Shown one piece after another: positions 1 through 64,000 of a stretch of DNA of 64,000 nt (position 1 is its first letter; each line of letters opens with the position of its first letter). The notes under the pieces are model-generated. The model saw only the letters and a program-made list of their open reading frames with translations, was not told the origin of the DNA and ran no database searches. Source of the stretch: Alphaproteobacteria bacterium (GTDB taxonomy: Bacteria; Pseudomonadota; Alphaproteobacteria; Rhodobacterales; Rhodobacteraceae); NCBI GenBank assembly GCA_030425185.1, contig JAUIAU010000004.1, positions 1 through 64,000 on the forward strand. The letters run 5' to 3'. Both the position numbers and the translations under genes were made by a program.

Positions 1-1
1 C

Positions 2-1561
2 GGCGAGGGCATGGACCAGCCGACCTTCGACGAGATCGAGGCGGCCGCCCGCGCGGCGGGCCTGCAGGCGCGCTACCTGCCGATCACCCAGGGCAAGGTC
101 ACCGATGAGGATGCCGCCGCCTTCGGGACCATGATGCAGGAACTGCCGAAACCCGTTCTGGCGTTCTGCCGCTCGGGCATGCGCTCGGCGACGCTGTGGT
201 CGCTGTCGGTGGCCAAGGAGAAATCGGTGGCCGACATCCTCGCCGCGACCAAGGCGGCAGGCTACGACATGGGCGGCGTGGTGCGCCGGATCGCCAACGG
301 CGGCAAGACGCCCACCGACCGCGCCGACGCCAGCTACCAGGTGGTGATCGTCGGCGCCGGGGCGGCCGGGATCTCGGTCGCGGCCTCGCTGAAGGCCCGC
401 AAGCCCGAGGTCGAGATCGCCATCATCGATCCCGCCGACATCCACTACTACCAGCCCGGCTGGACCATGGTCGGCGGCGGCGTCTTCGAGGCCGCCAGCA
501 CTGCCCGCACGATGGGCTCGCTGATCCCGGCGGGCGTGCACTGGATCAAGGCCGCCGTCGCCGCCTTCGAGCCGGAGAACAACGCGGTGATCCTCGACGG
601 CTGCCGGGTGGTGAAATACGACCGGCTGATCGTCTGCCCGGGCCTGAAGCTCGACTGGCACAAGGTCGAAGGGCTGGTGGACACGCTGGGCAAGAACGGC
701 GTGACCTCCAACTACCGCTACGACCTGGCGCCCTACACCTGGAAGCTGGTGTCGGAGATGAAGGAGGGCCGCGCGCTCTTCACCCAGCCGCCGATGCCGA
801 TCAAGTGCGCGGGCGCACCGCAGAAGGCGATGTACCTGTCGGGCGACCACTGGACCCGGACCGGGGTGCTGAAGAACATCGACATCCAGTTCCACAACGC
901 GGGCGGGGTGCTGTTCGGGGTGAAGGACTACGTGCCCGCGCTGATGAAATACATCGAGCGCTACAACGCCCACCTGAACTTCTTCTCGAACCTCGTCGCC
1001 GTCGATGGCGAGGCAAAGACGGCCTATTTCGAGGTCAAGACGCCCGAAGAGCCGGTCCGCCAGGTCGCCGTCGAGTTCGACATGATGCACGTGACGCCGC
1101 CTCAGACTGCGCCGGACTTCATCCGGGTCTCGCCGCTGGCGGATGCCGCGGGCTGGGTCGACGTCGACCAGGCCACGCTGCGCCACAAGCGCTATGACAA
1201 CGTCTGGAGCCTCGGCGACGTGATGAACGCGCCGAATGCCAAGACCGCCGCCGCCGCGCGGATGCAGGCCCCGGTGGTGGCCGAGAACGTGGCCGCCGAC
1301 ATCGACGGCCTGTCGGCCCACGCGATCTACAACGGCTACGGGTCCTGCCCGCTGACCGTCGAGCGCGGCAAGATCGTGCTGGCGGAGTTCGGCTACGGCG
1401 GGGCGCTGCTGCCGAGCTTCCCGAAATGGGTGATCGACGGCACCAAGCCCAGCCGCGCCGCGTGGCTGCTGAAGGAGCAGGTGCTGCCGCCGGTTTACTG
1501 GCGGGCGATGCTCAAGGGCAAGGAATGGATGGTGAAACCGGAGACGGTCGCCGCCTCCTGA
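2..1561 (+). CDS. Rhodanese/phosphatase-like domain fused to sulfide:quinone oxidoreductase (5' partial)
   Basis: Flavoprotein that probably oxidises sulfide and reduces quinone at the membrane. The frame is open to the window edge, and the codons before the first ATG (position 11) continue the family's pattern, so the true N-terminus lies outside. Numbering from that ATG, residues 1-100 are a DUF442/TIGR01244 phosphatase-like domain with a C-X4-R loop (C53, R58, FCRSGMRS). Residues 110-500 are an FAD-dependent oxidoreductase with GAGAAG (115-120). Cys266 (KCAGAPQK) and Cys446 (GYGSCPL) fall where animal-type SQOR carries its two redox-active cysteines. The same fusion is known in proteobacterial 'bifunctional' SQR proteins. 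The SulP transporter downstream fits sulfur metabolism. The fusion is clear; sulfide as substrate is inferred from the cysteines. Confidence 0.85.
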   Translation, partial: GEGMDQPTFDEIEAAARAAGLQARYLPITQGKVTDEDAAAFGTMMQELPKPVLAFCRSGMRSATLWSLSVAKEKSVADILAATKAAGYDMGGVVRRIANGGKTPTDRADASYQVVIVGAGAAGISVAASLKARKPEVEIAIIDPADIHYYQPGWTMVGGGVFEAASTARTMGSLIPAGVHWIKAAVAAFEPENNAVILDGCRVVKYDRLIVCPGLKLDWHKVEGLVDTLGKNGVTSNYRYDLAPYTWKLVSEMKEGRALFTQPPMPIKCAGAPQKAMYLSGDHWTRTGVLKNIDIQFHNAGGVLFGVKDYVPALMKYIERYNAHLNFFSNLVAVDGEAKTAYFEVKTPEEPVRQVAVEFDMMHVTPPQTAPDFIRVSPLADAAGWVDVDQATLRHKRYDNVWSLGDVMNAPNAKTAAAARMQAPVVAENVAADIDGLSAHAIYNGYGSCPLTVERGKIVLAEFGYGGALLPSFPKWVIDGTKPSRAAWLLKEQVLPPVYWRAMLKGKEWMVKPETVAAS

Positions 1562-1581
1562 CACCGGGCCAGACCATCGGC

Positions 1582-1609
1582 CGGACCCCGGACGCCGTTC
1601 CGGGGTCCG
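1582..1609 (+). terminator. Hairpin between the SQR-like gene and sulP
   Basis: A perfect 11-bp stem (CGGACCCCGGA / TCCGGGGTCCG) with a 6-nt loop lies 20 nt after the SQR stop codon. No T-run follows, so it may protect the mRNA 3' end or only partly terminate. Confidence 0.5.
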
Positions 1610-1646
1610 TGCCGTCAAGACGAACAGGACAAGAAGGGCCGGGCAG

Positions 1647-3377
1647 ATGAACGGACTGAAACGCTATTTCCCCATCCTCGAATGGGGCGCCACCTACTCG
1701 AAAGACACGCTGACCAGCGACCTCGTGGCCGCTATCATCGTCACCATCATGCTGATCCCGCAGTCGCTGGCCTACGCGCTGCTGGCCGGTCTGCCGCCCG
1801 AGATGGGCCTCTATGCCTCGATCGCGCCGCTCTTCGCCTACGCGATCTTCGGCACCTCGCGCGCGCTGGCGGTCGGGCCTGTGGCGGTCGTCTCGCTGAT
1901 GACGGCCGCAGCGGTCGGCAACCTCGCGCTGTCGGGCACCGCCGAATACATCGCGGCGGCCATCACGCTCGCCTTCCTGTCGGGCCTGATGCTGACCCTG
2001 ATGGGCCTGCTGCGCCTCGGCTTTCTCGCCAACTTCCTGTCGCACCCGGTGATCGCCGGGTTCATCACCGCTTCCGGCATCCTGATCGCTGTCAGCCAGC
2101 TGAAGCACATCCTCGGCGTCCCGGCCTCCGGGCACACGCTGGTCGAGCTGCTCGAAAGCCTCGTGACGCATCTGCCGGAAACCAACCCGATCACCGCCGT
2201 CATCGGCGTCGGCACGGTCGCCTTCCTGTTCTGGGTCCGCAAGGGGCTGAAACCCCTGCTTCTGAAGGCAGGGCTGAAGCCGCGCATGGCCGACATCGTG
2301 GCGAAGGCCGGGCCGGTGGCCGCGGTCGCGGTGACCACGCTGCTGACCTGGGCGCTGGGGCTCGCGGACCAGGGCGTCCGGATCGTCGGCAGCGTCCCGC
2401 AGGGCCTGCCGCCGCTGTCGCTGCCGAGCTTCAACCCGGACCTTTGGCTGCAACTGGCCGGACCCGCGCTGCTGATCTCGGTCATCGGCTTCGTCGAGTC
2501 CGTGTCCGTCGCGCAGACCCTCGCCGCCAAGCGGCGTCAGCGCATCGTGCCGGACCAGGAGCTCGTCGGCCTCGGCACCTCGAACATCGCGGCGGCCCTG
2601 TCGGGCGGCTACCCGGTCACCGGCGGTTTCGCGCGCTCGGTCGTGAACTTCGACGCCGGGGCCGAAACGCCGGCCGCCGGGGCCTTTACCGCCGTCGGCA
2701 TCCTGATCGCCGCGCTGCTGCTGACCCCGCTGCTCTACTTCCTCCCCAATGCCACGCTGGCGGCCACGATCATCGTCGCGGTGCTCAGCCTCGTGGACCT
2801 GTCGATCCTGAAGAAGACATGGGGCTATGCCGGGGCCGACTTCGCCGCCGTCGCCGCCACCATCCTGCTGACGCTCGGCCTGGGGGTCGAGGTCGGTGTC
2901 TCGACCGGGGTCGCGGTCTCGATCGTGCTCTATCTCTACAAGACGTCGCGGCCGCACATCGCCGAGGTCGGCATCGTCCCCGGCACCCAGCACTTCCGCA
3001 ACGTGCTGCGCCACAAGGTCCGGACCACCCCGGGCGTCGTGACGGTCCGGATCGACGAGAGCCTCTACTTCGCCAACGCGCGGTACCTCGAGGATTACCT
3101 GCTCGACCGTGTGGTTGCCGACCCGAGCCTGCGCCATGTCGTCCTGATGTGCCCGGCGGTCAACGAGATCGACATGAGCGCGCTCGAAAGCCTCGAGGCC
3201 ATCAACCTGCGGTTCAAGGACATGGGCATCAAGCTGCACCTGTCCGAGGTCAAGGGCCCGGTGATGGACCGCCTGCAGCGCACGCATTTCCTCGACGAGC
3301 TGACCGGAGAGGTCTTCCTGTCGCAGTGGGACGCGATCGAGGCGCTCAAGCAGAGCCCGGCCCGCGCCGCGGAGTGA
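1647..3377 (+). CDS. SulP-family anion (sulfate) permease with STAS domain
   Basis: Inner-membrane transporter of the SulP/SLC26 family, moving sulfate or a related anion. The 576-residue protein has the usual layout: about ten or more hydrophobic segments over residues 20-430 and a cytoplasmic STAS domain at about 455-560, starting near VVTVRIDESLYFANA. Length is normal. The ATG at 1647 is preceded by a purine-rich stretch. It follows the SQR-like gene after 85 nt on the same strand. If sulfide is oxidised upstream, the carrier could import or export sulfate or another sulfur anion. SulP proteins can also carry bicarbonate, so the substrate is not proven. Confidence 0.88.
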   Translation: MNGLKRYFPILEWGATYSKDTLTSDLVAAIIVTIMLIPQSLAYALLAGLPPEMGLYASIAPLFAYAIFGTSRALAVGPVAVVSLMTAAAVGNLALSGTAEYIAAAITLAFLSGLMLTLMGLLRLGFLANFLSHPVIAGFITASGILIAVSQLKHILGVPASGHTLVELLESLVTHLPETNPITAVIGVGTVAFLFWVRKGLKPLLLKAGLKPRMADIVAKAGPVAAVAVTTLLTWALGLADQGVRIVGSVPQGLPPLSLPSFNPDLWLQLAGPALLISVIGFVESVSVAQTLAAKRRQRIVPDQELVGLGTSNIAAALSGGYPVTGGFARSVVNFDAGAETPAAGAFTAVGILIAALLLTPLLYFLPNATLAATIIVAVLSLVDLSILKKTWGYAGADFAAVAATILLTLGLGVEVGVSTGVAVSIVLYLYKTSRPHIAEVGIVPGTQHFRNVLRHKVRTTPGVVTVRIDESLYFANARYLEDYLLDRVVADPSLRHVVLMCPAVNEIDMSALESLEAINLRFKDMGIKLHLSEVKGPVMDRLQRTHFLDELTGEVFLSQWDAIEALKQSPARAAE

Positions 3378-3391
3378 CCGCTCCGACCGGC

Positions 3392-3433
3392 CGAACGACG
3401 GGGGCGGCGTCCACGCCGCCCCCGTGTCGTTCG
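3392..3433. terminator. Long hairpin between convergent genes
   Basis: The outer arms CGAACGAC (3392-3399) and GTCGTTCG (3426-3433) enclose a GC-rich inner stem built on GGGGGCGGCG / CGCCGCCCCC. It lies between the sulP stop and the stop of the minus-strand gene at 3438, so it could terminate both. There is no long T-run on either side. Confidence 0.55.
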
Positions 3434-3437
3434 CGCC

Positions 3438-4013
3438 TCAGCAGGCCCGGACGCCGAGCCGGATCAGGTCGCTGCCGCGCACCTGGCTCATCCCCACGAT
3501 CACGTAGCGGGCCTCGCGCAGGAACCAGCCGCGGATCGGGCTGGGGTAGTGGTCGGCCATGACCCGCGACCAGCGTTCGAACTCGGCCGGGGCCAGCCCG
3601 ACGCCGTAGATCTGGCTGGACGGTCCGTGAAACCCGAAGACCGTGGTCGGCGCGACGCAGGCGTTCGGCAACCCGAGATACATCGTGCAGGCCGAGTTGC
3701 AGTAGGCCCCGGTGATGCGCACCGAGGTTCCGGTGGCCCGCAGGCGACGGATCAGCTCGACCCGCCGGTCGAGGCGTCCGCCTTGGTCGTTGCCGACGAT
3801 CAACGTGTCCGCCTGCGCCGGGGCGGGCCCGGGCCGGGGCTGCGGATCGAAGGGCGCGGCAAGCAGCAGGGCCGCTGCCAGCGCCGCGATGGCTGCGGCG
3901 TGTCCGATCTTTCGGGCGGGTCTGGCCCGAACGGTTCTGAATAGACGGTCCCCGAAGCCGCAGGGCGCAGTCCGCCCCGCCAGCTTCAGACCGATGGTCT
4001 GAAACGGTTTCAT
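3438..4013 (-). CDS. Exported ClpP/crotonase-fold-like protein of unknown function
   Basis: A 191-residue protein with an unusually long basic N-terminus (about 35 residues) before a hydrophobic alanine-rich segment (about 38-55) that looks like a signal or anchor. The rest resembles periplasmic ClpP-like proteins (COG3904 type): GGRLDRR, then YCNSACTMYLG with a serine placed like the ClpP nucleophile, then VFGFHGPS supplying a possible histidine. Three cysteines in the mature part (YCNSAC, NACV) could form disulfides, and the protein ends in Cys. The ATG has a good upstream GAGGGGAC. Proteolytic activity is not established for this group. The gene stands alone, convergent with sulP. Confidence 0.65.
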   Translation of the reverse strand: MKPFQTIGLKLAGRTAPCGFGDRLFRTVRARPARKIGHAAAIAALAAALLLAAPFDPQPRPGPAPAQADTLIVGNDQGGRLDRRVELIRRLRATGTSVRITGAYCNSACTMYLGLPNACVAPTTVFGFHGPSSQIYGVGLAPAEFERWSRVMADHYPSPIRGWFLREARYVIVGMSQVRGSDLIRLGVRAC

Positions 4014-4726
4014 TGTCCCCTCGCTCCACCTCGATACAGTGGCCGGACGCGTTCACCCCGTGCCCGGTGCGCCCAGTAGACGCCCGGCGGGTTAACGCGC
4101 CCTTTCGCAGCCGGGGCGGTGCGGCGGGCAAGATGTGGTGAGGCTGTGGCGAACGCGGCGGGTTTGAGGAAGATTGTCGGTCACTCTCGCAGCGTCGGGG
4201 GAGGGGGGTGGTACGAGTTGAAAAGGGCGACTTGGGGGACTACCCCGTCGTCCGAGCGGAAGCCCTGCCTTCTGCGGTCGAGGCCTGAGCACGGCGCCAT
4301 ATCGGGTTGGTTCGTAGTCCGGTCGCGAGGAATCCATGGATGTCCCGACTGCCGCGGGCCTGATGACACCCTGTCCCTGGACCCAGACAGCGAGGTGCGG
4401 CGGCTTCCGGCGTCCCGGTGCCACGGGTGCCATGCCGCAACACCCGGGGTCGGCGGACGGGTCCACTGGGCCGCGCGGGAGGCTGCCGACGCCACGGACC
4501 TCCCCTGTCCCTCCGCCGCGCTTCTTCGGGGGCGGGCGCAAACCCACTGTTTCGAGACTGGTGCAGGCTGGCGGGGCGTTCCCAACCTCGCACCGGCGAG
4601 CCGGGCATTCACGACCTCGCTGATCCGGGAAGGCGGTTTGCGTTCCGCAACTTCACTAGCCTTCGGCGGCCGCCGCGTTGCACCCGGCGACAGCTCTGAA
4701 ACTGCCGCCCCCAAATGGAGCCAATC
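4014..4726. other. About 710 bp without a recognisable gene
   Basis: This stretch lies between the ClpP-like gene and the end of the che operon. Open frames of up to about 180 codons exist inside it on both strands, but none shows a family motif, a convincing ribosome binding site or plausible composition (they are rich in R, P, S, W and H). No tRNA, RNase P or tmRNA hallmark was found. One TTAAC half-site occurs near 4092. It may be a decayed gene or a mobile-element scar. Nothing further can be supported. Confidence 0.5.
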
Positions 4727-5083
4727 TCAAAAGAACTCGATCCCTGTCTCCTGTGGCGGTCGCTCCTCGCTCAGAAGCCGCGTGCGCAGGGTCTCCAGTG
4801 GCACGGCCCGGATCCCGGCGATCAGCCCGGCGTCCCCGGGTTCGCGTGCCAGCAGACCCAGCACCGCGCCCAGTGCCTCCAGCGTCTGGCGCAGCATGTC
4901 CAGTTCCTGCAGTTCCTGCACCAGCTTTCTCGGGGTCTCGTTGGGCTTGTCGATGACATCGCCCAGCGCGGTTTCGATCCGCACGATTGCCTGCGCCAGC
5001 GTCAGGACCTCCTCGGCGCAGAGCCCGGCCAGCACGGACGCCACACCCGGGGCCGTCGCGGGCGCCTGCGCCGGATCGGTCAC
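4727..5083 (-). CDS. Small helical protein ending the che operon; candidate CheT/CheZ-like phosphatase
   Basis: The 118-residue protein is predicted to be mostly alpha-helical and has no clear family match by eye. It overlaps the upstream cheY by 4 nt (ATGA), so it is translationally coupled to it. Residues 57-70 include D62-M-L-R-Q66, an Asp/Gln pair spaced i, i+4 on a helix, as in the catalytic motif of CheZ-type CheY phosphatases. Its position after the second cheY matches cheT, the last gene of the Sinorhizobium che operon, whose product is of similar size. The CheT/CheZ assignment is inference from position, size and the D-X3-Q motif. It could instead be an unrelated adaptor. Confidence 0.6.
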   Translation of the reverse strand: MTDPAQAPATAPGVASVLAGLCAEEVLTLAQAIVRIETALGDVIDKPNETPRKLVQELQELDMLRQTLEALGAVLGLLAREPGDAGLIAGIRAVPLETLRTRLLSEERPPQETGIEFF

Positions 5084-5466
5084 AGCCGCCCGACCACGGC
5101 TTCGAGGCAGGCCCTGAGATCCTGCGCCGCGAAGGGCTTGGCGAGATAGTTGTTCAGCCCCAGTGACTTGCCCTTCGCGATCAGGTCCCGATCCGCGCGC
5201 CCGGTGATCAGGATGAAGCCGATTGCCCGCATCGCGGGGGTCGCCCGGACGCGTGCCAGCAGATCGAGGCCCGACATGCCCGGCATGTTGTAGTCCGACA
5301 GCACGAGGTGCACCGGGGCGCGTTGCAGGACGGTCAGCGCCTCCTCCCCCGACTCGGCCGTCTCGACATGCGCGAGGCCGAAGCCCTCGAGCGCCTGGAC
5401 GATCAGGCCCCGGCTGGTCGACATGTCGTCGACGACGAGCAATCTCAGCTTGTCACGCAGGGACAT
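5080..5466 (-). CDS. cheY: CheY-type single-domain response regulator (second in operon)
   Basis: A stand-alone receiver domain of 128 residues. The canonical residues are visible: acidic pair D13/D14 (VVDD), phospho-acceptor D58 (LSDYNMPG), T88 (ILITG) and K110 (LAKPF). Translation starts at the ATG at 5466, inside the end of cheR (14-nt overlap); an upstream open extension antisense-like in composition is not used. By analogy with rhizobial che operons this second CheY would be the motor-binding regulator phosphorylated by CheA. The small protein downstream may dephosphorylate it. Confidence 0.9.
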   Translation of the reverse strand: MSLRDKLRLLVVDDMSTSRGLIVQALEGFGLAHVETAESGEEALTVLQRAPVHLVLSDYNMPGMSGLDLLARVRATPAMRAIGFILITGRADRDLIAKGKSLGLNNYLAKPFAAQDLRACLEAVVGRL

Positions 5467-6373
5467 CCGGACCTCCGCCACCGTTGGGCGCGGCACCCGG
5501 GGCGGGGGTGTCCGTGCGTTGATAAAGCGTCGTGCCCGCCTGCCGGAAGCAGCCGAGCATCGGGCCGACGATGCGTTCGGAATGACCGAGAAACAGCCAG
5601 CCGCCGGGCCGGATCGCGGCGGCGAACCTGGGCCAGAGCGACAGGCGCAAGCTGTCGTCGAAGTAGATGACGACATTCCGGCAGAAGACCACGTCGAACG
5701 GGTGCCGCATCGGCCAGGGTTCGAGCAGGTTGTGGACATTGAAGATCACACGGCGGCGCAGCGCGCTCCGCACCGTGACGTGATCCGCCTGCTCCGTCTC
5801 GAGCAGCGCCGCGCGGCGATCGGGCGGCATGCCCTTGACCCGGCCCGCGTCGTAGCGCCCGGCCCGCGCGGCGGCGATCATCTCGGCATCGATGTCGGTC
5901 GCAAGGATACGCGCCCGGGTCGCGGCGGCCTCGCTCCAGGCGATGTCCAGTTCGGCGGCCAGCGTATAGGGTTCCATGCCGTCCGAGCACCCGGCGGACC
6001 AGAAGCGGACGGGCGCGCTTCGGTCGCGCCCGGCGGCCAGTGTCGGCAGGATCGTTTGGCGCAGGACCTCGAAATGGTGGGGTTCGCGGTAGAAGGAAGT
6101 GATGTTCGTAGTCAGCGCCCCGACAACGATCCGCAGGTCCTCGGGGTCCGGGCCCGCGTCGAGGCGCGCGAGGAAGCTGCGCAGGTCCGGGAGGCCCAGC
6201 GCCCTGGCCTGCTTGCGCAGCCGCGATTCGACCATCGGGCGCTTGATCGGGCTCAGCGACAGACCGGCCGCGTCCCGCACCAGACCGGCGATCCGGGCAA
6301 AGTCGTCCGGGCCGAGCGTGCCGGCGTCGGCAGTGCCACCGGTCAGGGGCCGGGTCTGGGGCAGGGCACCCAT
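5453..6373 (-). CDS. cheR: CheR chemoreceptor methyltransferase
   Basis: SAM-dependent methyltransferase that methylates glutamates on chemoreceptors. The 306-residue protein has the helical N-terminal domain (about 20-95, ending TTNITSFYREPHHF) and the catalytic Rossmann domain with FWSAGCSDGMEPYTLA (125-139), LATDID (157-162) and the FCRNVVIYF signature (230-238). The ATG at 6373 is 2 nt from the cheW stop; a longer in-frame extension into cheW was rejected. The matching methylesterase gene cheB, normally next to cheR, is missing. Confidence 0.93.
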   Translation of the reverse strand: MGALPQTRPLTGGTADAGTLGPDDFARIAGLVRDAAGLSLSPIKRPMVESRLRKQARALGLPDLRSFLARLDAGPDPEDLRIVVGALTTNITSFYREPHHFEVLRQTILPTLAAGRDRSAPVRFWSAGCSDGMEPYTLAAELDIAWSEAAATRARILATDIDAEMIAAARAGRYDAGRVKGMPPDRRAALLETEQADHVTVRSALRRRVIFNVHNLLEPWPMRHPFDVVFCRNVVIYFDDSLRLSLWPRFAAAIRPGGWLFLGHSERIVGPMLGCFRQAGTTLYQRTDTPAPGAAPNGGGGPDVPA

Positions 6374-6375
6374 GA

Positions 6376-6879
6376 TCAGATCAGCGCCGATGTCCGGGGC
6401 GGCAGGACGGCGGAGAGGTCCAGCACCCGCGTCAGGCAGTCGCCGTGCAGTGCGATCGACGAGAGAAAGCGTGCCCCGTCCTCGCCGGTCAGGTCCGGTG
6501 GCGCGTCGAGCGCGTCGGACGGGACGGTCAGGATGTCGGAGACCGCGCTGACCAGCAGCCCGATGCTGCGCCCCTCGGCCTCGATTACAATAATGACGTC
6601 GCGCCCCGAGGCCTCGCGCCGGCCGAGCCCCAGCCGTTCCGAGAGGTCCATGATGGGCAACACGGTGCCGCGCAGGTTGATCACGCCGCGGAGGTAGCCC
6701 GGCGCGTGCGGCAGTGGTGTCGGCTTGCTCCAGCCCCGGATCTCGCGGACGGACATGATGTCGACCGAGTATTCCTGTCCGCCCAAGTGGAAGGCCAGTA
6801 ACTCGATCTGGCGATCCTCCGGGAGAGGCGGCGCCTCCGGGACGGGCGCAGCGCCGGGATCGGGGACGGCTTGGGTCAT
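6376..6879 (-). CDS. cheW: CheW chemotaxis coupling protein
   Basis: Adaptor that links CheA to chemoreceptors in the membrane array. The 167 residues form one CheW/SH3-like domain after a proline/alanine-rich N-terminal extension of about 23 residues. Typical segments are EYSVDIMSVREIRGW, GVINLRGTVLPIMDL and GLLVSAVSDIL. The start overlaps the cheA stop by 4 nt (ATGA). Confidence 0.93.
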   Translation of the reverse strand: MTQAVPDPGAAPVPEAPPLPEDRQIELLAFHLGGQEYSVDIMSVREIRGWSKPTPLPHAPGYLRGVINLRGTVLPIMDLSERLGLGRREASGRDVIIVIEAEGRSIGLLVSAVSDILTVPSDALDAPPDLTGEDGARFLSSIALHGDCLTRVLDLSAVLPPRTSALI

Positions 6880-8942
6880 GGCATGGTCTCCGCAAGCGGG
6901 CGGCGGGCCCCGGGGGCGTGTTCGCGCAACTCGATCGGGTCGAGGATCAGGGCAACCTGCCCGTCGCCGAGGATGGTGGCCGCGGCGATCCCGGGGATCG
7001 GACCGTAGCTGTCCCCGAGGCCTTTGATGACGACCTGCCGCTGATCGGCGATGCGGTCCACGGTCAGGGCATAGCGGCTGCCGCCCTCGGCCTGGACGAT
7101 CAGGGCGACGCAGCCGGCGAGGTCGTCGCGGCGTGGGTGGTGCCCGAGCACCTCGCCGAGATCGAGGAGGGGCAGCATGCGCCCGCGCACCCGCAGCACA
7201 CGGCTTTCGGGGGTCAGCGCATCCATGTCCGCGCCGGTCACGGTCTGGGTTTCGAGAACCGCGCCGAGCGGCATCACCATGGTTTCGCCCCCGGCCTCGA
7301 CCACCATGCCGTCGAGAATGGCCAGCGTCAGCGGCAGCGAGATGCTGAAGGTCGTGCCCTGGCCGGGCTCGGTGGTGATGGCGATCCGCCCGCCGAGGGT
7401 CTGGATCGCGCGCTTGACGACATCCATGCCCACGCCGCGGCCGGACAGGTCCGACACCGTATCGACGGTCGAGAATCCGGGCTGGAAGAGCAGGGCATCG
7501 AGGTCCGAGGGGGTCGGGTCGGCCTCCTCGGACAGCAGTCCCCGTTCGATGGCGCGGGCCCGGATCCGCGCCCGGTCGAGGCCGCCGCCGTCATCGCTGA
7601 CGTCGATGATGACCCGGCCGGAGCGGTGGTGCGCGGCGAGGTGGACGGTGCCCTCGTCCGGTTTCCCGGCGATGCGGCGGACCTCGGTCGATTCCAGTCC
7701 GTGATCGACCGCGTTTCGGATCATGTGCGTCAGGGGATCGGTCAGCTTGTCGAGCACCGTCTTGTCGATCTCGGTGCCTTCGCCGCTGGTCTCGAGCCGC
7801 ACGGCCTTGCCGGTCCGGGACGCGGCCTCGCGCACGATCCGCCCCATGCGCTGGAAGAGCGGCTTGATCGGTTGCGCCCGGATCATCATCACGCTGTCCT
7901 GGATGTCGCGCGTGAGTTGCAGGAACTCGTCGAGACCCGCCATCACCGGCGAATTCGGCGGAAGGCTGCCCTGTCGCACCGATTGCGACAGCATCGCCTG
8001 GTTGATGACCAGTTCGCCGACGAGGTTCACGAGGCGGTCCACGCGGTCGAGATCGACGCGAACGGTCGGGGTTTGCGTCGTCGCGGCCGAGGCGGAGGAC
8101 GCGGCCGGGGGCGGCGCGGCAGGGCCCGCGCCGGGCAGGTTCTTGTCCGGCGGCGGCGGGTCGGCGGGGACCGGGACCGCTGCGGGTACGGGATCCTCGT
8201 CGGCTGTCACCTCCAGGTCGCAGAGCCCTGCCGCGAATTCGAACGCGGCCTCGATATCGGCTGTGGTCACGCCCGGGGCGCAACGCACGGTCCAGTGCAG
8301 GTAGCTCGATTCAGGGTTGAGCGTGGCGAGATCGGGCAGCGCCTCGGCATGGCAGGTCACCTCGGTCGGGCCGAGCCGGGACAGGGCCGCGAGGATGTGG
8401 CGCGGATCGTTGCCGGACAGGTAGAGTTCCTCGTGCGGACGGAAGCTGAGCCGCAGCGGCGCGGGCGCGTCCGCGGGGGTGTCGTCATCGAGGGGAATCG
8501 CCAGCATGGCGGGCGCGAAGTCGAGGTCTTCCTCCCGCTCCTCCGGCAGGGTGCCGAGCAGCCCGTCGAGATCGGCCAGAACGCTGTCCTCCGCCCCGGC
8601 ATCGGTCGGCAGGCCGTCACGGCTGGCGCGCACGAGATCGCCCAGCAGGTCGGCCGCCCGCAGGAAGAGTTGCAGCGCGCCCGCGTCGGCCTCGATCCGC
8701 CCGGTGCGCAGGGCGTCGAGGCCGCTTTCGAAGCGATGGGCAAAGGTCACCAGCCGGTCCAGTCCGAACGCCCCGGCGCCGCCCTTGATCGAGTGGACGG
8801 CGCGGAACACGGAATGGACCGTGTCGGTGTCGCCGCTCCCGGTCGAGAGGGCGTCCAGCCCTTCCAGCAGTGCCTCCAGCAGGTCCTCGCATTCCAGGAA
8901 GAAGGTCTTGCGGATCGCGTCCATTGGATCGGGACCAGCCAT
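6876..8942 (-). CDS. cheA: CheA chemotaxis histidine kinase
   Basis: Sensor kinase of the chemotaxis array (688 residues). Domains in order: HPt with phospho-acceptor H50 (HSIKGGAGAFG), a P2-like regulator-binding region around 165-255, a proline-rich linker, the P3 dimerisation helix near 293-350 (VDRLVNLVGELVINQA), an ATPase domain with the N-box HMIRNAVDHGLE and a G-rich GRGVGMDVV loop, and a C-terminal CheW-like domain. Length and order are standard. The gap from the upstream cheY is 3 nt. It should phosphorylate the two CheY proteins of this operon. Confidence 0.95.
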   Translation of the reverse strand: MAGPDPMDAIRKTFFLECEDLLEALLEGLDALSTGSGDTDTVHSVFRAVHSIKGGAGAFGLDRLVTFAHRFESGLDALRTGRIEADAGALQLFLRAADLLGDLVRASRDGLPTDAGAEDSVLADLDGLLGTLPEEREEDLDFAPAMLAIPLDDDTPADAPAPLRLSFRPHEELYLSGNDPRHILAALSRLGPTEVTCHAEALPDLATLNPESSYLHWTVRCAPGVTTADIEAAFEFAAGLCDLEVTADEDPVPAAVPVPADPPPPDKNLPGAGPAAPPPAASSASAATTQTPTVRVDLDRVDRLVNLVGELVINQAMLSQSVRQGSLPPNSPVMAGLDEFLQLTRDIQDSVMMIRAQPIKPLFQRMGRIVREAASRTGKAVRLETSGEGTEIDKTVLDKLTDPLTHMIRNAVDHGLESTEVRRIAGKPDEGTVHLAAHHRSGRVIIDVSDDGGGLDRARIRARAIERGLLSEEADPTPSDLDALLFQPGFSTVDTVSDLSGRGVGMDVVKRAIQTLGGRIAITTEPGQGTTFSISLPLTLAILDGMVVEAGGETMVMPLGAVLETQTVTGADMDALTPESRVLRVRGRMLPLLDLGEVLGHHPRRDDLAGCVALIVQAEGGSRYALTVDRIADQRQVVIKGLGDSYGPIPGIAAATILGDGQVALILDPIELREHAPGARRPLAETMP

Positions 8943-8945
8943 GGG

Positions 8946-9329
8946 TCAGCCCGCCACGCGGTCGAGCGCCTGCAGCAGGCGGTCGGGGTCGAAGGGCTTG
9001 ACGATCCAGCCGGTCGCGCCTGCATCGCGCGCCTGCGCCTTGAGGGTCTGAGCGCTTTCGGTCGACAGGACGAGGATCGGCACCAGCCGAGTCGCTGGGC
9101 GCTGGCGCAGTGCGCGGATCAGCCCGATCCCGTCGAGGCGGGGCATGTTGATGTCGGTGATGACCAGATCGGGGCGCGGCAGGCCGTCGGGCAGCCCGTC
9201 GTCGAGAATCCGGAGCGCATGTTCGCCGTCTTCCGCCACGATGGTGCGATGCCCGGCCCCGTCGAGGGTCAGGCGGACCATGTCGCGGATGGTGCGCGAG
9301 TCGTCCACGGCAAGAACGGACAGGGTCAC
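8946..9329 (-). CDS. cheY: CheY-type response regulator (first in operon), GTG start
   Basis: A 127-residue receiver domain with D9/D10 (AVDD), phospho-acceptor D59 (VITDINMPR), S89/T90 and K111 (IVKPF). The start is GTG at 9329, overlapping the upstream stop as GTGA. An open extension further upstream lies inside the STAS gene in another frame and was rejected. In Sinorhizobium the CheY next to cheA (CheY1) is a phosphate sink, and this gene occupies the same place. That role is inferred from synteny only. Confidence 0.9.
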   Translation of the reverse strand: MTLSVLAVDDSRTIRDMVRLTLDGAGHRTIVAEDGEHALRILDDGLPDGLPRPDLVITDINMPRLDGIGLIRALRQRPATRLVPILVLSTESAQTLKAQARDAGATGWIVKPFDPDRLLQALDRVAG

Positions 9330-9610
9330 GCGGTGCCCTCCGGTGTCACGTCGAGTCCGGTGTCCGGCAGGCCGTAGTCGGCCAGCGCCGCCGTCAGGGC
9401 GAGGGACGGGTCGCGCAGCCGCACCGGGGTGCCGGTGTCGCGGCAGGATCGGGCGAAGGACAACAGGACCTGCAGGCAGAGACCGCCAAGGTGCACCACC
9501 GCCTGGCCGTCGAGGATCAGGGGCTGGCCGAGATGCGCGCGCAGGATGTCTGCAAGCCCCGCGGCGACGGCGCTGTCCATGCGGGCGGGCAGGGGAAGCA
9601 CGGCACTCAT
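9326..9610 (-). CDS. STAS-domain protein heading the che operon (CheS-like position)
   Basis: A 94-residue STAS-like (anti-sigma-factor-antagonist fold) protein: an initial variable strand, ILDGQAVVHLGGLCLQVLLSFA with the serine-to-loop region, and a C-terminal strand/helix ALADYGLPDTGLDV. The start was placed at the ATG at 9610; an upstream ATG at 9658 would add 16 arginine-rich residues unlike the fold. In Sinorhizobium a 97-residue protein, CheS, precedes cheY1-cheA and aids CheY1 dephosphorylation on CheA. This gene has the same size and place, so a CheS-like role is a reasonable inference. Confidence 0.7.
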   Translation of the reverse strand: MSAVLPLPARMDSAVAAGLADILRAHLGQPLILDGQAVVHLGGLCLQVLLSFARSCRDTGTPVRLRDPSLALTAALADYGLPDTGLDVTPEGTA

Positions 9611-9745
9611 CGTCCGTCGTGCCCGGGAACCGACCGCCGACCGTGAGCCATGACACACCTCTCCAACGCGCGCCCGGACGATCGGGCCCCGTCAGACTGG
9701 ACGGCGAGGTGCTAAGAAATCCTGAACGCCTGCGGGACCACCCGC

Positions 9746-10708
9746 TCAGCGGGACAGCAGATCGCGCAGGTGCGCGGCCATGCCCGACAGGGCTGCGAAA
9801 TCATCCTCGACGAGGTGCACCGGGAAGGCGTCCATGAACTCGCTGAACCGGCCCTTGTCGCGGAACGCTTCGTGGAAGCCGAGCGCCGCGAGATGCGGCC
9901 CGAAGGCCCGCGCGACCCCGCCGACAAGGTAGATGCCCCGGAACGGCAGGTGGATCAGCGCGAGGTTGCCGACGACGGTTCCGAGGCATTTGACGAAGAT
10001 CCGCCCGGTCTCGGTCGCGCGGGCTTCGCCCTCTTCGAGCGCTGCCATGATCTCGGCCGCCGCGCGCCGCGGCTTGTCGGCGCCGCCAAGAAAGGCATCG
10101 ACGGCCTCGATGCCGCGCCCGGAGAGAACATCCTCGATTGCCGGGAAGCCGTGGGACGCCTCGACGAAGCGGTTGAGTGCGAGGTCGTCCTCGGTGCGGA
10201 CGGGCAGGTTGGCGTGGCCGCATTCGGAGGCCGCGACCAGCGCGCCGCCGTTGCGGTGATGGACGGGCGCGGCGTTGAACCCGGTGCCGACGCCGATCAC
10301 CAGCGAGGGATCGCTCTCGACGCTGTCGCGCCCGCTGCGCACGGTCACGACCTTCGCGGGGTCGAGGCAGGCGAGGCCGTGTCCCTGCGCCTCGAGATCG
10401 TTGATGACCCGGGCCACGCCGGCCCCGGTCGCCCGGGCGAGCGTGGTCTCGTCCATGTCCCAGTCGAGGTTGGTCAGCGTTCCGACGCCGTTCCGCACCG
10501 GGCCCGCGACCGCGACGCAGGCGGCGTTGCAGGGCGCGTCGGTGGTGTCCGACAGGTAGCGGCGCAGGATCGGCTCCAGACCGCGTTCCTCGGCGTTGCG
10601 GAACTTCCGGATCGTGTCGGTCAGAAGGGCCCCGTCCCGGGCGAGCGCGACGCGGGTGTTGGTCCCGCCGATGTCGGCGACGAGCGAAACGGGCGATGGG
10701 CTGGACAT
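9746..10708 (-). CDS. glk: Glucokinase (Glk family)
   Basis: Phosphorylates glucose with ATP in the cytoplasm. The 320-residue protein belongs to the bacterial Glk family (COG0837), not ROK. It shows the ATP-binding phosphate loop ADIGGTNTR (11-19), a substrate region NLDWDMD...INDLEAQG, and GVGTGFNAA in the second domain; GGVARAFG near residue 265 is the adenosine motif. It lies 21 nt after the GH1 glucosidase gene and is the last gene of the aglR operon. It would trap glucose released by the two glucosidases of this locus. Confidence 0.93.
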   Translation of the reverse strand: MSSPSPVSLVADIGGTNTRVALARDGALLTDTIRKFRNAEERGLEPILRRYLSDTTDAPCNAACVAVAGPVRNGVGTLTNLDWDMDETTLARATGAGVARVINDLEAQGHGLACLDPAKVVTVRSGRDSVESDPSLVIGVGTGFNAAPVHHRNGGALVAASECGHANLPVRTEDDLALNRFVEASHGFPAIEDVLSGRGIEAVDAFLGGADKPRRAAAEIMAALEEGEARATETGRIFVKCLGTVVGNLALIHLPFRGIYLVGGVARAFGPHLAALGFHEAFRDKGRFSEFMDAFPVHLVEDDFAALSGMAAHLRDLLSR

Positions 10709-10729
10709 GGCAGCGGCCTGTGGTTCGGG

Positions 10730-12073
10730 TCAGTCGTTTGCGGCACGCCCTAGCGCATCGACGAGCGCATGGTAAGAGGCCTTGGGCGTTCGGGTGAGCG
10801 TGTCGAAATCCACGTGCACCAGTCCGAAGCGCTTTTCATAGCCCAGCGCCCACTCGTAGTTGTCCATCAGCGACCAGATGAAATAGCCCGCGACGGGCAC
10901 GCCCTCGTCGATCGCGCGCTTCACCTGCGCGATGTGGTCGGCGAGATAGGCGATGCGCTGCGGGTCCTCGACCCGGTCGCCGATCAGGGCGTCGGCGCTC
11001 GACATCCCGTTCTCGGTCACGATCAGCGGCAGGCCCTTCGTGTAGTCGCGGTGCACCATGGTCAGGAAATGGTGCAGGCCCTGCGGGAAGATCTCCCAGC
11101 CCATCGAGGTCTTCGGCAGCGGGCCCGAGACCTCCTTGAGGGCGGGCCAGGGCCCGTCGTCGGCGGCGATGTTCTTGCGCGTGTAGTAGTTCAGCCCGAC
11201 CCAGTCGAGCGGCTGGGTGATCAGGGCGAAGTCGTCTTCCCAGCCCTCGGGCAGGTGCGGGCCGAGTCCTTCCATCGCGAGGTCCGGATACCGGCCGTGG
11301 AACAGCCCGGACAGGAAGAACTGGTTGTAGGTCGCGTCGTAGCGGGCGGCGGCGGCCTGCGCCTCGGCGCTTCCGTCGGCGGGGTTGGGATATTCGAAGT
11401 TGCAGACCGCGCCGAGGTTGGTCATGCCCAGCCCCCGCATCGCCTCGATCGCGGTGCCGTGCGCCTTCAGGACATGGTGCATCGCGCGGGCGGTGGCGCG
11501 CAGGTCGCGCAGGCCGGGCGCATGGTGGCCGAGGAAGTGGCTGAGCCAGCCGACGCACCACGGCTCGTTGATCGGCGCCACGGAATACATCCGGTCTCCG
11601 ATCCGCGACATGATCGTGTGGGTGAACTCGGCGAACCAGTAGGGCAGGTCCGGGTTGCGCCAGCCGCCGAGATCGGCCAGCGGCGACGGCAGTTCCCAGT
11701 GATAGAGCGTCGCGCAGGGCTTCAGGCCGCGCGCCAGCAAGCCGTCGGCGAGCCGGTCGTAGAAGTCGAGACCCTCGGGATTGGGCGCGCCGCGCCCCTC
11801 CGGCATCACCCGCGCCCAGCTCGTGGAGAAGCGGTAGCAGTCGACGTTCAGGTCGCGGATCAGGTCCAGGTCCTCGTCCATCCGGTGATAGTGGTCGCAG
11901 GCGACATCGCCGTTCTCGGCGCGGACCACGTTGCCCGGCGTTGCGGCGAAGTCGTCCCAATGCGTGCGTCCGGCTCCGCCGAAGCTGTGCCCTTCGATCT
12001 GGTAGGACGAGGTGGCGGTGCCGAAGAGGAAGCTCTCCGGAAAGTCGGCGCGGGTAAACCCGAGGGGCATCAT
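10730..12073 (-). CDS. Family 1 glycoside hydrolase (beta-glucosidase)
   Basis: A 447-residue retaining beta-glycosidase of GH1. The acid/base Glu170 sits in PINEPW and the nucleophile Glu354 in LIVTENG. The FGTATSSYQIEG N-terminal signature and LYHWELP...GGW motif are present. There is no signal peptide, so it acts in the cytoplasm on imported or phosphorylase-independent glucosides. It starts 8 nt after the aglR stop, so it is in the repressor's operon. This puts a beta-glucosidase beside the alpha-glucoside importer. Substrate range cannot be read from sequence. Confidence 0.93.
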   Translation of the reverse strand: MMPLGFTRADFPESFLFGTATSSYQIEGHSFGGAGRTHWDDFAATPGNVVRAENGDVACDHYHRMDEDLDLIRDLNVDCYRFSTSWARVMPEGRGAPNPEGLDFYDRLADGLLARGLKPCATLYHWELPSPLADLGGWRNPDLPYWFAEFTHTIMSRIGDRMYSVAPINEPWCVGWLSHFLGHHAPGLRDLRATARAMHHVLKAHGTAIEAMRGLGMTNLGAVCNFEYPNPADGSAEAQAAAARYDATYNQFFLSGLFHGRYPDLAMEGLGPHLPEGWEDDFALITQPLDWVGLNYYTRKNIAADDGPWPALKEVSGPLPKTSMGWEIFPQGLHHFLTMVHRDYTKGLPLIVTENGMSSADALIGDRVEDPQRIAYLADHIAQVKRAIDEGVPVAGYFIWSLMDNYEWALGYEKRFGLVHVDFDTLTRTPKASYHALVDALGRAAND

Positions 12074-12081
12074 GGTCTCCG

Positions 12082-13125
12082 TCAGCGTTCGGTGTCGAGC
12101 AGGTGGGGGGCACGGGCCGTGGACCGGCCGAGCATCAGTTCGCTTTCCCAGAGCTCCCGTGTCGGGGTCTGGTCCCCGGTGGCGATCTTTTCAAGCAGGA
12201 TCTCGGCGCAGCGCTCTCCGGCCTTGCGGACCGAGGAGCGGAGCGCGGTAAAGAGCGGCAGCGCGTCGCCGTTACGCAGGTAGGACAGCATGTCGTCGTG
12301 AATGACGATCGAGACGTCCCGGCCCATCCGCAGACCGGCATCGTCAAGCGCCCGGCGGGCCCCGATGGCCTGCAGCATCGAGGCACAGAGCACCGCGGTC
12401 GGCGGGTCGGGCCGGTCGAGCATCCGCCGCAGGCCGAGATAGCCATGCGTCTCGGTCATCTCGCCCGAGCCCAGCAGGCCGGTGTCGACGGGAATGCCGG
12501 CCGCGTCCAGCGCGCTTTCGTACCCGGCCCGGCGGCGCAGGGCGAAGTCGAGGTTCTCCAGCCCGTTCAGCAGGGCGATCCGGCGGTGGCCCAGCTCGAT
12601 CAGGAATTCGGTGCCGCGCCGGAAGGCGCGCCGGTTGTTGATGTCGAGCCACGAGTAGGGGCCGTCATAGCCCGGCACCCGGCCATGCACCACGAAGGGC
12701 AGGCGGATGCGGTCGAGCAGCTCGGGCCGGGGATCGCCGACGCGCGGGCCATGCACGATGATCCCGTCCACGCTGCGGCGGCTGGCCATGTCCTGGTAGG
12801 CGTCGAGCTCTTCCTCGGCGCGCACGACGGACAGGATCATCTCGTAGCCCGCCCCGGCATAGACCGATCCCGCGCCCGCGATGAAGTCGCCGAAGATCGG
12901 GTTCATCATCTCGTGGCTGGTGTCGAGCGTGATGACATGCCCGATCGCCCGCGCCCGCCCGGTGGCAAGGCTCTGCGCCCGGGTGTTCGGGCGGTAATTG
13001 TAGCGCTCCGCTGCCTCCAGCACGCGCTTGCGGGTCCGCTCGGACACCTCCGGAAAGCCGTTCAGCGCGCGGCTGACGGTCGTCTGGGACAGGCCCAGCT
13101 TCTCGGAGAGTTCCCGCAGATTCAT
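12082..13125 (-). CDS. aglR: AglR, LacI-family repressor of the agl locus
   Basis: LacI/GalR-type regulator (347 residues). The N-terminal helix-turn-helix (1-25, LRELSEKLGLSQTTVSRALN) and hinge (YNYRPNTRAQSL) are followed by a periplasmic-binding-protein-like effector domain. The ATG at 13125 was chosen because the HTH begins there; an open upstream extension would run over the control region and the operators. A TCAAAGCGCTTTGA palindrome begins 10 nt upstream of the start codon, which suggests autorepression. It shares the intergenic region with the divergent aglEFGAK genes. An alpha-glucoside or derivative as inducer is inferred from the neighbours. Confidence 0.9.
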   Translation of the reverse strand: MNLRELSEKLGLSQTTVSRALNGFPEVSERTRKRVLEAAERYNYRPNTRAQSLATGRARAIGHVITLDTSHEMMNPIFGDFIAGAGSVYAGAGYEMILSVVRAEEELDAYQDMASRRSVDGIIVHGPRVGDPRPELLDRIRLPFVVHGRVPGYDGPYSWLDINNRRAFRRGTEFLIELGHRRIALLNGLENLDFALRRRAGYESALDAAGIPVDTGLLGSGEMTETHGYLGLRRMLDRPDPPTAVLCASMLQAIGARRALDDAGLRMGRDVSIVIHDDMLSYLRNGDALPLFTALRSSVRKAGERCAEILLEKIATGDQTPTRELWESELMLGRSTARAPHLLDTER

Positions 13126-13135
13126 CCGCGATCCT

Positions 13136-13149
13136 TCAAAGCGCTTTGA
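13136..13149. promoter_or_regulatory. LacI-type operator near aglR
   Basis: Perfect 14-bp palindrome TCAAAGCGCTTTGA, 10 nt upstream of the aglR start codon. It shares the core AAAGCGCTTT with the second site at 13304-13317. LacI-family members commonly bind such CG-centred palindromes. Confidence 0.82.
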
Positions 13150-13159
13150 GTCGAACCAC

Positions 13160-13187
13160 GTTAGACCGACAACTTCCGAAACGTCAA
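13160..13187 (-). promoter_or_regulatory. Candidate aglR promoter
   Basis: On the minus strand, -35 TTGACG (13187-13182) and -10 TCTAAC (13165-13160) are separated by 16 nt. The operator at 13136-13149 would lie just past the predicted transcription start, a repressing position. Confidence 0.45.
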
Positions 13188-13266
13188 AAGCATTCAATCG
13201 AGGCATCTGCAACGCAGGACACCCTCGCCCTGAACAGATTTTAGGCGTCCCGGGTCTCCGACTCTG

Positions 13267-13295
13267 TTGACAGGCGCTAACAGACGAAAGAGTGT
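13267..13295 (+). promoter_or_regulatory. Candidate agl operon promoter
   Basis: A perfect -35 hexamer TTGACA (13267-13272) is followed 17 nt later by a poor -10 (GAGTGT, 13290-13295). The operator at 13304-13317 would cover the transcription start. The weak -10 keeps confidence low. Confidence 0.4.
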
Positions 13296-13303
13296 CAAAC
13301 CGT

Positions 13304-13317
13304 CCAAAGCGCTTTGG
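13304..13317. promoter_or_regulatory. LacI-type operator near aglE
   Basis: Perfect 14-bp palindrome CCAAAGCGCTTTGG. Its centre is exactly 168 bp from the centre of the aglR-proximal site, i.e. 16 turns at 10.5 bp per turn, which would suit repression by looping. Confidence 0.82.
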
Positions 13318-13434
13318 GGTTGAGTCCCGGCGCGGGTCCTGCCGCATGACGGCACGGGGCCGCGTCTCAGGTCACCCCGGAGCGGGCTGGGAGAAAACTC
13401 TGGAGCGCAGGCCGCGTTCCGACGGGAGGAAAAC

Positions 13435-14727
13435 ATGAGAAAGACGCTTTTGGCGGGCGCTGGTGTGCTCGCGCTTTCGGCTGGCATGGCAAGCGCCGCC
13501 AGCCACATGAACCTGGACGGCCAGCAGCTGACCGTGTTCGGCCCGTGGCTCGGCCCGGACCAGGAAGTCGTCGAGCAGGTGCTCGGCGCCTTCGCCGAGC
13601 AGACCGGCGCGGACGTGCGCTACGTCGGCTCCGACAGCTTCGAACAGCAGATCATGGTCGACGCGGAAGCCGGTTCGGCACCGAACGTGGCCGTGTTCCC
13701 GCAGCCCGGCCTCGCCGCCGACATGGCGCGCCGGGGCTTCCTGACGCCGCTGGCCGACGGCACCGGCGACTGGGTCCGCGACAACTACGCGGCCGGCCAG
13801 TCCTGGGTCGATCTCGGCACCTATGCCGGGGCTGACGGGGCGGACCACCTCTACGGCTTCTTCTACAAGGTCGATGTGAAGTCGCTGGTGTGGTACAGCC
13901 CGGAGAACTTCGAGGACGCGGGCTACGAAGTCCCGACCACCATGGAAGAGCTGAAGGCCCTGACCGACCAGATCGTCGCGGACGGCGGCACGCCGTGGTG
14001 CATCGGTCTGGGCTCGGGCGGCGCAACCGGCTGGCCGGCAACCGACTGGGTCGAGGACCTGCTGCTGCGCACGCAGACCCCGGACGTCTATGACGGCTGG
14101 GTCACCAACGAGATCCCGTTCAACGATCCGCGCATCGTCGCGGCCATCGATGAGTTCGGCTATTTCGCGCGCAACGACGCCTATGTCGCCGGTGGCGCCG
14201 GGGCCGTGGCCTCGACCGACTTCCGCGACAGCCCGAAGGGCCTCTTCTCGTCGCCGCCCCAGTGCTACATGCACCGCCAGGCGTCGTTCATCCCGGCCTT
14301 CTTCCCGGAAGGCACCGTGGTGGGCGAGGACGCGGACTTCTTCTACTTCCCGTCCTACGCGGACAAGGACCTCGGCAACCCGGTTCTCGGCGCGGGCACC
14401 CTCTGGGCGATCACCAACGACAGCCCGGCGGCCCACGCGCTGATCGAGTTCCTGAAGACCCCGGAAGCGCATGAGATCTGGATGGCGCGCGGCGGCTTCC
14501 TGACCCCGCTTAAGTCCGTCGACAGCTCGAAGTTCTCGGACGAAGCGACCGCGAAGATGAACGACATCCTTCTCGGCGCGACCACCTTCCGCTTCGACGG
14601 CTCGGACCTGATGCCCGGCGGCGTCGGTGCCGGCAGCTTCTGGACCGGCATGGTGGACTATGCGGGCGGCGCCCCGGCCACCGAAGTGGCGGACGAGATC
14701 CAGCAGAGCTGGGACGCCCTGAAGTAA
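13435..14727 (+). CDS. aglE: AglE, alpha-glucoside ABC transporter substrate-binding protein
   Basis: Periplasmic solute-binding protein (430 residues) of the carbohydrate family 1 (MalE-like) group. The signal peptide covers about residues 1-21 (MRKTLLAG...GMASA). The mature protein has aromatic-rich sugar-site segments such as FGPWLGPD, YGFFYKVDVKSLVWY and ATDWVEDL. The ATG is preceded by GGGAGGAAAAC, a strong ribosome binding site. It is the first gene of aglEFGAK, and the hairpin right behind it may stabilise its mRNA. The gene order matches the agl system of Sinorhizobium (sucrose, maltose, trehalose). Confidence 0.92.
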   Translation: MRKTLLAGAGVLALSAGMASAASHMNLDGQQLTVFGPWLGPDQEVVEQVLGAFAEQTGADVRYVGSDSFEQQIMVDAEAGSAPNVAVFPQPGLAADMARRGFLTPLADGTGDWVRDNYAAGQSWVDLGTYAGADGADHLYGFFYKVDVKSLVWYSPENFEDAGYEVPTTMEELKALTDQIVADGGTPWCIGLGSGGATGWPATDWVEDLLLRTQTPDVYDGWVTNEIPFNDPRIVAAIDEFGYFARNDAYVAGGAGAVASTDFRDSPKGLFSSPPQCYMHRQASFIPAFFPEGTVVGEDADFFYFPSYADKDLGNPVLGAGTLWAITNDSPAAHALIEFLKTPEAHEIWMARGGFLTPLKSVDSSKFSDEATAKMNDILLGATTFRFDGSDLMPGGVGAGSFWTGMVDYAGGAPATEVADEIQQSWDALK

Positions 14728-14749
14728 GGGTCTTTCCGACCAGAAGATC

Positions 14750-14778
14750 GGGATGCGCCGCCCGGCGCGGCGCATCCC
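14750..14778 (+). terminator. Hairpin behind aglE
   Basis: A perfect 12-bp stem (GGGATGCGCCGC / GCGGCGCATCCC) with a 5-nt loop lies 22 nt after the aglE stop and is followed only by a short C-run. It probably attenuates readthrough or blocks 3' decay so that binding protein exceeds permease. Confidence 0.7.
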
Positions 14779-14855
14779 CCCATCGGGCCGGACAGGCACG
14801 GGCGGCGACACGCCCGGCAGTCCGCCGATCCAGCTGAACAGGGGGGAAGCGCGCC

Positions 14856-15857
14856 ATGAATCCGGCGATACAGGGTCTGATCACCATCGTTCTCGGCGTG
14901 GGCGGATGCATCGCCTACTTCTACCTGTCCAATCAGTTCCTGGACAAAGTCCTCTTCCCAGCGCGCGGTGCGAATGCCGGCCGGAACATCAACCGGGCCA
15001 ACATGATCCGGCCCTGGCTGTTCCTGTTCCCGGCGCTGTTCGCGCTCGGCCTCTACCTCGCCTATCCGGTCGTCGAGACGCTGCGCCTCTCGCTGACCGA
15101 CCGCGATCAGGGCGGTGCCTTCGTCGGGCTCGCCAACTACCAGCAGATGTTCTCGGAAACCAAGTTCTGGGAAGCGATGCGCAACAACATGCTCTGGCTG
15201 ATCGTGGTGCCCGCGCTCTCGACCGCCTTCGGCCTGCTGGCTGCCCAGCTGACCGACCGGATCCGCTGGGGCAACCTCGCCAAGTCGCTGATCTTCATGC
15301 CGATGGCGATCTCCTTCGTCGGTGCCGCGGTGATCTTCAAGCTGATCTACGACGCGCGCCCGATCGACCAGGAGCAGATCGGCATCCTGAACGCGATCTA
15401 CCTCGGCCTCGGCGGGACCGAGCCGCAGCAGTGGCTGACCATCCCGTTCTGGAACAACTTCTTCCTGATGATCGTGCTCATCTGGATTCAGACCGGCTTT
15501 GCCATGGTCATCCTGTCCGCCGCCCTGCGCGGCATCCCCGAGGAGACGATCGAGGCCGCCATCGTGGACGGCGCAAACCCGTTCCAGATCTTCTTCAAGA
15601 TCAAGGTGCCGCAGATAATGGGTACCATCGTTGTGGTCTGGACCACGATCACGCTCGTCGTGCTCAAGATCTTCGACATCGTCTTCGCCATGACCAACGG
15701 CCAGTGGGAGACGCAGGTTCTGGCCAATTACATGTACGACAAGCTGTTCCGCGCCAGCGACTGGGGCGTGGGCTCGGCGAGTGCCATCGTGATCATGCTG
15801 CTGGTGACGCCGATCCTCGTCTGGAACGTCTACAACGCCCGCAAGGAAATGCGCTGA
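14856..15857 (+). CDS. aglF: AglF, alpha-glucoside ABC transporter permease
   Basis: Inner-membrane permease (333 residues, MalF-like) with about seven hydrophobic segments. The first (about 5-25) is followed by a basic cytoplasmic stretch, then the core beginning IRPWLFLFPALFALGLYLAY. The EAA coupling loop, which contacts the AglK ATPase, is IPEETIEAAIVDGANPFQIFFKIKVP (positions about 228-253). The ATG follows GGGGGGAAGCGCGCC. It works as a heterodimer with AglG encoded 14 nt downstream. Confidence 0.92.
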   Translation: MNPAIQGLITIVLGVGGCIAYFYLSNQFLDKVLFPARGANAGRNINRANMIRPWLFLFPALFALGLYLAYPVVETLRLSLTDRDQGGAFVGLANYQQMFSETKFWEAMRNNMLWLIVVPALSTAFGLLAAQLTDRIRWGNLAKSLIFMPMAISFVGAAVIFKLIYDARPIDQEQIGILNAIYLGLGGTEPQQWLTIPFWNNFFLMIVLIWIQTGFAMVILSAALRGIPEETIEAAIVDGANPFQIFFKIKVPQIMGTIVVVWTTITLVVLKIFDIVFAMTNGQWETQVLANYMYDKLFRASDWGVGSASAIVIMLLVTPILVWNVYNARKEMR

Positions 15858-15871
15858 GAGAGGACTGAGAC

Positions 15872-17032
15872 ATGGACAATATTGCAGGAAAGAAGTCCGG
15901 CCTCACCTGGGCGGTGCACCTGGCGACGCTGCTGCTCGTGCTGTTGTGGCTGTTCCCGACCGTGGGCCTTCTGGTGTCGTCCTTCCGGACCGCTGACCAG
16001 ATCTCGAGCTCGGGCTGGTGGGCCTCGCTGTTCCCGACCGAGCGCAACGTGGTGATGCGCGCGGCCGACCCGGACGACTTCCGGGTAGCTGACGACGACC
16101 TCTTCGTGGTGAGCGGCAACCTCTTCGACGAGGACCCGACGGTGTCGGTGGCAACGATCTCGGTCTGGGGCACGTCCTCGCGCGAGATCTCGCAGTATAC
16201 CGCCGGCGAGACGGCCGACCTCGGCGACGGCGCGACGATCACGGTGCAGGCCAACGGCGACTACGAGTGGCGCGGACCGGACGGCGAGATCAGCGGTCGC
16301 GGCCAGCGGGTGTTCGCCACCATCGAGGCCGCCCCCGAGTTCACGCTGGCGAACTACGAGCAGGTCCTGCTGTCGGGCAACTCGACCGACTCGATGGCGA
16401 AGGCCTTCTTCAACACCCTGACCGTGACCATCCCGGCGACGATCATCCCGATCGTGGTCGCGGCATTCGCGGCCTATGCGCTGGCCTGGATGGAGTTCCC
16501 GGGCCGGGCGCTGCTGATCGCCGCCGTGGTCGGCCTGCTCGTCGTGCCGCTGCAACTGGCGCTGATCCCGCTGCTGAAACTGCATCTCGGGATCGGGATC
16601 GGGAAGGGCTACCTCGGGGTCTGGCTGGCCCATACCGGCTTCGGTCTGCCGCTCGCGATCTACCTGTTGCGCAACTACATGGTGGGCCTGCCGCGCGACA
16701 TCATCGAATGCGCCAAGGTGGACGGGGCGACCGACTTCCAGATCTTCACCAAGATCATCCTGCCGCTGAGCTTCCCGGCGCTGGCCTCCTTCGCGATCTT
16801 CCAGTTCCTGTGGACCTGGAACGACCTGCTGGTCGCCAAGGTGTTCCTGATCGATGCCACCGGCGAGACCACGGTGATGACGAACCAGATCGTCGAGCTG
16901 CTGGGCACCCGCGGCGGCAACTGGGAGATCCTCGCCACCGCCGCCTTCGTCAGTATTGCGGTGCCGCTGGTGGTGTTCTTCGCCATGCAACGGTATCTGG
17001 TGCGCGGCCTGCTCGCCGGGTCCGTCAAGTAA
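15872..17032 (+). CDS. aglG: AglG, alpha-glucoside ABC transporter permease
   Basis: MalG-like permease of 386 residues. After the first membrane segment (about 12-34) there is a large extracytoplasmic insert (about 38-150) that is acidic and rich in beta-type sequence, before the five remaining segments. Such an insert makes AglG longer than typical MalG (about 295) and is characteristic of this subgroup. The EAA loop reads LPRDIIECAKVDGATDFQIF. The insert may contact AglE, as the MalF P2 loop contacts MalE; that is inference. Confidence 0.92.
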   Translation: MDNIAGKKSGLTWAVHLATLLLVLLWLFPTVGLLVSSFRTADQISSSGWWASLFPTERNVVMRAADPDDFRVADDDLFVVSGNLFDEDPTVSVATISVWGTSSREISQYTAGETADLGDGATITVQANGDYEWRGPDGEISGRGQRVFATIEAAPEFTLANYEQVLLSGNSTDSMAKAFFNTLTVTIPATIIPIVVAAFAAYALAWMEFPGRALLIAAVVGLLVVPLQLALIPLLKLHLGIGIGKGYLGVWLAHTGFGLPLAIYLLRNYMVGLPRDIIECAKVDGATDFQIFTKIILPLSFPALASFAIFQFLWTWNDLLVAKVFLIDATGETTVMTNQIVELLGTRGGNWEILATAAFVSIAVPLVVFFAMQRYLVRGLLAGSVK

Positions 17033-17099
17033 TCCCTCCCTCACATCGCTCCCCAGCGCCCTGACCCGGGCGCCGGGGCTTCACGAAAGACCTCTCTGC

Positions 17100-18764
17100 A
17101 TGTCCGCAGTCCTGACCAAAGACCATCCCGTAACCGCCCCGACCGAGGCCCGCAGCTGGTGGCGCGGCGGCGTGATCTACCAGATCTATCCGCGCAGCTA
17201 TCAGGACAGCAACGGCGACGGGATCGGCGACCTGCTGGGCATCGTCCAGCGCCTGCCTTACATCGCCTCGCTCGGCGTGGACGGGATCTGGATCTCGCCG
17301 TTCTTCACCTCGCCGATGAAGGACTTCGGCTATGACGTCAGCGACTATTGCGACGTCGATCCGATGTTCGGCTCGCTGGCCGACTTCGACTGCGTGATCG
17401 AGACCGCCCACAAGCTGGGCCTGAAGGTGATGATCGACCTCGTGCTCAGCCACACCTCGGACCAGCATCCGTGGTTCGTGGAAAGCCGGGCCAGCCGCGA
17501 CAACCCCAAGGCCGACTGGTATGTCTGGGCCGATCCCAAGCCGGACGGCACGCCGCCCAACAACTGGCTGTCGATCTTCGGCGGCTCGGCGTGGCAGTGG
17601 GACCCGAAGCGGCTGCAGTACTACCTGCACAACTTCCTCACCTCGCAGCCCGACCTGAACCTGCACTGCATGGCGGTGCAGGACGCGCTGCTCGACGTGA
17701 CCCGGTTCTGGCTCGAGCGCGGGGTGGACGGCTTCCGCCTCGACACGATCAATTTCTATTTCGCGGACAAGGAGTTGCGCGACAACCCGCCGCTGCCGCC
17801 CGAGTTGCGCAACGCCTCGATCGCCCCGGCGGTGAACCCCTACAACTACCAGGAACACCTTTATTCAAAGAACCAGCCCGAGAACATCGACTTCCTGAAG
17901 CGGTTCCGGGCGCTGCTCGACGAGTTTCCCGACCGTGCAAGCGTCGGCGAGGTGGGCGACGCCCAGTACGGGCTCGAGATCCTCGGCGAATACACCCGCG
18001 GCGATGACCGCATTCACATGTGCTACGCGTTCGAGTTTCTCGCCGCCGACTTCCCGACCGCCCAGCGCGTGGTCGAGGTGATGGACAAGGTGGCGCGGGT
18101 GGCCGACGACGGCTGGGCCTGCTGGGCCTTCTCGAACCATGACGTGATGCGCCATGCGTCGCGCTGGAACCTGTCGCCGGCGGCCCAGCGCGGCATGACC
18201 ACGCTGCTCATGTGCCTGCGCGGCTCGGCCTGCATCTACCAGGGCGAGGAGCTGGGTCTGCACGAGGCGGACGTCGCGTTCGAGGACCTGCAGGACCCCT
18301 ACGGCATCCAGTTCTGGCCCGAGTTCAAGGGGCGCGACGGCTGCCGCACGCCGATGGTCTGGACCTCCGACAACCTGAACGGCGGGTTCTCTGGCGCCCG
18401 GCCGTGGCTGCCGGTCTCGTCCGAGCAGCTCCGCAACGCCGTGGGCGAGCAGGAAAAGCATCCCGACGCGCTGCTGCACCACTACCGGCGCGCCATCGCC
18501 TTCCGGCACGCGCACCCGGCGCTGGCCTCGGGCACGCTCGAGGACCTGCGGGCCGAGGGCGACGTGGTCAGCTTCGTGCGGCGGGGCGACGGCGAGACGA
18601 TCTATGTCGCGCTGAACCTCAGCGACCAGCCGAGCACCGTGGCCACCCCCGATCCGGAGGGCTGGCACCACATCGGAACCGAATTGAACAGCGCGGCGCT
18701 TGCGCCGTCCGGACAGACAACACTGGGGCCCTGGCAGCCCTGCATTGCGCTCAGGAAAACCTGA
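17100..18764 (+). CDS. aglA: AglA, cytoplasmic alpha-glucosidase (GH13)
   Basis: Hydrolyses imported alpha-glucosides to glucose (554 residues). GH13 motifs are complete: region I DLVLSHTS (113-120), region II GFRLDTINF with nucleophile D215, region III EVG with acid/base E284, and region IV FSNHD. No signal peptide is present. The start was set at the ATG at 17100; an open extension into aglG (from 16956) is arginine/tryptophan-rich and not used. The ribosome site is weak (GAAAGA). It lies between the permease and ATPase genes, as in other agl operons. Confidence 0.93.
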   Translation: MSAVLTKDHPVTAPTEARSWWRGGVIYQIYPRSYQDSNGDGIGDLLGIVQRLPYIASLGVDGIWISPFFTSPMKDFGYDVSDYCDVDPMFGSLADFDCVIETAHKLGLKVMIDLVLSHTSDQHPWFVESRASRDNPKADWYVWADPKPDGTPPNNWLSIFGGSAWQWDPKRLQYYLHNFLTSQPDLNLHCMAVQDALLDVTRFWLERGVDGFRLDTINFYFADKELRDNPPLPPELRNASIAPAVNPYNYQEHLYSKNQPENIDFLKRFRALLDEFPDRASVGEVGDAQYGLEILGEYTRGDDRIHMCYAFEFLAADFPTAQRVVEVMDKVARVADDGWACWAFSNHDVMRHASRWNLSPAAQRGMTTLLMCLRGSACIYQGEELGLHEADVAFEDLQDPYGIQFWPEFKGRDGCRTPMVWTSDNLNGGFSGARPWLPVSSEQLRNAVGEQEKHPDALLHHYRRAIAFRHAHPALASGTLEDLRAEGDVVSFVRRGDGETIYVALNLSDQPSTVATPDPEGWHHIGTELNSAALAPSGQTTLGPWQPCIALRKT

Positions 18765-18795
18765 GCCACCGCGCGTCCACGGGAGGAGGGACCAC

Positions 18796-19884
18796 ATGGC
18801 GAACCTGAAACTGAAGGATGTCGAGAAAACCTACGGCGGCACGGTCAACGTGCTGAACAACATCAATCTCGACATCGAGCAGGGCGAACTCATCGTGTTC
18901 GTCGGCCCGTCGGGCTGCGGCAAGTCCACGCTGCTGCGGATGATCGCGGGGCTCGAGAAGATCACCGGCGGCACGCTGGAGATCGACGGGCAGGTCGTCA
19001 ACGACGTCCCGCCCGCCCAGCGCGGCATCGCCATGGTGTTCCAGTCCTATGCGCTCTATCCGCACATGACCGTGCGCGAGAACATGTCCTTCGCGCTGAA
19101 GATCGCCAAGAAGAGCCAGGACGAGATCGACGCCGCGGTGAACCGGGCCGCCAAGATGCTGCAACTCGATCCCTATCTCGACCGCCTGCCCAAGGCGCTG
19201 TCGGGCGGCCAGCGCCAGCGGGTCGCGATCGGCCGGTCGATCGTGCGCGACCCGAAGGTCTACCTCTTCGACGAGCCGCTCTCGAACCTCGATGCCGCGC
19301 TGCGGGTGGCGACGCGGATCGAGATCGCCCAGCTCAAGGAGCAGATGCCCGAGCGCACGATGATCTACGTCACCCATGACCAGGTCGAGGCGATGACGCT
19401 GGCGACCCGGATCGTGGTGCTGGCCAACAAGGGGATCGCGCAGGTCGGCACGCCGCTCGAACTTTACGAGCGGCCGAACAGCGAATTCGTGGCGCAGTTC
19501 ATCGGCTCGCCAGCGATGAACCTCTTCCCGGGCGAAGTCGTCGCCACCGGGGCCGAGACGAAGGTCAAGCTGGCGGGCGGGGGCGAGGCCATCTCGGCCA
19601 TTCCGACCGAGGCCTCCGACATGGGCCGCAAGGTCAACGTCGGCATCCGGCCCGAAGACCTGATCGCGACCACGGGCACCCCGGCCTTTACCGGGACCGT
19701 GGACTTCACCGAGGCGCTCGGCGAGGTTACGCTTCTGTACTTCGAGACCGCGGGCGAAAACGCGCCCGTCATCGCGAAGCTGCCCGGCATCCACGCCGAC
19801 CTGCGGCACAAGGACGTGAAACTCGCAGCCGATCCGTCCAAGGTGCATCTCTTCGCGAACGGGGTCTCGCTGCTTTACCGCTAA
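18796..19884 (+). CDS. aglK: AglK, ATPase of the alpha-glucoside ABC transporter
   Basis: MalK/UgpC-type ATP-binding subunit (362 residues). Walker A GPSGCGKST, signature LSGGQRQR and Walker B VYLFDEP are intact, followed by the H-loop THD. The C-terminal about 120 residues form the TOBE/regulatory domain (NVGIRPEDL). The ATG at 18796 is preceded by GGGAGGAGGG. An upstream extension overlapping aglA was rejected. It completes the importer with AglE, AglF and AglG. Confidence 0.94.
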   Translation: MANLKLKDVEKTYGGTVNVLNNINLDIEQGELIVFVGPSGCGKSTLLRMIAGLEKITGGTLEIDGQVVNDVPPAQRGIAMVFQSYALYPHMTVRENMSFALKIAKKSQDEIDAAVNRAAKMLQLDPYLDRLPKALSGGQRQRVAIGRSIVRDPKVYLFDEPLSNLDAALRVATRIEIAQLKEQMPERTMIYVTHDQVEAMTLATRIVVLANKGIAQVGTPLELYERPNSEFVAQFIGSPAMNLFPGEVVATGAETKVKLAGGGEAISAIPTEASDMGRKVNVGIRPEDLIATTGTPAFTGTVDFTEALGEVTLLYFETAGENAPVIAKLPGIHADLRHKDVKLAADPSKVHLFANGVSLLYR

Positions 19885-19898
19885 GGCGCCATCGCCGT

Positions 19899-19921
19899 GC
19901 CCGGACCGGTCGGGTCCGGGC
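19899..19921 (+). terminator. Hairpin after aglK
   Basis: A 9-bp perfect stem (GCCCGGACC / GGTCCGGGC) with a 5-nt loop lies 15 nt past the aglK stop. It is followed by CGGTTCCC rather than a T-run, so it may mark the end of the agl operon with partial efficiency. Confidence 0.5.
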
Positions 19922-19993
19922 CGGTTCCCGATTGCCTTGCCGCGCGGGTCTGCCTAAGCCTCCGGGCAGGACCACGCTTCGGGAGGGCAGGGA

Positions 19994-20770
19994 ATGAACC
20001 GGATCAAGGCACGGCTCGCCGCGCAGGAAACGCAACTCGGGCTGTGGCTGGCGCTGTCGTCGCCCGCCGTCACCGAGATGGCGGCCGCCGCCGGGTATGA
20101 CTGGCTGCTGATCGACGGCGAGCACGGGCCGAACCTGGTGCCGCAGATGATCGAACAGCTCCGGATCATCGAGGGGTCGGGCACTGACGCCCTTGTGCGC
20201 GTCCCGGTCAACGAGGAGTGGGTGATCAAGATGGCGCTCGACATCGGGGCGACCACGCTGATGGTCCCGATGATCCACACGCCGGAAGACGCCCGCCGTG
20301 CCGTCGCCGCGATGAAATACCCGCCCGAGGGGATCCGGGGCATGGGCGCGTCGCTCGCGCGGGCCAGCGGCTACGGGCGCAACGCCGATTACGTGCGCAC
20401 GGCGAACGAGACCACCTGCCTGATCGCCCAGATCGAAAGCCGCCAGGCGCTGGAGAACCTTGAAGCGATTGCCACCACCCCCGGCGTGGACGCGATCTTC
20501 ATCGGGCCCGCGGACCTGTCCGCGGACATGGGTTACCCGGGCAATCCGGGCGCGGACGAGGTGCAGACCGCGATCGCCGGGGCCTATGCCACCTGCAAGC
20601 GTCTTGGCGTGGCCTCCGGCACCGTCACCTTCGCGCTGGAGGATGTTCCGGGCCTGAGCGCGATGGGCGCCAGCTTCATCGGTGTCGGCGGGGACACCAC
20701 CCTGATGCAGCGGGCGATGCAGGGCCACGTGGCTGCGGCACGGGGTGCCCTTGCAAATGGCAATGATTGA
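19994..20770 (+). CDS. HpcH/HpaI-family class II aldolase
   Basis: Metal-dependent pyruvate aldolase (258 residues), cleaving or forming a 4-hydroxy-2-oxo acid. Family features: LIDGEHGPN (catalytic His), QIESRQALEN (metal Glu), FIGPADLSADMG (metal Asp) and a VRVP arginine. It resembles 4-hydroxy-2-oxoheptanedioate and 2-keto-3-deoxy-L-rhamnonate aldolases; the substrate cannot be decided. The ATG follows GGGAGGGCAGGGA. It sits 109 nt beyond aglK on the same strand after a hairpin, so linkage to sugar use is only possible. Confidence 0.85.
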   Translation: MNRIKARLAAQETQLGLWLALSSPAVTEMAAAAGYDWLLIDGEHGPNLVPQMIEQLRIIEGSGTDALVRVPVNEEWVIKMALDIGATTLMVPMIHTPEDARRAVAAMKYPPEGIRGMGASLARASGYGRNADYVRTANETTCLIAQIESRQALENLEAIATTPGVDAIFIGPADLSADMGYPGNPGADEVQTAIAGAYATCKRLGVASGTVTFALEDVPGLSAMGASFIGVGGDTTLMQRAMQGHVAAARGALANGND

Positions 20771-20805
20771 CGGCATCAACTGACAAGTCCTCGCCGGAGA
20801 TCGCC

Positions 20806-21783
20806 ATGTTCCCGAAGCCTGTCCCGCTGTTCAGCCGCACCCCCCCGGCCATATTCCCGCCGATCATGGGGGCATTCGGCCTCGGGATCGCGTGGCGACG
20901 GGCGGGCGAGGTGTTCGGCCTGCCGTCCGCCATCGGCGACCTGCTGCTCGGCGCGGTGACGCTGCTGTTCGTCTTTGCCGCCGTGGCCTATCTCGCCAAG
21001 GTGGTGCGACGTCCCGGTGTCGTGCCCGAGGATCTGCGTATCCTGCCGGGGCGGGCCGGGCTGTCGGCCGGATCGTTGTCGGTCGCGCTGCTGGCGGCGG
21101 CGCTGGTCCCGGTCGCCCCCGAGGCGGCCCGGATCGCCATGATGGTGGCCGGGGGCCTGCATCTGACCCTCGCGGCGCTCGTCGTCTACGTCCTGCTCAG
21201 CGGCCCGAAGGAACAGCGCGGCGTCACGCCGATCTGGCATCTCAGCTTCGTGGGCTTCATCCTGCTGCCGTTGTCGGCCGCACCGCTGGGCTATACCGCG
21301 CTCTCGACCGGGATCCTCTACGGCACGGCCCTGATGGCGCTGGGGATCTACGCGGTCAGCCTCGGCCAGATGATCCGCCGCGACCCGCCGCCGCCGCTGC
21401 GTCCGCTGCTGGCGATCCACCTCGCCCCGGCCTCGCTGATCGGGACGGTGTCGGCCCTGCTGGGGGACCAGGCGCTGGCGCTGAGTGCCGCCGCGATCGC
21501 CGTTCTGATCGCCGCCGCGCTGATCGTGAAGGCCCGCTACCTGACCGAGTCGGGCTTCTCGCCGCTCTACGGGGCGTTCACCTTTCCGAGTGCGGCCTTC
21601 GCCGGCATGCTGATGCTTCTGTCGATCCTCGGTTGGGGGCCGGCCAACGGCGCCGCCGCCGGGGCGCTCGGGGCCTTCGTTCTCGTGCTGGCGAGCGCCA
21701 TCGTGCCGGTGATCCTCGTGAAGGTCCTGCAACTCTGGGCGCGGGGGCAACTCTCGGTAAAGACCAACGCCGCGGCCGCCTGA
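20806..21783 (+). CDS. TDT-family (TehA/SLAC1-like) membrane transporter
   Basis: Integral membrane protein of 325 residues with about ten hydrophobic segments, typical of the tellurite-resistance/dicarboxylate transporter family. The N-terminus FSRTPPAIFPPIMGAFGLG is characteristic. The ATG at 20806 has GGAG seven nt upstream and is preferred. A TTG at 20767, overlapping the aldolase stop, would add 13 residues. The transported anion is unknown. It is co-directional with the aldolase gene and may be its operon partner. Confidence 0.82.
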   Translation: MFPKPVPLFSRTPPAIFPPIMGAFGLGIAWRRAGEVFGLPSAIGDLLLGAVTLLFVFAAVAYLAKVVRRPGVVPEDLRILPGRAGLSAGSLSVALLAAALVPVAPEAARIAMMVAGGLHLTLAALVVYVLLSGPKEQRGVTPIWHLSFVGFILLPLSAAPLGYTALSTGILYGTALMALGIYAVSLGQMIRRDPPPPLRPLLAIHLAPASLIGTVSALLGDQALALSAAAIAVLIAAALIVKARYLTESGFSPLYGAFTFPSAAFAGMLMLLSILGWGPANGAAAGALGAFVLVLASAIVPVILVKVLQLWARGQLSVKTNAAAA

Positions 21784-23307
<1,524 letters not shown>

Positions 23308-23309
23308 CG

Positions 23310-24476
23310 ATGACGCCCGGCGCACGTCTGGCGGCGGCCATCGGGATTCTCGACCGGATTCTGGACGGGGAGGGGGCCGAACCCGCCCTGATCCGCTGGG
23401 CGCGGCAGAACCGCTATGCGGGATCGGGCGACCGGGCGGCGATCCGGGACATCGTGTTCGACGGCTTGCGCCGCAAGCGCTCCGCCGCGGCCCGGGGCGG
23501 CGCGATGTCGGGACGCGGCATCGTCCTCGGCCTCGTGCTGCAGCAGGGGCAGGACCCCGATACGCTGTTCACCGGCACGGGCTACGCGCCGCCCGTCCTG
23601 TCCGGGGCCGAGCGGGAGGTGATCGAGCGGCCAGACGGCGCGTCCGCGGACCTTGAACACGACGTGCAGGATTGGGTCTGGGAGATTCTGCGCGCCGATC
23701 ATGGCGATGCCGCCCCGGGAATCGCGCAGGCGCTGCGGGACCGGGCCGAGGTCCACCTGCGGGTCAATCTTGCACAGGCAGACCGGGATACGGCACGGCT
23801 CCGTCTGTCCGAGGAGGGGGTCGAAACCGTGCCGCACCCTTTGGCGGACACGGCCCTCCGCGTGATCGGTCCCGACCGCAAGCTGCGCCAGAGCGCGGCG
23901 TTCCAGACCGGCCTCATCGAGTTTCAGGATGCAGCCAGCCAGCATGCCGTCGCCGCACTTGGACCGCTCAACGGTCTGACAGTATTGGACTATTGCGCGG
24001 GTGGTGGCGGAAAGTCCCTGGCGATGGCCGCCGCCGGGGCGCAGGTGACCGCCCATGATGCCGCGCCTGACCGGATGTCCGATCTGGCCGACCGGGCGGC
24101 GCGGGCCGGGGCCCGGATCGAGGTGTGTCCGCCAGCCCGCCTCGACGCCGGGCGGCGGTTCGACCTCGTGCTGGTGGATGCGCCCTGTTCCGGGTCGGGA
24201 GCGTGGCGGCGGAGCCCAGACGCGAAATGGCGCCTGACGCCGGAGGACCTGTCGGCTCATGTCGCCCTGCAATGGCGAATCCTGAACAAGGCCGTTCAGT
24301 ATTGCTGTAAGGGCGGACGCCTGGCCTATGCGACCTGCTCGCTGTTTCGGGCCGAGAATGCCGCGCAGGCCGCGCGGGCGTCCTCGGAGTTGCCGTTGCG
24401 CCTGCTCCATGACCGGCAACTCACCCCCCTCGACGGGGGCGACGGGTTCTACATATCCGTGTTCGAGGTGGTATAA
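23310..24476 (+). CDS. RsmB-type rRNA cytosine-C5 methyltransferase
   Basis: SAM-dependent RsmB/NOP-family methyltransferase (388 residues), probably modifying 16S rRNA. The SAM motif is LDYCAGGGGKSLA, and both catalytic cysteines are present in DAPCSGSG and YATCSLF. The N-terminal about 130 residues are helical and only loosely NusB-like, and the protein is shorter than E. coli RsmB (429). It follows guaB after 2 nt, so it is almost certainly co-transcribed. The RsmB target is inferred; another member of the RsmB/RsmF group is possible. Confidence 0.88.
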   Translation: MTPGARLAAAIGILDRILDGEGAEPALIRWARQNRYAGSGDRAAIRDIVFDGLRRKRSAAARGGAMSGRGIVLGLVLQQGQDPDTLFTGTGYAPPVLSGAEREVIERPDGASADLEHDVQDWVWEILRADHGDAAPGIAQALRDRAEVHLRVNLAQADRDTARLRLSEEGVETVPHPLADTALRVIGPDRKLRQSAAFQTGLIEFQDAASQHAVAALGPLNGLTVLDYCAGGGGKSLAMAAAGAQVTAHDAAPDRMSDLADRAARAGARIEVCPPARLDAGRRFDLVLVDAPCSGSGAWRRSPDAKWRLTPEDLSAHVALQWRILNKAVQYCCKGGRLAYATCSLFRAENAAQAARASSELPLRLLHDRQLTPLDGGDGFYISVFEVV

Positions 24477-24505
24477 GGCAACCAAGGGTTGCAATCGCCC
24501 GCGAA

Positions 24506-24520
24506 TTAGGAAAGCGTTAA
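24506..24520. promoter_or_regulatory. CtrA-like site upstream of cckA
   Basis: TTAG-N7-TTAA lies 42 nt before the cckA start codon. The CtrA consensus is TTAA-N7-TTAA, so one base of eight differs. CckA acts on the CtrA phosphorelay, which makes feedback plausible, but a single degenerate site is weak evidence. Confidence 0.35.
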
Positions 24521-24561
24521 GGCGGGGAGCCTAGGACGGACGGGACGGATGAGGGATCGCC

Positions 24562-26943
24562 GTGACCGACGTGCAGACCAACGACGCGCAGACCGGCCCG
24601 GTGCCTGACATGGTCCGGATCGTGGACCATGTCCCGGTCGAGGAGCTCGACGACGAAACGCTGGCCGACATCGTCGTCTCGGCGCTTGCGCAGCGCATCC
24701 CCTGGATCCTGACGCTCGCCGCCGGGCTGGCCCTCGGGGCATCGGTGATCGGATCCCGTACCGGCGCGCTGGTCCTGATCGCGTTTTCGCTGACCTTCCT
24801 GTTCCTTGCCGCGCTGTTGCGCCTGATGGCGGCCCCGCCGCGGGTCCGGCAGATGGAGGACCTGCGCCGCCTGCTGCGGTTCCTGGAAGGGGAAAGCGCC
24901 CCGTCGCTGTTGTTTTCCGCCGACCAGTCGATCCTGTGGCTCAACATCGCCGCGCGCCAGATGCTGCCGGAGGTGCCCCTGAAGGGGCTCGTCGCCGGGC
25001 TGAAACCGCTCTTGTCCGACCCCGGCGCGACCGTGCGGCGCCTGCGCACACGCCTGTCGGACCGGGAACGCATCGACGAGGATATCGCGGTCCGGCGCGG
25101 CACGGCCCGCGCGGTCCTGCGGCGCCTCCCCGGCGAGCTGTTCCTGCTGCGGTTCGAGAACATCACCGACCGTCCTGCGGACCAGGTGGCGGGCGTCAAC
25201 CTTCCGGTGATGATCGTCAGCGCCAAGGGCACGATCCTGACCATGAACGAACCGCTGCGCCTGCTGGCCGGGGCCCGGATGCGCACGATAGGCCAGATGT
25301 TCGAACGGCCCAACGTGGCCTCGGGGCAGCTCTGCGACCTGCACCGCGCGGATGGCGAGAGGGTGCCGGTGCGCCTCTACCGCACCGCGCTGACCGGCGA
25401 CCGGCAGGAAATCGCGGTGCTCCCCGAGATGCCGGATCTGGCGGAGGACCGCGGCGGCACCGCGCTGTCTCTCGACACGCTTCCGGTCGCGCTGGCCGAG
25501 CTTGGCCGGGGCGGGCGTGTCCTGCGGACGAACCTCGCCGCCCGGCGCCTGCTCGGGGTGACCGCAAGCGACCTGCCGGCCGATTTTGCCGACCTCGTGA
25601 CCGGGCTCGGGCGCGATGTCTCGGACTGGATCGACGGCAGCCTCGACGCGCCGGGCCCCCTGAAACCCGAGGTTCTGCGGGTGCGCCGCAGCTCCGAGGA
25701 GGTGTTCCTGCAGGTCAGCCTCGCGCACCCGCGGGAAGGGCAGGGGGACCGGGTGCTGGCCGTGCTGCACGACGCGACAGAGCTGAAGACGCTCGAAGCC
25801 CAGTTCGTGCAAAGCCAGAAGATGCAGGCCATCGGCCAGCTCGCGGGCGGGGTGGCGCATGACTTCAACAATCTACTGACCGCGATTTCAGGGCATTGCG
25901 ACCTGATGTTGCTGCGCCACGACCCGGGCGACGGGGACTATGCCGACCTCGTGCAGATCGCGCAGAACGCCAACCGGGCGGCGGCGCTGGTGGGCCAGCT
26001 GCTCGCGTTCTCGCGCAAGCAGACACTGTTGCCCGAGGTGCTGGACGTGCGCGACGCGCTGGCCGACCTGACCCACCTGCTGAACCGGTTGGTGGGGGAG
26101 ACGATCACCCTGTCCCTGCTGCATGACCCGGACCTGCCCACGATCCGCGCCGACCGGCGGCAACTGGAACAGGTGATCATGAACCTCGTGGTGAACGCCC
26201 GCGACGCGATGCCCGATGGCGGCGATATCGTGGTCGAGACGCGGCGCACCGTGCTGAGCGAACCGCTGACTCGGGGGCGCGCCGTCGTGCCGCCCGGCGA
26301 ATACGCGACGATTGCCGTCAGCGACCATGGCGTGGGAATCCCGCCGGAGGTGCTCGGCAAGATCTTCGAGCCCTTCTTCACCACCAAGCGCACCGGCGAA
26401 GGCACGGGTCTGGGCCTCTCCACGGCCTATGGAATCATCAAGCAGTCGGGCGGCTTCATCTTCGCCGACAGCCATGTCGGCAAGGGGTCCGAGTTCACGA
26501 TTTTCCTGCCCGCGAACACCACCGCGGCGGCCCCCGAGCCGCCTGCGCTGCCGGTCAGCGTGCCGGCCGAGACCTCGGGCGAGGGCGTGATCCTGCTGGT
26601 CGAGGACGAGGCGCCGGTCCGGGCCTTCGCCGCCCGCGCGCTGCGCCTGCGGGGCTACACGGTGCTGGAGGCCGCGACCGCGGAGGAGGCGCTCGACATG
26701 CTCGACCGGGATGCGCTGGAGGTGGACCTCTTCGTGTCGGACGTGATCATGCCGGGCATGGACGGCCCGACGTGGGTGCGCAAGGCGCGCGAAAAGCGCC
26801 CGGACGTCAAGGCCGTGTTCGTGTCCGGCTATGCCGAGGACCTGCTGAGCGGCCAGCAGGCCGGGCTGGAACAGGCCGTGTTCCTGCCGAAGCCGTTCTC
26901 GCTGGCCCAGCTGACCGAAACGGTGCAGCGGCAACTGTCCTGA
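24562..26943 (+). CDS. cckA: CckA-type hybrid histidine kinase
   Basis: Membrane-bound hybrid kinase at the head of the ChpT-CtrA phosphorelay (793 residues). Two membrane helices (about 46-62 and 67-88) are followed by PAS-like regions (about 110-200 and 212-405). The dimerisation box carries H433 (GGVAHDFNNLLT), and the ATPase has EPFFTTK and GTGLGLSTAYGI. The C-terminal receiver has phospho-acceptor D727 (VSDVIMPG). This arrangement, with HDFNNLL, is typical of alphaproteobacterial CckA. Translation starts at a GTG (24562) with GAGGGATCGCC upstream. It lies directly before recA. Confidence 0.9.
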   Translation: MTDVQTNDAQTGPVPDMVRIVDHVPVEELDDETLADIVVSALAQRIPWILTLAAGLALGASVIGSRTGALVLIAFSLTFLFLAALLRLMAAPPRVRQMEDLRRLLRFLEGESAPSLLFSADQSILWLNIAARQMLPEVPLKGLVAGLKPLLSDPGATVRRLRTRLSDRERIDEDIAVRRGTARAVLRRLPGELFLLRFENITDRPADQVAGVNLPVMIVSAKGTILTMNEPLRLLAGARMRTIGQMFERPNVASGQLCDLHRADGERVPVRLYRTALTGDRQEIAVLPEMPDLAEDRGGTALSLDTLPVALAELGRGGRVLRTNLAARRLLGVTASDLPADFADLVTGLGRDVSDWIDGSLDAPGPLKPEVLRVRRSSEEVFLQVSLAHPREGQGDRVLAVLHDATELKTLEAQFVQSQKMQAIGQLAGGVAHDFNNLLTAISGHCDLMLLRHDPGDGDYADLVQIAQNANRAAALVGQLLAFSRKQTLLPEVLDVRDALADLTHLLNRLVGETITLSLLHDPDLPTIRADRRQLEQVIMNLVVNARDAMPDGGDIVVETRRTVLSEPLTRGRAVVPPGEYATIAVSDHGVGIPPEVLGKIFEPFFTTKRTGEGTGLGLSTAYGIIKQSGGFIFADSHVGKGSEFTIFLPANTTAAAPEPPALPVSVPAETSGEGVILLVEDEAPVRAFAARALRLRGYTVLEAATAEEALDMLDRDALEVDLFVSDVIMPGMDGPTWVRKAREKRPDVKAVFVSGYAEDLLSGQQAGLEQAVFLPKPFSLAQLTETVQRQLS

Positions 26944-27023
26944 CCGGTAACCGTCACGCTCCCGGATCCGCCTAAAGACTTTGTTTACCCTCGGCGGGGT
27001 AGGATGAGTATCGCGAATTGGAC

Positions 27024-27052
27024 TTGATTTGTTCTCTTTTTGATCCGATAAG
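27024..27052 (+). promoter_or_regulatory. recA promoter
   Basis: -35 TTGATT (27024-27029), 17-nt spacer, -10 GATAAG (27047-27052). One LexA-type box lies inside the spacer and a second just downstream of the -10, the expected layout for an SOS-repressed promoter. Confidence 0.6.
27031..27045. promoter_or_regulatory. LexA (SOS) box, GTTC-N7-GATC form
   Basis: GTTC at 27031-27034 and GATC at 27042-27045, spaced by seven bases, within the recA promoter spacer. The form matches the variant described for Rhodobacter LexA. Confidence 0.6.
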
Positions 27053-27056
27053 GATG

Positions 27057-27071
27057 GAACAAGGCAAGAAC
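27057..27071. promoter_or_regulatory. LexA (SOS) box, GAAC-N7-GAAC
   Basis: Perfect direct repeat GAAC-AAGGCAA-GAAC, the alphaproteobacterial LexA site (GTTC-N7-GTTC on the other strand). It lies 52 nt before the recA ATG, around the expected transcription start. Confidence 0.8.
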
Positions 27072-27122
27072 GACGCAGTGATTGCCGCCCCACCGGCGGT
27101 GTGCAACAAGGGGCCTGTTTCC

Positions 27123-28205
27123 ATGTCCATCACGAGTCTCCTCGACGTGAAAGAAAAAGCCAACGACAAGCGGTCCGCCGAGAAGCAGAAGGCGCTCGAC
27201 AGCGCTCTGGCGCAGATCGAACGCCAGTTCGGCAAGGGGTCGATCATGCGCCTCGGCGCCGACAACCCCGTGGCCGAGATCGAAGCGACCTCGACCGGAT
27301 CGCTCGGGCTCGACATCGCGCTCGGGATCGGCGGCCTGCCGAAGGGCCGCATCATCGAGATCTACGGCCCCGAAAGCTCGGGCAAGACGACGCTGACGCT
27401 GCATTGCATCGCGGAAGAGCAGAAGAAGGGCGGTGTTTGCGCCTTCGTCGACGCCGAGCACGCGCTCGATCCGCTCTACGCCAAGAAGCTGGGCGTCAAC
27501 CTCGACGAGTTGCTGATCAGCCAGCCGGACACCGGCGAGCAGGCGCTGGAAATCACCGACACGCTGGTGCGTTCGGGCGCGGTCAGCCTGGTGGTGGTCG
27601 ACTCGGTCGCCGCCCTGACGCCCAAGTCCGAACTGGAAGGCGACATGGGCGACAGCTCGGTCGGCGTCCATGCCCGCCTGATGAGCCAGGCAATGCGCAA
27701 GCTGACCGGTTCGATCGCGCGGTCGAACTGCATGGTCATCTTCATCAACCAGATCCGGATGAAGATCGGCGTGATGTTCGGCAGCCCCGAAACCACGACC
27801 GGCGGCAACGCGCTGAAGTTCTACGCGTCGGTGCGCCTCGACATCCGCCGGATCGGTGCGATCAAGGACCGGGACGAGGTCGTCGGCAACGCGACCCGCG
27901 TCAAGGTCGTCAAGAACAAGGTGGCGCCGCCGTTCAAGCAGGTCGAGTTCGACATCATGTACGGCGAGGGCATCTCGAAGATGGGCGAGCTGATTGACCT
28001 CGGCGTGAAGGCCGGCGTGGTCGAGAAGTCGGGAAGCTGGTTCTCCTACGGGGACGAGCGGATCGGGCAGGGGCGCGAGAACGCCAAGCAGTTCCTCCGC
28101 GACAACCCCAAGACCGCCTACGAGATCGAGGACAAGATCCGCGCCTCGCACGGGCTCGATTTCCACATGCCCGCCGACAGCGACGATCCGCTGACCGAGG
28201 ATTGA
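27123..28205 (+). CDS. recA: RecA recombinase
   Basis: Strand-exchange ATPase and LexA co-protease (360 residues, normal length). Walker A is GPESSGKTT (82-90), Walker B region [10 protein letters not shown], and the DNA-binding loop begins near [17 protein letters not shown]. The start at 27123 gives the family's usual N-terminus; an upstream TTG extension would cover the LexA boxes. Transcription is probably SOS-controlled by the two boxes upstream. A strong terminator follows. Confidence 0.97.
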
Positions 28206-28240
28206 GGCCGGGTCCGCCCGGCGACACGAAAAGCCTACGC

Positions 28241-28266
28241 AAGGCCCCGCTTCGGCGGGGCTTTTT
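28241..28266 (+). terminator. Rho-independent terminator of recA
   Basis: Stem GCCCCGC / GCGGGGC with a TTCG tetraloop and a TTTTT tail, 38 nt after the recA stop. This is a textbook intrinsic terminator. Confidence 0.92.
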
Positions 28267-28357
28267 GCATCCTGCTCCCGCGGTCCGTGTGGACACTCTG
28301 CGCGCGCATCGCTACATCGGCGGAACGCACGTCCGAGACAGCCAGAGTGCCGCACAC

Positions 28358-31018
28358 ATGCCCAGCCTGAACGAGATCCGCACCACCTTCCTCGATTACT
28401 TCGAGAAGAACGGCCACGCCGTCATCGACAGCTCGCCCCTGGTGCCGCGCAATGACCCGACGCTGATGTTCACCAACGCGGGCATGGTGCAGTTCAAGAA
28501 CGTCTTCACCGGGCTCGAGCACCGCGACTACAGCCGTGCCGCCACCAGCCAGAAATGCGTGCGCGCGGGCGGCAAGCACAACGACCTCGACAATGTCGGC
28601 TATACCGCGCGCCATCACACCTTCTTCGAGATGCTCGGGAACTTCTCGTTTGGCGACTATTTCAAGGACGACGCGATCCCCTTCGCCTGGAACCTGATCA
28701 CCAAGGAATTCGGGATTCCGAAAGACCGCCTGCTGGTCACGGTCTACCACACCGATGACGAGGCGGCGGAGATCTGGAAGAAGGCCGCCGGCCTGCCGGA
28801 CGAGCGCATCATCCGCATTCCGACGAACGACAACTTCTGGATGATGGGTCCGACCGGTCCCTGCGGCCCCTGCACGGAAATCTTCTACGATCACGGCGAT
28901 CATATCTGGGGCGGGCCGCCCGGCAGCGCCGACGAGGACGGCGACCGGTTCATCGAGATCTGGAACCTCGTCTTCATGCAGTTCGAGCAGTTCGAGGACG
29001 GCACCCGCGAGCCGCTTCCGAAACCCTCGATCGACACCGGCATGGGGCTGGAGCGGATCGGCGCGCTCTTGCAGGGCAAGCACGACAACTACGACACCGA
29101 CCTGATGCGGGCGCTGATCGAGGCCTCGGCCCACGTCACCTCGACCGATCCGGACGGTCCCGGACGCATCCACCACCGGGTGATCGCGGACCACCTGCGC
29201 TCGACCTCGTTCCTGATCGCGGATGGCGTGACGCCCTCGAACGAGGGGCGCGGCTACGTCCTGCGCCGGATCATGCGGCGTGCCATGCGCCATGCGCACC
29301 AGCTGGGCGCCAAGGACCCGGTGATGCACAAGCTCGTGGCGTCGCTCGTCGCGCAGATGGGCCAGCATTTCCCCGAGCTTGGCCGCGCCCGCGCCCTGAT
29401 CGAAGAGACGCTGCGGCTGGAGGAAACCCGCTTCAAGCAGACGCTGGAGCGCGGACTGCGGCTGCTCGATGACGAACTGGCAGCGCTGCCCGAGGATGCG
29501 CCGCTGCCCGGCGAGGCGGCGTTCAAGCTTTATGATACTTACGGCTTCCCGCTCGACCTGACGCAGGACGCCCTGCGCGAGAAGAAGCGCAGCGTCGACG
29601 TGTCCGGCTTCGACGCAGCGATGGCGGAACAGAAGGCCAAGGCGCGCGCCGCCTGGTCCGGCTCGGGCGAGACCGCCGATGCCGCGATCTGGTTCGACAT
29701 CGCCGAGAAGCACGGCGCGACCGAGTTCCTTGGGTACGACACCGAGACGGCGGAGGGGCAGATCCTCGCCCTCGTCATCGACGGGGCCGAGCACGCCGGT
29801 GCGACCGAAGGCGACACGGTGCAGATCGTTCTGAACCAGACCCCGTTCTATGCCGAGGCCGGTGGCCAGGTCGGCGATACCGGACGGCTGAAGACCGAGA
29901 CCGGCGTGGCCGAGATCACCGATACGAAGAAAGCGGAAGGCGTTTCGATCCACTTCGCGCGCGTGACCGAGGGCAGCATCGCCCGGGGTCAGGGGGCCGA
30001 ACTGATCGTCGACCACGGGCGCCGCAGCGCGATCCGCGCTAACCATTCCGCCACGCACCTGCTGCACGAGGCGCTGCGCCAGGCGCTCGGCGAGCATGTC
30101 GCGCAGAAGGGGTCGCTCAACGCGCCCGACCGGCTGCGCTTCGACTTCAGCCACGCCAAGGCGCTGTCCGACGAGGAACTTGCCCGCGTCGAGGCCGAGG
30201 TGAACGCCTATATCCGCCAGAACACGCCGGTCGAGACCGTCATCATGACCCCGGACGAGGCCCGTGCCCTGGGCGCGCAGGCACTCTTCGGCGAGAAATA
30301 CGGCGACGAGGTGCGCGTGGTGTCGATGGGCACGCAGGCCGGGTCCGGCAAGGGCCGGGCGGGCGCGACCTACTCGCTGGAACTCTGCGGCGGCACCCAT
30401 GTCCGCCGGACCGGCGACATCGGCGCCTTCGTGTCCCTCGGGGACAGTGCCTCCAGCGCGGGTGTGCGCCGGATCGAGGCGCTGACCGGCGAGGCGGCGC
30501 TGCGCTATCTTGCGGGACAGGACAAGCGGCTCATGCAGGTGGCCTCGGTGCTGAAGGCCCAGCCGGCCGAGGTCGTGGAGCGTGTGCAGGCGCTGATGGA
30601 CGAACGCCGTGCCCTGCAGAACGAGGTGGCGACGCTGCGCCGTGACCTCGCGATGGCGGGCGGCGGCGGTGGCGCGGCCCCGGAGACGCGGACCGTCGGC
30701 GGCGTACCGCTGATCGCGCAGGTCATGCAGGGCGTGTCCGGCAAGGACCTGCCCGCGCTGATCGACGCGATGAAGGACAAGCTCGGCTCGGGCGCGGTGC
30801 TGCTGATCGCGGACGCGGACGGCAAGGCCGCCGTGGCCGCCGGTGTGACCGCCGACCTGACCGGGCGTGTCTCGGCCGTCGACATGGTGCGCGCGGCCGT
30901 GGCCGAACTGGGCGGCAAGGGCGGCGGCGGCCGTCCCGACATGGCGCAGGGCGGTGGCAAGGATGTCGCCAACGCGCCCGCCGCGATTGCTGCCGTCGAA
31001 GCCCTGCTGGAAGGATAA
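28358..31018 (+). CDS. alaS: Alanyl-tRNA synthetase
   Basis: Charges tRNA-Ala in the cytoplasm (886 residues, typical). The N-terminal class II core begins [20 protein letters not shown] with [15 protein letters not shown]. The editing domain carries the zinc motifs [11 protein letters not shown] and [13 protein letters not shown], and the C-terminal oligomerisation/C-Ala domain is glycine-rich (residues about 760-886). The ATG at 28358 was chosen by the conserved N-terminus; the in-frame extension through the recA terminator is not real. Confidence 0.97.
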
Positions 31019-31022
31019 GCCG

Positions 31023-31313
31023 ATGCCCGGAGCCTATTGGATCGCCCATGTGACCGTCACCGACGACGAGGCCTATGCGAAATACGCCAAGCTCGCCTCC
31101 GAGGCGATCGCGGCCCACGGCGGCACGTTTCTGGCCCGCGGCGGCAAGGCGATCCAGAAGGAGGGGCGTGCCCATCCGCGCAACGTGGTGACGTACTTCC
31201 CCAGCCTTGAAGCGGCGAACGCCTGCTACGAGAGCGCGACCTACCAGGAGGCGCTGAACCATGCGCAGGGCGCCTCGGAACGCGATCTCGTGCTGGTCGA
31301 GGCGCTCGACTAA
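31023..31313 (+). CDS. DUF1330 family protein
   Basis: A 96-residue cytoplasmic protein with a dimeric alpha-beta barrel (ferredoxin-like) fold predicted from the family. Typical segments are GAYWIAHVTV, AAHGGTFLARGG and VVTYFPSLEAANACYES. No enzymatic role is established for the family. It starts 4 nt after alaS and is probably co-transcribed with it. Its stop codon overlaps the stop of the convergent membrane-protein gene. Confidence 0.85.
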   Translation: MPGAYWIAHVTVTDDEAYAKYAKLASEAIAAHGGTFLARGGKAIQKEGRAHPRNVVTYFPSLEAANACYESATYQEALNHAQGASERDLVLVEALD

Positions 31314-32068
31314 CCCGCGCCACGGCCGCGCCACAACTGGCGCAGGCCTTCGCGGAACAGGGCCCAGCGCAGGGCGACGCTGTGTTTCTGCGCCTCCAGT
31401 TGGCGCAGGGTCAGGCGGCGCTGGCGGACCACGATCCGGGCGACACGGAATTCGAACCGGTGCTTGCGCCGCAAGAGGTCCTCGGACAGGCCCCGCCGCA
31501 GCATCGCCCAGAGCAGCCCGAGGTTAAAGAAGGCGACGGTGCGGAAGACCATCTTCGACACCGTCGAGGTCAGCGACTTGCCGAGCGTGGTGCCCACGGC
31601 GATCAGCCAGAACGGCAGCTTGACCGAGAACAGCACCAGCCACAGTCCGAGTGAACTGACCGACAGCGCGAAGGTGCCGATCAGCACGATCAGGGCGGCG
31701 ACAATCCGTTCCGCCAAGCCCAGGCCGCCATACCAAGCCATCATCGCGGTATAGCGCGCGCCGATCTCGGCCTTGGCGGCGAGGATCACCCCTTCGAGAC
31801 GCCGCCGCAGCGCCGAGCCCATCAAGAGCGGCAGCAGGGTCGTCATCACCCATTTCTTGAGCAGTTCGATCCGGAAGAACAGGACAGCCTGCGCCTTGAG
31901 CCAAGCGAGGATCGCCGGAAGCTCCAGCGACACCAGCTTCTTCCCGATGATCTGGATCTGCAGCAGGATCAGGCCCAGCGCGATCAGGACCTTCTCGCCC
32001 AGCGCATAGGTCAGCGCCAGCGAGGCCGCGGTGACAAGGGCCAGCAGGAGAAGGGCGCGCAGCAGCAT
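31310..32068 (-). CDS. Membrane protein of unknown function
   Basis: A 252-residue protein with hydrophobic segments at about 1-20, 26-40, 60-85, 120-150 and a possible one at about 155-165. The C-terminal about 55 residues are strongly basic and cytoplasmic (LLRRKHRFEFRVARIVVRQRRLTLRQ). No family is recognised. Similar proteins appear as conserved hypotheticals in Rhodobacterales, as far as I can judge. It lies 39 nt after the YitT-like gene on the same strand and ends in a 4-nt convergent overlap (CTAA) with the DUF1330 gene. Confidence 0.7.
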   Translation of the reverse strand: MLLRALLLLALVTAASLALTYALGEKVLIALGLILLQIQIIGKKLVSLELPAILAWLKAQAVLFFRIELLKKWVMTTLLPLLMGSALRRRLEGVILAAKAEIGARYTAMMAWYGGLGLAERIVAALIVLIGTFALSVSSLGLWLVLFSVKLPFWLIAVGTTLGKSLTSTVSKMVFRTVAFFNLGLLWAMLRRGLSEDLLRRKHRFEFRVARIVVRQRRLTLRQLEAQKHSVALRWALFREGLRQLWRGRGAG

Positions 32069-32107
32069 GGCCCTTTGTCGGGGCAGCGGCCCCGCGGCGC
32101 AAGCGGC

Positions 32108-32719
32108 TCAGGTGCCGATGTAGCGATCCTTGCGGTGATTGATCGCGATCACGAGGTTCACCACGACGGCGCCCACCAGCGAGATGCCCACCATCTGCCA
32201 GTCCAGCACGACGAGGGCCGCGAGGAACAGCAGCAGGTCAAAGGCTAGCTGCACCCAGCCCGCGCGCCAGCCCAGCCGGTCCTGCAGGTAGAGCGCGAGG
32301 ATCCCGATCCCGCCGAGGCTCGCGCCATGCCGGAACAGGGCCAGCAACCCGCCCCCCGCGAGGCAGCCGAAGAGGATCGAGCCCAGCAGCGGATCGACCT
32401 CGCCGAAAGACAGAAGCCCCGGGATCAGCAGGCTGAAGCTCGACAGAAGGCCGACGGCCGCGAAGGTCTTCAGCGTGAAGGGCAGGCCCATCCGGCGGAA
32501 GGCCAGCCAGTAGAACGGCAGGTTCACCACGAAGAAGACCACCCCAAAGCTCCAGCCCGTCGCGTAGGAAATCAGCACCGCCAGCCCGGCGGTCTGCCCG
32601 GTCATCAGCCCGAGATGGGTCAGCAGCACCATCGCCACGGCAGCCATGAAGCTGCCGTAGAGCAGGCCTTGCGCGTCCTCGATGGGCGTGTGGCGGGCGG
32701 GCGAGGGGGTATCGGTCAT
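32108..32719 (-). CDS. YitT-family membrane protein
   Basis: A 203-residue inner-membrane protein with about five or six hydrophobic segments. The pattern THLGLMTGQTAGLAVLISYATG and the glycine-rich FRHGASLGGIGILALYLQD match YitT (DUF161) proteins, whose function is not settled. It lacks the C-terminal soluble DUF2179 domain of the longer members. It heads a two-gene minus-strand unit with the membrane protein that follows. Confidence 0.8.
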   Translation of the reverse strand: MTDTPSPARHTPIEDAQGLLYGSFMAAVAMVLLTHLGLMTGQTAGLAVLISYATGWSFGVVFFVVNLPFYWLAFRRMGLPFTLKTFAAVGLLSSFSLLIPGLLSFGEVDPLLGSILFGCLAGGGLLALFRHGASLGGIGILALYLQDRLGWRAGWVQLAFDLLLFLAALVVLDWQMVGISLVGAVVVNLVIAINHRKDRYIGT

Positions 32720-32780
32720 GATCAGCCCATGCCGCAGCGCGGCGGGACTGTCCAGAGGACCGCGCCGAGACGCGGGACGG

Positions 32781-32816
32781 AAAAGGCGCGCTGCCCAAAT
32801 CCTGGGCAGCGCGCCT
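32781..32816 (-). terminator. Rho-independent terminator of icd
   Basis: A perfect 14-bp stem (AGGCGCGCTGCCCA / TGGGCAGCGCGCCT) with a 5-nt loop is followed on the minus strand by TTTT. It lies 50 nt after the icd stop. Confidence 0.9.
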
Positions 32817-32865
32817 GAGCCTTGGGGATCGCGTCCCGTGTGCCGGGCCGCGACCGGATCGTCGA

Positions 32866-35076
<2,211 letters not shown>

Positions 35077-35190
35077 GGAATCGCCCTTTCCCGCTTGGCG
35101 TGACTCGTCGAGCGGGGGATAGCCGATCCGGCCGGGCACCGGAAGTCCCGTATGCCGTTGTATACCGATTTGCCGCAGGGCAGGCCGGGA

Positions 35191-35397
35191 TCAGCCCCGG
35201 CGCTTGCTCTCGATCAGGCTCTGCGCCCGCTTGTGCGCGCGCCGCACCCGGATCGCGGTCATGTAGGCTTCCTGCAGCGTCTGCGACGAGACGCCGATCA
35301 CCTTCGAGACCTCGAGCGCGAGACCGTCATCCTCGTCGGTCTCGGCCTCCAGCACCTGCCGCGCCAGATCGTCGGCCAGATCCTCGAGAACGCCCAT
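35191..35397 (-). CDS. Small protein of unknown function
   Basis: A 68-residue protein with an acidic N-terminal half (LEAETDEDDGLALEVSKVIG) and a basic C-terminal helix (RVRRAHKRAQSLIESKRRG). It starts 3 nt after the hydrolase stop, so co-translation is likely. No family is recognised. Its codon usage and position support a real gene. An RNA- or DNA-contacting role for the basic tail is only a guess. Confidence 0.7.
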   Translation of the reverse strand: MGVLEDLADDLARQVLEAETDEDDGLALEVSKVIGVSSQTLQEAYMTAIRVRRAHKRAQSLIESKRRG

Positions 35398-35400
35398 CGG

Positions 35401-36054
35401 TCAGCGCGTCGTCTCGGTCAGACGCCGCCGCACGTAGCCCTCGACCGAGTCGAGCAGGGTCTGCATGTGCGGGTCCTCGAAGAAGTGTCCGGCGCCCGGC
35501 ACCTGTTCGTGGGTGATGGTGATGCCCTTCTGCTCGTGCAGCTTCTTGACCAGCGACACGGTGTCGGCGGGCGGGGCCACGCGGTCGGCGAGACCGTTGA
35601 TGATCAGGCCGGACGAGGGGCAGGGCGCGAGGAAGGAGAAGTCGTACATGTTGGCGGGCGGCGCGACCGAGATGAACCCGGTGATCTCGGGCCGCCGCAT
35701 CAGCAGTTGCATCCCGATCCACGCCCCGAACGAGAACCCTGCCACCCAGCAGTGCTTGGCGTTCGGGTTCAGCGCCTGAAGGTAGTCGAGGGCCGAGGCC
35801 GCGTCGCTGAGTTCCCCGATGCCCTGGTCGTACTCGCCCTGGCTGCGCCCGACGCCCCGGAAGTTGAAGCGCAGGACCGTGAAGCCCATCTTGTGGAATA
35901 GATAGTGTAGGTTGTGGACGAGCTTGTTGTTCATCGTCCCGCCGAATTGCGGGTGCGGATGAAGCACGATGGCGATGGGCGCATCACGGTTGGGCTGCGG
36001 ATGGTAACGTCCTTCCAGCCGGCCTTCCGGTCCGGGGAAAATCACTTCGGGCAT
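35401..36054 (-). CDS. Alpha/beta hydrolase (COG2945 type)
   Basis: A 217-residue cytoplasmic hydrolase. The nucleophile elbow is GFSFGAWIG (Ser near 120), the oxyanion segment HPHPQFGGTMNN is characteristic of COG2945, and the His of the triad is probably in GAGHFFED. The Asp is near GLADRVAPP. Substrate unknown; members are annotated as putative esterases. It is divergent from iscR, with a 162-bp shared upstream region. Confidence 0.87.
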   Translation of the reverse strand: MPEVIFPGPEGRLEGRYHPQPNRDAPIAIVLHPHPQFGGTMNNKLVHNLHYLFHKMGFTVLRFNFRGVGRSQGEYDQGIGELSDAASALDYLQALNPNAKHCWVAGFSFGAWIGMQLLMRRPEITGFISVAPPANMYDFSFLAPCPSSGLIINGLADRVAPPADTVSLVKKLHEQKGITITHEQVPGAGHFFEDPHMQTLLDSVEGYVRRRLTETTR

Positions 36055-36090
36055 TGCGCGGTCCGTCCCTCTGTCCAGAAGCCCCCCGGC

Positions 36091-36119
36091 TTGACGGGGC
36101 GGGAGGGCGCTTCTAGAAC
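36091..36119 (+). promoter_or_regulatory. Candidate promoter of the iscR-suf operon
   Basis: -35 TTGACG (36091-36096), 17-nt spacer, -10 TAGAAC (36114-36119). A second candidate, TTGCGG (36131-36136) with TAGCAC (36154-36159), also has a 17-nt spacer. Which is used cannot be told from sequence. Confidence 0.45.
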
Positions 36120-36216
36120 CACTTCACATTTTGCGGAAAAACTCCACAGTGCCTAGCACGTAAGTTGCGCGGGGCCGCGCGTCAACGGCGTTCCCGGCGC
36201 TCACGCGGGGCTTGTC

Positions 36217-36678
36217 ATGAAACTCTCCACCAAGGGCCGCTACGCGATGGTCGCGCTGGTCGATCTCGCCAGCGCACCGGCCGGAAGCCTCGTTACACTG
36301 TCCGAGATTTCCGAGCGGCAGGACATCTCGGTCACCTATCTCGAGCAGCTCTTCGTCAAGCTGCGGCGCGCGGGGCTGGTGGACTCGGTCCGCGGTCCGG
36401 GCGGCGGGTACCGGCTGGCGCGCTCGGCCGATGCGATCCGCGTGTCCGAGGTGTTCGAGGCCGTGGACGAAACCGTTTCCGCCATGCACACCGGGGCAGG
36501 GGCCTCGGGCGCGGTGTCGGGCACCCGGGCGCAGTCGATGACCAACCGGCTGTGGGAATCGCTGTCGGCCCATGTCTATGTCTTCCTGCACCAGACGCGG
36601 CTTTCGGACGTCGCCCGCAACGGCCTGACCCCCTGTCCGGCGGTGCCGACGCTGTTCACCGTGGTGGACGAGGCATGA
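36217..36678 (+). CDS. iscR: IscR-type Rrf2 regulator lacking the three-cysteine cluster site
   Basis: Rrf2-family transcription factor (153 residues) that senses Fe-S status and controls the suf operon. The winged helix-turn-helix covers about 1-75 (LSTKGRYAMVALVDLA, SVTYLEQLFVKLRRAGLV, GPGGGYRLAR). In E. coli IscR three cysteines follow near 92-104; here that loop (88-108, MHTGAGASGAVSGTR) has none, and the only cysteine is C140. Rhodobacter sphaeroides IscR is known to be of this unusual kind and still binds a cluster. The stop overlaps the desulfurase start (ATGA). Confidence 0.9.
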   Translation: MKLSTKGRYAMVALVDLASAPAGSLVTLSEISERQDISVTYLEQLFVKLRRAGLVDSVRGPGGGYRLARSADAIRVSEVFEAVDETVSAMHTGAGASGAVSGTRAQSMTNRLWESLSAHVYVFLHQTRLSDVARNGLTPCPAVPTLFTVVDEA

Positions 36679-37724
36679 CGCGCCCGCGCGTCTATCTCGA
36701 CCACAACGCGACCATGCCGCTCCGCCCCGAGGCCCGCGCGGCGATGGCCGCGGCGATGGATGTCTGCGGCAACCCGTCGTCCGTCCATGCCGAGGGCCGC
36801 GCCGCCAAGGCGCTGATCGAGACCGCCCGCGCGCAGGTGGCCGAGGCGGTTGGGGCCCTCGACGCCGATATCGTCTTCACGTCCGGTGCCACCGAGGCCG
36901 CCGCGCTGGCGCTGGCCGGGCGCGGGCTGCACGGCGCGGCCATCGAGCACGACGCGGTCGGGGCCTGGGTGGACGACAGCCTGCCGGTCGATGCGCACGG
37001 GCAGGTGACGGTGACCGATCCCGCGCGCAGCACGCTGCAACTGGCCAACTCCGAGACCGGGATCCTCCAGGCCCTGCCGCGGGGGCTTGCGGTCAGCGAC
37101 ATGACGCAGGCAATCGGCAAGATCCCGGTGGCCTTTTCCTGGAGCGGCGTCGACATGGCGCTGATCTCGGCCCACAAGTTCGGCGGCCCGAAAGGGGTGG
37201 GCGCATTGATCCTTCGGCGCGGTCTCGATGTAGACCCCCGTATCAAGGGCGGCGGGCAGGAGATGGGGCGCCGCTCGGGCACCGAGAACATCCTCGGCAT
37301 CGCCGGAATGGGGGCTGCGATAGCCGCCGCGATGCGCGATCTGGAGGCCGGGGTCTGGGAGCGGGTCGCAGAAATTAGAAATATTCTAGAAATAACTCTT
37401 TCCTCCGACGCCAGTTCGACTATTTTTGTCGGGAAAGAGGCCGAGCGCCTTCCGAACACCTCCTGCATCGTGACGCCCGGCTGGAAGGGCGAGACGCAGG
37501 TGATGCAGATGGACCTTGCCGGTGTCGCGATTTCCGCGGGATCGGCCTGTTCCAGCGGGAAGGTGCGCGCCAGCCGGGTTTTGCGGGCCATGGGCCTCGA
37601 CGAGACGGCGGCGGCCTCGGCGATCCGGGTTTCTCTGGGGCCCGAGACGCGCGAAGACGATGTGCTGCGGTTCGCGGAGGCGTGGACGAAGGCACGGCAA
37701 CGGGTTCTGGCGAAGGCGGGCTGA
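36675..37724 (+). CDS. Cysteine desulfurase (class V aminotransferase, IscS/NifS-like)
   Basis: PLP enzyme that takes sulfur from cysteine for Fe-S assembly (349 residues). The PLP lysine is K168 in [10 protein letters not shown], and the sulfur-accepting C292 is in [10 protein letters not shown]. Cofactor contacts include [10 protein letters not shown] and the NSETG motif. It is somewhat shorter than IscS (about 400). Residues about 233-255 (37371-37437) are encoded by strikingly AT-rich sequence with AGA, ATA and CTA codons, unlike the rest. It is the first of two desulfurases in the operon, the other being sufS at the end. Confidence 0.9.
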
Positions 37725-37791
37725 GCGCGCTGCCGCGGCCCGCAATGACACCAAGGCCCTCAGCGGGCAGCGACTGACAGGAGCCGAGCGA

Positions 37792-39312
<1,521 letters not shown>

Positions 39313-39450
39313 GGCCCGGACCTGCGGAACCGTGACGATGCGTGCTTTTTTCGTACAGACGTGGAATTCCCCGCGCCGGGCTGGCCCCGGACCGGCACGG
39401 GGTCACAGCGGTCGGACAACGGGTCCGCCGTACAACAGGAGGGGCCACCC

Positions 39451-39660
39451 ATGACCTTGATACGACTTGGATACTTTGCCGCGATCGCGGCCGTCGGGCT
39501 GATCTGTGCCTACGCGCCGCATCTCTTCTTCATCACCGCCGACAACTTCGCGCCGCTGAAACTCTTCGTGGCGCTCGGCGGTTTCATCGGAATGTTCTGG
39601 CTGCTGCACGAGGTTCATGCGCAGGGCCAGCGTGAACAGAAGGCCCGCCGGACGCAATGA
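39451..39660 (+). CDS. Small membrane protein within the suf operon
   Basis: A 69-residue protein with two hydrophobic helices (about 5-25 and 35-53) and a charged C-terminal tail ([17 protein letters not shown]). It has a strong AGGAGG ribosome site and its stop overlaps the next start (ATGA), so it is a translated operon member. No family is recognised. A function in Fe-S assembly is only suggested by place. Confidence 0.8.
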
Positions 39661-39968
39661 TCCTGACCACCACCCCCACCGTCGAGGGTTACCAGATCGC
39701 CACCTACCACGGCATCGTCGTGGGCGAGGCGATCCTCGGGGCCAACATCTTCCGGGACGTCTTCGCCGGGATCACCGACATCATCGGCGGCCGGTCCGGT
39801 GCCTATGAACAGTCGCTGGGCGAGGCGCGGACGACGGCTTTGGCGGAACTCGAAGACCGTGCGCGGGCCCTTGGCGCGAACGCGGTGGTGGGGGTGGATC
39901 TCGACTACGAGGTCATCAACAACATGCTGATGGTGTCCGCCTCGGGCACCGCGGTCACTCTGGGCTAG
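39657..39968 (+). CDS. YbjQ/UPF0145 family protein
   Basis: A 103-residue member of the YbjQ (DUF74) family, a small pentameric cytoplasmic fold sometimes called heavy-metal-binding. Characteristic segments are [31 protein letters not shown] and [13 protein letters not shown]. Function is not established. It overlaps the small membrane protein by 4 nt and precedes sufC by 11 nt, so it is part of the suf transcript. Confidence 0.9.
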
Positions 39969-39979
39969 GAGCAGGCACG

Positions 39980-40735
39980 ATGCTGGAAATCAGGAACCTT
40001 CACGTCAAGCTCGAGGAAGAGGACAAGCAGATCCTCAAGGGCGTCGATCTGACCATCGAGCCGGGCACCGTGCATGCGATCATGGGGCCGAACGGGTCGG
40101 GCAAGTCCACGCTGTCCTACGTCCTGTCGGGCCGCGACGGCTACGAGGTCACCGAGGGCAGCGCGTCCCTCGAAGAGCAGGACCTTCTGTCGATGGAGCC
40201 GGAAGAGCGCGCCGCGGCGGGCCTGTTCCTGGCGTTCCAGTACCCGGTCGAGATCCCGGGCGTCGGCAACATGACCTTCCTGCGGACCGCGGTGAACGCC
40301 CAGCGCGTGGCCCGCGGCCAGGACGAGATGAGCGCCGCCGACTTCCTGAAGCTGGTCCGCGAAAAGGCGAAGGACCTGAAGATCGACGCCGACATGCTGA
40401 AGCGTCCGGTCAACGTCGGCTTCTCGGGCGGCGAGAAAAAACGCAACGAGATCCTCCAGATGGCGATGCTGGAGCCGAAGATGTGCATCCTCGACGAGAC
40501 CGACTCGGGCCTCGACGTGGACGCGATGAAGCTGGTCTCGGACGGTGTGAACGCGCTGCGCGACGCCGGGCGCTCGTTCCTCGTGATCACCCACTACCAG
40601 CGCCTGCTCGACCACATCCGCCCCGACATCGTGCACATCATGGCGAACGGCCGGATCATCCGGACCGGCGGGCCGGACCTCGCGCTCGAGGTAGAGACGA
40701 ACGGCTACGGCGACCTGCTGGCGGAGGTGGGCTGA
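39980..40735 (+). CDS. sufC: SufC, ATPase of the Fe-S scaffold
   Basis: ABC-type ATPase (251 residues) that drives conformational change in SufBCD; it has no transport role. Walker A is GPNGSGKST, the signature FSGGEKKRNEI is the SufC form, Walker B is MCILDETDSGLD and the H-loop is ITHYQR. Its stop shares the A of the sufD start (TGATG), which fixes the sufD start. Confidence 0.96.
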   Translation: MLEIRNLHVKLEEEDKQILKGVDLTIEPGTVHAIMGPNGSGKSTLSYVLSGRDGYEVTEGSASLEEQDLLSMEPEERAAAGLFLAFQYPVEIPGVGNMTFLRTAVNAQRVARGQDEMSAADFLKLVREKAKDLKIDADMLKRPVNVGFSGGEKKRNEILQMAMLEPKMCILDETDSGLDVDAMKLVSDGVNALRDAGRSFLVITHYQRLLDHIRPDIVHIMANGRIIRTGGPDLALEVETNGYGDLLAEVG

Positions 40736-42033
40736 TGGCCCTGCCTGCTGCGAAACAGGGTGCGCTCGAGGGGCGGCTCGCCACGCTGAGCCTGCCCGAG
40801 GCGGGCGCCTGGGGCACCGAGGCGCGCCGCGACGCCCTCGGCCGGCTCGAGGCGATGGGGCTGCCGGGCCGGCGCGACGAATACTGGCGCTTCACCGATC
40901 CGGGCCTGCTGAACGCGGCCGAGCCCGCCGCCGCCGCAGCCTTCGAGAACGACGAAGCACCGCTTTTCTCGGCGGTGGATCGGCTGAAGCTGGTCTTCGT
41001 CGATGGCGTGTTCGCGCCGGAAAAATCCGATGATATCGCCCTCGAAGGGCTTGAGATCGAACGGCTTTCCGAATCCATGTCGCGCGACATCCATTGGGTG
41101 CGCGAGGTCTACGGCGTGCTGGAGGCCGGGGCGCACAGCCCGGTTCCGCGCCCCCATGCGGCGCTGAACACCGCCTTCGCAAGCGACGGGATCTGCATCC
41201 GGGCGACCGGCAGGGTGTCAAAGCCCGTCAGCCTCGTCTACCTGCACGAGGACGCGGGCTCGGACGCGATCCTGCACCACGTGATCCGGGTCGAGCCGGG
41301 CGCCGAGATGACCCTGCTGGAGAACGGCCCGGCCGCCGCGCGCTTCAACAAGTGCCTCGAGGTGGACGTCGCCGATACCGGCCGGTTCAACCATGTCCGG
41401 GCGCAGGGCCGCGACCACGAACGCGTGGCGGTGACCCATGTCTTTGCCCAGCTCGGCGCCGAGAGCACGTTCAAGTCCTTTACCATGACGGTGAACGGCG
41501 TGATGACCCGGAACGAGGCGGTAATCGACCTGACCGGACCGGACGCCACCGCGCATATCGCGGGCGCCTGCCTGGGCGACGGGGCCAAGGCCGCCTTCCA
41601 TCACGACGATACCGTCTTCGTCCGGCACCGGGCCGAGAACTGCGAAAGCCGCCAGGTCTTCAAGAAGGTGCTGCGGAACGGCGCGACCGGCGTGTTCCAG
41701 GGCAAGATCCTCGTCGACCAGGGCGCGCAGAAGACGGATGGATACCAGATCAGCCAGTCACTGCTGCTGGACGGGGACAGCCAGTTCCTCGCGAAGCCGG
41801 AACTGGAGATCTACGCCGACGACGTGAAGTGCTCGCATGGCTCGACCTCGGGCGCGATCGACGAGACGGGCCTCTTTTACCTTCGCTCGCGCGGCATTCC
41901 GGAGGGCGAGGCCACCGACCTGATGGTGATTGCCTTTCTCGCCGAGGCCATCGACGAGATCGAGGACCGGGTGCTGGCCGAGGATGTCATCGAGCGTCTG
42001 AAGGGCTGGCTCGCCCGGCGGCGGCGGTCCTGA
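40735..42033 (+). CDS. sufD: Fe-S assembly protein SufD
   Basis: SufB paralogue of the SufBCD complex (432 residues). It shows the early GRRDEYWRFTD motif, a divergent beta-helix core, and the conserved C-terminal block CSHGSTSGAIDETGLFYLRSRGI with the conserved histidine. The ATG at 40735 overlaps the sufC stop by one base; a longer frame inside sufC was rejected. Confidence 0.95.
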   Translation: MALPAAKQGALEGRLATLSLPEAGAWGTEARRDALGRLEAMGLPGRRDEYWRFTDPGLLNAAEPAAAAAFENDEAPLFSAVDRLKLVFVDGVFAPEKSDDIALEGLEIERLSESMSRDIHWVREVYGVLEAGAHSPVPRPHAALNTAFASDGICIRATGRVSKPVSLVYLHEDAGSDAILHHVIRVEPGAEMTLLENGPAAARFNKCLEVDVADTGRFNHVRAQGRDHERVAVTHVFAQLGAESTFKSFTMTVNGVMTRNEAVIDLTGPDATAHIAGACLGDGAKAAFHHDDTVFVRHRAENCESRQVFKKVLRNGATGVFQGKILVDQGAQKTDGYQISQSLLLDGDSQFLAKPELEIYADDVKCSHGSTSGAIDETGLFYLRSRGIPEGEATDLMVIAFLAEAIDEIEDRVLAEDVIERLKGWLARRRRS

Positions 42034-42043
42034 TCCGCCCGTC

Positions 42044-42553
42044 ATGCCGCTCTCGACAGACATCGTTGCCAGTTACCGCGGTCCGCGCACAGTGGTCCGC
42101 CGCCACCTGTCGGGACCGGCGCAGGAAGGGCGGGCGCTGGCCTTCCTGATGATCGCCTGTGCGGTGCTCTTCATCGCGCAATGGCCGCGCCTGTTGCGGG
42201 AAGCCACGCTCGACCCCTCGGTTCCGTTCGAGGGCCGGGTGGCCGGGGCGCTGTTCGGCATCGTGCTGGTCCTGCCGTTGCTGGCCTATCTCGTGGCGCT
42301 GGTGGCGCATGGCCTCGCGCGCCTCGCGGGCGGGAAGGGCAGCGCCTACGGTTCGCGCGTCGCGCTGTTCTGGGGGCTGCTCGCCGCCAGCCCGCTGGCG
42401 CTGTTCGACGGCCTCGTCGCCGGGTTCATCGGGGACGGGCCGCAGCGGGCCCTGTCCGGGGCCTTGTTTCTGGGGGCGTTCTTCTACATCTGGGGGGCAG
42501 GGTTGATCGAGACACATCGACCGCCCACAGGCAAGAGCAGGGCCCCGGAATGA
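42044..42553 (+). CDS. YIP1-like membrane protein within the suf operon (first of two)
   Basis: A 169-residue protein with about four hydrophobic segments (33-48, 65-90, 105-125, 135-155). It is weakly similar in pattern to the YIP1-domain protein that follows and overlaps it by 4 nt (ATGA). It is 10 nt from sufD. No function is known. The two may form a heteromeric membrane partner of the Suf system. Confidence 0.75.
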   Translation: MPLSTDIVASYRGPRTVVRRHLSGPAQEGRALAFLMIACAVLFIAQWPRLLREATLDPSVPFEGRVAGALFGIVLVLPLLAYLVALVAHGLARLAGGKGSAYGSRVALFWGLLAASPLALFDGLVAGFIGDGPQRALSGALFLGAFFYIWGAGLIETHRPPTGKSRAPE

Positions 42554-43149
42554 ACCTCACCACGTCATCGCTGCTGTCGCTGGTCGTCGAGACCCTGCGC
42601 AACCCGCGCGAAGGGGCGTCCGCGATCCTGTCGATGACCCCGCCGCGCGCGGTGCTCTGGCAAGCGCTGGCCCTCGTCGTGGTCATCTCGGTGCTGATGT
42701 CCCACGGGGTCGAGGCGCTGTTTCCCCCGGTGGCGGGCGAGCTGGCCGGCCCCTTCAGCCTGTCGCCCTTCGCGCTGGTGATGGTGCAGGGCGGTCTGCT
42801 GCTGGTGATGGTTTTCGCGACGCTCTGGATCGGGCGCGCGCTCGGCGGCACCGGCTCGCTGGAGGAAACGCTGTTCCTCGTGACCTGGCTTCAGTTCATC
42901 ATGATCTGCATCCAGGTCCTGCAGGTGGTGGCGCTGATCGTCATGCCGGTGTTCGCCGGGATCGTCGGCATCGCGGCATTGGCCCTGTTCCTGTGGCTGT
43001 TCGTGAACTTCGTGTCCGTGCTGCATGGCTTTCCCTCTCTCCTGCTGGTCTTCGTCGGGATCGTGGTCTCGGCCTTCGCCGTGGTCTTCGGCCTGTCGCT
43101 GATCCTGGCGCTGATCGGCGTCACTGTTCCCGGAGCCTTCGATGTATGA
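42550..43149 (+). CDS. YIP1-domain membrane protein within the suf operon (second of two)
   Basis: A 199-residue integral membrane protein of the YIP1 family: a short amphipathic start (SLLSLVVETLRNPREGA), then about five hydrophobic helices. The central loop contains GGTGSLEETLFLVTWLQF, typical of bacterial YIP1 proteins. It overlaps sufS by 8 nt, so it belongs to the operon. Role in Fe-S biogenesis is unknown. Confidence 0.82.
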   Translation: MNLTTSSLLSLVVETLRNPREGASAILSMTPPRAVLWQALALVVVISVLMSHGVEALFPPVAGELAGPFSLSPFALVMVQGGLLLVMVFATLWIGRALGGTGSLEETLFLVTWLQFIMICIQVLQVVALIVMPVFAGIVGIAALALFLWLFVNFVSVLHGFPSLLLVFVGIVVSAFAVVFGLSLILALIGVTVPGAFDV

Positions 43150-44362
43150 CGTTCAGGCGGTCCGCCGCGACTTCCCGATTCTCGCACGCGAGGTGAACGG
43201 CAAGCCGCTGGTCTATCTCGACAATGGCGCCTCCGCGCAGAAGCCGCGCGCCGTGATCGACGCCGTGACGCGCACCTATGAAATGGAATATGCGAATGTT
43301 CACAGGGGCTTGCACTTCCTGTCGAACCTTGCGACCGAAAAGTACGAGGCCGTGCGCGGGATCGTGGCCCGCTTCCTCGGGGCGCCGGATCCTGACACCA
43401 TTGTCCTGAATTCGGGCACCACCGAGGGACTCAACATGGTGGCCTATGGCTGGGCCATGCCCCGGTTCCAGGCGGGCGACGAGGTGCTGCTGTCGGTGAT
43501 GGAGCACCACGCCAATATCGTGCCCTGGCATTTCCTGCGCGAGAGGCAGGGCGCCGTGCTGCGCTGGGTCGAGCCGGACGCCCAGGGTGTGCTGGATGCG
43601 CAACGGGTCATCGACGCGATGACCACGCGTACAAAATTGGTCGCCATCACCCATCTTTCCAACGTCTTGGGCAGCGTCGTTGACGTCAAGGCGATCTGCG
43701 ATGCCGCCCGGGCGCGGGGGATTCCCGTGCTGGTCGACGGCAGCCAGGCAGCGGTGCACATGCCGGTCAACGTCGCCGAGATCGGCTGCGACTTCTATGC
43801 CGTCACCGGGCACAAGCTCTACGGACCGTCCGGCTCGGGCGCGATCTACGTGCATCCCGACCGGCTGGCCGAAATGCGGCCCTTCATGGGCGGCGGGGAC
43901 ATGATCCGAGAAGTCACGCGCGACACGGTGACCTACGCCGATCCGCCGATGAAGTTCGAGGCCGGGACACCGGGCATCGTCCAGACCATCGGCCTTGGCG
44001 TCGCGCTTGAGTACATGATGGATCTCGGGCTCGACAACATCGCCGCGCACGAACGGCGCCTGCGCGACTATGCGCGGAGCCGCCTCGACGGGCTGAACTG
44101 GGTCAACGTCCAGGGCCACGCGCCGGACAAGGCGGCGATCTTTTCGTTCACGCTGGACGGGGCCGCGCATGCGCACGACATCTCGACCGTGCTCGACAAG
44201 AAAGGGGTGGCGGTCCGCGCCGGGCATCACTGCGCCCAGCCGCTGATGCAGCATCTCGGGGTTCCGGCGACGTGCCGCGCCAGCTTCGGCCTCTACAACA
44301 CCGAAGGCGAGGTCGATGCCCTGGTCGAGGCGCTGGAGCTCTGCCACGACCTGTTCGGCTGA
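43142..44362 (+). CDS. sufS: SufS cysteine desulfurase
   Basis: Class V PLP desulfurase of the SufS group (406 residues). The PLP lysine is K225 (TGHKLYGPSG), and the sulfur-accepting C364 is in AGHHCAQP, the same position as in E. coli SufS. HRGLHFLS and the H-stacking EHHANIVPW are standard. It normally needs a SufE or SufU partner, and neither is in the window. It is the last gene of the operon here; sufT and sufA, often next, are absent. Confidence 0.95.
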   Translation: MYDVQAVRRDFPILAREVNGKPLVYLDNGASAQKPRAVIDAVTRTYEMEYANVHRGLHFLSNLATEKYEAVRGIVARFLGAPDPDTIVLNSGTTEGLNMVAYGWAMPRFQAGDEVLLSVMEHHANIVPWHFLRERQGAVLRWVEPDAQGVLDAQRVIDAMTTRTKLVAITHLSNVLGSVVDVKAICDAARARGIPVLVDGSQAAVHMPVNVAEIGCDFYAVTGHKLYGPSGSGAIYVHPDRLAEMRPFMGGGDMIREVTRDTVTYADPPMKFEAGTPGIVQTIGLGVALEYMMDLGLDNIAAHERRLRDYARSRLDGLNWVNVQGHAPDKAAIFSFTLDGAAHAHDISTVLDKKGVAVRAGHHCAQPLMQHLGVPATCRASFGLYNTEGEVDALVEALELCHDLFG

Positions 44363-44464
44363 CGCGCCGGGTCGCGGCCCCACGGGGCAACCGGGCGCGA
44401 GAACGGCTTGAACCCACGGGATTTATCGGTCGCGGATTCGAAGGCACTTCGCGCAAGTTCAAGA

Positions 44465-44493
44465 TTGCAGCCCCCGCGCCGATGGCCTATACG
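44465..44493 (+). promoter_or_regulatory. Candidate tRNA-Arg promoter
   Basis: -35 TTGCAG (44465-44470), 17-nt spacer, -10 TATACG (44488-44493), ending 10 nt before the mature tRNA. Spacing is ideal for initiation a few bases upstream of the tRNA. Confidence 0.55.
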
Positions 44494-44503
44494 CAGCCCC
44501 ACG

Positions 44504-44580
<77 letters not shown>

Positions 44581-44638
44581 GATCCCCCTCATGCACCGCA
44601 ATCGCCTCCGGGCCGGGCCAAAGCCTTGACCGGACATT

Positions 44639-44668
44639 AAAAAAGCCCCGACGCCGTGGCGTCAGGGC
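44639..44668 (-). terminator. Terminator of the MepK-like gene
   Basis: On the minus strand GCCC-T-GACGCC, loop AC, GGCGTC-G-GGGC, then TTTTTT: an 11-pair stem with one internal mismatch or wobble. It lies 29 nt after the gene's stop codon. The plus strand has CTTT after the stem, so it could also act weakly on the tRNA transcript. Confidence 0.85.
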
Positions 44669-44696
44669 CTTTGATGTCGCTGCCAGTGCGTGCGGC

Positions 44697-45266
44697 TCAG
44701 GAGCCCCAGCTGCGCACCTGGCCGCAATCCATGTGGACGAAGTTCGACCGGGAATAGCGCCCGACACCGCCCGCCTCGCAAGCGGCGGCCGCCCGGGCCA
44801 TCTGGTTCACCGAGCGCGAGTTCAGCCGCAGGTCGGCCGCTTGTCCCTGCATGTGCAGCGAGTTGCGGGCAACGCCGCTGGAGCGCGCGCGCAGCATCGC
44901 GTTGGTTTCCGGGCTGCGATAGCCGGACAGCAACAGGTAGGGTTCGTCCACGTCCAGCAGGCGATGCGCGGCGGTCATGATGTCCACGGTGCGCCGGTCG
45001 ATCCCGTGCAGCGCGTTGTTCCGCCAATCGCGCATGAAGAAGGTAATTTCGTCGAGTGCCTCGTCGACGTACTCGCCTTCGATCCAGTAGATCGTGTCGA
45101 GCCTTTCGCCCGTGCGCCCGGAATACATGCGGATGCGGCGGATGTCGCCGCCGCCCCGCAGGAACCCTGCCGCATTGGCGTAGAACGGCGCGGCCGCAAC
45201 GGTGGTCGCCGCAAAAGCGCCGAGCAGGCCCCGCCGGGTGATGTTCCCCAAGGATTGAGTGCTCAT
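44697..45266 (-). CDS. MepK-like murein endopeptidase (DUF882/YcbK family), Tat signal
   Basis: Periplasmic zinc peptidase of the DUF882 (peptidase M15-like) family, 189 residues. The twin-arginine signal [14 protein letters not shown] precedes a hydrophobic stretch ending near residue 32. Metal and active-site motifs are [21 protein letters not shown] and [13 protein letters not shown]. coli MepK (YcbK) of this family is Tat-exported and cuts 3-3 peptidoglycan cross-links. The ATG at 45266 (GGGACAGG upstream) is preferred to a GTG at 45284. It is divergent from the L,D-transpeptidase gene, which makes such cross-links. Confidence 0.88.
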
Positions 45267-45516
45267 TTGGTTTGCCTGTCCCACACGGCGGCCCGGTTTG
45301 TACCGGACTCACTCACAGTTGACCCCCAAGTGCCGTAAACATGACATAATCCGTGAAGGGGCGAAAGGGCGGCGCGGCGCTTGTCCACGGGATTCTCCTG
45401 TATCGGCAAGAACTTGCGTATCGACGCTGGCAGCGGCGGCGAAACTTTGTTGCGATGGCCCTGTCAGGCCCTAGGGATGGAGGCGGCCCGGAACGTTGCG
45501 GAATCGCCTCGGACCG

Positions 45517-45545
45517 TTGAAAAACAACTGCAAACCCGGTGTAAC
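45517..45545 (+). promoter_or_regulatory. Candidate promoter of the L,D-transpeptidase gene
   Basis: -35 TTGAAA (45517-45522), 17-nt spacer, -10 TGTAAC (45540-45545). The start would give a leader of about 60 nt. The rest of the roughly 350-bp divergent region (45267-45612) shows a short CCGGTG-TAA-CACCGG palindrome at the -10 but no other recognisable element. Confidence 0.4.
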
Positions 45546-45612
45546 ACCGGAATGTGAATGGACTCCGAATACACCAGATCGTGTGGTCGGGAGGACAAGA
45601 AGGAGCAGACCC

Positions 45613-47232
45613 GTGACCGACCATACCCGTGCCGCGCGCCCGTTCTTCCAGCTATCCGCGGCCCTTGCGCTGCTGTCCGCCGCCGTCCTGCCGCAGGCTG
45701 CCCGGGCCGAGGGCGGGATCACAGCGTTCAAGCTGGCGGTGGCCGAGGCCGCCTCCGACATCGACGGGCTGGCCGCCTTCTACCGCGAAACCGATTACAC
45801 CGACCTCTTCACCGGGGCCGACGATGCGGACCGGCGGTTTGCCGTTCTGAACGCGCTGCTGAATGCCGACGATCACGGTCTTCCGGCCGGACGCTACGCG
45901 CCGCAGGCCTTCCGCAGCCTGTTCGACGACATCGACAGCGAGCGCCAGCGCGGCTTTGCCGAGGTGGCTGCGGCGAAGATGTTCCTCTCCTACGCGCGCG
46001 ACATGGAGTCGGGTGCGCTGGAGCCCGGATCGATCGATGCCGGGATCGTCCGGACGCTGCCGCGCCGTGACCCGGCCAAGCTGCTGCAGGATCTCGCCGA
46101 GGGTGAGCCGACGCGCGTGCTGCATGACCTGATCCCGCCGTCGCCGCATTACGCGCGCCTGATGCGGGCCAAGTTCGAGCTTGAGACCACCCTGGCCGCG
46201 GGCGGCTGGGGCGAGACGGTGCGGGCCAATGCGCTGCGCCCGGGCGAGACCGGGCCGTCGGTCATCCAGTTGCGCGACCGGCTGGTCGCGATGGGCTATC
46301 TCGCGCCGACCGCGACCGCGACCTATGACGGCAGCATCGAAGCCGCGGTGCGCCAGTTCCAGATAGACACCGGGCTCGAGCCGGACGGCGTTGCCGGGGC
46401 CTCGACCATCCGCAACATCAACGTCGAGCCGGTCCAGCGCCTGCAGCAGGTGCTCGTCGGTCTCGAGCGCGAGCGCTGGATCAACTTCGAGAAGGGGCTG
46501 GGGCAACGCCACATCATGGTGAACATCCCCGACTTCCACGTGCAGATCTATGACGAGGGCAAGGTCAGCTTCGAGACCCGCTCGGTCGTCGGCCGCCAGC
46601 GCGAGGACAAGCGCACGCCCGAGTTCTCGGACATGATGGACCACATGGTCATCAACCCGACCTGGCATGTGCCGCGCTCGATCGCAACGCTGGAATACCT
46701 GCCGAACATGCAGCGGAACCCGAACGCGCACAGCTACCTGCGCCTGGTCGACGGGGCAGGGCGGGTGGTGCCGCGCTCGGCCATCAACTTCGCCGCCTAC
46801 ACGCCGGGCAACTTCCCGTTCGACATGCAGCAGCCGCCGTCGAACAGCAACGCGCTCGGTCTCGTGAAGTTCATGTTCCCGAACCCGTGGAACATCTACC
46901 TGCACGACAGCCCTGCGAAGAACCTGTTCAATACCGAGGTGCGGACGCACTCCTCGGGCTGCGTGCGCCTCGCCCGGCCCTTCGAGTTCGGCTATGCCCT
47001 GCTGGCCAAGCAGGAAGACGATCCGGTCGGCACCTTCCAGCGCATCCTGCGCACGGGGCAGGAGACCCGCGTCGACCTCGAGAACCCGGTTCCGGTTCAC
47101 ATCACCTATCGCACGGTCTGGGCACCGGTGCGCGGCAACCTGCAGTACCGCGACGATGTCTATGGCCGGGATCGGCTGCTCTGGTCCGCGCTCGAGCGGG
47201 CAGGGGTGGCGCTGCGCGCGGTTCAAAGCTAA
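45613..47232 (+). CDS. YcbB-type L,D-transpeptidase
   Basis: Periplasmic enzyme forming 3-3 peptidoglycan cross-links (539 residues). The signal peptide is about 1-34 ([22 protein letters not shown]). Then come a scaffold region, a peptidoglycan-binding domain at about 210-270 ([33 protein letters not shown]) and the YkuD catalytic domain with H446 and C450 (HSSGCVRL). The GTG at 45613 with AAGGAG upstream was chosen because the signal peptide starts soon after; an earlier ATG at 45496 would add 39 residues unlike a signal. Its neighbour is a MepK-like endopeptidase, as in E. coli ycbB-ycbK. Confidence 0.9.
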
Positions 47233-47253
47233 ACCCCGGTGCAACGGGGAAGG

Positions 47254-47278
47254 ACGGCGACCGGTCCCCGGTCGCCGT
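47254..47278 (+). terminator. Hairpin between the L,D-transpeptidase gene and lpxD
   Basis: A perfect 11-bp stem (ACGGCGACCGG / CCGGTCGCCGT) with a 3-nt loop, 21 nt after the transpeptidase stop and 19 nt before lpxD. No T-run follows (TGTCGTG), so termination is uncertain. Confidence 0.45.
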
Positions 47279-47297
47279 TGTCGTGTCAGGACGTTCC

Positions 47298-48389
47298 ATG
47301 AGCTACACCATCGCCGAGATCGCCGCGGCGCTTGACGCGCGGGCCGAAGGCAACACCGCGCTCGCCATCCGGCGGGCCGCCGAGCCGGGCCGGGCGGGTC
47401 CCGACGATCTCGCCCTCGCCATGTCGCCCGCCTATGCCGACGGGCTGGCGCAGGGGCGCGCCCGGGCCGCCGTCCTGTGGGAAGGCGCCGATTGGCGGGC
47501 GCTGGGGCTGCAGGCGGCGATTTTCGTGGCGCGGCCGCGGCTGGCGATGGCCGGGCTGACCCGCGCGCTCGACGCCGGTCCGGAGATCGCGCCGGGATGC
47601 CACCCGACCGCCGTCATCGACGCCACGGCCAGCATCGGCGCAGGGGCCGCCATCGGTCCCTTCGTGGTGATCGGGCGCGGCGTGCGGATCGGCGACCGGG
47701 CCCGGATTTCGGCCCATGCCAGCATCGCCGAGGACGCCGTCCTGGGCGACGACGCGCTGATCGGGCCGGGGGTGCGGATCGGGGCGCGGGTGCGCCTCGG
47801 CGACCGCGTCATCGTGCATGCCAACGCGGTGATCGGGGCCGACGGGTTCTCGTTCGTGACGCCCGAGAAGTCAGGCGTCGAGGAGATCCGCGAAACGCTG
47901 GGGACCCGCGACGCCGTGAAGGCGCAAAGCTGGACCCGGATTCATTCGCTGGGCGCCGTCACCATCGGCGATGACGTCGAGATCGGCGCCAACACCGCCA
48001 TCGACCGGGGCACTGTCGCCGACACCACCATCGGCCGCGGCACCAAGCTCGATAACCTCGTCCATGTCGGCCACAACGTGCAGGTCGGCGAGGACACGCT
48101 GCTCTGCGGGCAGGTCGGCATCGCCGGCAGCGCGCGGATCGGCAACCGGGTCGTCCTCGGCGGCCAGTGCGGCGTGTCGGACAACATCATCGTCGGGGAT
48201 GACGTGATCGGCGGCGGGGCGACCAAGATCTTCACCAACGCCCCGGCGGGTCGGGTCCTCATGGGCAGCCCAGCGATGAAGATGGACAGCCACATCGCCA
48301 CCTACAAGGCACTTCGGCGCCTGCCGCGACTTGCCGCACAGGTCGAGGCCCTGCAAAAAGCGGTTTCAAAGCTGACCGCTTCCGAGTAG
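47298..48389 (+). CDS. lpxD: UDP-3-O-acylglucosamine N-acyltransferase (LpxD)
   Basis: Third step of lipid A synthesis: transfers a 3-hydroxyacyl group from ACP to UDP-3-O-acyl-GlcN (363 residues). The N-terminal uridine-binding domain (1-100) is followed by left-handed beta-helix hexapeptide repeats (about 105-330). The catalytic histidine is in [14 protein letters not shown], and the C-terminal helix ([11 protein letters not shown]) is typical. The ATG at 47298 was fixed by the domain start. The ACP gene 30 nt downstream could supply its acyl donor. Confidence 0.94.
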
Positions 48390-48419
48390 AGACCGCAGCA
48401 ACACTGGCAGGGGGTCCTC

Positions 48420-48689
48420 ATGTCGTCAGAAGTTCAGGACAAGGTCATTGAGATCATTGCCGAACAGGCGGTGCTGGAGGTGTCGGACGTGAAGCTCGAC
48501 GCCACGCTCGAGGACCTCGGCATCGACAGCATGGGACTGGTCGAGTCGATCTTCGCCATCGAGGAAGCCTTCGACATCCAGGTCCCGTTCAACGCCAACG
48601 AACCTGAGAAATCCGAGTTCGACATCTCCAGCGTCGGTGCCATCGTGACCGCGATCGAGGCGCTGGTGGCCGAGCAGAAGGGCACCTGA
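48420..48689 (+). CDS. Acyl carrier protein (non-housekeeping paralogue)
   Basis: An 89-residue acidic acyl carrier protein. The phosphopantetheine serine is S37 in LGIDSMGLVE, with the helix II pattern VESIFAIEEAFDIQVP. Housekeeping AcpP usually has DSLD and about 77 residues, so this is a specialised ACP, comparable to AcpXL in placement though not clearly homologous. It lies between lpxD and a ketoacyl synthase gene (4 nt away), suggesting a dedicated acyl pathway, perhaps for lipid A. Confidence 0.88.
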   Translation: MSSEVQDKVIEIIAEQAVLEVSDVKLDATLEDLGIDSMGLVESIFAIEEAFDIQVPFNANEPEKSEFDISSVGAIVTAIEALVAEQKGT

Positions 48690-48693
48690 CGCC

Positions 48694-49902
48694 ATGCACC
48701 GCGTCGTCATTACGGGCATGGGCACGATCAATGCCCTTGGCACCGACGTTCCGACGACGCTGGAGGCCTTTCGCGAAGGGCGCTGCGGCATCGGACCCCT
48801 CGAGTTCCGCGACGTGGAACGCCTGTCGATCCGGATCGGCGGGCAGGTGCGGGATTACGATCCCGAGGCCAGCTTCAACCGCCAGCAGATCGCGCTCTAC
48901 GACCGGTTCACCCAGTTCACGCTGCTCGCCGCGCAGGAGGCCGTCGCCCAGTCCGGGCTGAGCTTCGCCGGCGAGCTGGCAGCGCGCTCGGGTGTCGTGC
49001 TCGGCACGGCCGGCGGCGGCGTGACGACCTGGGACGAGAATTACCGGACGGTCTACGAGGAAGGGAAGAACCGCGTTCACCCCTTCGTCGTGCCGAAGCT
49101 GATGAACAACGCGGCCGCCAGCCACGTCTCGATGACGCATAACCTGAAGGGGCCGTCCTTCACGGTCGCGACCGCCTGCGCCAGCTCGAACCACGCGATG
49201 GGTCAGGCCTTTCACCTGATCCGGTCGGGCATGTGTACCGTCATGCTGACCGGCGGGTCGGAATCGATGCTGTGCTTCGGCGGCGTGAAGGCCTGGGAAG
49301 GCCTGCGCGTGATGTCGAAGGACGCCTGCCGCCCGTTCTCGGCGAACCGCAACGGCATGGTGCAGGGCGAAGGCGCGGGCGTCTTCGTCTTCGAGGAAAT
49401 GGAGCACGCGAAGAAGCGCGGCGCGACGATCCTCGCCGAGGTGATCGGGTTTGCCATGACCTCGGACGCGGCCGACATCGTGATGCCCAGCCAGCAGGGC
49501 GCGGCGCGGGCGATCCGGGGCGCGATGCAGGACGCAAAGGTGAACGCTGAGCAGATCGGCTACATCAACGCGCACGGCACCGGGACGGCGGCCAACGACA
49601 AGACCGAATGCGCGGCGGTGGCCGATGCCCTCGGCCATCACGCGGACGCGGTTATGATCTCGTCCACCAAGTCGATGCACGGTCACCTGATCGGCGGCAC
49701 CGGTGCGGTCGAGCTTCTCGCCTGCATTCTCGCGCTGCGGGACGGCATCATCGCGCCGACCATCGGCTACGAGGAACCCGATCCGGAATGCGCCCTCGAT
49801 GTCGTGCCGAACGTGGCGCGCGAGGCGAAGGTGGACGTGGTCCTGTCGAACGCCTTCGCCTTCGGCGGCCTCAACGCGGTGCTGGCGCTCCGCAAGGTGT
49901 GA
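48694..49902 (+). CDS. Beta-ketoacyl-ACP synthase (FabF/KAS II-like)
   Basis: Condensing enzyme of fatty acid elongation (402 residues). The catalytic triad is visible: C162 in TACASS, one His in NAHGTGT and the second in STKSMHGHLIGG. The C-terminal FGGLNAVLAL loop is standard. It starts 4 nt after the ACP gene and would work with that ACP. Whether it makes lipid A acyl chains or another lipid cannot be told. It is likely a second KAS rather than the main fabF, which usually sits with acpP. Confidence 0.92.
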   Translation: MHRVVITGMGTINALGTDVPTTLEAFREGRCGIGPLEFRDVERLSIRIGGQVRDYDPEASFNRQQIALYDRFTQFTLLAAQEAVAQSGLSFAGELAARSGVVLGTAGGGVTTWDENYRTVYEEGKNRVHPFVVPKLMNNAAASHVSMTHNLKGPSFTVATACASSNHAMGQAFHLIRSGMCTVMLTGGSESMLCFGGVKAWEGLRVMSKDACRPFSANRNGMVQGEGAGVFVFEEMEHAKKRGATILAEVIGFAMTSDAADIVMPSQQGAARAIRGAMQDAKVNAEQIGYINAHGTGTAANDKTECAAVADALGHHADAVMISSTKSMHGHLIGGTGAVELLACILALRDGIIAPTIGYEEPDPECALDVVPNVAREAKVDVVLSNAFAFGGLNAVLALRKV

Positions 49903-49941
49903 CCCGGCGCGGCGCGCGCACCGGGTCGGTGTCAGGTCGGA

Positions 49942-50553
49942 TCAGTTCCCTTCGGCGGCGGCCACGGCGGCCATGCGCTCGGCCAGCCAGTCGAACCCGG
50001 CGGTGAAGCCCTTCAGCGACACGACCAGGTCCACGGCCTGGCCTGGCAGGTCGATCGAGTAGATCGTGACATGGCCCTCGCCGCCCGCCTTCATCGCGGC
50101 GACCAGTTCCTCCGTCAGGCCCATGCGGGCATAGCAGCCCTTCTGGTCGCAGAAGTTGAACGGATAGCGCAGCTTGTCGTCGTCATCGACGCCGAAGAGC
50201 AGGTTCTCGGTCAGCAGCGTGCCGAGGGGCGTGATGACAGTTGCGCCGCCCGGCAGGCCGTTGCCCGGCGGCAGGGCGAGCACGGTGAACTCGGCGACCC
50301 GGTTGCCCTGACCGTCCTGCAGCAGCTGGTAGAGCTGGCAGGGCTCGAGCACGCCCTCTTCCTGCTTCACGCAGCGCAGTTCCCAGTCGGTAAAGGTTTC
50401 GGCGACATAGGTCTGGCCGAGGCGCGGCTCGACCGGCTCGCCGACCGGCAGATCGCCCGCCGCCTGATCCTGTGCGGCCAGCGGCGCGGCGGCCATCAGG
50501 CCAAGCCCGAGCGCGGCGGCGGCCAGGGTCTGAGACAATCGGTTCGTAGGCAT
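49942..50553 (-). CDS. IalB-family (invasion-associated locus B) protein
   Basis: Exported protein of 203 residues. The signal peptide covers about 1-27 (LAAAALGLGLMAAAPLAAQ). The mature part has the family elements FTDWELRCVK, EPCQLYQLL, FNFCDQKGCYARMGL with four cysteines likely forming two disulfides, and a C-terminal DLVVSLKGFTAGFDWL. IalB relatives are common in free-living alphaproteobacteria, with unclear roles. The ATG at 50553 follows GGGGGATTCC. A strong terminator lies about 90 nt upstream on the same strand. Confidence 0.87.
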   Translation of the reverse strand: MPTNRLSQTLAAAALGLGLMAAAPLAAQDQAAGDLPVGEPVEPRLGQTYVAETFTDWELRCVKQEEGVLEPCQLYQLLQDGQGNRVAEFTVLALPPGNGLPGGATVITPLGTLLTENLLFGVDDDDKLRYPFNFCDQKGCYARMGLTEELVAAMKAGGEGHVTIYSIDLPGQAVDLVVSLKGFTAGFDWLAERMAAVAAAEGN

Positions 50554-50644
50554 GGAATCCCCCTCAAGCGCTGTTCGGCAGCGGGGTAGCATGGCCTCGG
50601 TCGGTTGTCAGGGTGTTTCGGGGGACGCGAAAGACGGTAGCCGC

Positions 50645-50675
50645 AAAAGAAAAAGGACCTCGGAGAGGCCCTTTT
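50645..50675 (-). terminator. Intrinsic terminator upstream of the IalB-family gene
   Basis: On the minus strand AAAAGGGCCTC, loop TCC, GAGGTCCTTTTT continuing CTTTT: a stem of about 11 pairs including a G-U, with a long T-tail. No coding sequence precedes it on this strand, so it ends either a small RNA or an attenuated leader of the gene that starts at 50553. Confidence 0.75.
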
Positions 50676-50760
50676 CCCTAGTCTTGTGTTCTCCCTGTCG
50701 GACTGGCCGACTTCGTTATGAGCCGGACGCTACGGCCTTCCACAGGAACGGTCAACAGGG
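50676..50760 (-). ncRNA. Candidate small RNA or attenuated leader
   Basis: This non-coding stretch upstream of the minus-strand terminator can fold: CCCTGT/ACAGGG arms enclose it, and a hairpin CCGGCT...AGTCGG lies at 50707-50726. A candidate promoter on the minus strand, TTGACC (50755-50750) and TAGCGT (50732-50727) with 17-nt spacing, has a weak -10 and its predicted start falls within the hairpin. No known RNA family was recognised. Confidence 0.3.
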
Positions 50761-50815
50761 AAAACCCGCCAAAACCTCAAGTTTCTGCGGGGTCGCCGGT
50801 CGCCGGAGGAACAAA

Positions 50816-50837
50816 GGCCGCACCCGAAGGTGCGGCC
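50816..50837. terminator. Perfect hairpin with CGAA loop
   Basis: A 9-bp stem GGCCGCACC / GGTGCGGCC with a CGAA tetraloop in the intergenic region before the HerA-like gene. On the minus strand it is followed by TTTGTT. No gene ends here, so its role is unclear; it may border the candidate RNA at 50676-50760. Confidence 0.4.
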
Positions 50838-50954
50838 AGTCAGACAGGGAGGAAATGACGCGCCGCACAACCGTGACACGCGCTGAACCGAGACTGGCAC
50901 AGACGGGTTAACAAGGTATTGTCGGCACCAATCGGAACGCAGAAGGGGCAGGCG

Positions 50955-52505
50955 ATGCATCTGACCGACCGGATTTTCGTTGGCGGGGGCGGCGAGGGGT
51001 ATGGCGAGCCGCAGTATCTCAGGCTGGGCTATGCCAACCGTCACGGGCTGATCGCCGGGGCCACCGGCACCGGCAAGACGGTCACGCTGCAGATCCTCGC
51101 CGAGGGGTTCTCGGACATGGGCGTGCCGGTCTTCCTGTCCGATGTGAAGGGCGATCTCGCCGGGCTGTCGCGCGCGGGCGATGCCGGGCACAAGCTGCAC
51201 GAGCCGTTCCTGAAGCGCGCCGCGACCATCGGGATCACCGAGACCTATGCCTATCGGCGCTATCCAGTTGTCTTCTGGGACATCTTCGGCGAGCAGGGCC
51301 ATCCGATCCGGACCACCGTGGCCGAGATGGGGCCGCTTCTCCTGTCGCGCCTGCTGGAACTGACCGAGGCGCAGGAAGGGGTGCTCAACATCGCCTTCCG
51401 CGTCGCCGACGAGCAGGGTCTCGCGCTCTATGACCTGAAGGACCTGCAGTCGCTTCTCGTCTGGCTGGGCGAGAACCGGGCCGAGATCGGCCTGCGCTAC
51501 GGCAACATCTCTCCCGCCTCGGTCGGCGCGATCCAGCGGCGGCTGCTGGTGCTCGAGAACCAGGGGGGCGTGCAGCTCTTCGGGGAACCGGCGCTCGATC
51601 TGGCGGACCTGATGCGGACCGATGCCGACGGGCGCGGCCATGTCTCGATCCTCGCCGCCGACCGGCTGATGGGCTCGCCCCGGCTCTATGCCACGTTCCT
51701 GTTGTGGCTGCTGTCCGAGCTGTTCGAGACGCTGCCCGAGGTCGGGGACCCGGAGAAGCCGAAGCTGGTCTTCTTCTTCGACGAGGCGCACCTGCTCTTC
51801 GAGGACGCCCCCAAGGCGCTGGTTGACAAGGTGGAACAGGTCGCGCGCCTGATCCGCTCGAAGGGCGTCGGCGTCTACTTCATCACCCAGAACCCCGACG
51901 ACGTGCCCGAGGACATCCTCGGCCAGCTCGGTAACCGGGTGCAGCATGCGCTCAGGGCTTATACGGCGCGCGACCGCAAGGCGCTGCGGCTCGCGGCGCA
52001 GACCTACCGGGACAACCCGCGCTTCTCGATCGAGGAGGCGATCCGCGAGGTCGGCACCGGCGAGGCCGTGACCTCGTTCCTCGCGGACAAGGGCGCGCCG
52101 GGCATCGCGGACCGCACCCTGATCCGCCCGCCGCAAAGCCAGCTCGGACCGGTCACGCCGATGCAGCGGGCCGAAACGCTGGCCGCCTCTCCGGTGCGCG
52201 GCAAGTACGACACCCGCCTCGACCGCGAGAGCGCGCACGAGATCCTCGCCCGGCGCGCCGCCGAAGCCGCCGCCGCCGCCGAGGCGGCCGAGGCCGAGGA
52301 AGAGCATGCCTCCCCCGCAGAGCGCGAATACCGGGCCGGGCGGCGCTATACCGGGACCCGCGTCACGCGCTCGACCTCGCGCCCGAAGGCCGCCGAGCCC
52401 GACTTCGGCGAGGCGATGGGCAAGATGGTGATGAAGGAACTGACCGGCACGACCGGGCGCCGCATCGTGCGCGGCATCCTCGGCGGGCTCTTCAAGGGGG
52501 TCTAG
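50955..52505 (+). CDS. HerA-like ATPase (DUF853 family)
   Basis: P-loop ATPase of the FtsK/HerA superfamily, 516 residues. Walker A is GATGTGKT (35-42), Walker B is [14 protein letters not shown] and a sensor-like segment is [12 protein letters not shown] low-complexity alanine/glutamate stretch (about 435-455) precedes the C-terminal tail [13 protein letters not shown]. The family is widespread but its role (possibly DNA processing) is unproven. The ATG at 50955 follows AAGGGGCAGG and fits the family N-terminus ([10 protein letters not shown]). Confidence 0.88.
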
Positions 52506-52511
52506 GCCGCT

Positions 52512-53816
52512 TCAGACCAGCGGACGGATCTTCAGCCGGGTGATCCGGTTGTCCTTGCGTGCGACCACCTCGAAGCGGAAACCGTGGAACGAGAACACCT
52601 GTCCCGGCGTCGGGATGGTCTGTGCCTCGTGGATCACCAGCCCCGCGACCGTGTTCGCCTCGTCGTCCGGCAACTGCCAGTCGGTGGCGCGGTTCAGGTC
52701 GCGGATCGTCATGGCGCCGTCCACGGCATAGCCGCCATCGCCGGTCGGGCGCAGCGGGTGCTCGGCGGTCGGGTCGAACTCGTCGGTGATCTCGCCGACG
52801 ATCTCTTCGAGAATGTCCTCCAGCGTGATGAGGCCCTGCAGCGCGCCGTATTCGTCCACCACCAGCGCGAAATGCGTGTGTCGGCGCAGGAACTCGCGCA
52901 TCTGGTCGTCGAGAGTCGTCGTCTCGGGCACGAAATAGGGCTCCATCGCCACGTCGGTAACCTTGAAGTCCGCCAGCGCTGCGACCGAGGCATCGGGCCC
53001 CCGCATCAGCTTGTCCATCGCCCGCAGCAGGTTCTTGGCGTGGATCACGCCCACGATGTTCTCGCGGTCGCCGCGATAGATCGGCAGGCGGGTGTGCGCG
53101 CTCTCGAGGCACTGGCTCAGCACCTTCTCGGGGGCGTCGTCTGCATCGATCATCTCGATCTTCGAGCGGTGGAGCATGATCTCCTCGACCGTCCGGTCGC
53201 CGAGGTCGAGCGCGCCGAGCAGCCGGTCGCGGTCTTCCTTCTCGACCGCGCCCTCGGCGTGGCCGATGCTGAGCGCGCCCATGATCTCTTCCCGGACGCT
53301 GAGCATGTTCTGCTCGGGCGAGATCCGGACCCCGAAGAGGCGCAGCACCCCGCGGACGACCACGCGCACCGCCGCCACCACGGGCGACAGCACGTTGACC
53401 ACCAGCGCGATGACGCCCGAGGCCCGCGCCGCGGTGCGCTCCGGATCGTTGATCGCATAGGTCTTGGGCAGCACTTCCGCGAAGATCAGCACGGTTGCGG
53501 TCATCACCAGCGTGGCCAGCGCAACGCCGCTTTCGCCGAAGAGCCGGGTGAAGAGGGCGGTCGCCAGCGAGGTCGCAAGGATGTTCGCGAGGTTGTTCCC
53601 GAGCAGGATACCCCCGATCAGGCGCTCGTTGTCCTCCTTCAGCTTCAGGGCCCGGATGGCCCCGGCATCGCCCCGGTCCGCCATCGAGCGCAGCTTGCCG
53701 CGCGAGGCTGCCGTCAGCCCGGTCTCGGAGCCCGAGAACAACGCCGAGCAGAACAGCAGGAACAGGATGACACCGGCGCTGATCAGCAGGGCGGTGTCGA
53801 GGACGGCGTCTTCCAC
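52512..53816 (-). CDS. CorC/HlyC-type membrane protein (DUF21-CBS-CorC)
   Basis: A 434-residue inner-membrane protein. An N-terminal DUF21/CNNM domain with about four hydrophobic segments (8-30, 68-85, 98-118, 135-155) is followed by two CBS domains (about 210-330) and a C-terminal CorC_HlyC domain (about 345-434). FSGSETGLTAASRGKL and LGNNLANILATS are signature blocks. Family members are linked to magnesium or cobalt efflux; old 'hemolysin' labels are doubtful. It is 58 nt upstream of nothing on its strand except the xerD group, so it may be separate. Confidence 0.9.
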   Translation of the reverse strand: MEDAVLDTALLISAGVILFLLFCSALFSGSETGLTAASRGKLRSMADRGDAGAIRALKLKEDNERLIGGILLGNNLANILATSLATALFTRLFGESGVALATLVMTATVLIFAEVLPKTYAINDPERTAARASGVIALVVNVLSPVVAAVRVVVRGVLRLFGVRISPEQNMLSVREEIMGALSIGHAEGAVEKEDRDRLLGALDLGDRTVEEIMLHRSKIEMIDADDAPEKVLSQCLESAHTRLPIYRGDRENIVGVIHAKNLLRAMDKLMRGPDASVAALADFKVTDVAMEPYFVPETTTLDDQMREFLRRHTHFALVVDEYGALQGLITLEDILEEIVGEITDEFDPTAEHPLRPTGDGGYAVDGAMTIRDLNRATDWQLPDDEANTVAGLVIHEAQTIPTPGQVFSFHGFRFEVVARKDNRITRLKIRPLV

Positions 53817-53874
53817 GGCGGTCAGGTCTCCGGCAAGGGGTTCCGAGGGGTTATGGGGGCGCGCCGGGGTGCGT

Positions 53875-54825
53875 TCAAGTCTCGTCGCCCCGGGCCAGCG
53901 GATGATGCGTCAGCACCAGCTCCCGCAGGCGGGCGTCGAGGACATGGGTATAGATCTCGGTCGTGGCCACGTCCGCGTGCCCGAGAAGGGTCTGGATCGA
54001 CCTGAGGTCGGCCCCGTGCGCCAGCAGGTGGGTGGCGAAGGCGTGCCGCAGGGTGTGCGGCGTGACCTTAGCCGGATCAAGCCCCGCTTCGGCGCAGAGC
54101 GTCTTCAGCAGGCCCCAGAACCAGACCCGGGTCACATGTCCGGCCTTGCCATGCGACGGGAAGAGGAACCGCGAGAGCGGCTTGCCCTCGGCGCGCGCCG
54201 CGTCGTCGGCCGCATCCCGGTGCCGCAGCCACACCTGGAGAGCCATCCGTGCCGGTTCGGACAGCGGCACCATCCGCTCTTTCCCGCCCTTGCCGCGCAC
54301 CAACATCATCCGGGGATCCCCGCGCGCGGCGGCGACCGGCAGGCCGACCAGCTCGCTGACCCGCAGGCCGGTGGCATAGAGCACTTCCATCAGACAAAGC
54401 GTCCGTGCCCGTTCCGCGGCGGTCTTGCCATGGTCGCGCGCGGCCTCCAGCAAGCGGGTGACCTCGTCCTCGGTCAGCGTGCCGGGCAGGCTGCGCGGGC
54501 GTTTCGGACCCGACAGGCGCAGGGCCGGGTTGTCCGCGCGCCAGCCCTCGTCGCGGGCAAAGGCGAAGAAGGATCGTAACGCCGACAGCCGCCGGGCCCG
54601 GGTGGACGCGGCCAGCCCCTGGTCGGCCAGCCCGACGAGGTACGCTTCCAGCGCCTCGCGGTCGGCCTCGGCCAGACGGCCCAGCCCGCGATGCGCCAGC
54701 CAGTGCGCGGCATCCTGCAGATCGCGGGCATAGGCCTCCTGCGTGTTGCGCGCCGCACTCCGCTCCGCCGCCCAGGCCTGCAGGAAGGCGGTGATCGCGC
54801 GGGCGTCCTCGGGGACGAGGCTCAT
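53875..54825 (-). CDS. xerD: XerD tyrosine recombinase
   Basis: Site-specific recombinase that resolves chromosome dimers at dif with XerC (316 residues). The catalytic set is complete: R155 (ATGLRVSEL), K around 179-182 (GKGGKER), H257 and R260 (PHTLRH), H283 (LGHAD) and nucleophile Y292 (EIYTHV). The N-terminal SAM-like DNA-binding domain spans about 8-95. It has the standard length and no island features. The ATG at 54825 overlaps the upstream stop by 4 nt. Confidence 0.92.
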   Translation of the reverse strand: MSLVPEDARAITAFLQAWAAERSAARNTQEAYARDLQDAAHWLAHRGLGRLAEADREALEAYLVGLADQGLAASTRARRLSALRSFFAFARDEGWRADNPALRLSGPKRPRSLPGTLTEDEVTRLLEAARDHGKTAAERARTLCLMEVLYATGLRVSELVGLPVAAARGDPRMMLVRGKGGKERMVPLSEPARMALQVWLRHRDAADDAARAEGKPLSRFLFPSHGKAGHVTRVWFWGLLKTLCAEAGLDPAKVTPHTLRHAFATHLLAHGADLRSIQTLLGHADVATTEIYTHVLDARLRELVLTHHPLARGDET

Positions 54826-56366
54826 CGGACCGGGTCGGGGGCGAGCCACAGCGCCAGCGCCACGTCGCGCGCGACCTGTTCCAGCCCCACGCGCCGCAGC
54901 ACCCAGAGCGCAGTCTCGACGTCGCCGGGATCCGGTGAGAGGCGGCTGAGGCCGCCGAGCGTTTCCAGCACGACCTCGCCCAGGCGTCCGGATTGCAGCC
55001 GTTCGGCGGCGGTCTGGATCGCCGGGCTGCGCGCCTCCAGACGGGACGACAGGGGCGCGAACCCCGCCGCCAGCGCCACGGCCAGCGCGTCGTCCGGAAC
55101 GCGGTCGGGCTCGAGGCCCCGGGCCAGCGCGGCCCCCATCGGGTCGCCGATCCGTCCGGCGAGGGCGAGGCGCTCGGCCTCGGGCGAGAGAAGGTAGACC
55201 GCGTCGAGCGCCTCCGACGGCGGCGCGGTGGCCAGCACCTGCGCGATCCGCGCGCCGTAATGGCGGGCCAGAACCGGCAACAGACCGACCCGGCGCATGG
55301 CATCGACCGTCTGCGGCAGAACCTCGGTCACCGCCCCGGCGTCGCCCGCGATCAGCGCGGCGTCCAGCGCCTGCACCAGTTCGACCCGTTCCCAGACGCC
55401 GCCCGACGCGGCGGGGCGGCGCTCTGTGTAGGCCGCGAAGAGCCGCGTCTCGGCCAGCCCGCCCGATCGCGCCAGCCGCTCGGCCGCCTCGAGCCGCAGC
55501 CGCCAGCCCTCGGTCGGGGCCAGCACCGCGTGCGAGAAGGCGACCGGCAGGCCGTTGACCGACGGCGCCTCGCCCAAGGCGGCCAGCATCCGGAAGGTCA
55601 GCGGTGTCATCGTGGTGGGCGGGGGCAGGTCCGCGAGGTCCTCGGCCAGCACGGGGTCGAGGAACCGGCTGAGCAGCGTTTCCTCCGCCCCCGAAACGAA
55701 CCCCAGCGCCTTTGCCGTCTCCAGCGACAGCGCCGCTGCCGACCAGTCGCCGCCGCGCGCAAGACAGAATATGCGGGCCGAGAAGGTCGGAGCAATGTCG
55801 GGCGCTGCCCGCATCGCGGCACAGGCGCGGTCTTCGGTGCCGATCAGCAGCGAGATGTCGAACCAGCGCCGGAACAGGTCCGGCTCGGTCGGACCAGCGC
55901 GCTCTAGCAAGGCCTGTGCCTCGTCCAGCGCCCCGAACCGCAGCAGCGTGTCGATCCGCGCAAGAAACAGCCCGTGATCGGCGCCGGCATCGACCGGCGG
56001 GTCAAGCTCGGCCAGAACGATCCGGAACAGCAGCGCGCGGGCCGGGTCCGGGAGGTCGGGCCCGAGCGCCCCCATCCGGCGCACGAGGTCGGCTGTCGCG
56101 GTCGGCCCCCAGAAGTCGCGCGGCAGCCCGGACACCGAGGCAGGCACGAGGCCGACGCCATCGACCGCCAGCGCGCCCAGCGGGGCGACCGCGATCGGCT
56201 CGACATCGACGCCCTCCGAGATGTCCTCGGCGGGCGCGACGGGGGCAGGGGTGCGGACCACGTCCGACAGCCAGTCGATGGCGGACAGCGGCTCGCCCGG
56301 GGTCTGGGCGACGAGCGGGGCCGCCCCCAGGAGGAGCGCGAGCGCAAGGCCGATCCTACCCGGCAT
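54822..56366 (-). CDS. Secreted alpha-helical protein of unknown function
   Basis: A 514-residue protein with a signal peptide (about 1-20, LALALLLGAAPLVAQ), a proline/alanine-rich linker and a long region that appears to consist of helical repeats, leucine- and alanine-rich with few cysteines. No family is recognised, but the position upstream of xerD and coupling to it (ATGA overlap) suggest a conserved operon. It begins inside the 3' end of the 44-residue peptide gene (11-nt overlap). A periplasmic scaffold role is only a guess. Confidence 0.78.
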   Translation of the reverse strand: MPGRIGLALALLLGAAPLVAQTPGEPLSAIDWLSDVVRTPAPVAPAEDISEGVDVEPIAVAPLGALAVDGVGLVPASVSGLPRDFWGPTATADLVRRMGALGPDLPDPARALLFRIVLAELDPPVDAGADHGLFLARIDTLLRFGALDEAQALLERAGPTEPDLFRRWFDISLLIGTEDRACAAMRAAPDIAPTFSARIFCLARGGDWSAAALSLETAKALGFVSGAEETLLSRFLDPVLAEDLADLPPPTTMTPLTFRMLAALGEAPSVNGLPVAFSHAVLAPTEGWRLRLEAAERLARSGGLAETRLFAAYTERRPAASGGVWERVELVQALDAALIAGDAGAVTEVLPQTVDAMRRVGLLPVLARHYGARIAQVLATAPPSEALDAVYLLSPEAERLALAGRIGDPMGAALARGLEPDRVPDDALAVALAAGFAPLSSRLEARSPAIQTAAERLQSGRLGEVVLETLGGLSRLSPDPGDVETALWVLRRVGLEQVARDVALALWLAPDPVR

Positions 56367-56490
56367 CGACCGTCACCGGCACGACCATCTCCTGCTGCTC
56401 GGGCGAGAGATCGCCGAGGTAGGCATACCCGACGAGGCCTATCCCGCCAACGAGCACGAGGAGAAAGATCAATCGAAGGAGGATGCGCAT
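56356..56490 (-). CDS. 44-residue single-pass membrane peptide
   Basis: A short gene encoding MRILLRLIFLLVLVGGIGLV followed by a polar tail containing LGDLSPEQQEM and ending VTVDAG. One transmembrane helix covers about 3-24, N-terminus basic, so the tail is probably periplasmic. Its ATG at 56490 has GGAGG-like purines in range only weakly, but its stop lies inside the start of the next gene (11-nt overlap), typical of a coupled operon: peptide, secreted protein, xerD. No function is known. Confidence 0.7.
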   Translation of the reverse strand: MRILLRLIFLLVLVGGIGLVGYAYLGDLSPEQQEMVVPVTVDAG

Positions 56491-56642
56491 CGCCTGTCCT
56501 GTCCCGCGGGGATGTCCCGCGCCCTGTCGTGCCTGCCCGCCCGGCCGCCCGCTGTCCGGGTCTCTGGTGCCGCGCCGTCCGGTTGCAGGGCTGCGACCCG
56601 GCGCACCCTGCCTGCATAGGGTATTGTCGCTCCGGCGGCCTC

Positions 56643-57248
56643 ATGCAAGGGAAGGGGCCGGAAAAATCGGCAAGGACGCGGGGCTTGAGCAGCAAGCTGC
56701 ACAGGACGGTGGCCCTCGTGGGCATGATGGGATCGGGCAAGACGGCGGTCGGCACCGAGGTCGCCCGGCGTCTCGGCGTGCCCTTCCTCGACTCCGACCG
56801 CGAGATCGAGCGCGCCGCCAACGCCACCATCGCCGAGATCTTCGCGCGCGACGGCGAGCCGTTCTTCCGCGAACGCGAGACCGCCGTGCTGCACCGCCTG
56901 CTGCACGGCACGCCCTGCATCCTGTCCACCGGGGGCGGGGCCTTCCTGGCCGAGGCGAACCGGGCGATGATCGAAGCGGATGGCGTGGCGCTGTGGCTCG
57001 ACGCGGATGTCGACCTGCTCTGGAGCCGGGTGAAGCACAAGACCACCCGGCCGCTGCTGATGACCGACAATCCGCGCCGCACTCTGGGCGAGATCTTCGA
57101 GCGCCGCGTGCCGGTCTATGCGCTCGCAGGTCTCCGGGTCGCGGTGCGGCCGGGGGCCAGCATCGCCGAGACCGCGGCGCAGGTCATCGACGTGCTCAAA
57201 AGCCGCCCGGACGTGGTCTCGGACGACGGCACGACAGAAGGTTCATGA
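56643..57248 (+). CDS. aroK: Shikimate kinase
   Basis: Phosphorylates shikimate in aromatic amino acid synthesis (201 residues). Walker A is GMMGSGKT (27-34); the shikimate-binding DSD is at 49-51, and STGGGAF and RPLL supply substrate contacts. The N-terminal about 20 residues (MQGKGPEKSARTRGLSSKLH) extend beyond the usual core, so a later start is possible, but the ATG at 56643 is the best. It is divergent from the xerD group and 1 nt from aroB. Confidence 0.93.
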   Translation: MQGKGPEKSARTRGLSSKLHRTVALVGMMGSGKTAVGTEVARRLGVPFLDSDREIERAANATIAEIFARDGEPFFRERETAVLHRLLHGTPCILSTGGGAFLAEANRAMIEADGVALWLDADVDLLWSRVKHKTTRPLLMTDNPRRTLGEIFERRVPVYALAGLRVAVRPGASIAETAAQVIDVLKSRPDVVSDDGTTEGS

Positions 57249-57249
57249 T

Positions 57250-58371
57250 ATGACGTTGAACATGGATACGGTCCGGGTCGCGCTCGGCGAGCGCAGCTAC
57301 GAGGTGCGCATCGGTGCCGGCCTGCTGACCGAGGCAGGGCGCCACATCGCGCCGATGCTCCCCCGGCCACGTGTCCGGATCGTGACGGAAAGCACGGTCG
57401 CAGCCTTGCATCTCAAGACGTTGCAGGACGCTCTTGCGACCGAGGGCATCGCGTCGGAAGCGCTGATCCTGCCGCCGGGCGAGTCGACGAAAGCCTGGCC
57501 CGAGTTCACGCGCACCGTGGAATGGCTGCTGGCCGAGAAGGTCGAGCGCCGTGATCTGGTCATCGCCCTTGGCGGGGGTGTCATCGGCGACCTCGTCGGA
57601 TTCGCGGCGGCGGTCCTGCGCCGGGGCGTCGGCTTCATCCAGATCCCGACGTCGCTGCTGGCCCAGGTCGACAGTTCCGTGGGCGGCAAGACGGGCATCA
57701 ACGCGCCGCAGGGCAAGAACCTGATCGGCGCTTTTCACCAGCCGAAACTTGTACTCTGCGACATAGATGTCCTCGGCACGCTGACTCCGCGTGATTTTCT
57801 CGCGGGGTACGGCGAGGTGGTGAAGTACGGCCTTCTGGGTGACGCGCAATTCTTTGAATGGCTTGAGGAAAATGGCCCCGCATTGCCGTCGGGCGACGGC
57901 GCTGCCCGACAGACGGCGGTGCGGCGCGCGGTTCAGATGAAAGCCGAGATCGTCGCCCGGGACGAGACCGAGCAGGGCGACCGCGCCCTGCTGAACCTCG
58001 GTCACACCTTCTGTCACGCGCTCGAGTCGGCGACGGGCTATTCCAGCCGTCTGCTGCACGGCGAAGGCGTCGCCATCGGCTGTGCGCTGGCGTTCGAATT
58101 ATCGTCTCGCCTTGGCCTGTGCTCGCAGGAGGCGCCCAGCCGGGTCCGCGCGCACCTGCACGCGATGGGGATGAAAACTGACCTCGCCGACATCGATTCA
58201 GACCTGCCGTCCGCAGAGGGCCTTCTGGACCTCATGGCGCAGGACAAGAAGGTGATCGACGGCCGTCTGCGCTTCATCCTCGCGCATGACATCGGCAAGG
58301 CCTTCGTCACCTCCGACGTGCCGCGCGAAACCGTGCTCAAACTGCTGGACGAGGCGCTGGCGACGCACTGA
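57250..58371 (+). CDS. aroB: 3-dehydroquinate synthase
   Basis: Second step of the shikimate pathway, NAD+ and metal dependent (373 residues). NAD-binding GGGVIGDLVGFAA and the active-site PTSLLAQVDSSVGGKTGIN are intact; the metal ligands lie in GEVVKYG, LGHTFCHALE and LHGEGVAIG. The start at 57250 lies 1 nt after the aroK stop. It is convergent with ssb. Confidence 0.96.
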   Translation: MTLNMDTVRVALGERSYEVRIGAGLLTEAGRHIAPMLPRPRVRIVTESTVAALHLKTLQDALATEGIASEALILPPGESTKAWPEFTRTVEWLLAEKVERRDLVIALGGGVIGDLVGFAAAVLRRGVGFIQIPTSLLAQVDSSVGGKTGINAPQGKNLIGAFHQPKLVLCDIDVLGTLTPRDFLAGYGEVVKYGLLGDAQFFEWLEENGPALPSGDGAARQTAVRRAVQMKAEIVARDETEQGDRALLNLGHTFCHALESATGYSSRLLHGEGVAIGCALAFELSSRLGLCSQEAPSRVRAHLHAMGMKTDLADIDSDLPSAEGLLDLMAQDKKVIDGRLRFILAHDIGKAFVTSDVPRETVLKLLDEALATH

Positions 58372-58394
58372 GCGTCGCCGCGCAAGACATTGAC

Positions 58395-58904
58395 CTAGAA
58401 CGGAATATCGTCGTCCAGATCGCTGCGGCCGCCACCTGCAGGCGCGCCTCCGCCGCCGAACCGGCCGTCGTCATAGCCGCCCATGCCGCGATCGTCGGAG
58501 TACCCGCCGCCGCCGTAGCCGCCACCGCTGCCACCCCCCGAACCGCCGCCGTCGCGCCCGTCGAGCAGGGTCAGCTCCCCGCGATAGGGGCGCAGCACGA
58601 CCTCGGTCGAATAGCGGTCCTGCCCGGACTGGTCCTGCCACTTGCGGGTTTCCAGTTGGCCCTCGATGTAGACCTTGGATCCCTTCTTCAGGTACTGCTC
58701 CGCGATCCGGGCCAGGGGCTCGGAAAAGATCGCGACCGAATGCCATTCGGTCTTCTCGCGGCGTTCGCCCGAGGTGCGGTCCTTCCACGTTTCCGAGGTC
58801 GCGATCCGCAGGTTGCAGACCTTGCCGCCATTCTGGAAGGTCCGGACTTCCGGATCGCGTCCGAGATTCCCGATCAGAATGACCTTGTTCACCGAGCCTG
58901 CCAT
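58395..58904 (-). CDS. ssb: Single-stranded DNA-binding protein
   Basis: Protects single-stranded DNA in replication and repair (169 residues). The OB fold occupies about 1-110 ([40 protein letters not shown]), then a glycine-rich linker (about 118-155) and the acidic partner-binding tip DLDDDIPF. No LexA box was seen in its upstream region, which it shares with the divergent transglycosylase gene. Confidence 0.96.
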
Positions 58905-59032
58905 GCCTGTCTCCCACGATTCAGTTGGTGCAGGTTACACCATCCATGCTTGGTGAAGAAAAGGTGAAAACCGGCCCGCTTGGCCGGGACCCTCCGACCC
59001 TGTAGAAAGGCGCGCAGTTTGGAGGGAGACCC

Positions 59033-59605
59033 ATGCAGAGCGCTCTCGCTGTCGCAGCCCTGACGACCCTCGTCGCGTCCGTGGCGTATGGGGATACCGC
59101 GCCGTCCAGCAAGTCCCGGATGGACCTCTTCGAGAGTCAGACCCGTCTTCTCGACGGTCGGCTGTCGGACCAGTACGAGTTCTCGAACCGGTTGCGCCCG
59201 CAGCCCGAGCTGGAGATCATCCCGATCTGGCGCGGCAGCTACCGGGGCCCGTACCTCGATCTGGCGCGCGTCGCGGCGCGGCGCCACAACGTGCCGGAGG
59301 ATCTGTTCCTGCGGCTGATCGAGCAGGAAAGCCGCTGGAACGCGGACGCCGTGTCATCGAAAGGGGCCGTGGGCCTTGCGCAGTTGATGCCTGACACCGC
59401 GACGCTGCTGAACGTCGATATCGCCGATCCGGCGCAGAACCTCGACGGCGGGGCGCGGTTCCTGCGCCGCCAGTTCGAACGCTTCGGGACCTGGCGGCTC
59501 GCTCTGGCGGCCTACAACGCCGGCCCCGAGAGTGTCGAAGCCCATAACGATGTCCCGCCGTTCCCGGAGACCGAAGCCTACGTTCGTGCGATCCTCGGCC
59601 GCTGA
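59033..59605 (+). CDS. Lytic transglycosylase (SLT family)
   Basis: Periplasmic peptidoglycan-cleaving enzyme of 190 residues with a signal peptide (about 1-20). The SLT domain (about 73-185) has the catalytic E99 in LIEQESRWNADAVSSKGAVG, followed by AQLMPDTA and AYNAGPESV. It is a small single-domain member. The ATG follows GGAGGGAGACCC, a strong ribosome site. It ends at a hairpin between it and the convergent livM gene. Confidence 0.92.
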   Translation: MQSALAVAALTTLVASVAYGDTAPSSKSRMDLFESQTRLLDGRLSDQYEFSNRLRPQPELEIIPIWRGSYRGPYLDLARVAARRHNVPEDLFLRLIEQESRWNADAVSSKGAVGLAQLMPDTATLLNVDIADPAQNLDGGARFLRRQFERFGTWRLALAAYNAGPESVEAHNDVPPFPETEAYVRAILGR

Positions 59606-59617
59606 GCCCCGAATAGT

Positions 59618-59648
59618 GAACAGAGGATCCTGTGTGAACCCTCTGTTC
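59618..59648 (+). terminator. Terminator of the lytic transglycosylase gene
   Basis: Stem GAACAGAGG / CCTCTGTTC (9 bp, 13-nt loop) starting 13 nt after the stop codon, with ATTTTT a few bases beyond. The T-run overlaps the end of the convergent livM gene. Confidence 0.65.
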
Positions 59649-59652
59649 TGGA

Positions 59653-60957
59653 TCATTTTTCCGGGATCAGCCCCTTTGGCGAGAAGCGCAGCACGAGCAG
59701 CAGGATCACGCCCATGGTCAGCAGGCGCATATGCGCGGCCGATCCCAGCAGGTGATCGCGCAGCCAACTGCCTTCGGTCATGCCCGCCGTCACGGCCTGC
59801 ATCAGCCAGAGGCCGATCGGCTCGACCATCACCCAGAGCCACCAGATCAGGAAGCCGCCCAGCACAGCGCCCCAGTTGTTTCCGGAGCCGCCGACAATAA
59901 CCATAACCCAGATCAGGAAGGTGAAGCGCAGCGGCTGGTAGGTGCCCGGCGTCAGCTGGCCGTCGAGCGTCGTCATCATCGCGCCGGCAATGCCGCACAC
60001 CGCCGAGCCCAGCACGAAGACCTGCAGGTGACGCGCCTTCACGTCCTTGCCCATCGCCTCGGCCGCGACCTCGTTGTCGCGGATCGCGCGCATCATCCTA
60101 CCCCACGGGGCGTTCAGCGCGCGCTGTGCCATCCACATCAGGATCGCCAGCACGATCAGGAACAGGACTGCATAGAGCAGCTTCACCACGACCGAGGACG
60201 CGGTGACCGGATCGGCCCCGATCGCCACCATCCGGTCGACGAAGGCCGGGGTCTGTTGCAGGTCAACCTCGTAGGGAACCGGGCGGGGCAGGCCGATCAC
60301 GTTCTTCACGCCGCGCGCCAGCCAGTCCTCGTTCTTGAGCACGGCAATGACGATCTCGGCGATCCCGAGCGTCGCAATGGCGAGGTAATCCGAACGCAGC
60401 CCAAGCGCGGTCTTGCCGACGATCCACGCCGCGCCCGCGGCAAGGACGCCGCCCATCGGCCAGCCCATAACGACGGGCAGGCCGAGACCGCCGAGATAAC
60501 CGGTCGCGGCCGGATCGACGGCCTCGACCGCGCTGCGGGCCGGGTCGAAGACCATCCGGTAAAGCACGAAGCCGCCGAGAAGAATCACGAAGACGACCAG
60601 CGCCCGTAGTCGGCCTTTCGGCAGCTTCGACCAGGCCAGGATGGCTGCCACGATGGTCGCCGCACCGCAGACCAGACCCAGCAAGAGGCGGATCCCGCCG
60701 GCGGCCCAGGCCTCGCCCACCGGCGGCATCGCGGTCAGCACCGCGGCAAGGCCGCCGAGCGCGACGAAGCCCATGATCCCGACGTTGAAGAGGCCCGCGT
60801 AGCCCCATTGCATGTTTACGCCGAGCGCCATGATCGCACTGATCAGGCCCATGTTGACGATCGTCAGCGCGACGTTCCACGACTGGAGAAAGCCGGTCAG
60901 GACGATGAGCAGACCGACAAGGGCGAAAAGGCCGATGGCCCGGAGATTGAGCGTCAT
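59653..60957 (-). CDS. livM: LivM-type ABC transporter permease
   Basis: Inner-membrane permease of a branched-chain amino acid (HAAT) importer, 434 residues, with about ten hydrophobic segments. Family segments are GYAGLFNVGIMGFVALGG, LRSDYLAIATLGIAEI and the cytoplasmic coupling loop RMMRAIRDNEVAAEAMGKDV. It is longer than typical LivM because of inserts around 70-175 and 195-235. Translation starts at 60957 within the livH stop (ATGA). The substrate could be an amino acid, amide or urea. Confidence 0.9.
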   Translation of the reverse strand: MTLNLRAIGLFALVGLLIVLTGFLQSWNVALTIVNMGLISAIMALGVNMQWGYAGLFNVGIMGFVALGGLAAVLTAMPPVGEAWAAGGIRLLLGLVCGAATIVAAILAWSKLPKGRLRALVVFVILLGGFVLYRMVFDPARSAVEAVDPAATGYLGGLGLPVVMGWPMGGVLAAGAAWIVGKTALGLRSDYLAIATLGIAEIVIAVLKNEDWLARGVKNVIGLPRPVPYEVDLQQTPAFVDRMVAIGADPVTASSVVVKLLYAVLFLIVLAILMWMAQRALNAPWGRMMRAIRDNEVAAEAMGKDVKARHLQVFVLGSAVCGIAGAMMTTLDGQLTPGTYQPLRFTFLIWVMVIVGGSGNNWGAVLGGFLIWWLWVMVEPIGLWLMQAVTAGMTEGSWLRDHLLGSAAHMRLLTMGVILLLVLRFSPKGLIPEK

Positions 60958-61964
60958 ACCGATTTCCCCCTGAAAAGGCCCGTGGGCCGGAAGAGAAGCA
61001 CGATCACGAGGATCATGAAGCTGACGGCGAACTTGTAGTCGGTGCTCAGCAGTTGGGCGAGCGAGTCCGGCGCCCATGCCTCGGGCAGGACGTATCCCAG
61101 TACCTTCTTGAAGGCATAAGTCACGGCGACCTCCGAGTAGGCCACGACGAAGGCCCCGGCGATTGCCCCCAGCGGATTGCCCAGACCGCCGACGATGGCC
61201 GAGGCGAAGATCGGCAGCAGGAGCTGGAAGTAGACGAAGGGACGGAAGCTCTTGTCGAGGCCGTAGAGAACCCCCGCGGTCGTCGCCAGCGCGGCCACGA
61301 TCAGCCACGTATAGAGGACAACGCGTTCAGGATTGATCCCCGAAAGCAGCGCGAGATCCTCGTTGTCGGAATAGGCGCGCATCGACTTGCCCGTCCGGGT
61401 CCGGTTCAGGAACCAGAACAGCGCGGCCACCGCGATGGCGGCGGTCACAAGCGTCAAAGCCTGGCTGGTGCGGATCGCGAGGCCTTCAGGAAGACCCGTC
61501 ATCTCGCGGAAATCCCTGACGGAAATCAGGAACCGGGCGCCATCGGCAAAGCTCTGGTCGTCGGGACCGATCACGAAGCGGACGAGACCGTTCAGGATGA
61601 ACATGACGCCGAGCGACGCGATCACGAAGGTGATCGGCGGGGCCTTGATCCGCCGGTAATGCGCGTAGACGGCGCGGTCGGTCAGGATCACCAGAACCGC
61701 GCAAGCGGCGATGCCGACGGGCAGGGCGAGCAGGGCGGTCGGCAGCGGGCCGAGCGAGATCCCGGCGCCTTGCAGGCCCCAGGTCGCGAGGATGACGACC
61801 ATCGTGCCGAAGGCCATCGTGTCGCCATGTGCAAAATTCGAAAACCGCAGGATGCCGTAGATCAGCGTCACCCCCAGTGCCCCGAGCGCCAGTTGCGCGC
61901 CATAGGCGGTCGCCGGGATGACGACGAAGTTCGCCAGAACGACCATGGCGTTGATCATGTCCAT
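60954..61964 (-). CDS. livH: LivH-type ABC transporter permease
   Basis: Partner permease (336 residues) with about eight hydrophobic segments. Characteristic motifs are LGVTLIYGILRFSNFAHGD near the N-terminus and RTRTGKSMRAYSDNEDLALLSGI, the coupling helix region, plus GGLGNPLGAIAGAFVV. The ATG at 61964 was chosen because GGAG sits 8 nt upstream; a GTG at 61973 would overlap that site. It is coupled to livM and lies 62 nt after livF. Confidence 0.91.
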   Translation of the reverse strand: MDMINAMVVLANFVVIPATAYGAQLALGALGVTLIYGILRFSNFAHGDTMAFGTMVVILATWGLQGAGISLGPLPTALLALPVGIAACAVLVILTDRAVYAHYRRIKAPPITFVIASLGVMFILNGLVRFVIGPDDQSFADGARFLISVRDFREMTGLPEGLAIRTSQALTLVTAAIAVAALFWFLNRTRTGKSMRAYSDNEDLALLSGINPERVVLYTWLIVAALATTAGVLYGLDKSFRPFVYFQLLLPIFASAIVGGLGNPLGAIAGAFVVAYSEVAVTYAFKKVLGYVLPEAWAPDSLAQLLSTDYKFAVSFMILVIVLLFRPTGLFRGKSV

Positions 61965-62026
61965 CGGCGGCACTCCGGGCTAGCGTGGCAGGTATCTGGA
62001 TATGTCATGGTCCGCTCCGACATGGG

Positions 62027-62764
62027 TCAGCCGCCGAGGAAGCTGCGCCGGACCTCGGGGTCCTGCAGCAGGTCCTTGCCGCTGCCGGTATGCGCGTTGC
62101 GCCCCTGCACCAGCACATAGCCCTTGTCCGCGATCTCGAGCGCCTGGCGGGCATTCTGTTCGACCATCAGGATCGAGATCCCGGTCCGCGCCACCTCGAT
62201 GATCCGGTCGAAAAGCTCGTCCATCACGATCGGCGAGACGCCGGCGGTCGGTTCGTCCAGCATCAGGACCTTAGGCTGGGTCATCAGGGCGCGCCCGACG
62301 GCGACCTGCTGGCGCTGGCCTCCGGACAACTCGCCCGCGTGCTGGCGGCGCTTCTCCTTCAGGATTGGGAACAGCTCGTAAACCTGCGCCATCGTGTGAG
62401 AAATGTCGTCCCGGCGCAGGAAGGCCCCCATCTCGAGGTTCTCTTCCACGGTCAGCGACGTGAAGATGTTCGAGGTCTGCGGCACGAAGGCCATGCCCTT
62501 GGCGACGCGGTCCTGCGGCGACAGGCGCGTGATGTCCTCGCCCCCGAGGCGCACCGCCCCTTGCCGGACGTTCAGCATGCCGAAGACCGCTTTCATGGCG
62601 GTGGACTTGCCCGCACCGTTGGGGCCAACGATCACGGCGATCTGGCCTTCCTCGACCGCGATCGTGCACTCGTGCAGGATGTCCGCGCCCTTGCCGTAGC
62701 CGCCGGTCATCTTGTCCCCGATCAGGAAGGGCTCAGCCACCGTGCTGCCCCCGGACACCTGCAT
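62027..62764 (-). CDS. livF: LivF-type ABC transporter ATPase
   Basis: ATP-binding subunit (245 residues) of the HAAT importer. Walker A GPNGAGKST, signature LSGGQRQQVAVGRAL, Walker B VLMLDEPTAG and H-loop MVEQN are intact. The first 10-18 residues are variable, and a GTG nine codons in could be an alternative start. It is 12 nt from livG. Confidence 0.93.
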   Translation of the reverse strand: MQVSGGSTVAEPFLIGDKMTGGYGKGADILHECTIAVEEGQIAVIVGPNGAGKSTAMKAVFGMLNVRQGAVRLGGEDITRLSPQDRVAKGMAFVPQTSNIFTSLTVEENLEMGAFLRRDDISHTMAQVYELFPILKEKRRQHAGELSGGQRQQVAVGRALMTQPKVLMLDEPTAGVSPIVMDELFDRIIEVARTGISILMVEQNARQALEIADKGYVLVQGRNAHTGSGKDLLQDPEVRRSFLGG

Positions 62765-62776
62765 ACCTCATCCCGT

Positions 62777-63562
62777 TCACCCCGCCGCAATCTTGTGCTT
62801 GTTCTTCAATCCGGTGCCGAGATAGGCCTCGATCACCTGCTCGTTCGCCTTGATCTGCTCGATGGTGCCTTCGGCCAGAACGCGCCCCTCGGCCATCACG
62901 ATGACCGGGTCGCAGAGGCGGCCGATGAAATCCATGTCGTGCTCGATCATCACGAAGGTGTAGCCGCGCTCCTTGTTCAGGCGCAGGATGGCGTCGCCGA
63001 TGGTGTTCAGCAGCGTCCGGTTCACGCCCGCGCCGACCTCGTCGAGGAACACGATCCGCGCATCGACCATCATCGTGCGCCCCAGTTCCAGCAGCTTCTT
63101 CTGACCGCCCGACAGGTTCCCGGCCTTCTCGTCCTTCAGATGGCCGATGGTCAGGAAATCAAGGACTTCGTCGGCTTTCTTCAGAAGCGCCGCTTCCTCC
63201 TCCGCGATCCGCCCGCGCTGGAACCAGGTGTTCCACAGCCGCTCGCCGGCCTGGTTCGGCGGCACCATCATCAGGTTCTCGCGGCACGACATCGACGAGA
63301 ACTCGTGCGCGATCTGGAAGGTGCGCAGCAGGCCCTTGCCGAACAGCTCGTGCGGCTCGAGGCCCGTGATGTCCTCGCCCTCCATCGTGATCCGTCCGGA
63401 GGTCGGCTTGAGGACGCCCGCGATCACGTTGAACAGCGTGGTCTTGCCCGCGCCGTTCGGACCGATCAGGCCGGTGATGGAGCCCTTCGCGATCGACAGG
63501 CTGGCCCCGTCCACCGCGTGAAACCCGCCGAAGTGCTTGTGGACGTTTTCGACGACGATCAT
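62777..63562 (-). CDS. livG: LivG-type ABC transporter ATPase
   Basis: Second ATP-binding subunit (261 residues). Walker A GPNGAGKTT, signature LSGGQKKLLELGR, Walker B IVFLDEVGAGV and the H-loop MIEHDM are present. The C-terminal extension ending LGTGLKNKHKIAAG is typical of LivG. LivG replaces the usual DEP with DEV. It follows livK after an 80-nt gap containing a strong hairpin. Confidence 0.93.
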   Translation of the reverse strand: MIVVENVHKHFGGFHAVDGASLSIAKGSITGLIGPNGAGKTTLFNVIAGVLKPTSGRITMEGEDITGLEPHELFGKGLLRTFQIAHEFSSMSCRENLMMVPPNQAGERLWNTWFQRGRIAEEEAALLKKADEVLDFLTIGHLKDEKAGNLSGGQKKLLELGRTMMVDARIVFLDEVGAGVNRTLLNTIGDAILRLNKERGYTFVMIEHDMDFIGRLCDPVIVMAEGRVLAEGTIEQIKANEQVIEAYLGTGLKNKHKIAAG

Positions 63563-63589
63563 CCGGCCACCTCACAAGAGTTAAGAAAT

Positions 63590-63616
63590 GTGCCCGAAAT
63601 CAAAGATTTCGGGCAC
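63590..63616 (-). terminator. Hairpin between livK and livG
   Basis: A perfect 12-bp stem (GTGCCCGAAATC / GATTTCGGGCAC) with a 3-nt loop, 25 nt after the livK stop, followed on the minus strand by ATTTCTTAA. It should attenuate or stabilise so that livK product exceeds the rest. Confidence 0.72.
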
Positions 63617-63641
63617 AATGTTCAGATCAGATCGCCAGCGA

Positions 63642-64000
63642 TCAGCGGTACTTGACCACCGACAGCGCGCCGTCCTTGATCTCGATCTGGCGGTAGTTGC
63701 CGGCCGACTCGCCCGGTCCGATCAGTTCGACCGCCGACGCACCGACGTAGTCGACGTCGCCGCCCGCCGCGAGGATCTCCAGCGCCTTGGCCAGTTCGCC
63801 CGGCAGGATCGGCTCGCCCGGGGCGTTCGCCACGTCGAAGACCTTCTCCTTGTAGGCCGCCGGATCCGACGAGCCCGCCGCCTGCATCGCGAGCAGGATC
63901 AGGGCCGCCGCGTCATAGCTTTCGGCCGCGAAGGGCGAGGTGGCGTTGAACGCGTCGCCGACCAGATCGGCGAAGATCGCGGCACCTTCCGAGTCGGTGC
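63642..64000 (-). CDS. LivK-type substrate-binding protein (C-terminal part only)
   Basis: The last about 119 residues of a periplasmic binding protein of the amino acid/amide family; the N-terminus lies beyond the window end. The frame is open from the edge (TDSEGAAIFADLVGDAFN, FAAESYDAAALILLAMQAAG) and ends in GPGESAGNYRQIEIKDGALSVVKYR-type sequence, matching the C-terminal lobe of LivJ/LivK proteins. It heads the livGFHM operon. The ligand cannot be judged from this part. Confidence 0.85.
   Translation of the reverse strand, partial: TDSEGAAIFADLVGDAFNATSPFAAESYDAAALILLAMQAAGSSDPAAYKEKVFDVANAPGEPILPGELAKALEILAAGGDVDYVGASAVELIGPGESAGNYRQIEIKDGALSVVKYR

Follow-up and report, generated by a model that had tools for sequence, protein, structure and literature searches.

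A core chemotaxis operon in a Rhodobacteraceae genome with CheR, CheD and no detectable CheB

The present analysis concerns a chemotaxis operon in a window of 64,000 nucleotides (assembly GCA_030425185.1, contig JAUIAU010000004.1, positions 1 to 64,000) from a member of the Rhodobacteraceae. Seven consecutive genes occupy the minus strand from 4727 to 9610 as a compact operon in the order cheS-like STAS gene, cheY, cheA, cheW, cheR, cheY and cheT, with ends that overlap or nearly abut, the start of the second cheY overlapping the stop of cheR and the GTG start of the cheT-like gene overlapping the stop of the second cheY (Table 1). All seven are intact, with dN/dS between 0.06 and 0.24, and the cheT-like protein had no significant match in Pfam. 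A reading made from the sequence only had reported no chemoreceptor gene here, and indeed no mcp adjoins the operon. A CtrA-type site (TTAA-N7-TTAA, at most one mismatch) upstream of the operon was considered and rejected, the only two matches in the window lying elsewhere.

Table 1. Genes of the chemotaxis operon, with coordinates in the window.
Gene and product	Coordinates	Strand	Supporting feature
cheS-like, STAS-only protein, 94 aa	9326..9610	-	Pfam STAS_2 E 1.6e-7
first cheY, response regulator receiver, 127 aa, GTG start 9329	8946..9329	-	Pfam Response_reg E 2.1e-24
cheA, 688 aa	6876..8942	-	Pfam Hpt, H-kinase_dim, HATPase_c, CheW
cheW, 167 aa	6376..6879	-	Pfam CheW E 1e-35
cheR, 306 aa	5453..6373	-	Pfam CheR E 4.6e-56, CheR_N
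second cheY, response regulator receiver, 128 aa, ATG start 5466	5080..5466	-	Pfam Response_reg E 7.6e-24
cheT-like helical protein, 118 aa, GTG start	4727..5083	-	QxxDxxxQ (Q59, D62, Q66)

The two small proteins at the ends of the operon had been likened to CheS and CheT, and profile comparison bears this out for both. The STAS protein is small, has a single STAS domain, is encoded directly before cheY-cheA and is similar to the S. meliloti CheS-position protein when a Rhodobacteraceae alignment (A2) is compared by hhalign (probability 99.1, E 6.6e-19). The 118-aa protein matched the S. meliloti cheT-position protein by the same method with its motif aligned (probability 90.5, E 1.4e-6), against 0.1 in a control comparison with CheS. 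It carries the DxxxQ phosphatase motif of CheT at Q59-D62-Q66, and QxxDxxxQ is present without exception in the 48 rows of alignment A1 and in the 133 Rhodobacteraceae rows (duplicates included), and the S. meliloti protein shares it. The structure model of CheT consists of two long helices (pLDDT 72.5); Foldseek of this model against the PDB returned nothing at E <= 0.001, and among the 15 matches up to E 10 that the CheT profile had in PDB sequences there was no CheZ, the list being led by keratin (E 6.9e-5) and other unrelated helical proteins. A search for the CheT protein in plasmids gave no match. In PMC12654446 (section 3.6), S. meliloti CheS is described as binding CheA and sorting phosphoryl flow between two CheYs, and CheT as binding CheR and speeding dephosphorylation of one of the two.

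The S. meliloti record reads mcp-STAS-RR-cheA-cheW-cheR-cheB-RR-cheD-hypothetical (124 aa), and the seven genes shared with the S. meliloti and Agrobacterium che operon stand in the same order, with CheS and CheT homologous. The sequence-only reading took the locus to be the Sinorhizobium order with cheB and cheD removed; the order stands, but the removal does not, since in all 51 Rhodobacteraceae loci that contain cheR together with cheT the interval between them holds neither gene. Loss of cheB and cheD from inside the operon is thus rejected by the family-wide layout. Both genes lie inside the operon in S. meliloti and Agrobacterium and outside it in Rhodobacteraceae, whereas in this genome cheB is absent; the window operon has neither cheB between cheR and cheY2 nor cheD between cheY2 and cheT, as the S. 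meliloti type would. Among 60 loci, the window included, which were chosen from 141 genomes by CheA similarity or CheB absence, STAS was encoded close to cheA in all 60 and CheT in 54, and three of the loci with cheT have no cheR. Many relatives have a separate mcp-cheB-cheD module, adjacent to or unlinked from the core operon, and an mcp-cheD-STAS-cheY-cheA-cheW-cheR-cheY order was seen in L026, L030, L033, L052 and L057. In relatives, che genes or cheD also occur on plasmids or chromids. The window genome matches the core-operon type in its gene order and in an unlinked mcp-cheD module on another contig (C72), and the missing item is the cheB of the mcp-(cheB)-cheD module, an absence that this genome shares with others. 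With its order cheS-cheY-cheA-cheW-cheR-cheY-cheT, the window operon represents the core of the usual Rhodobacteraceae chemosensory system.

In the genome as a whole (G000; 3.66 Mb, 206 contigs, completeness 99.99), the CheB model PF01339 had no match over the entire assembly with stops read through, and the same model matched in 6 of 14 control genomes, T. maritima and B. subtilis among them. CheR, MCP, CheD and FliG each matched once. The zero PF01339 count and the single CheR led to the rejection of a CheB-CheR fusion and of an identifiable cheB relic, and the earlier observation that the methyltransferase has no linked methylesterase extends to the whole assembly. The only mcp lies on C72 with cheD directly behind it, in a module assembled without cheB, and a check for cheB or cheD beside another cheR cluster found this lone cheD and no cheR there. 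Methylation-site motifs are present in the receptor, whose C terminus bears a WxxF tail of the CheR-docking type, and CheD (Pfam CheD E 4.8e-25) has Thr, Cys and His at -6, 0 and +17, which we take to be the catalytic residues in their proper roles and spacing, the position six before Cys presumably being that of the catalytic Thr. CheR has the conserved SAM-site residues, two positions in that stretch being unusual (Asp, Met), and a dN/dS of 0.117 against a che-bearing congener likewise without detectable CheB; judged from these sequences it is kept and evolves under constraint. No CheB was found in congener G298, a genome only 81% complete, and CheR is present in only 2 of the 6 genomes of the genus. 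With only one CheR and one chemoreceptor found, the window operon is probably the only chemosensory system of the genome, and because FliG is present it presumably serves a flagellar motor.

Across the family, CheA matches (E <= 1e-60) were found in 141 of 295 Rhodobacteraceae genomes, and CheB was absent from 13 of the 137 that combine a CheA match with a sound CheR. Among the 124 CheB-bearing genomes, some reach only 36-40% identity in the CheA match and may hold another CheA class. Seventeen CheR-bearing genomes were without CheB, of which four were set aside by hand: G099 and G224 (CheR E 7e-4 and 1e-4), G070 (CheR E 3e-25, no CheA match) and G267 (CheR E 8e-24 in three partial matches, CheA present), the last of which, if counted, would make 14 of 138 CheB-less and 12 of 14 with CheD. 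Many CheB matches sit in frames longer than 900 aa, some with CheR in the same frame, and genomes without a chemotaxis-type CheB may therefore exceed 13. All 13 CheB-less genomes carry the core operon, the state is common to clades of two or more genera, and one of them, G003, is assembled as a single contig of 3.56 Mb. In Sulfitobacter sp. 20_GPM-1509m (G301), a cultured member of the CheB-less group, PF01339 had no match and cheD stands next to the core operon (L098). On a CheA tree of 77 rows, 12 of which had no assigned CheB state (CheR not sound, or the kind of CheB not known), the CheB state changes at least seven times, or five times when MAGs and one 84%-complete genome are left out. 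Retention of CheD is no higher without CheB than with it, the gene being kept in 12 of 13 CheB-less and 107 of 124 CheB-bearing genomes (Fisher p = 1), with the CheB-less G052 also without CheD. A single chemoreceptor was found in 5 of 13 CheB-less vs 3 of 124 CheB-bearing genomes (p = 1.7e-4, uncorrected for phylogeny), MCP counts being lower bounds in genomes with more than 11 candidates, of which 11 were scored. CheR, CheA and CheW of CheB-less genomes depart more often from Rhodobacteraceae-conserved positions, in an uncorrected count where L167 (same contig as L084) is mislabelled CheB-bearing and which includes duplicates as well as the paralogous CheR L168. Core operons without cheR occur in the family (G125, G269), and cheR of the CheB-less G137 was read in two pieces. 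Among the open-licence papers listed by literature searches, none was a direct precedent for a CheB-less system.

The mcp beside cheD has a WxxF end and one to three methylation-site motifs in 11 of 12 CheB-less, CheD-bearing genomes, in a comparison where the 21 CheB-bearing rows were hand-picked, one of them (L170) was represented by an mcp not linked to cheD, and the CheB-less rows do not include L168. The exception, G257, has two cheDs, one with no mcp found beside it and the other in a cluster, mcp-cheR-cheD-cheW, in which the mcp lacks both tail and site motifs. All 13 CheDs read from the 12 genomes have the Cys followed by His 17 residues on; five of them have Ser, Ala or His six residues before the Cys, where this genome has Thr. 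Gln at the second residue of a main site pair was found in 2 of 11 CheB-less vs 16 of 28 CheB-bearing receptors (p = 0.037, uncorrected, with too few independent pairs for a test on the tree), counted over readable rows after nine loci were dropped (four duplicates and five unreadable or anchor-less, L168 included) and seven further ambiguous loci kept out of the test.

Chemotaxis without CheB is familiar from H. pylori, which is without CheR too; CheB is likewise absent here, but CheR is kept. The nearest described system is cheOp1 of R. sphaeroides (Cereibacter), set alongside by description rather than sequence, whose gene order we take to be mcp-cheD-STAS-cheY-cheA-cheW-cheR-cheY; unlike in cheOp1, mcp-cheD here lies on a contig other than that of the core operon. 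The cheOp1 system controls Fla2. As described in PMC7277832, it comprises cheD, cheW1, cheR1, cheY1/2/5 and receptors, with cheX also listed; this list omits cheA1 and may therefore be incomplete. The R. sphaeroides CheBs named in PMC7277832 and PMC6829392 are encoded elsewhere, namely cheB1 (cheOp2), cheB2 (fla1 locus) and cheBRA, so that cheOp1 itself has no cheB, and by description both operons share cheD, cheW, cheR, cheYs and this absence, although R. sphaeroides has CheBs from other loci and this genome none. CheA1 phosphorylates CheY1, CheY2 and CheY5 in vitro and neither CheB1 nor CheB2 (PMC2829493). For the Fla1 systems, PMC6829392 reports stoppy cells when all CheBs are removed and a wild-type-like response in 0 of 7 tabled cheB/cheR deletion strains. 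CheD of T. maritima is, according to PMC12654446 and PMC3579733, a deamidase that also hydrolyses glutamyl methyl esters. CheD in T. maritima and B. subtilis is likewise a receptor-modifying hydrolase, with methylesterase activity reported in T. maritima, but both species also own CheB, plus CheC working with CheD (PMC3579733), whereas this genome is without CheB.

Among CheB, CheD and CheR, the families searched, CheD would by its sequence be the only receptor-modifying hydrolase of this genome. The suggestion that adaptation is closed by an enzyme encoded elsewhere is answered only by this CheD, behind the only mcp, and fails for CheB, which is nowhere in the assembly. In the standard account of bacterial adaptation, CheR and CheB act as a pair. 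The assembly has no CheB and the gap recurs in other Rhodobacteraceae genera, so that an unusual closure of the memory step of navigation is probable. We consider it possible, at somewhat less than an even chance, that CheR would methylate the single receptor and that CheD, replacing phospho-CheB, would reverse this by deamidating the receptor and hydrolysing its glutamyl methyl esters. With no phosphorylated CheB, feedback needs another protein, and CheY-P feedback would pass most plausibly through CheT. That several Rhodobacteraceae lineages run such a CheB-free cycle, in which CheR writes, CheD erases and CheY-P feeds back via CheT, is doubtful, though not to be dismissed. Counted against the CheD mechanism were the equal retention of CheD, the absence of CheD from G052, the misfit of G257, the variable -6 residue, the cheB phenotypes of R. 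sphaeroides, the empty CheT fold search, and the 206 contigs with plasmid-borne che genes in relatives.

An alternative explanation could be that CheR methylates in one direction without enzymatic reversal, setting sensitivity during growth and being renewed by receptor synthesis, with adaptation slow or partial. We regard this as unlikely, yet of appreciable weight. It is consistent with the reading, in PMC6829392, that R. sphaeroides swims without CheBs by signalling via fully methylated receptors, and with the inverted response that cheB2-deleted cells still gave there. The excess of single-receptor genomes, with phylogeny uncorrected, would be expected under lower adaptation demands, and the scarcity of Gln at the main site pair (uncorrected) also favours one-way methylation, but CheD and the receptor tail remain conserved. 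Purifying selection on CheR fits continued use and cannot separate reversible from one-way methylation. Alternatively CheR may be a leftover of a decaying system in which chemotaxis is no longer adaptive, as its patchy presence in the genus, the core operons without cheR, the split cheR of G137 and the more frequent deviation at conserved positions (uncorrected; two rows mislabelled or duplicated) might suggest. All seven genes are intact and constrained, however, and the deviation is not specific to CheR, because CheA and CheW show it as well, so that decay seems improbable.

It is also possible, though hardly more probable than decay, that this genome has a cheB, on a plasmid or in a gap, that was left unassembled or unbinned. 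The assembly is in many contigs, plasmids or chromids of relatives harbour che or cheD genes, and marker-gene completeness tells little of plasmids; against this, completeness is nearly total, the expected home of cheB was assembled without it, the 81%-complete G298 has none either, and whole clades and a single-contig genome are without CheB. The least probable of these explanations, which we consider quite unlikely, is that an unrelated esterase demethylates the receptor: nothing positive points to one, the Pfam scan of neighbouring ORFs covering only a few, although the absence of CheB from several clades calls for a substitute if adaptation is intact, and this activity is already reported for CheD in T. 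maritima.

If the CheD reading is true, a CheB-free cycle would have a naturally minimal case in this genome, where receptor, CheR and CheD each occur once. The recurrent CheB-less lineages, which keep CheR, receptor sites with a docking tail and mostly CheD, are natural systems for probing the methylesterase role of CheD and the link between CheT and CheR, with no prior CheB knockout needed, and they bear on how the cheB-free cheOp1 of R. sphaeroides adapts.

The seven genes of the window operon are close-packed, and the sequence-only reading that they follow the Sinorhizobium order with cheB and cheD missing is sound as an observation, although its word "removed" is not, as nothing was lost from inside the operon. 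The S. meliloti record runs mcp-STAS-RR-cheA-cheW-cheR-cheB-RR-cheD-hypothetical. Sixty loci, the window's among them and each from a different one of the 141 family genomes with a CheA match, picked by CheA similarity or CheB absence, were annotated with profiles built in this analysis; STAS lay near cheA in all 60 and CheT in 54, and neither cheB nor cheD stood between cheR and cheT in any of the 51 loci having both, which rules out a deletion of the two genes inside the window operon. In many relatives cheB and cheD accompany an mcp, adjacent to the core operon in either orientation or elsewhere, and the version of this module in the window's genome is mcp-cheD. Core operons without cheR also occur, as STAS-cheY-cheA-cheW alone in the single-contig genome G269 (locus L036) and as STAS-cheY-cheA-cheW-cheY-cheT in G125 (L029); both genomes lack CheR and CheB matches altogether. 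No chemoreceptor gene adjoins the window operon, and its flanks look unrelated to che genes: downstream lie a short uncharacterised ORF and a permease gene of the SulP type (Pfam Sulfate_transp), and upstream lie putative sugar-metabolism genes.

Coordinates of features in the window and on C72, the contig of the same genome that carries mcp-cheD
Feature	Location	Strand	Remarks
Window operon	window 4727-9610	-	STAS (94 aa), CheY, CheA, CheW, CheR, CheY, 118-aa helical protein
191-aa ORF	window 3438-4013	-	immediately downstream of operon; N-terminal hydrophobic segment likely; no significant match in Pfam or NCBIfam
Second CheD profile match	L001:3083-3355 (C72)	+	apparent short tandem partial copy of cheD 3' part, after intact cheD

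Both terminal genes were correctly likened to their rhizobial counterparts. The STAS family profile aligned with the S. meliloti protein in the CheS position at an hhalign probability of 99.1, and that of the 118-aa family with the protein in the cheT position at 90.5 (E 1.4e-6), with QxxDxxxQ motifs in register, against 0.1 for a control alignment with S. meliloti CheS. Residues Q59, D62 and Q66 of the 118-aa protein were invariant in 48/48 aligned rows and in 133/133 rows of a wider set including duplicates. According to a review (PMC12654446), CheT of S. meliloti binds CheR, acts on only one of the two CheYs and has the phosphatase motif DXXXQ. The AlphaFold model of the CheT-like protein has two long helices at moderate confidence, and a Foldseek search with it gave no support for CheZ.

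The assembly (3.66 Mb, 206 contigs, completeness 99.99) was searched genome-wide for cheB, cheD and mcp, among other profiles, and yielded a single CheR, that of the window, one MCP, one CheD, a FliG and no CheB, although the CheB model did match 6 of 14 control genomes. Read from the selected ATG, the MCP is 1010 aa long; it has Pfam MCPsignal, HAMP and PAS matches, a dCache_1 match below its cut-off, methylation-site motifs at -77 and +112 relative to the hairpin, and the C-terminus QWDEF. Its gene is followed after 304 bases by cheD, whose product carries Thr at -6, Cys at 0 and His at +17, which we take to be the spacing of the CheD catalytic residues.

Across 295 family genomes, CheB was found in 146, CheR in 161, MCPs in 157, CheD in 122 (two below the family cut-off) and a CheA match (E <= 1e-60) in 141. 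CheB was missing from 17 CheR-bearing genomes, of which G070, G099, G224 and G267 were set aside, leaving 13 of the 137 genomes with a CheA match and sound CheR; all 13 have the core operon. In one, G137 (L031), cheR reads in two pieces, a frameshift or sequencing error. A single MCP occurs in 5/13 CheB-less genomes versus 3/124 CheB-bearing ones. On a CheA tree (77 rows, quick method) CheB state changes at least 7 times, or at least 5 times once G118 (84% complete) and five rows from MAGs are left out. CheB-less rows form single rows, the congeneric pair and three groups each of at least two genera, namely G092, G128, G137 and G247 (support 98), G005, G052, G210, G257 and G282 with G267, of unknown CheB state (93), and G003, G103, G319, G328 and G330 (99). 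CheR occurs in 2/6 genomes of the window's genus, and the second, G298, only 81% complete, also gave no CheB; its che contig is that of L084. From 80 named loci, 38 in which the core had no visible cheB neighbour were selected; 37 of these were searchable and CheB was absent in 6, a selected set that gives no prevalence estimate: G299 (a MAG with the same che contig as G298), Sulfitobacter sp. 20_GPM-1509m (G301) and four MAGs. Many family CheB matches sit in frames of >900 aa, some sharing the frame with CheR (e.g. G252:C6), which suggests CheB-CheR hybrid proteins, and in some genomes, e.g. G302 (L131), the sole CheB match is of this kind.

Low dN/dS between the window's genome and its congener (CheR 0.117, CheT 0.092, CheA 0.170, STAS 0.236) indicates that CheR is, by its sequence, still in use; its SAM-site stretch retains both invariant residues, Gly and Glu, and the Asp preceding Gly and the Met between the two are unusual. 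Of the 12 CheB-less genomes having CheD, 11 have a cheD-adjoining mcp with a WxxF tail and 1-3 site motifs. Gln at the second site residue (-77/+112 sites) of CheD-adjacent MCPs occurred in 2/11 CheB-less and 16/28 CheB-bearing cases, counts uncorrected for phylogeny. Alongside this observed gene content, motifs and selection, we consider the most likely way for the system to work to be one in which CheR would methylate the receptor and CheD would take methyl groups and amides off it, the latter role being suggested because methylesterase activity is reported for T. maritima CheD (PMC12654446, PMC3579733). Against CheD as a substitute, it is not enriched in CheB-less genomes (12/13 versus 107/124), G052 lacks CheD as well as CheB, and G257 is at odds with the simple picture, since no neighbouring mcp was found for one of its cheDs and the mcp of the other has neither WxxF tail nor site motifs. 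Of these two CheDs (L034 and L168), one is encoded in an mcp-cheR-cheD-cheW cluster whose CheR is divergent. The Thr position that we take to be catalytic also varies among relatives' CheDs. A cheB on an unassembled plasmid of the window's genome is possible because che or cheD genes are plasmid-borne in Leisingera and Phaeobacter, and adaptation without CheB would sit uneasily with the disturbance of R. sphaeroides Fla1 chemotaxis reported on loss of its CheBs (PMC6829392).

The system of the window's genome has a parallel. We regard R. sphaeroides cheOp1 as the presumed ortholog of the window operon, on gene content and gene order rather than on sequence. This operon, which controls Fla2 flagella, is described as having cheD and cheR1, as in the window's genome, and cheX is also named for it (PMC7277832). 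The CheB genes described for R. sphaeroides, cheB1 (cheOp2), cheB2 (fla1 locus) and cheBRA (PMC6829392, PMC7277832), are all encoded elsewhere and therefore cheOp1 has, on these accounts, no cheB; its kinase CheA1 is reported to phosphorylate CheY1, CheY2 and CheY5 in vitro and neither CheB1 nor CheB2 (PMC2829493). Chemosensory systems occasionally lacking CheB or CheR have been noted (PMC2829493), and no description of genomes with CheR and CheD but no CheB was found in the open-licence literature searched. The finding is a cheOp1-like chemosensory system that recurs in a form free of CheB.
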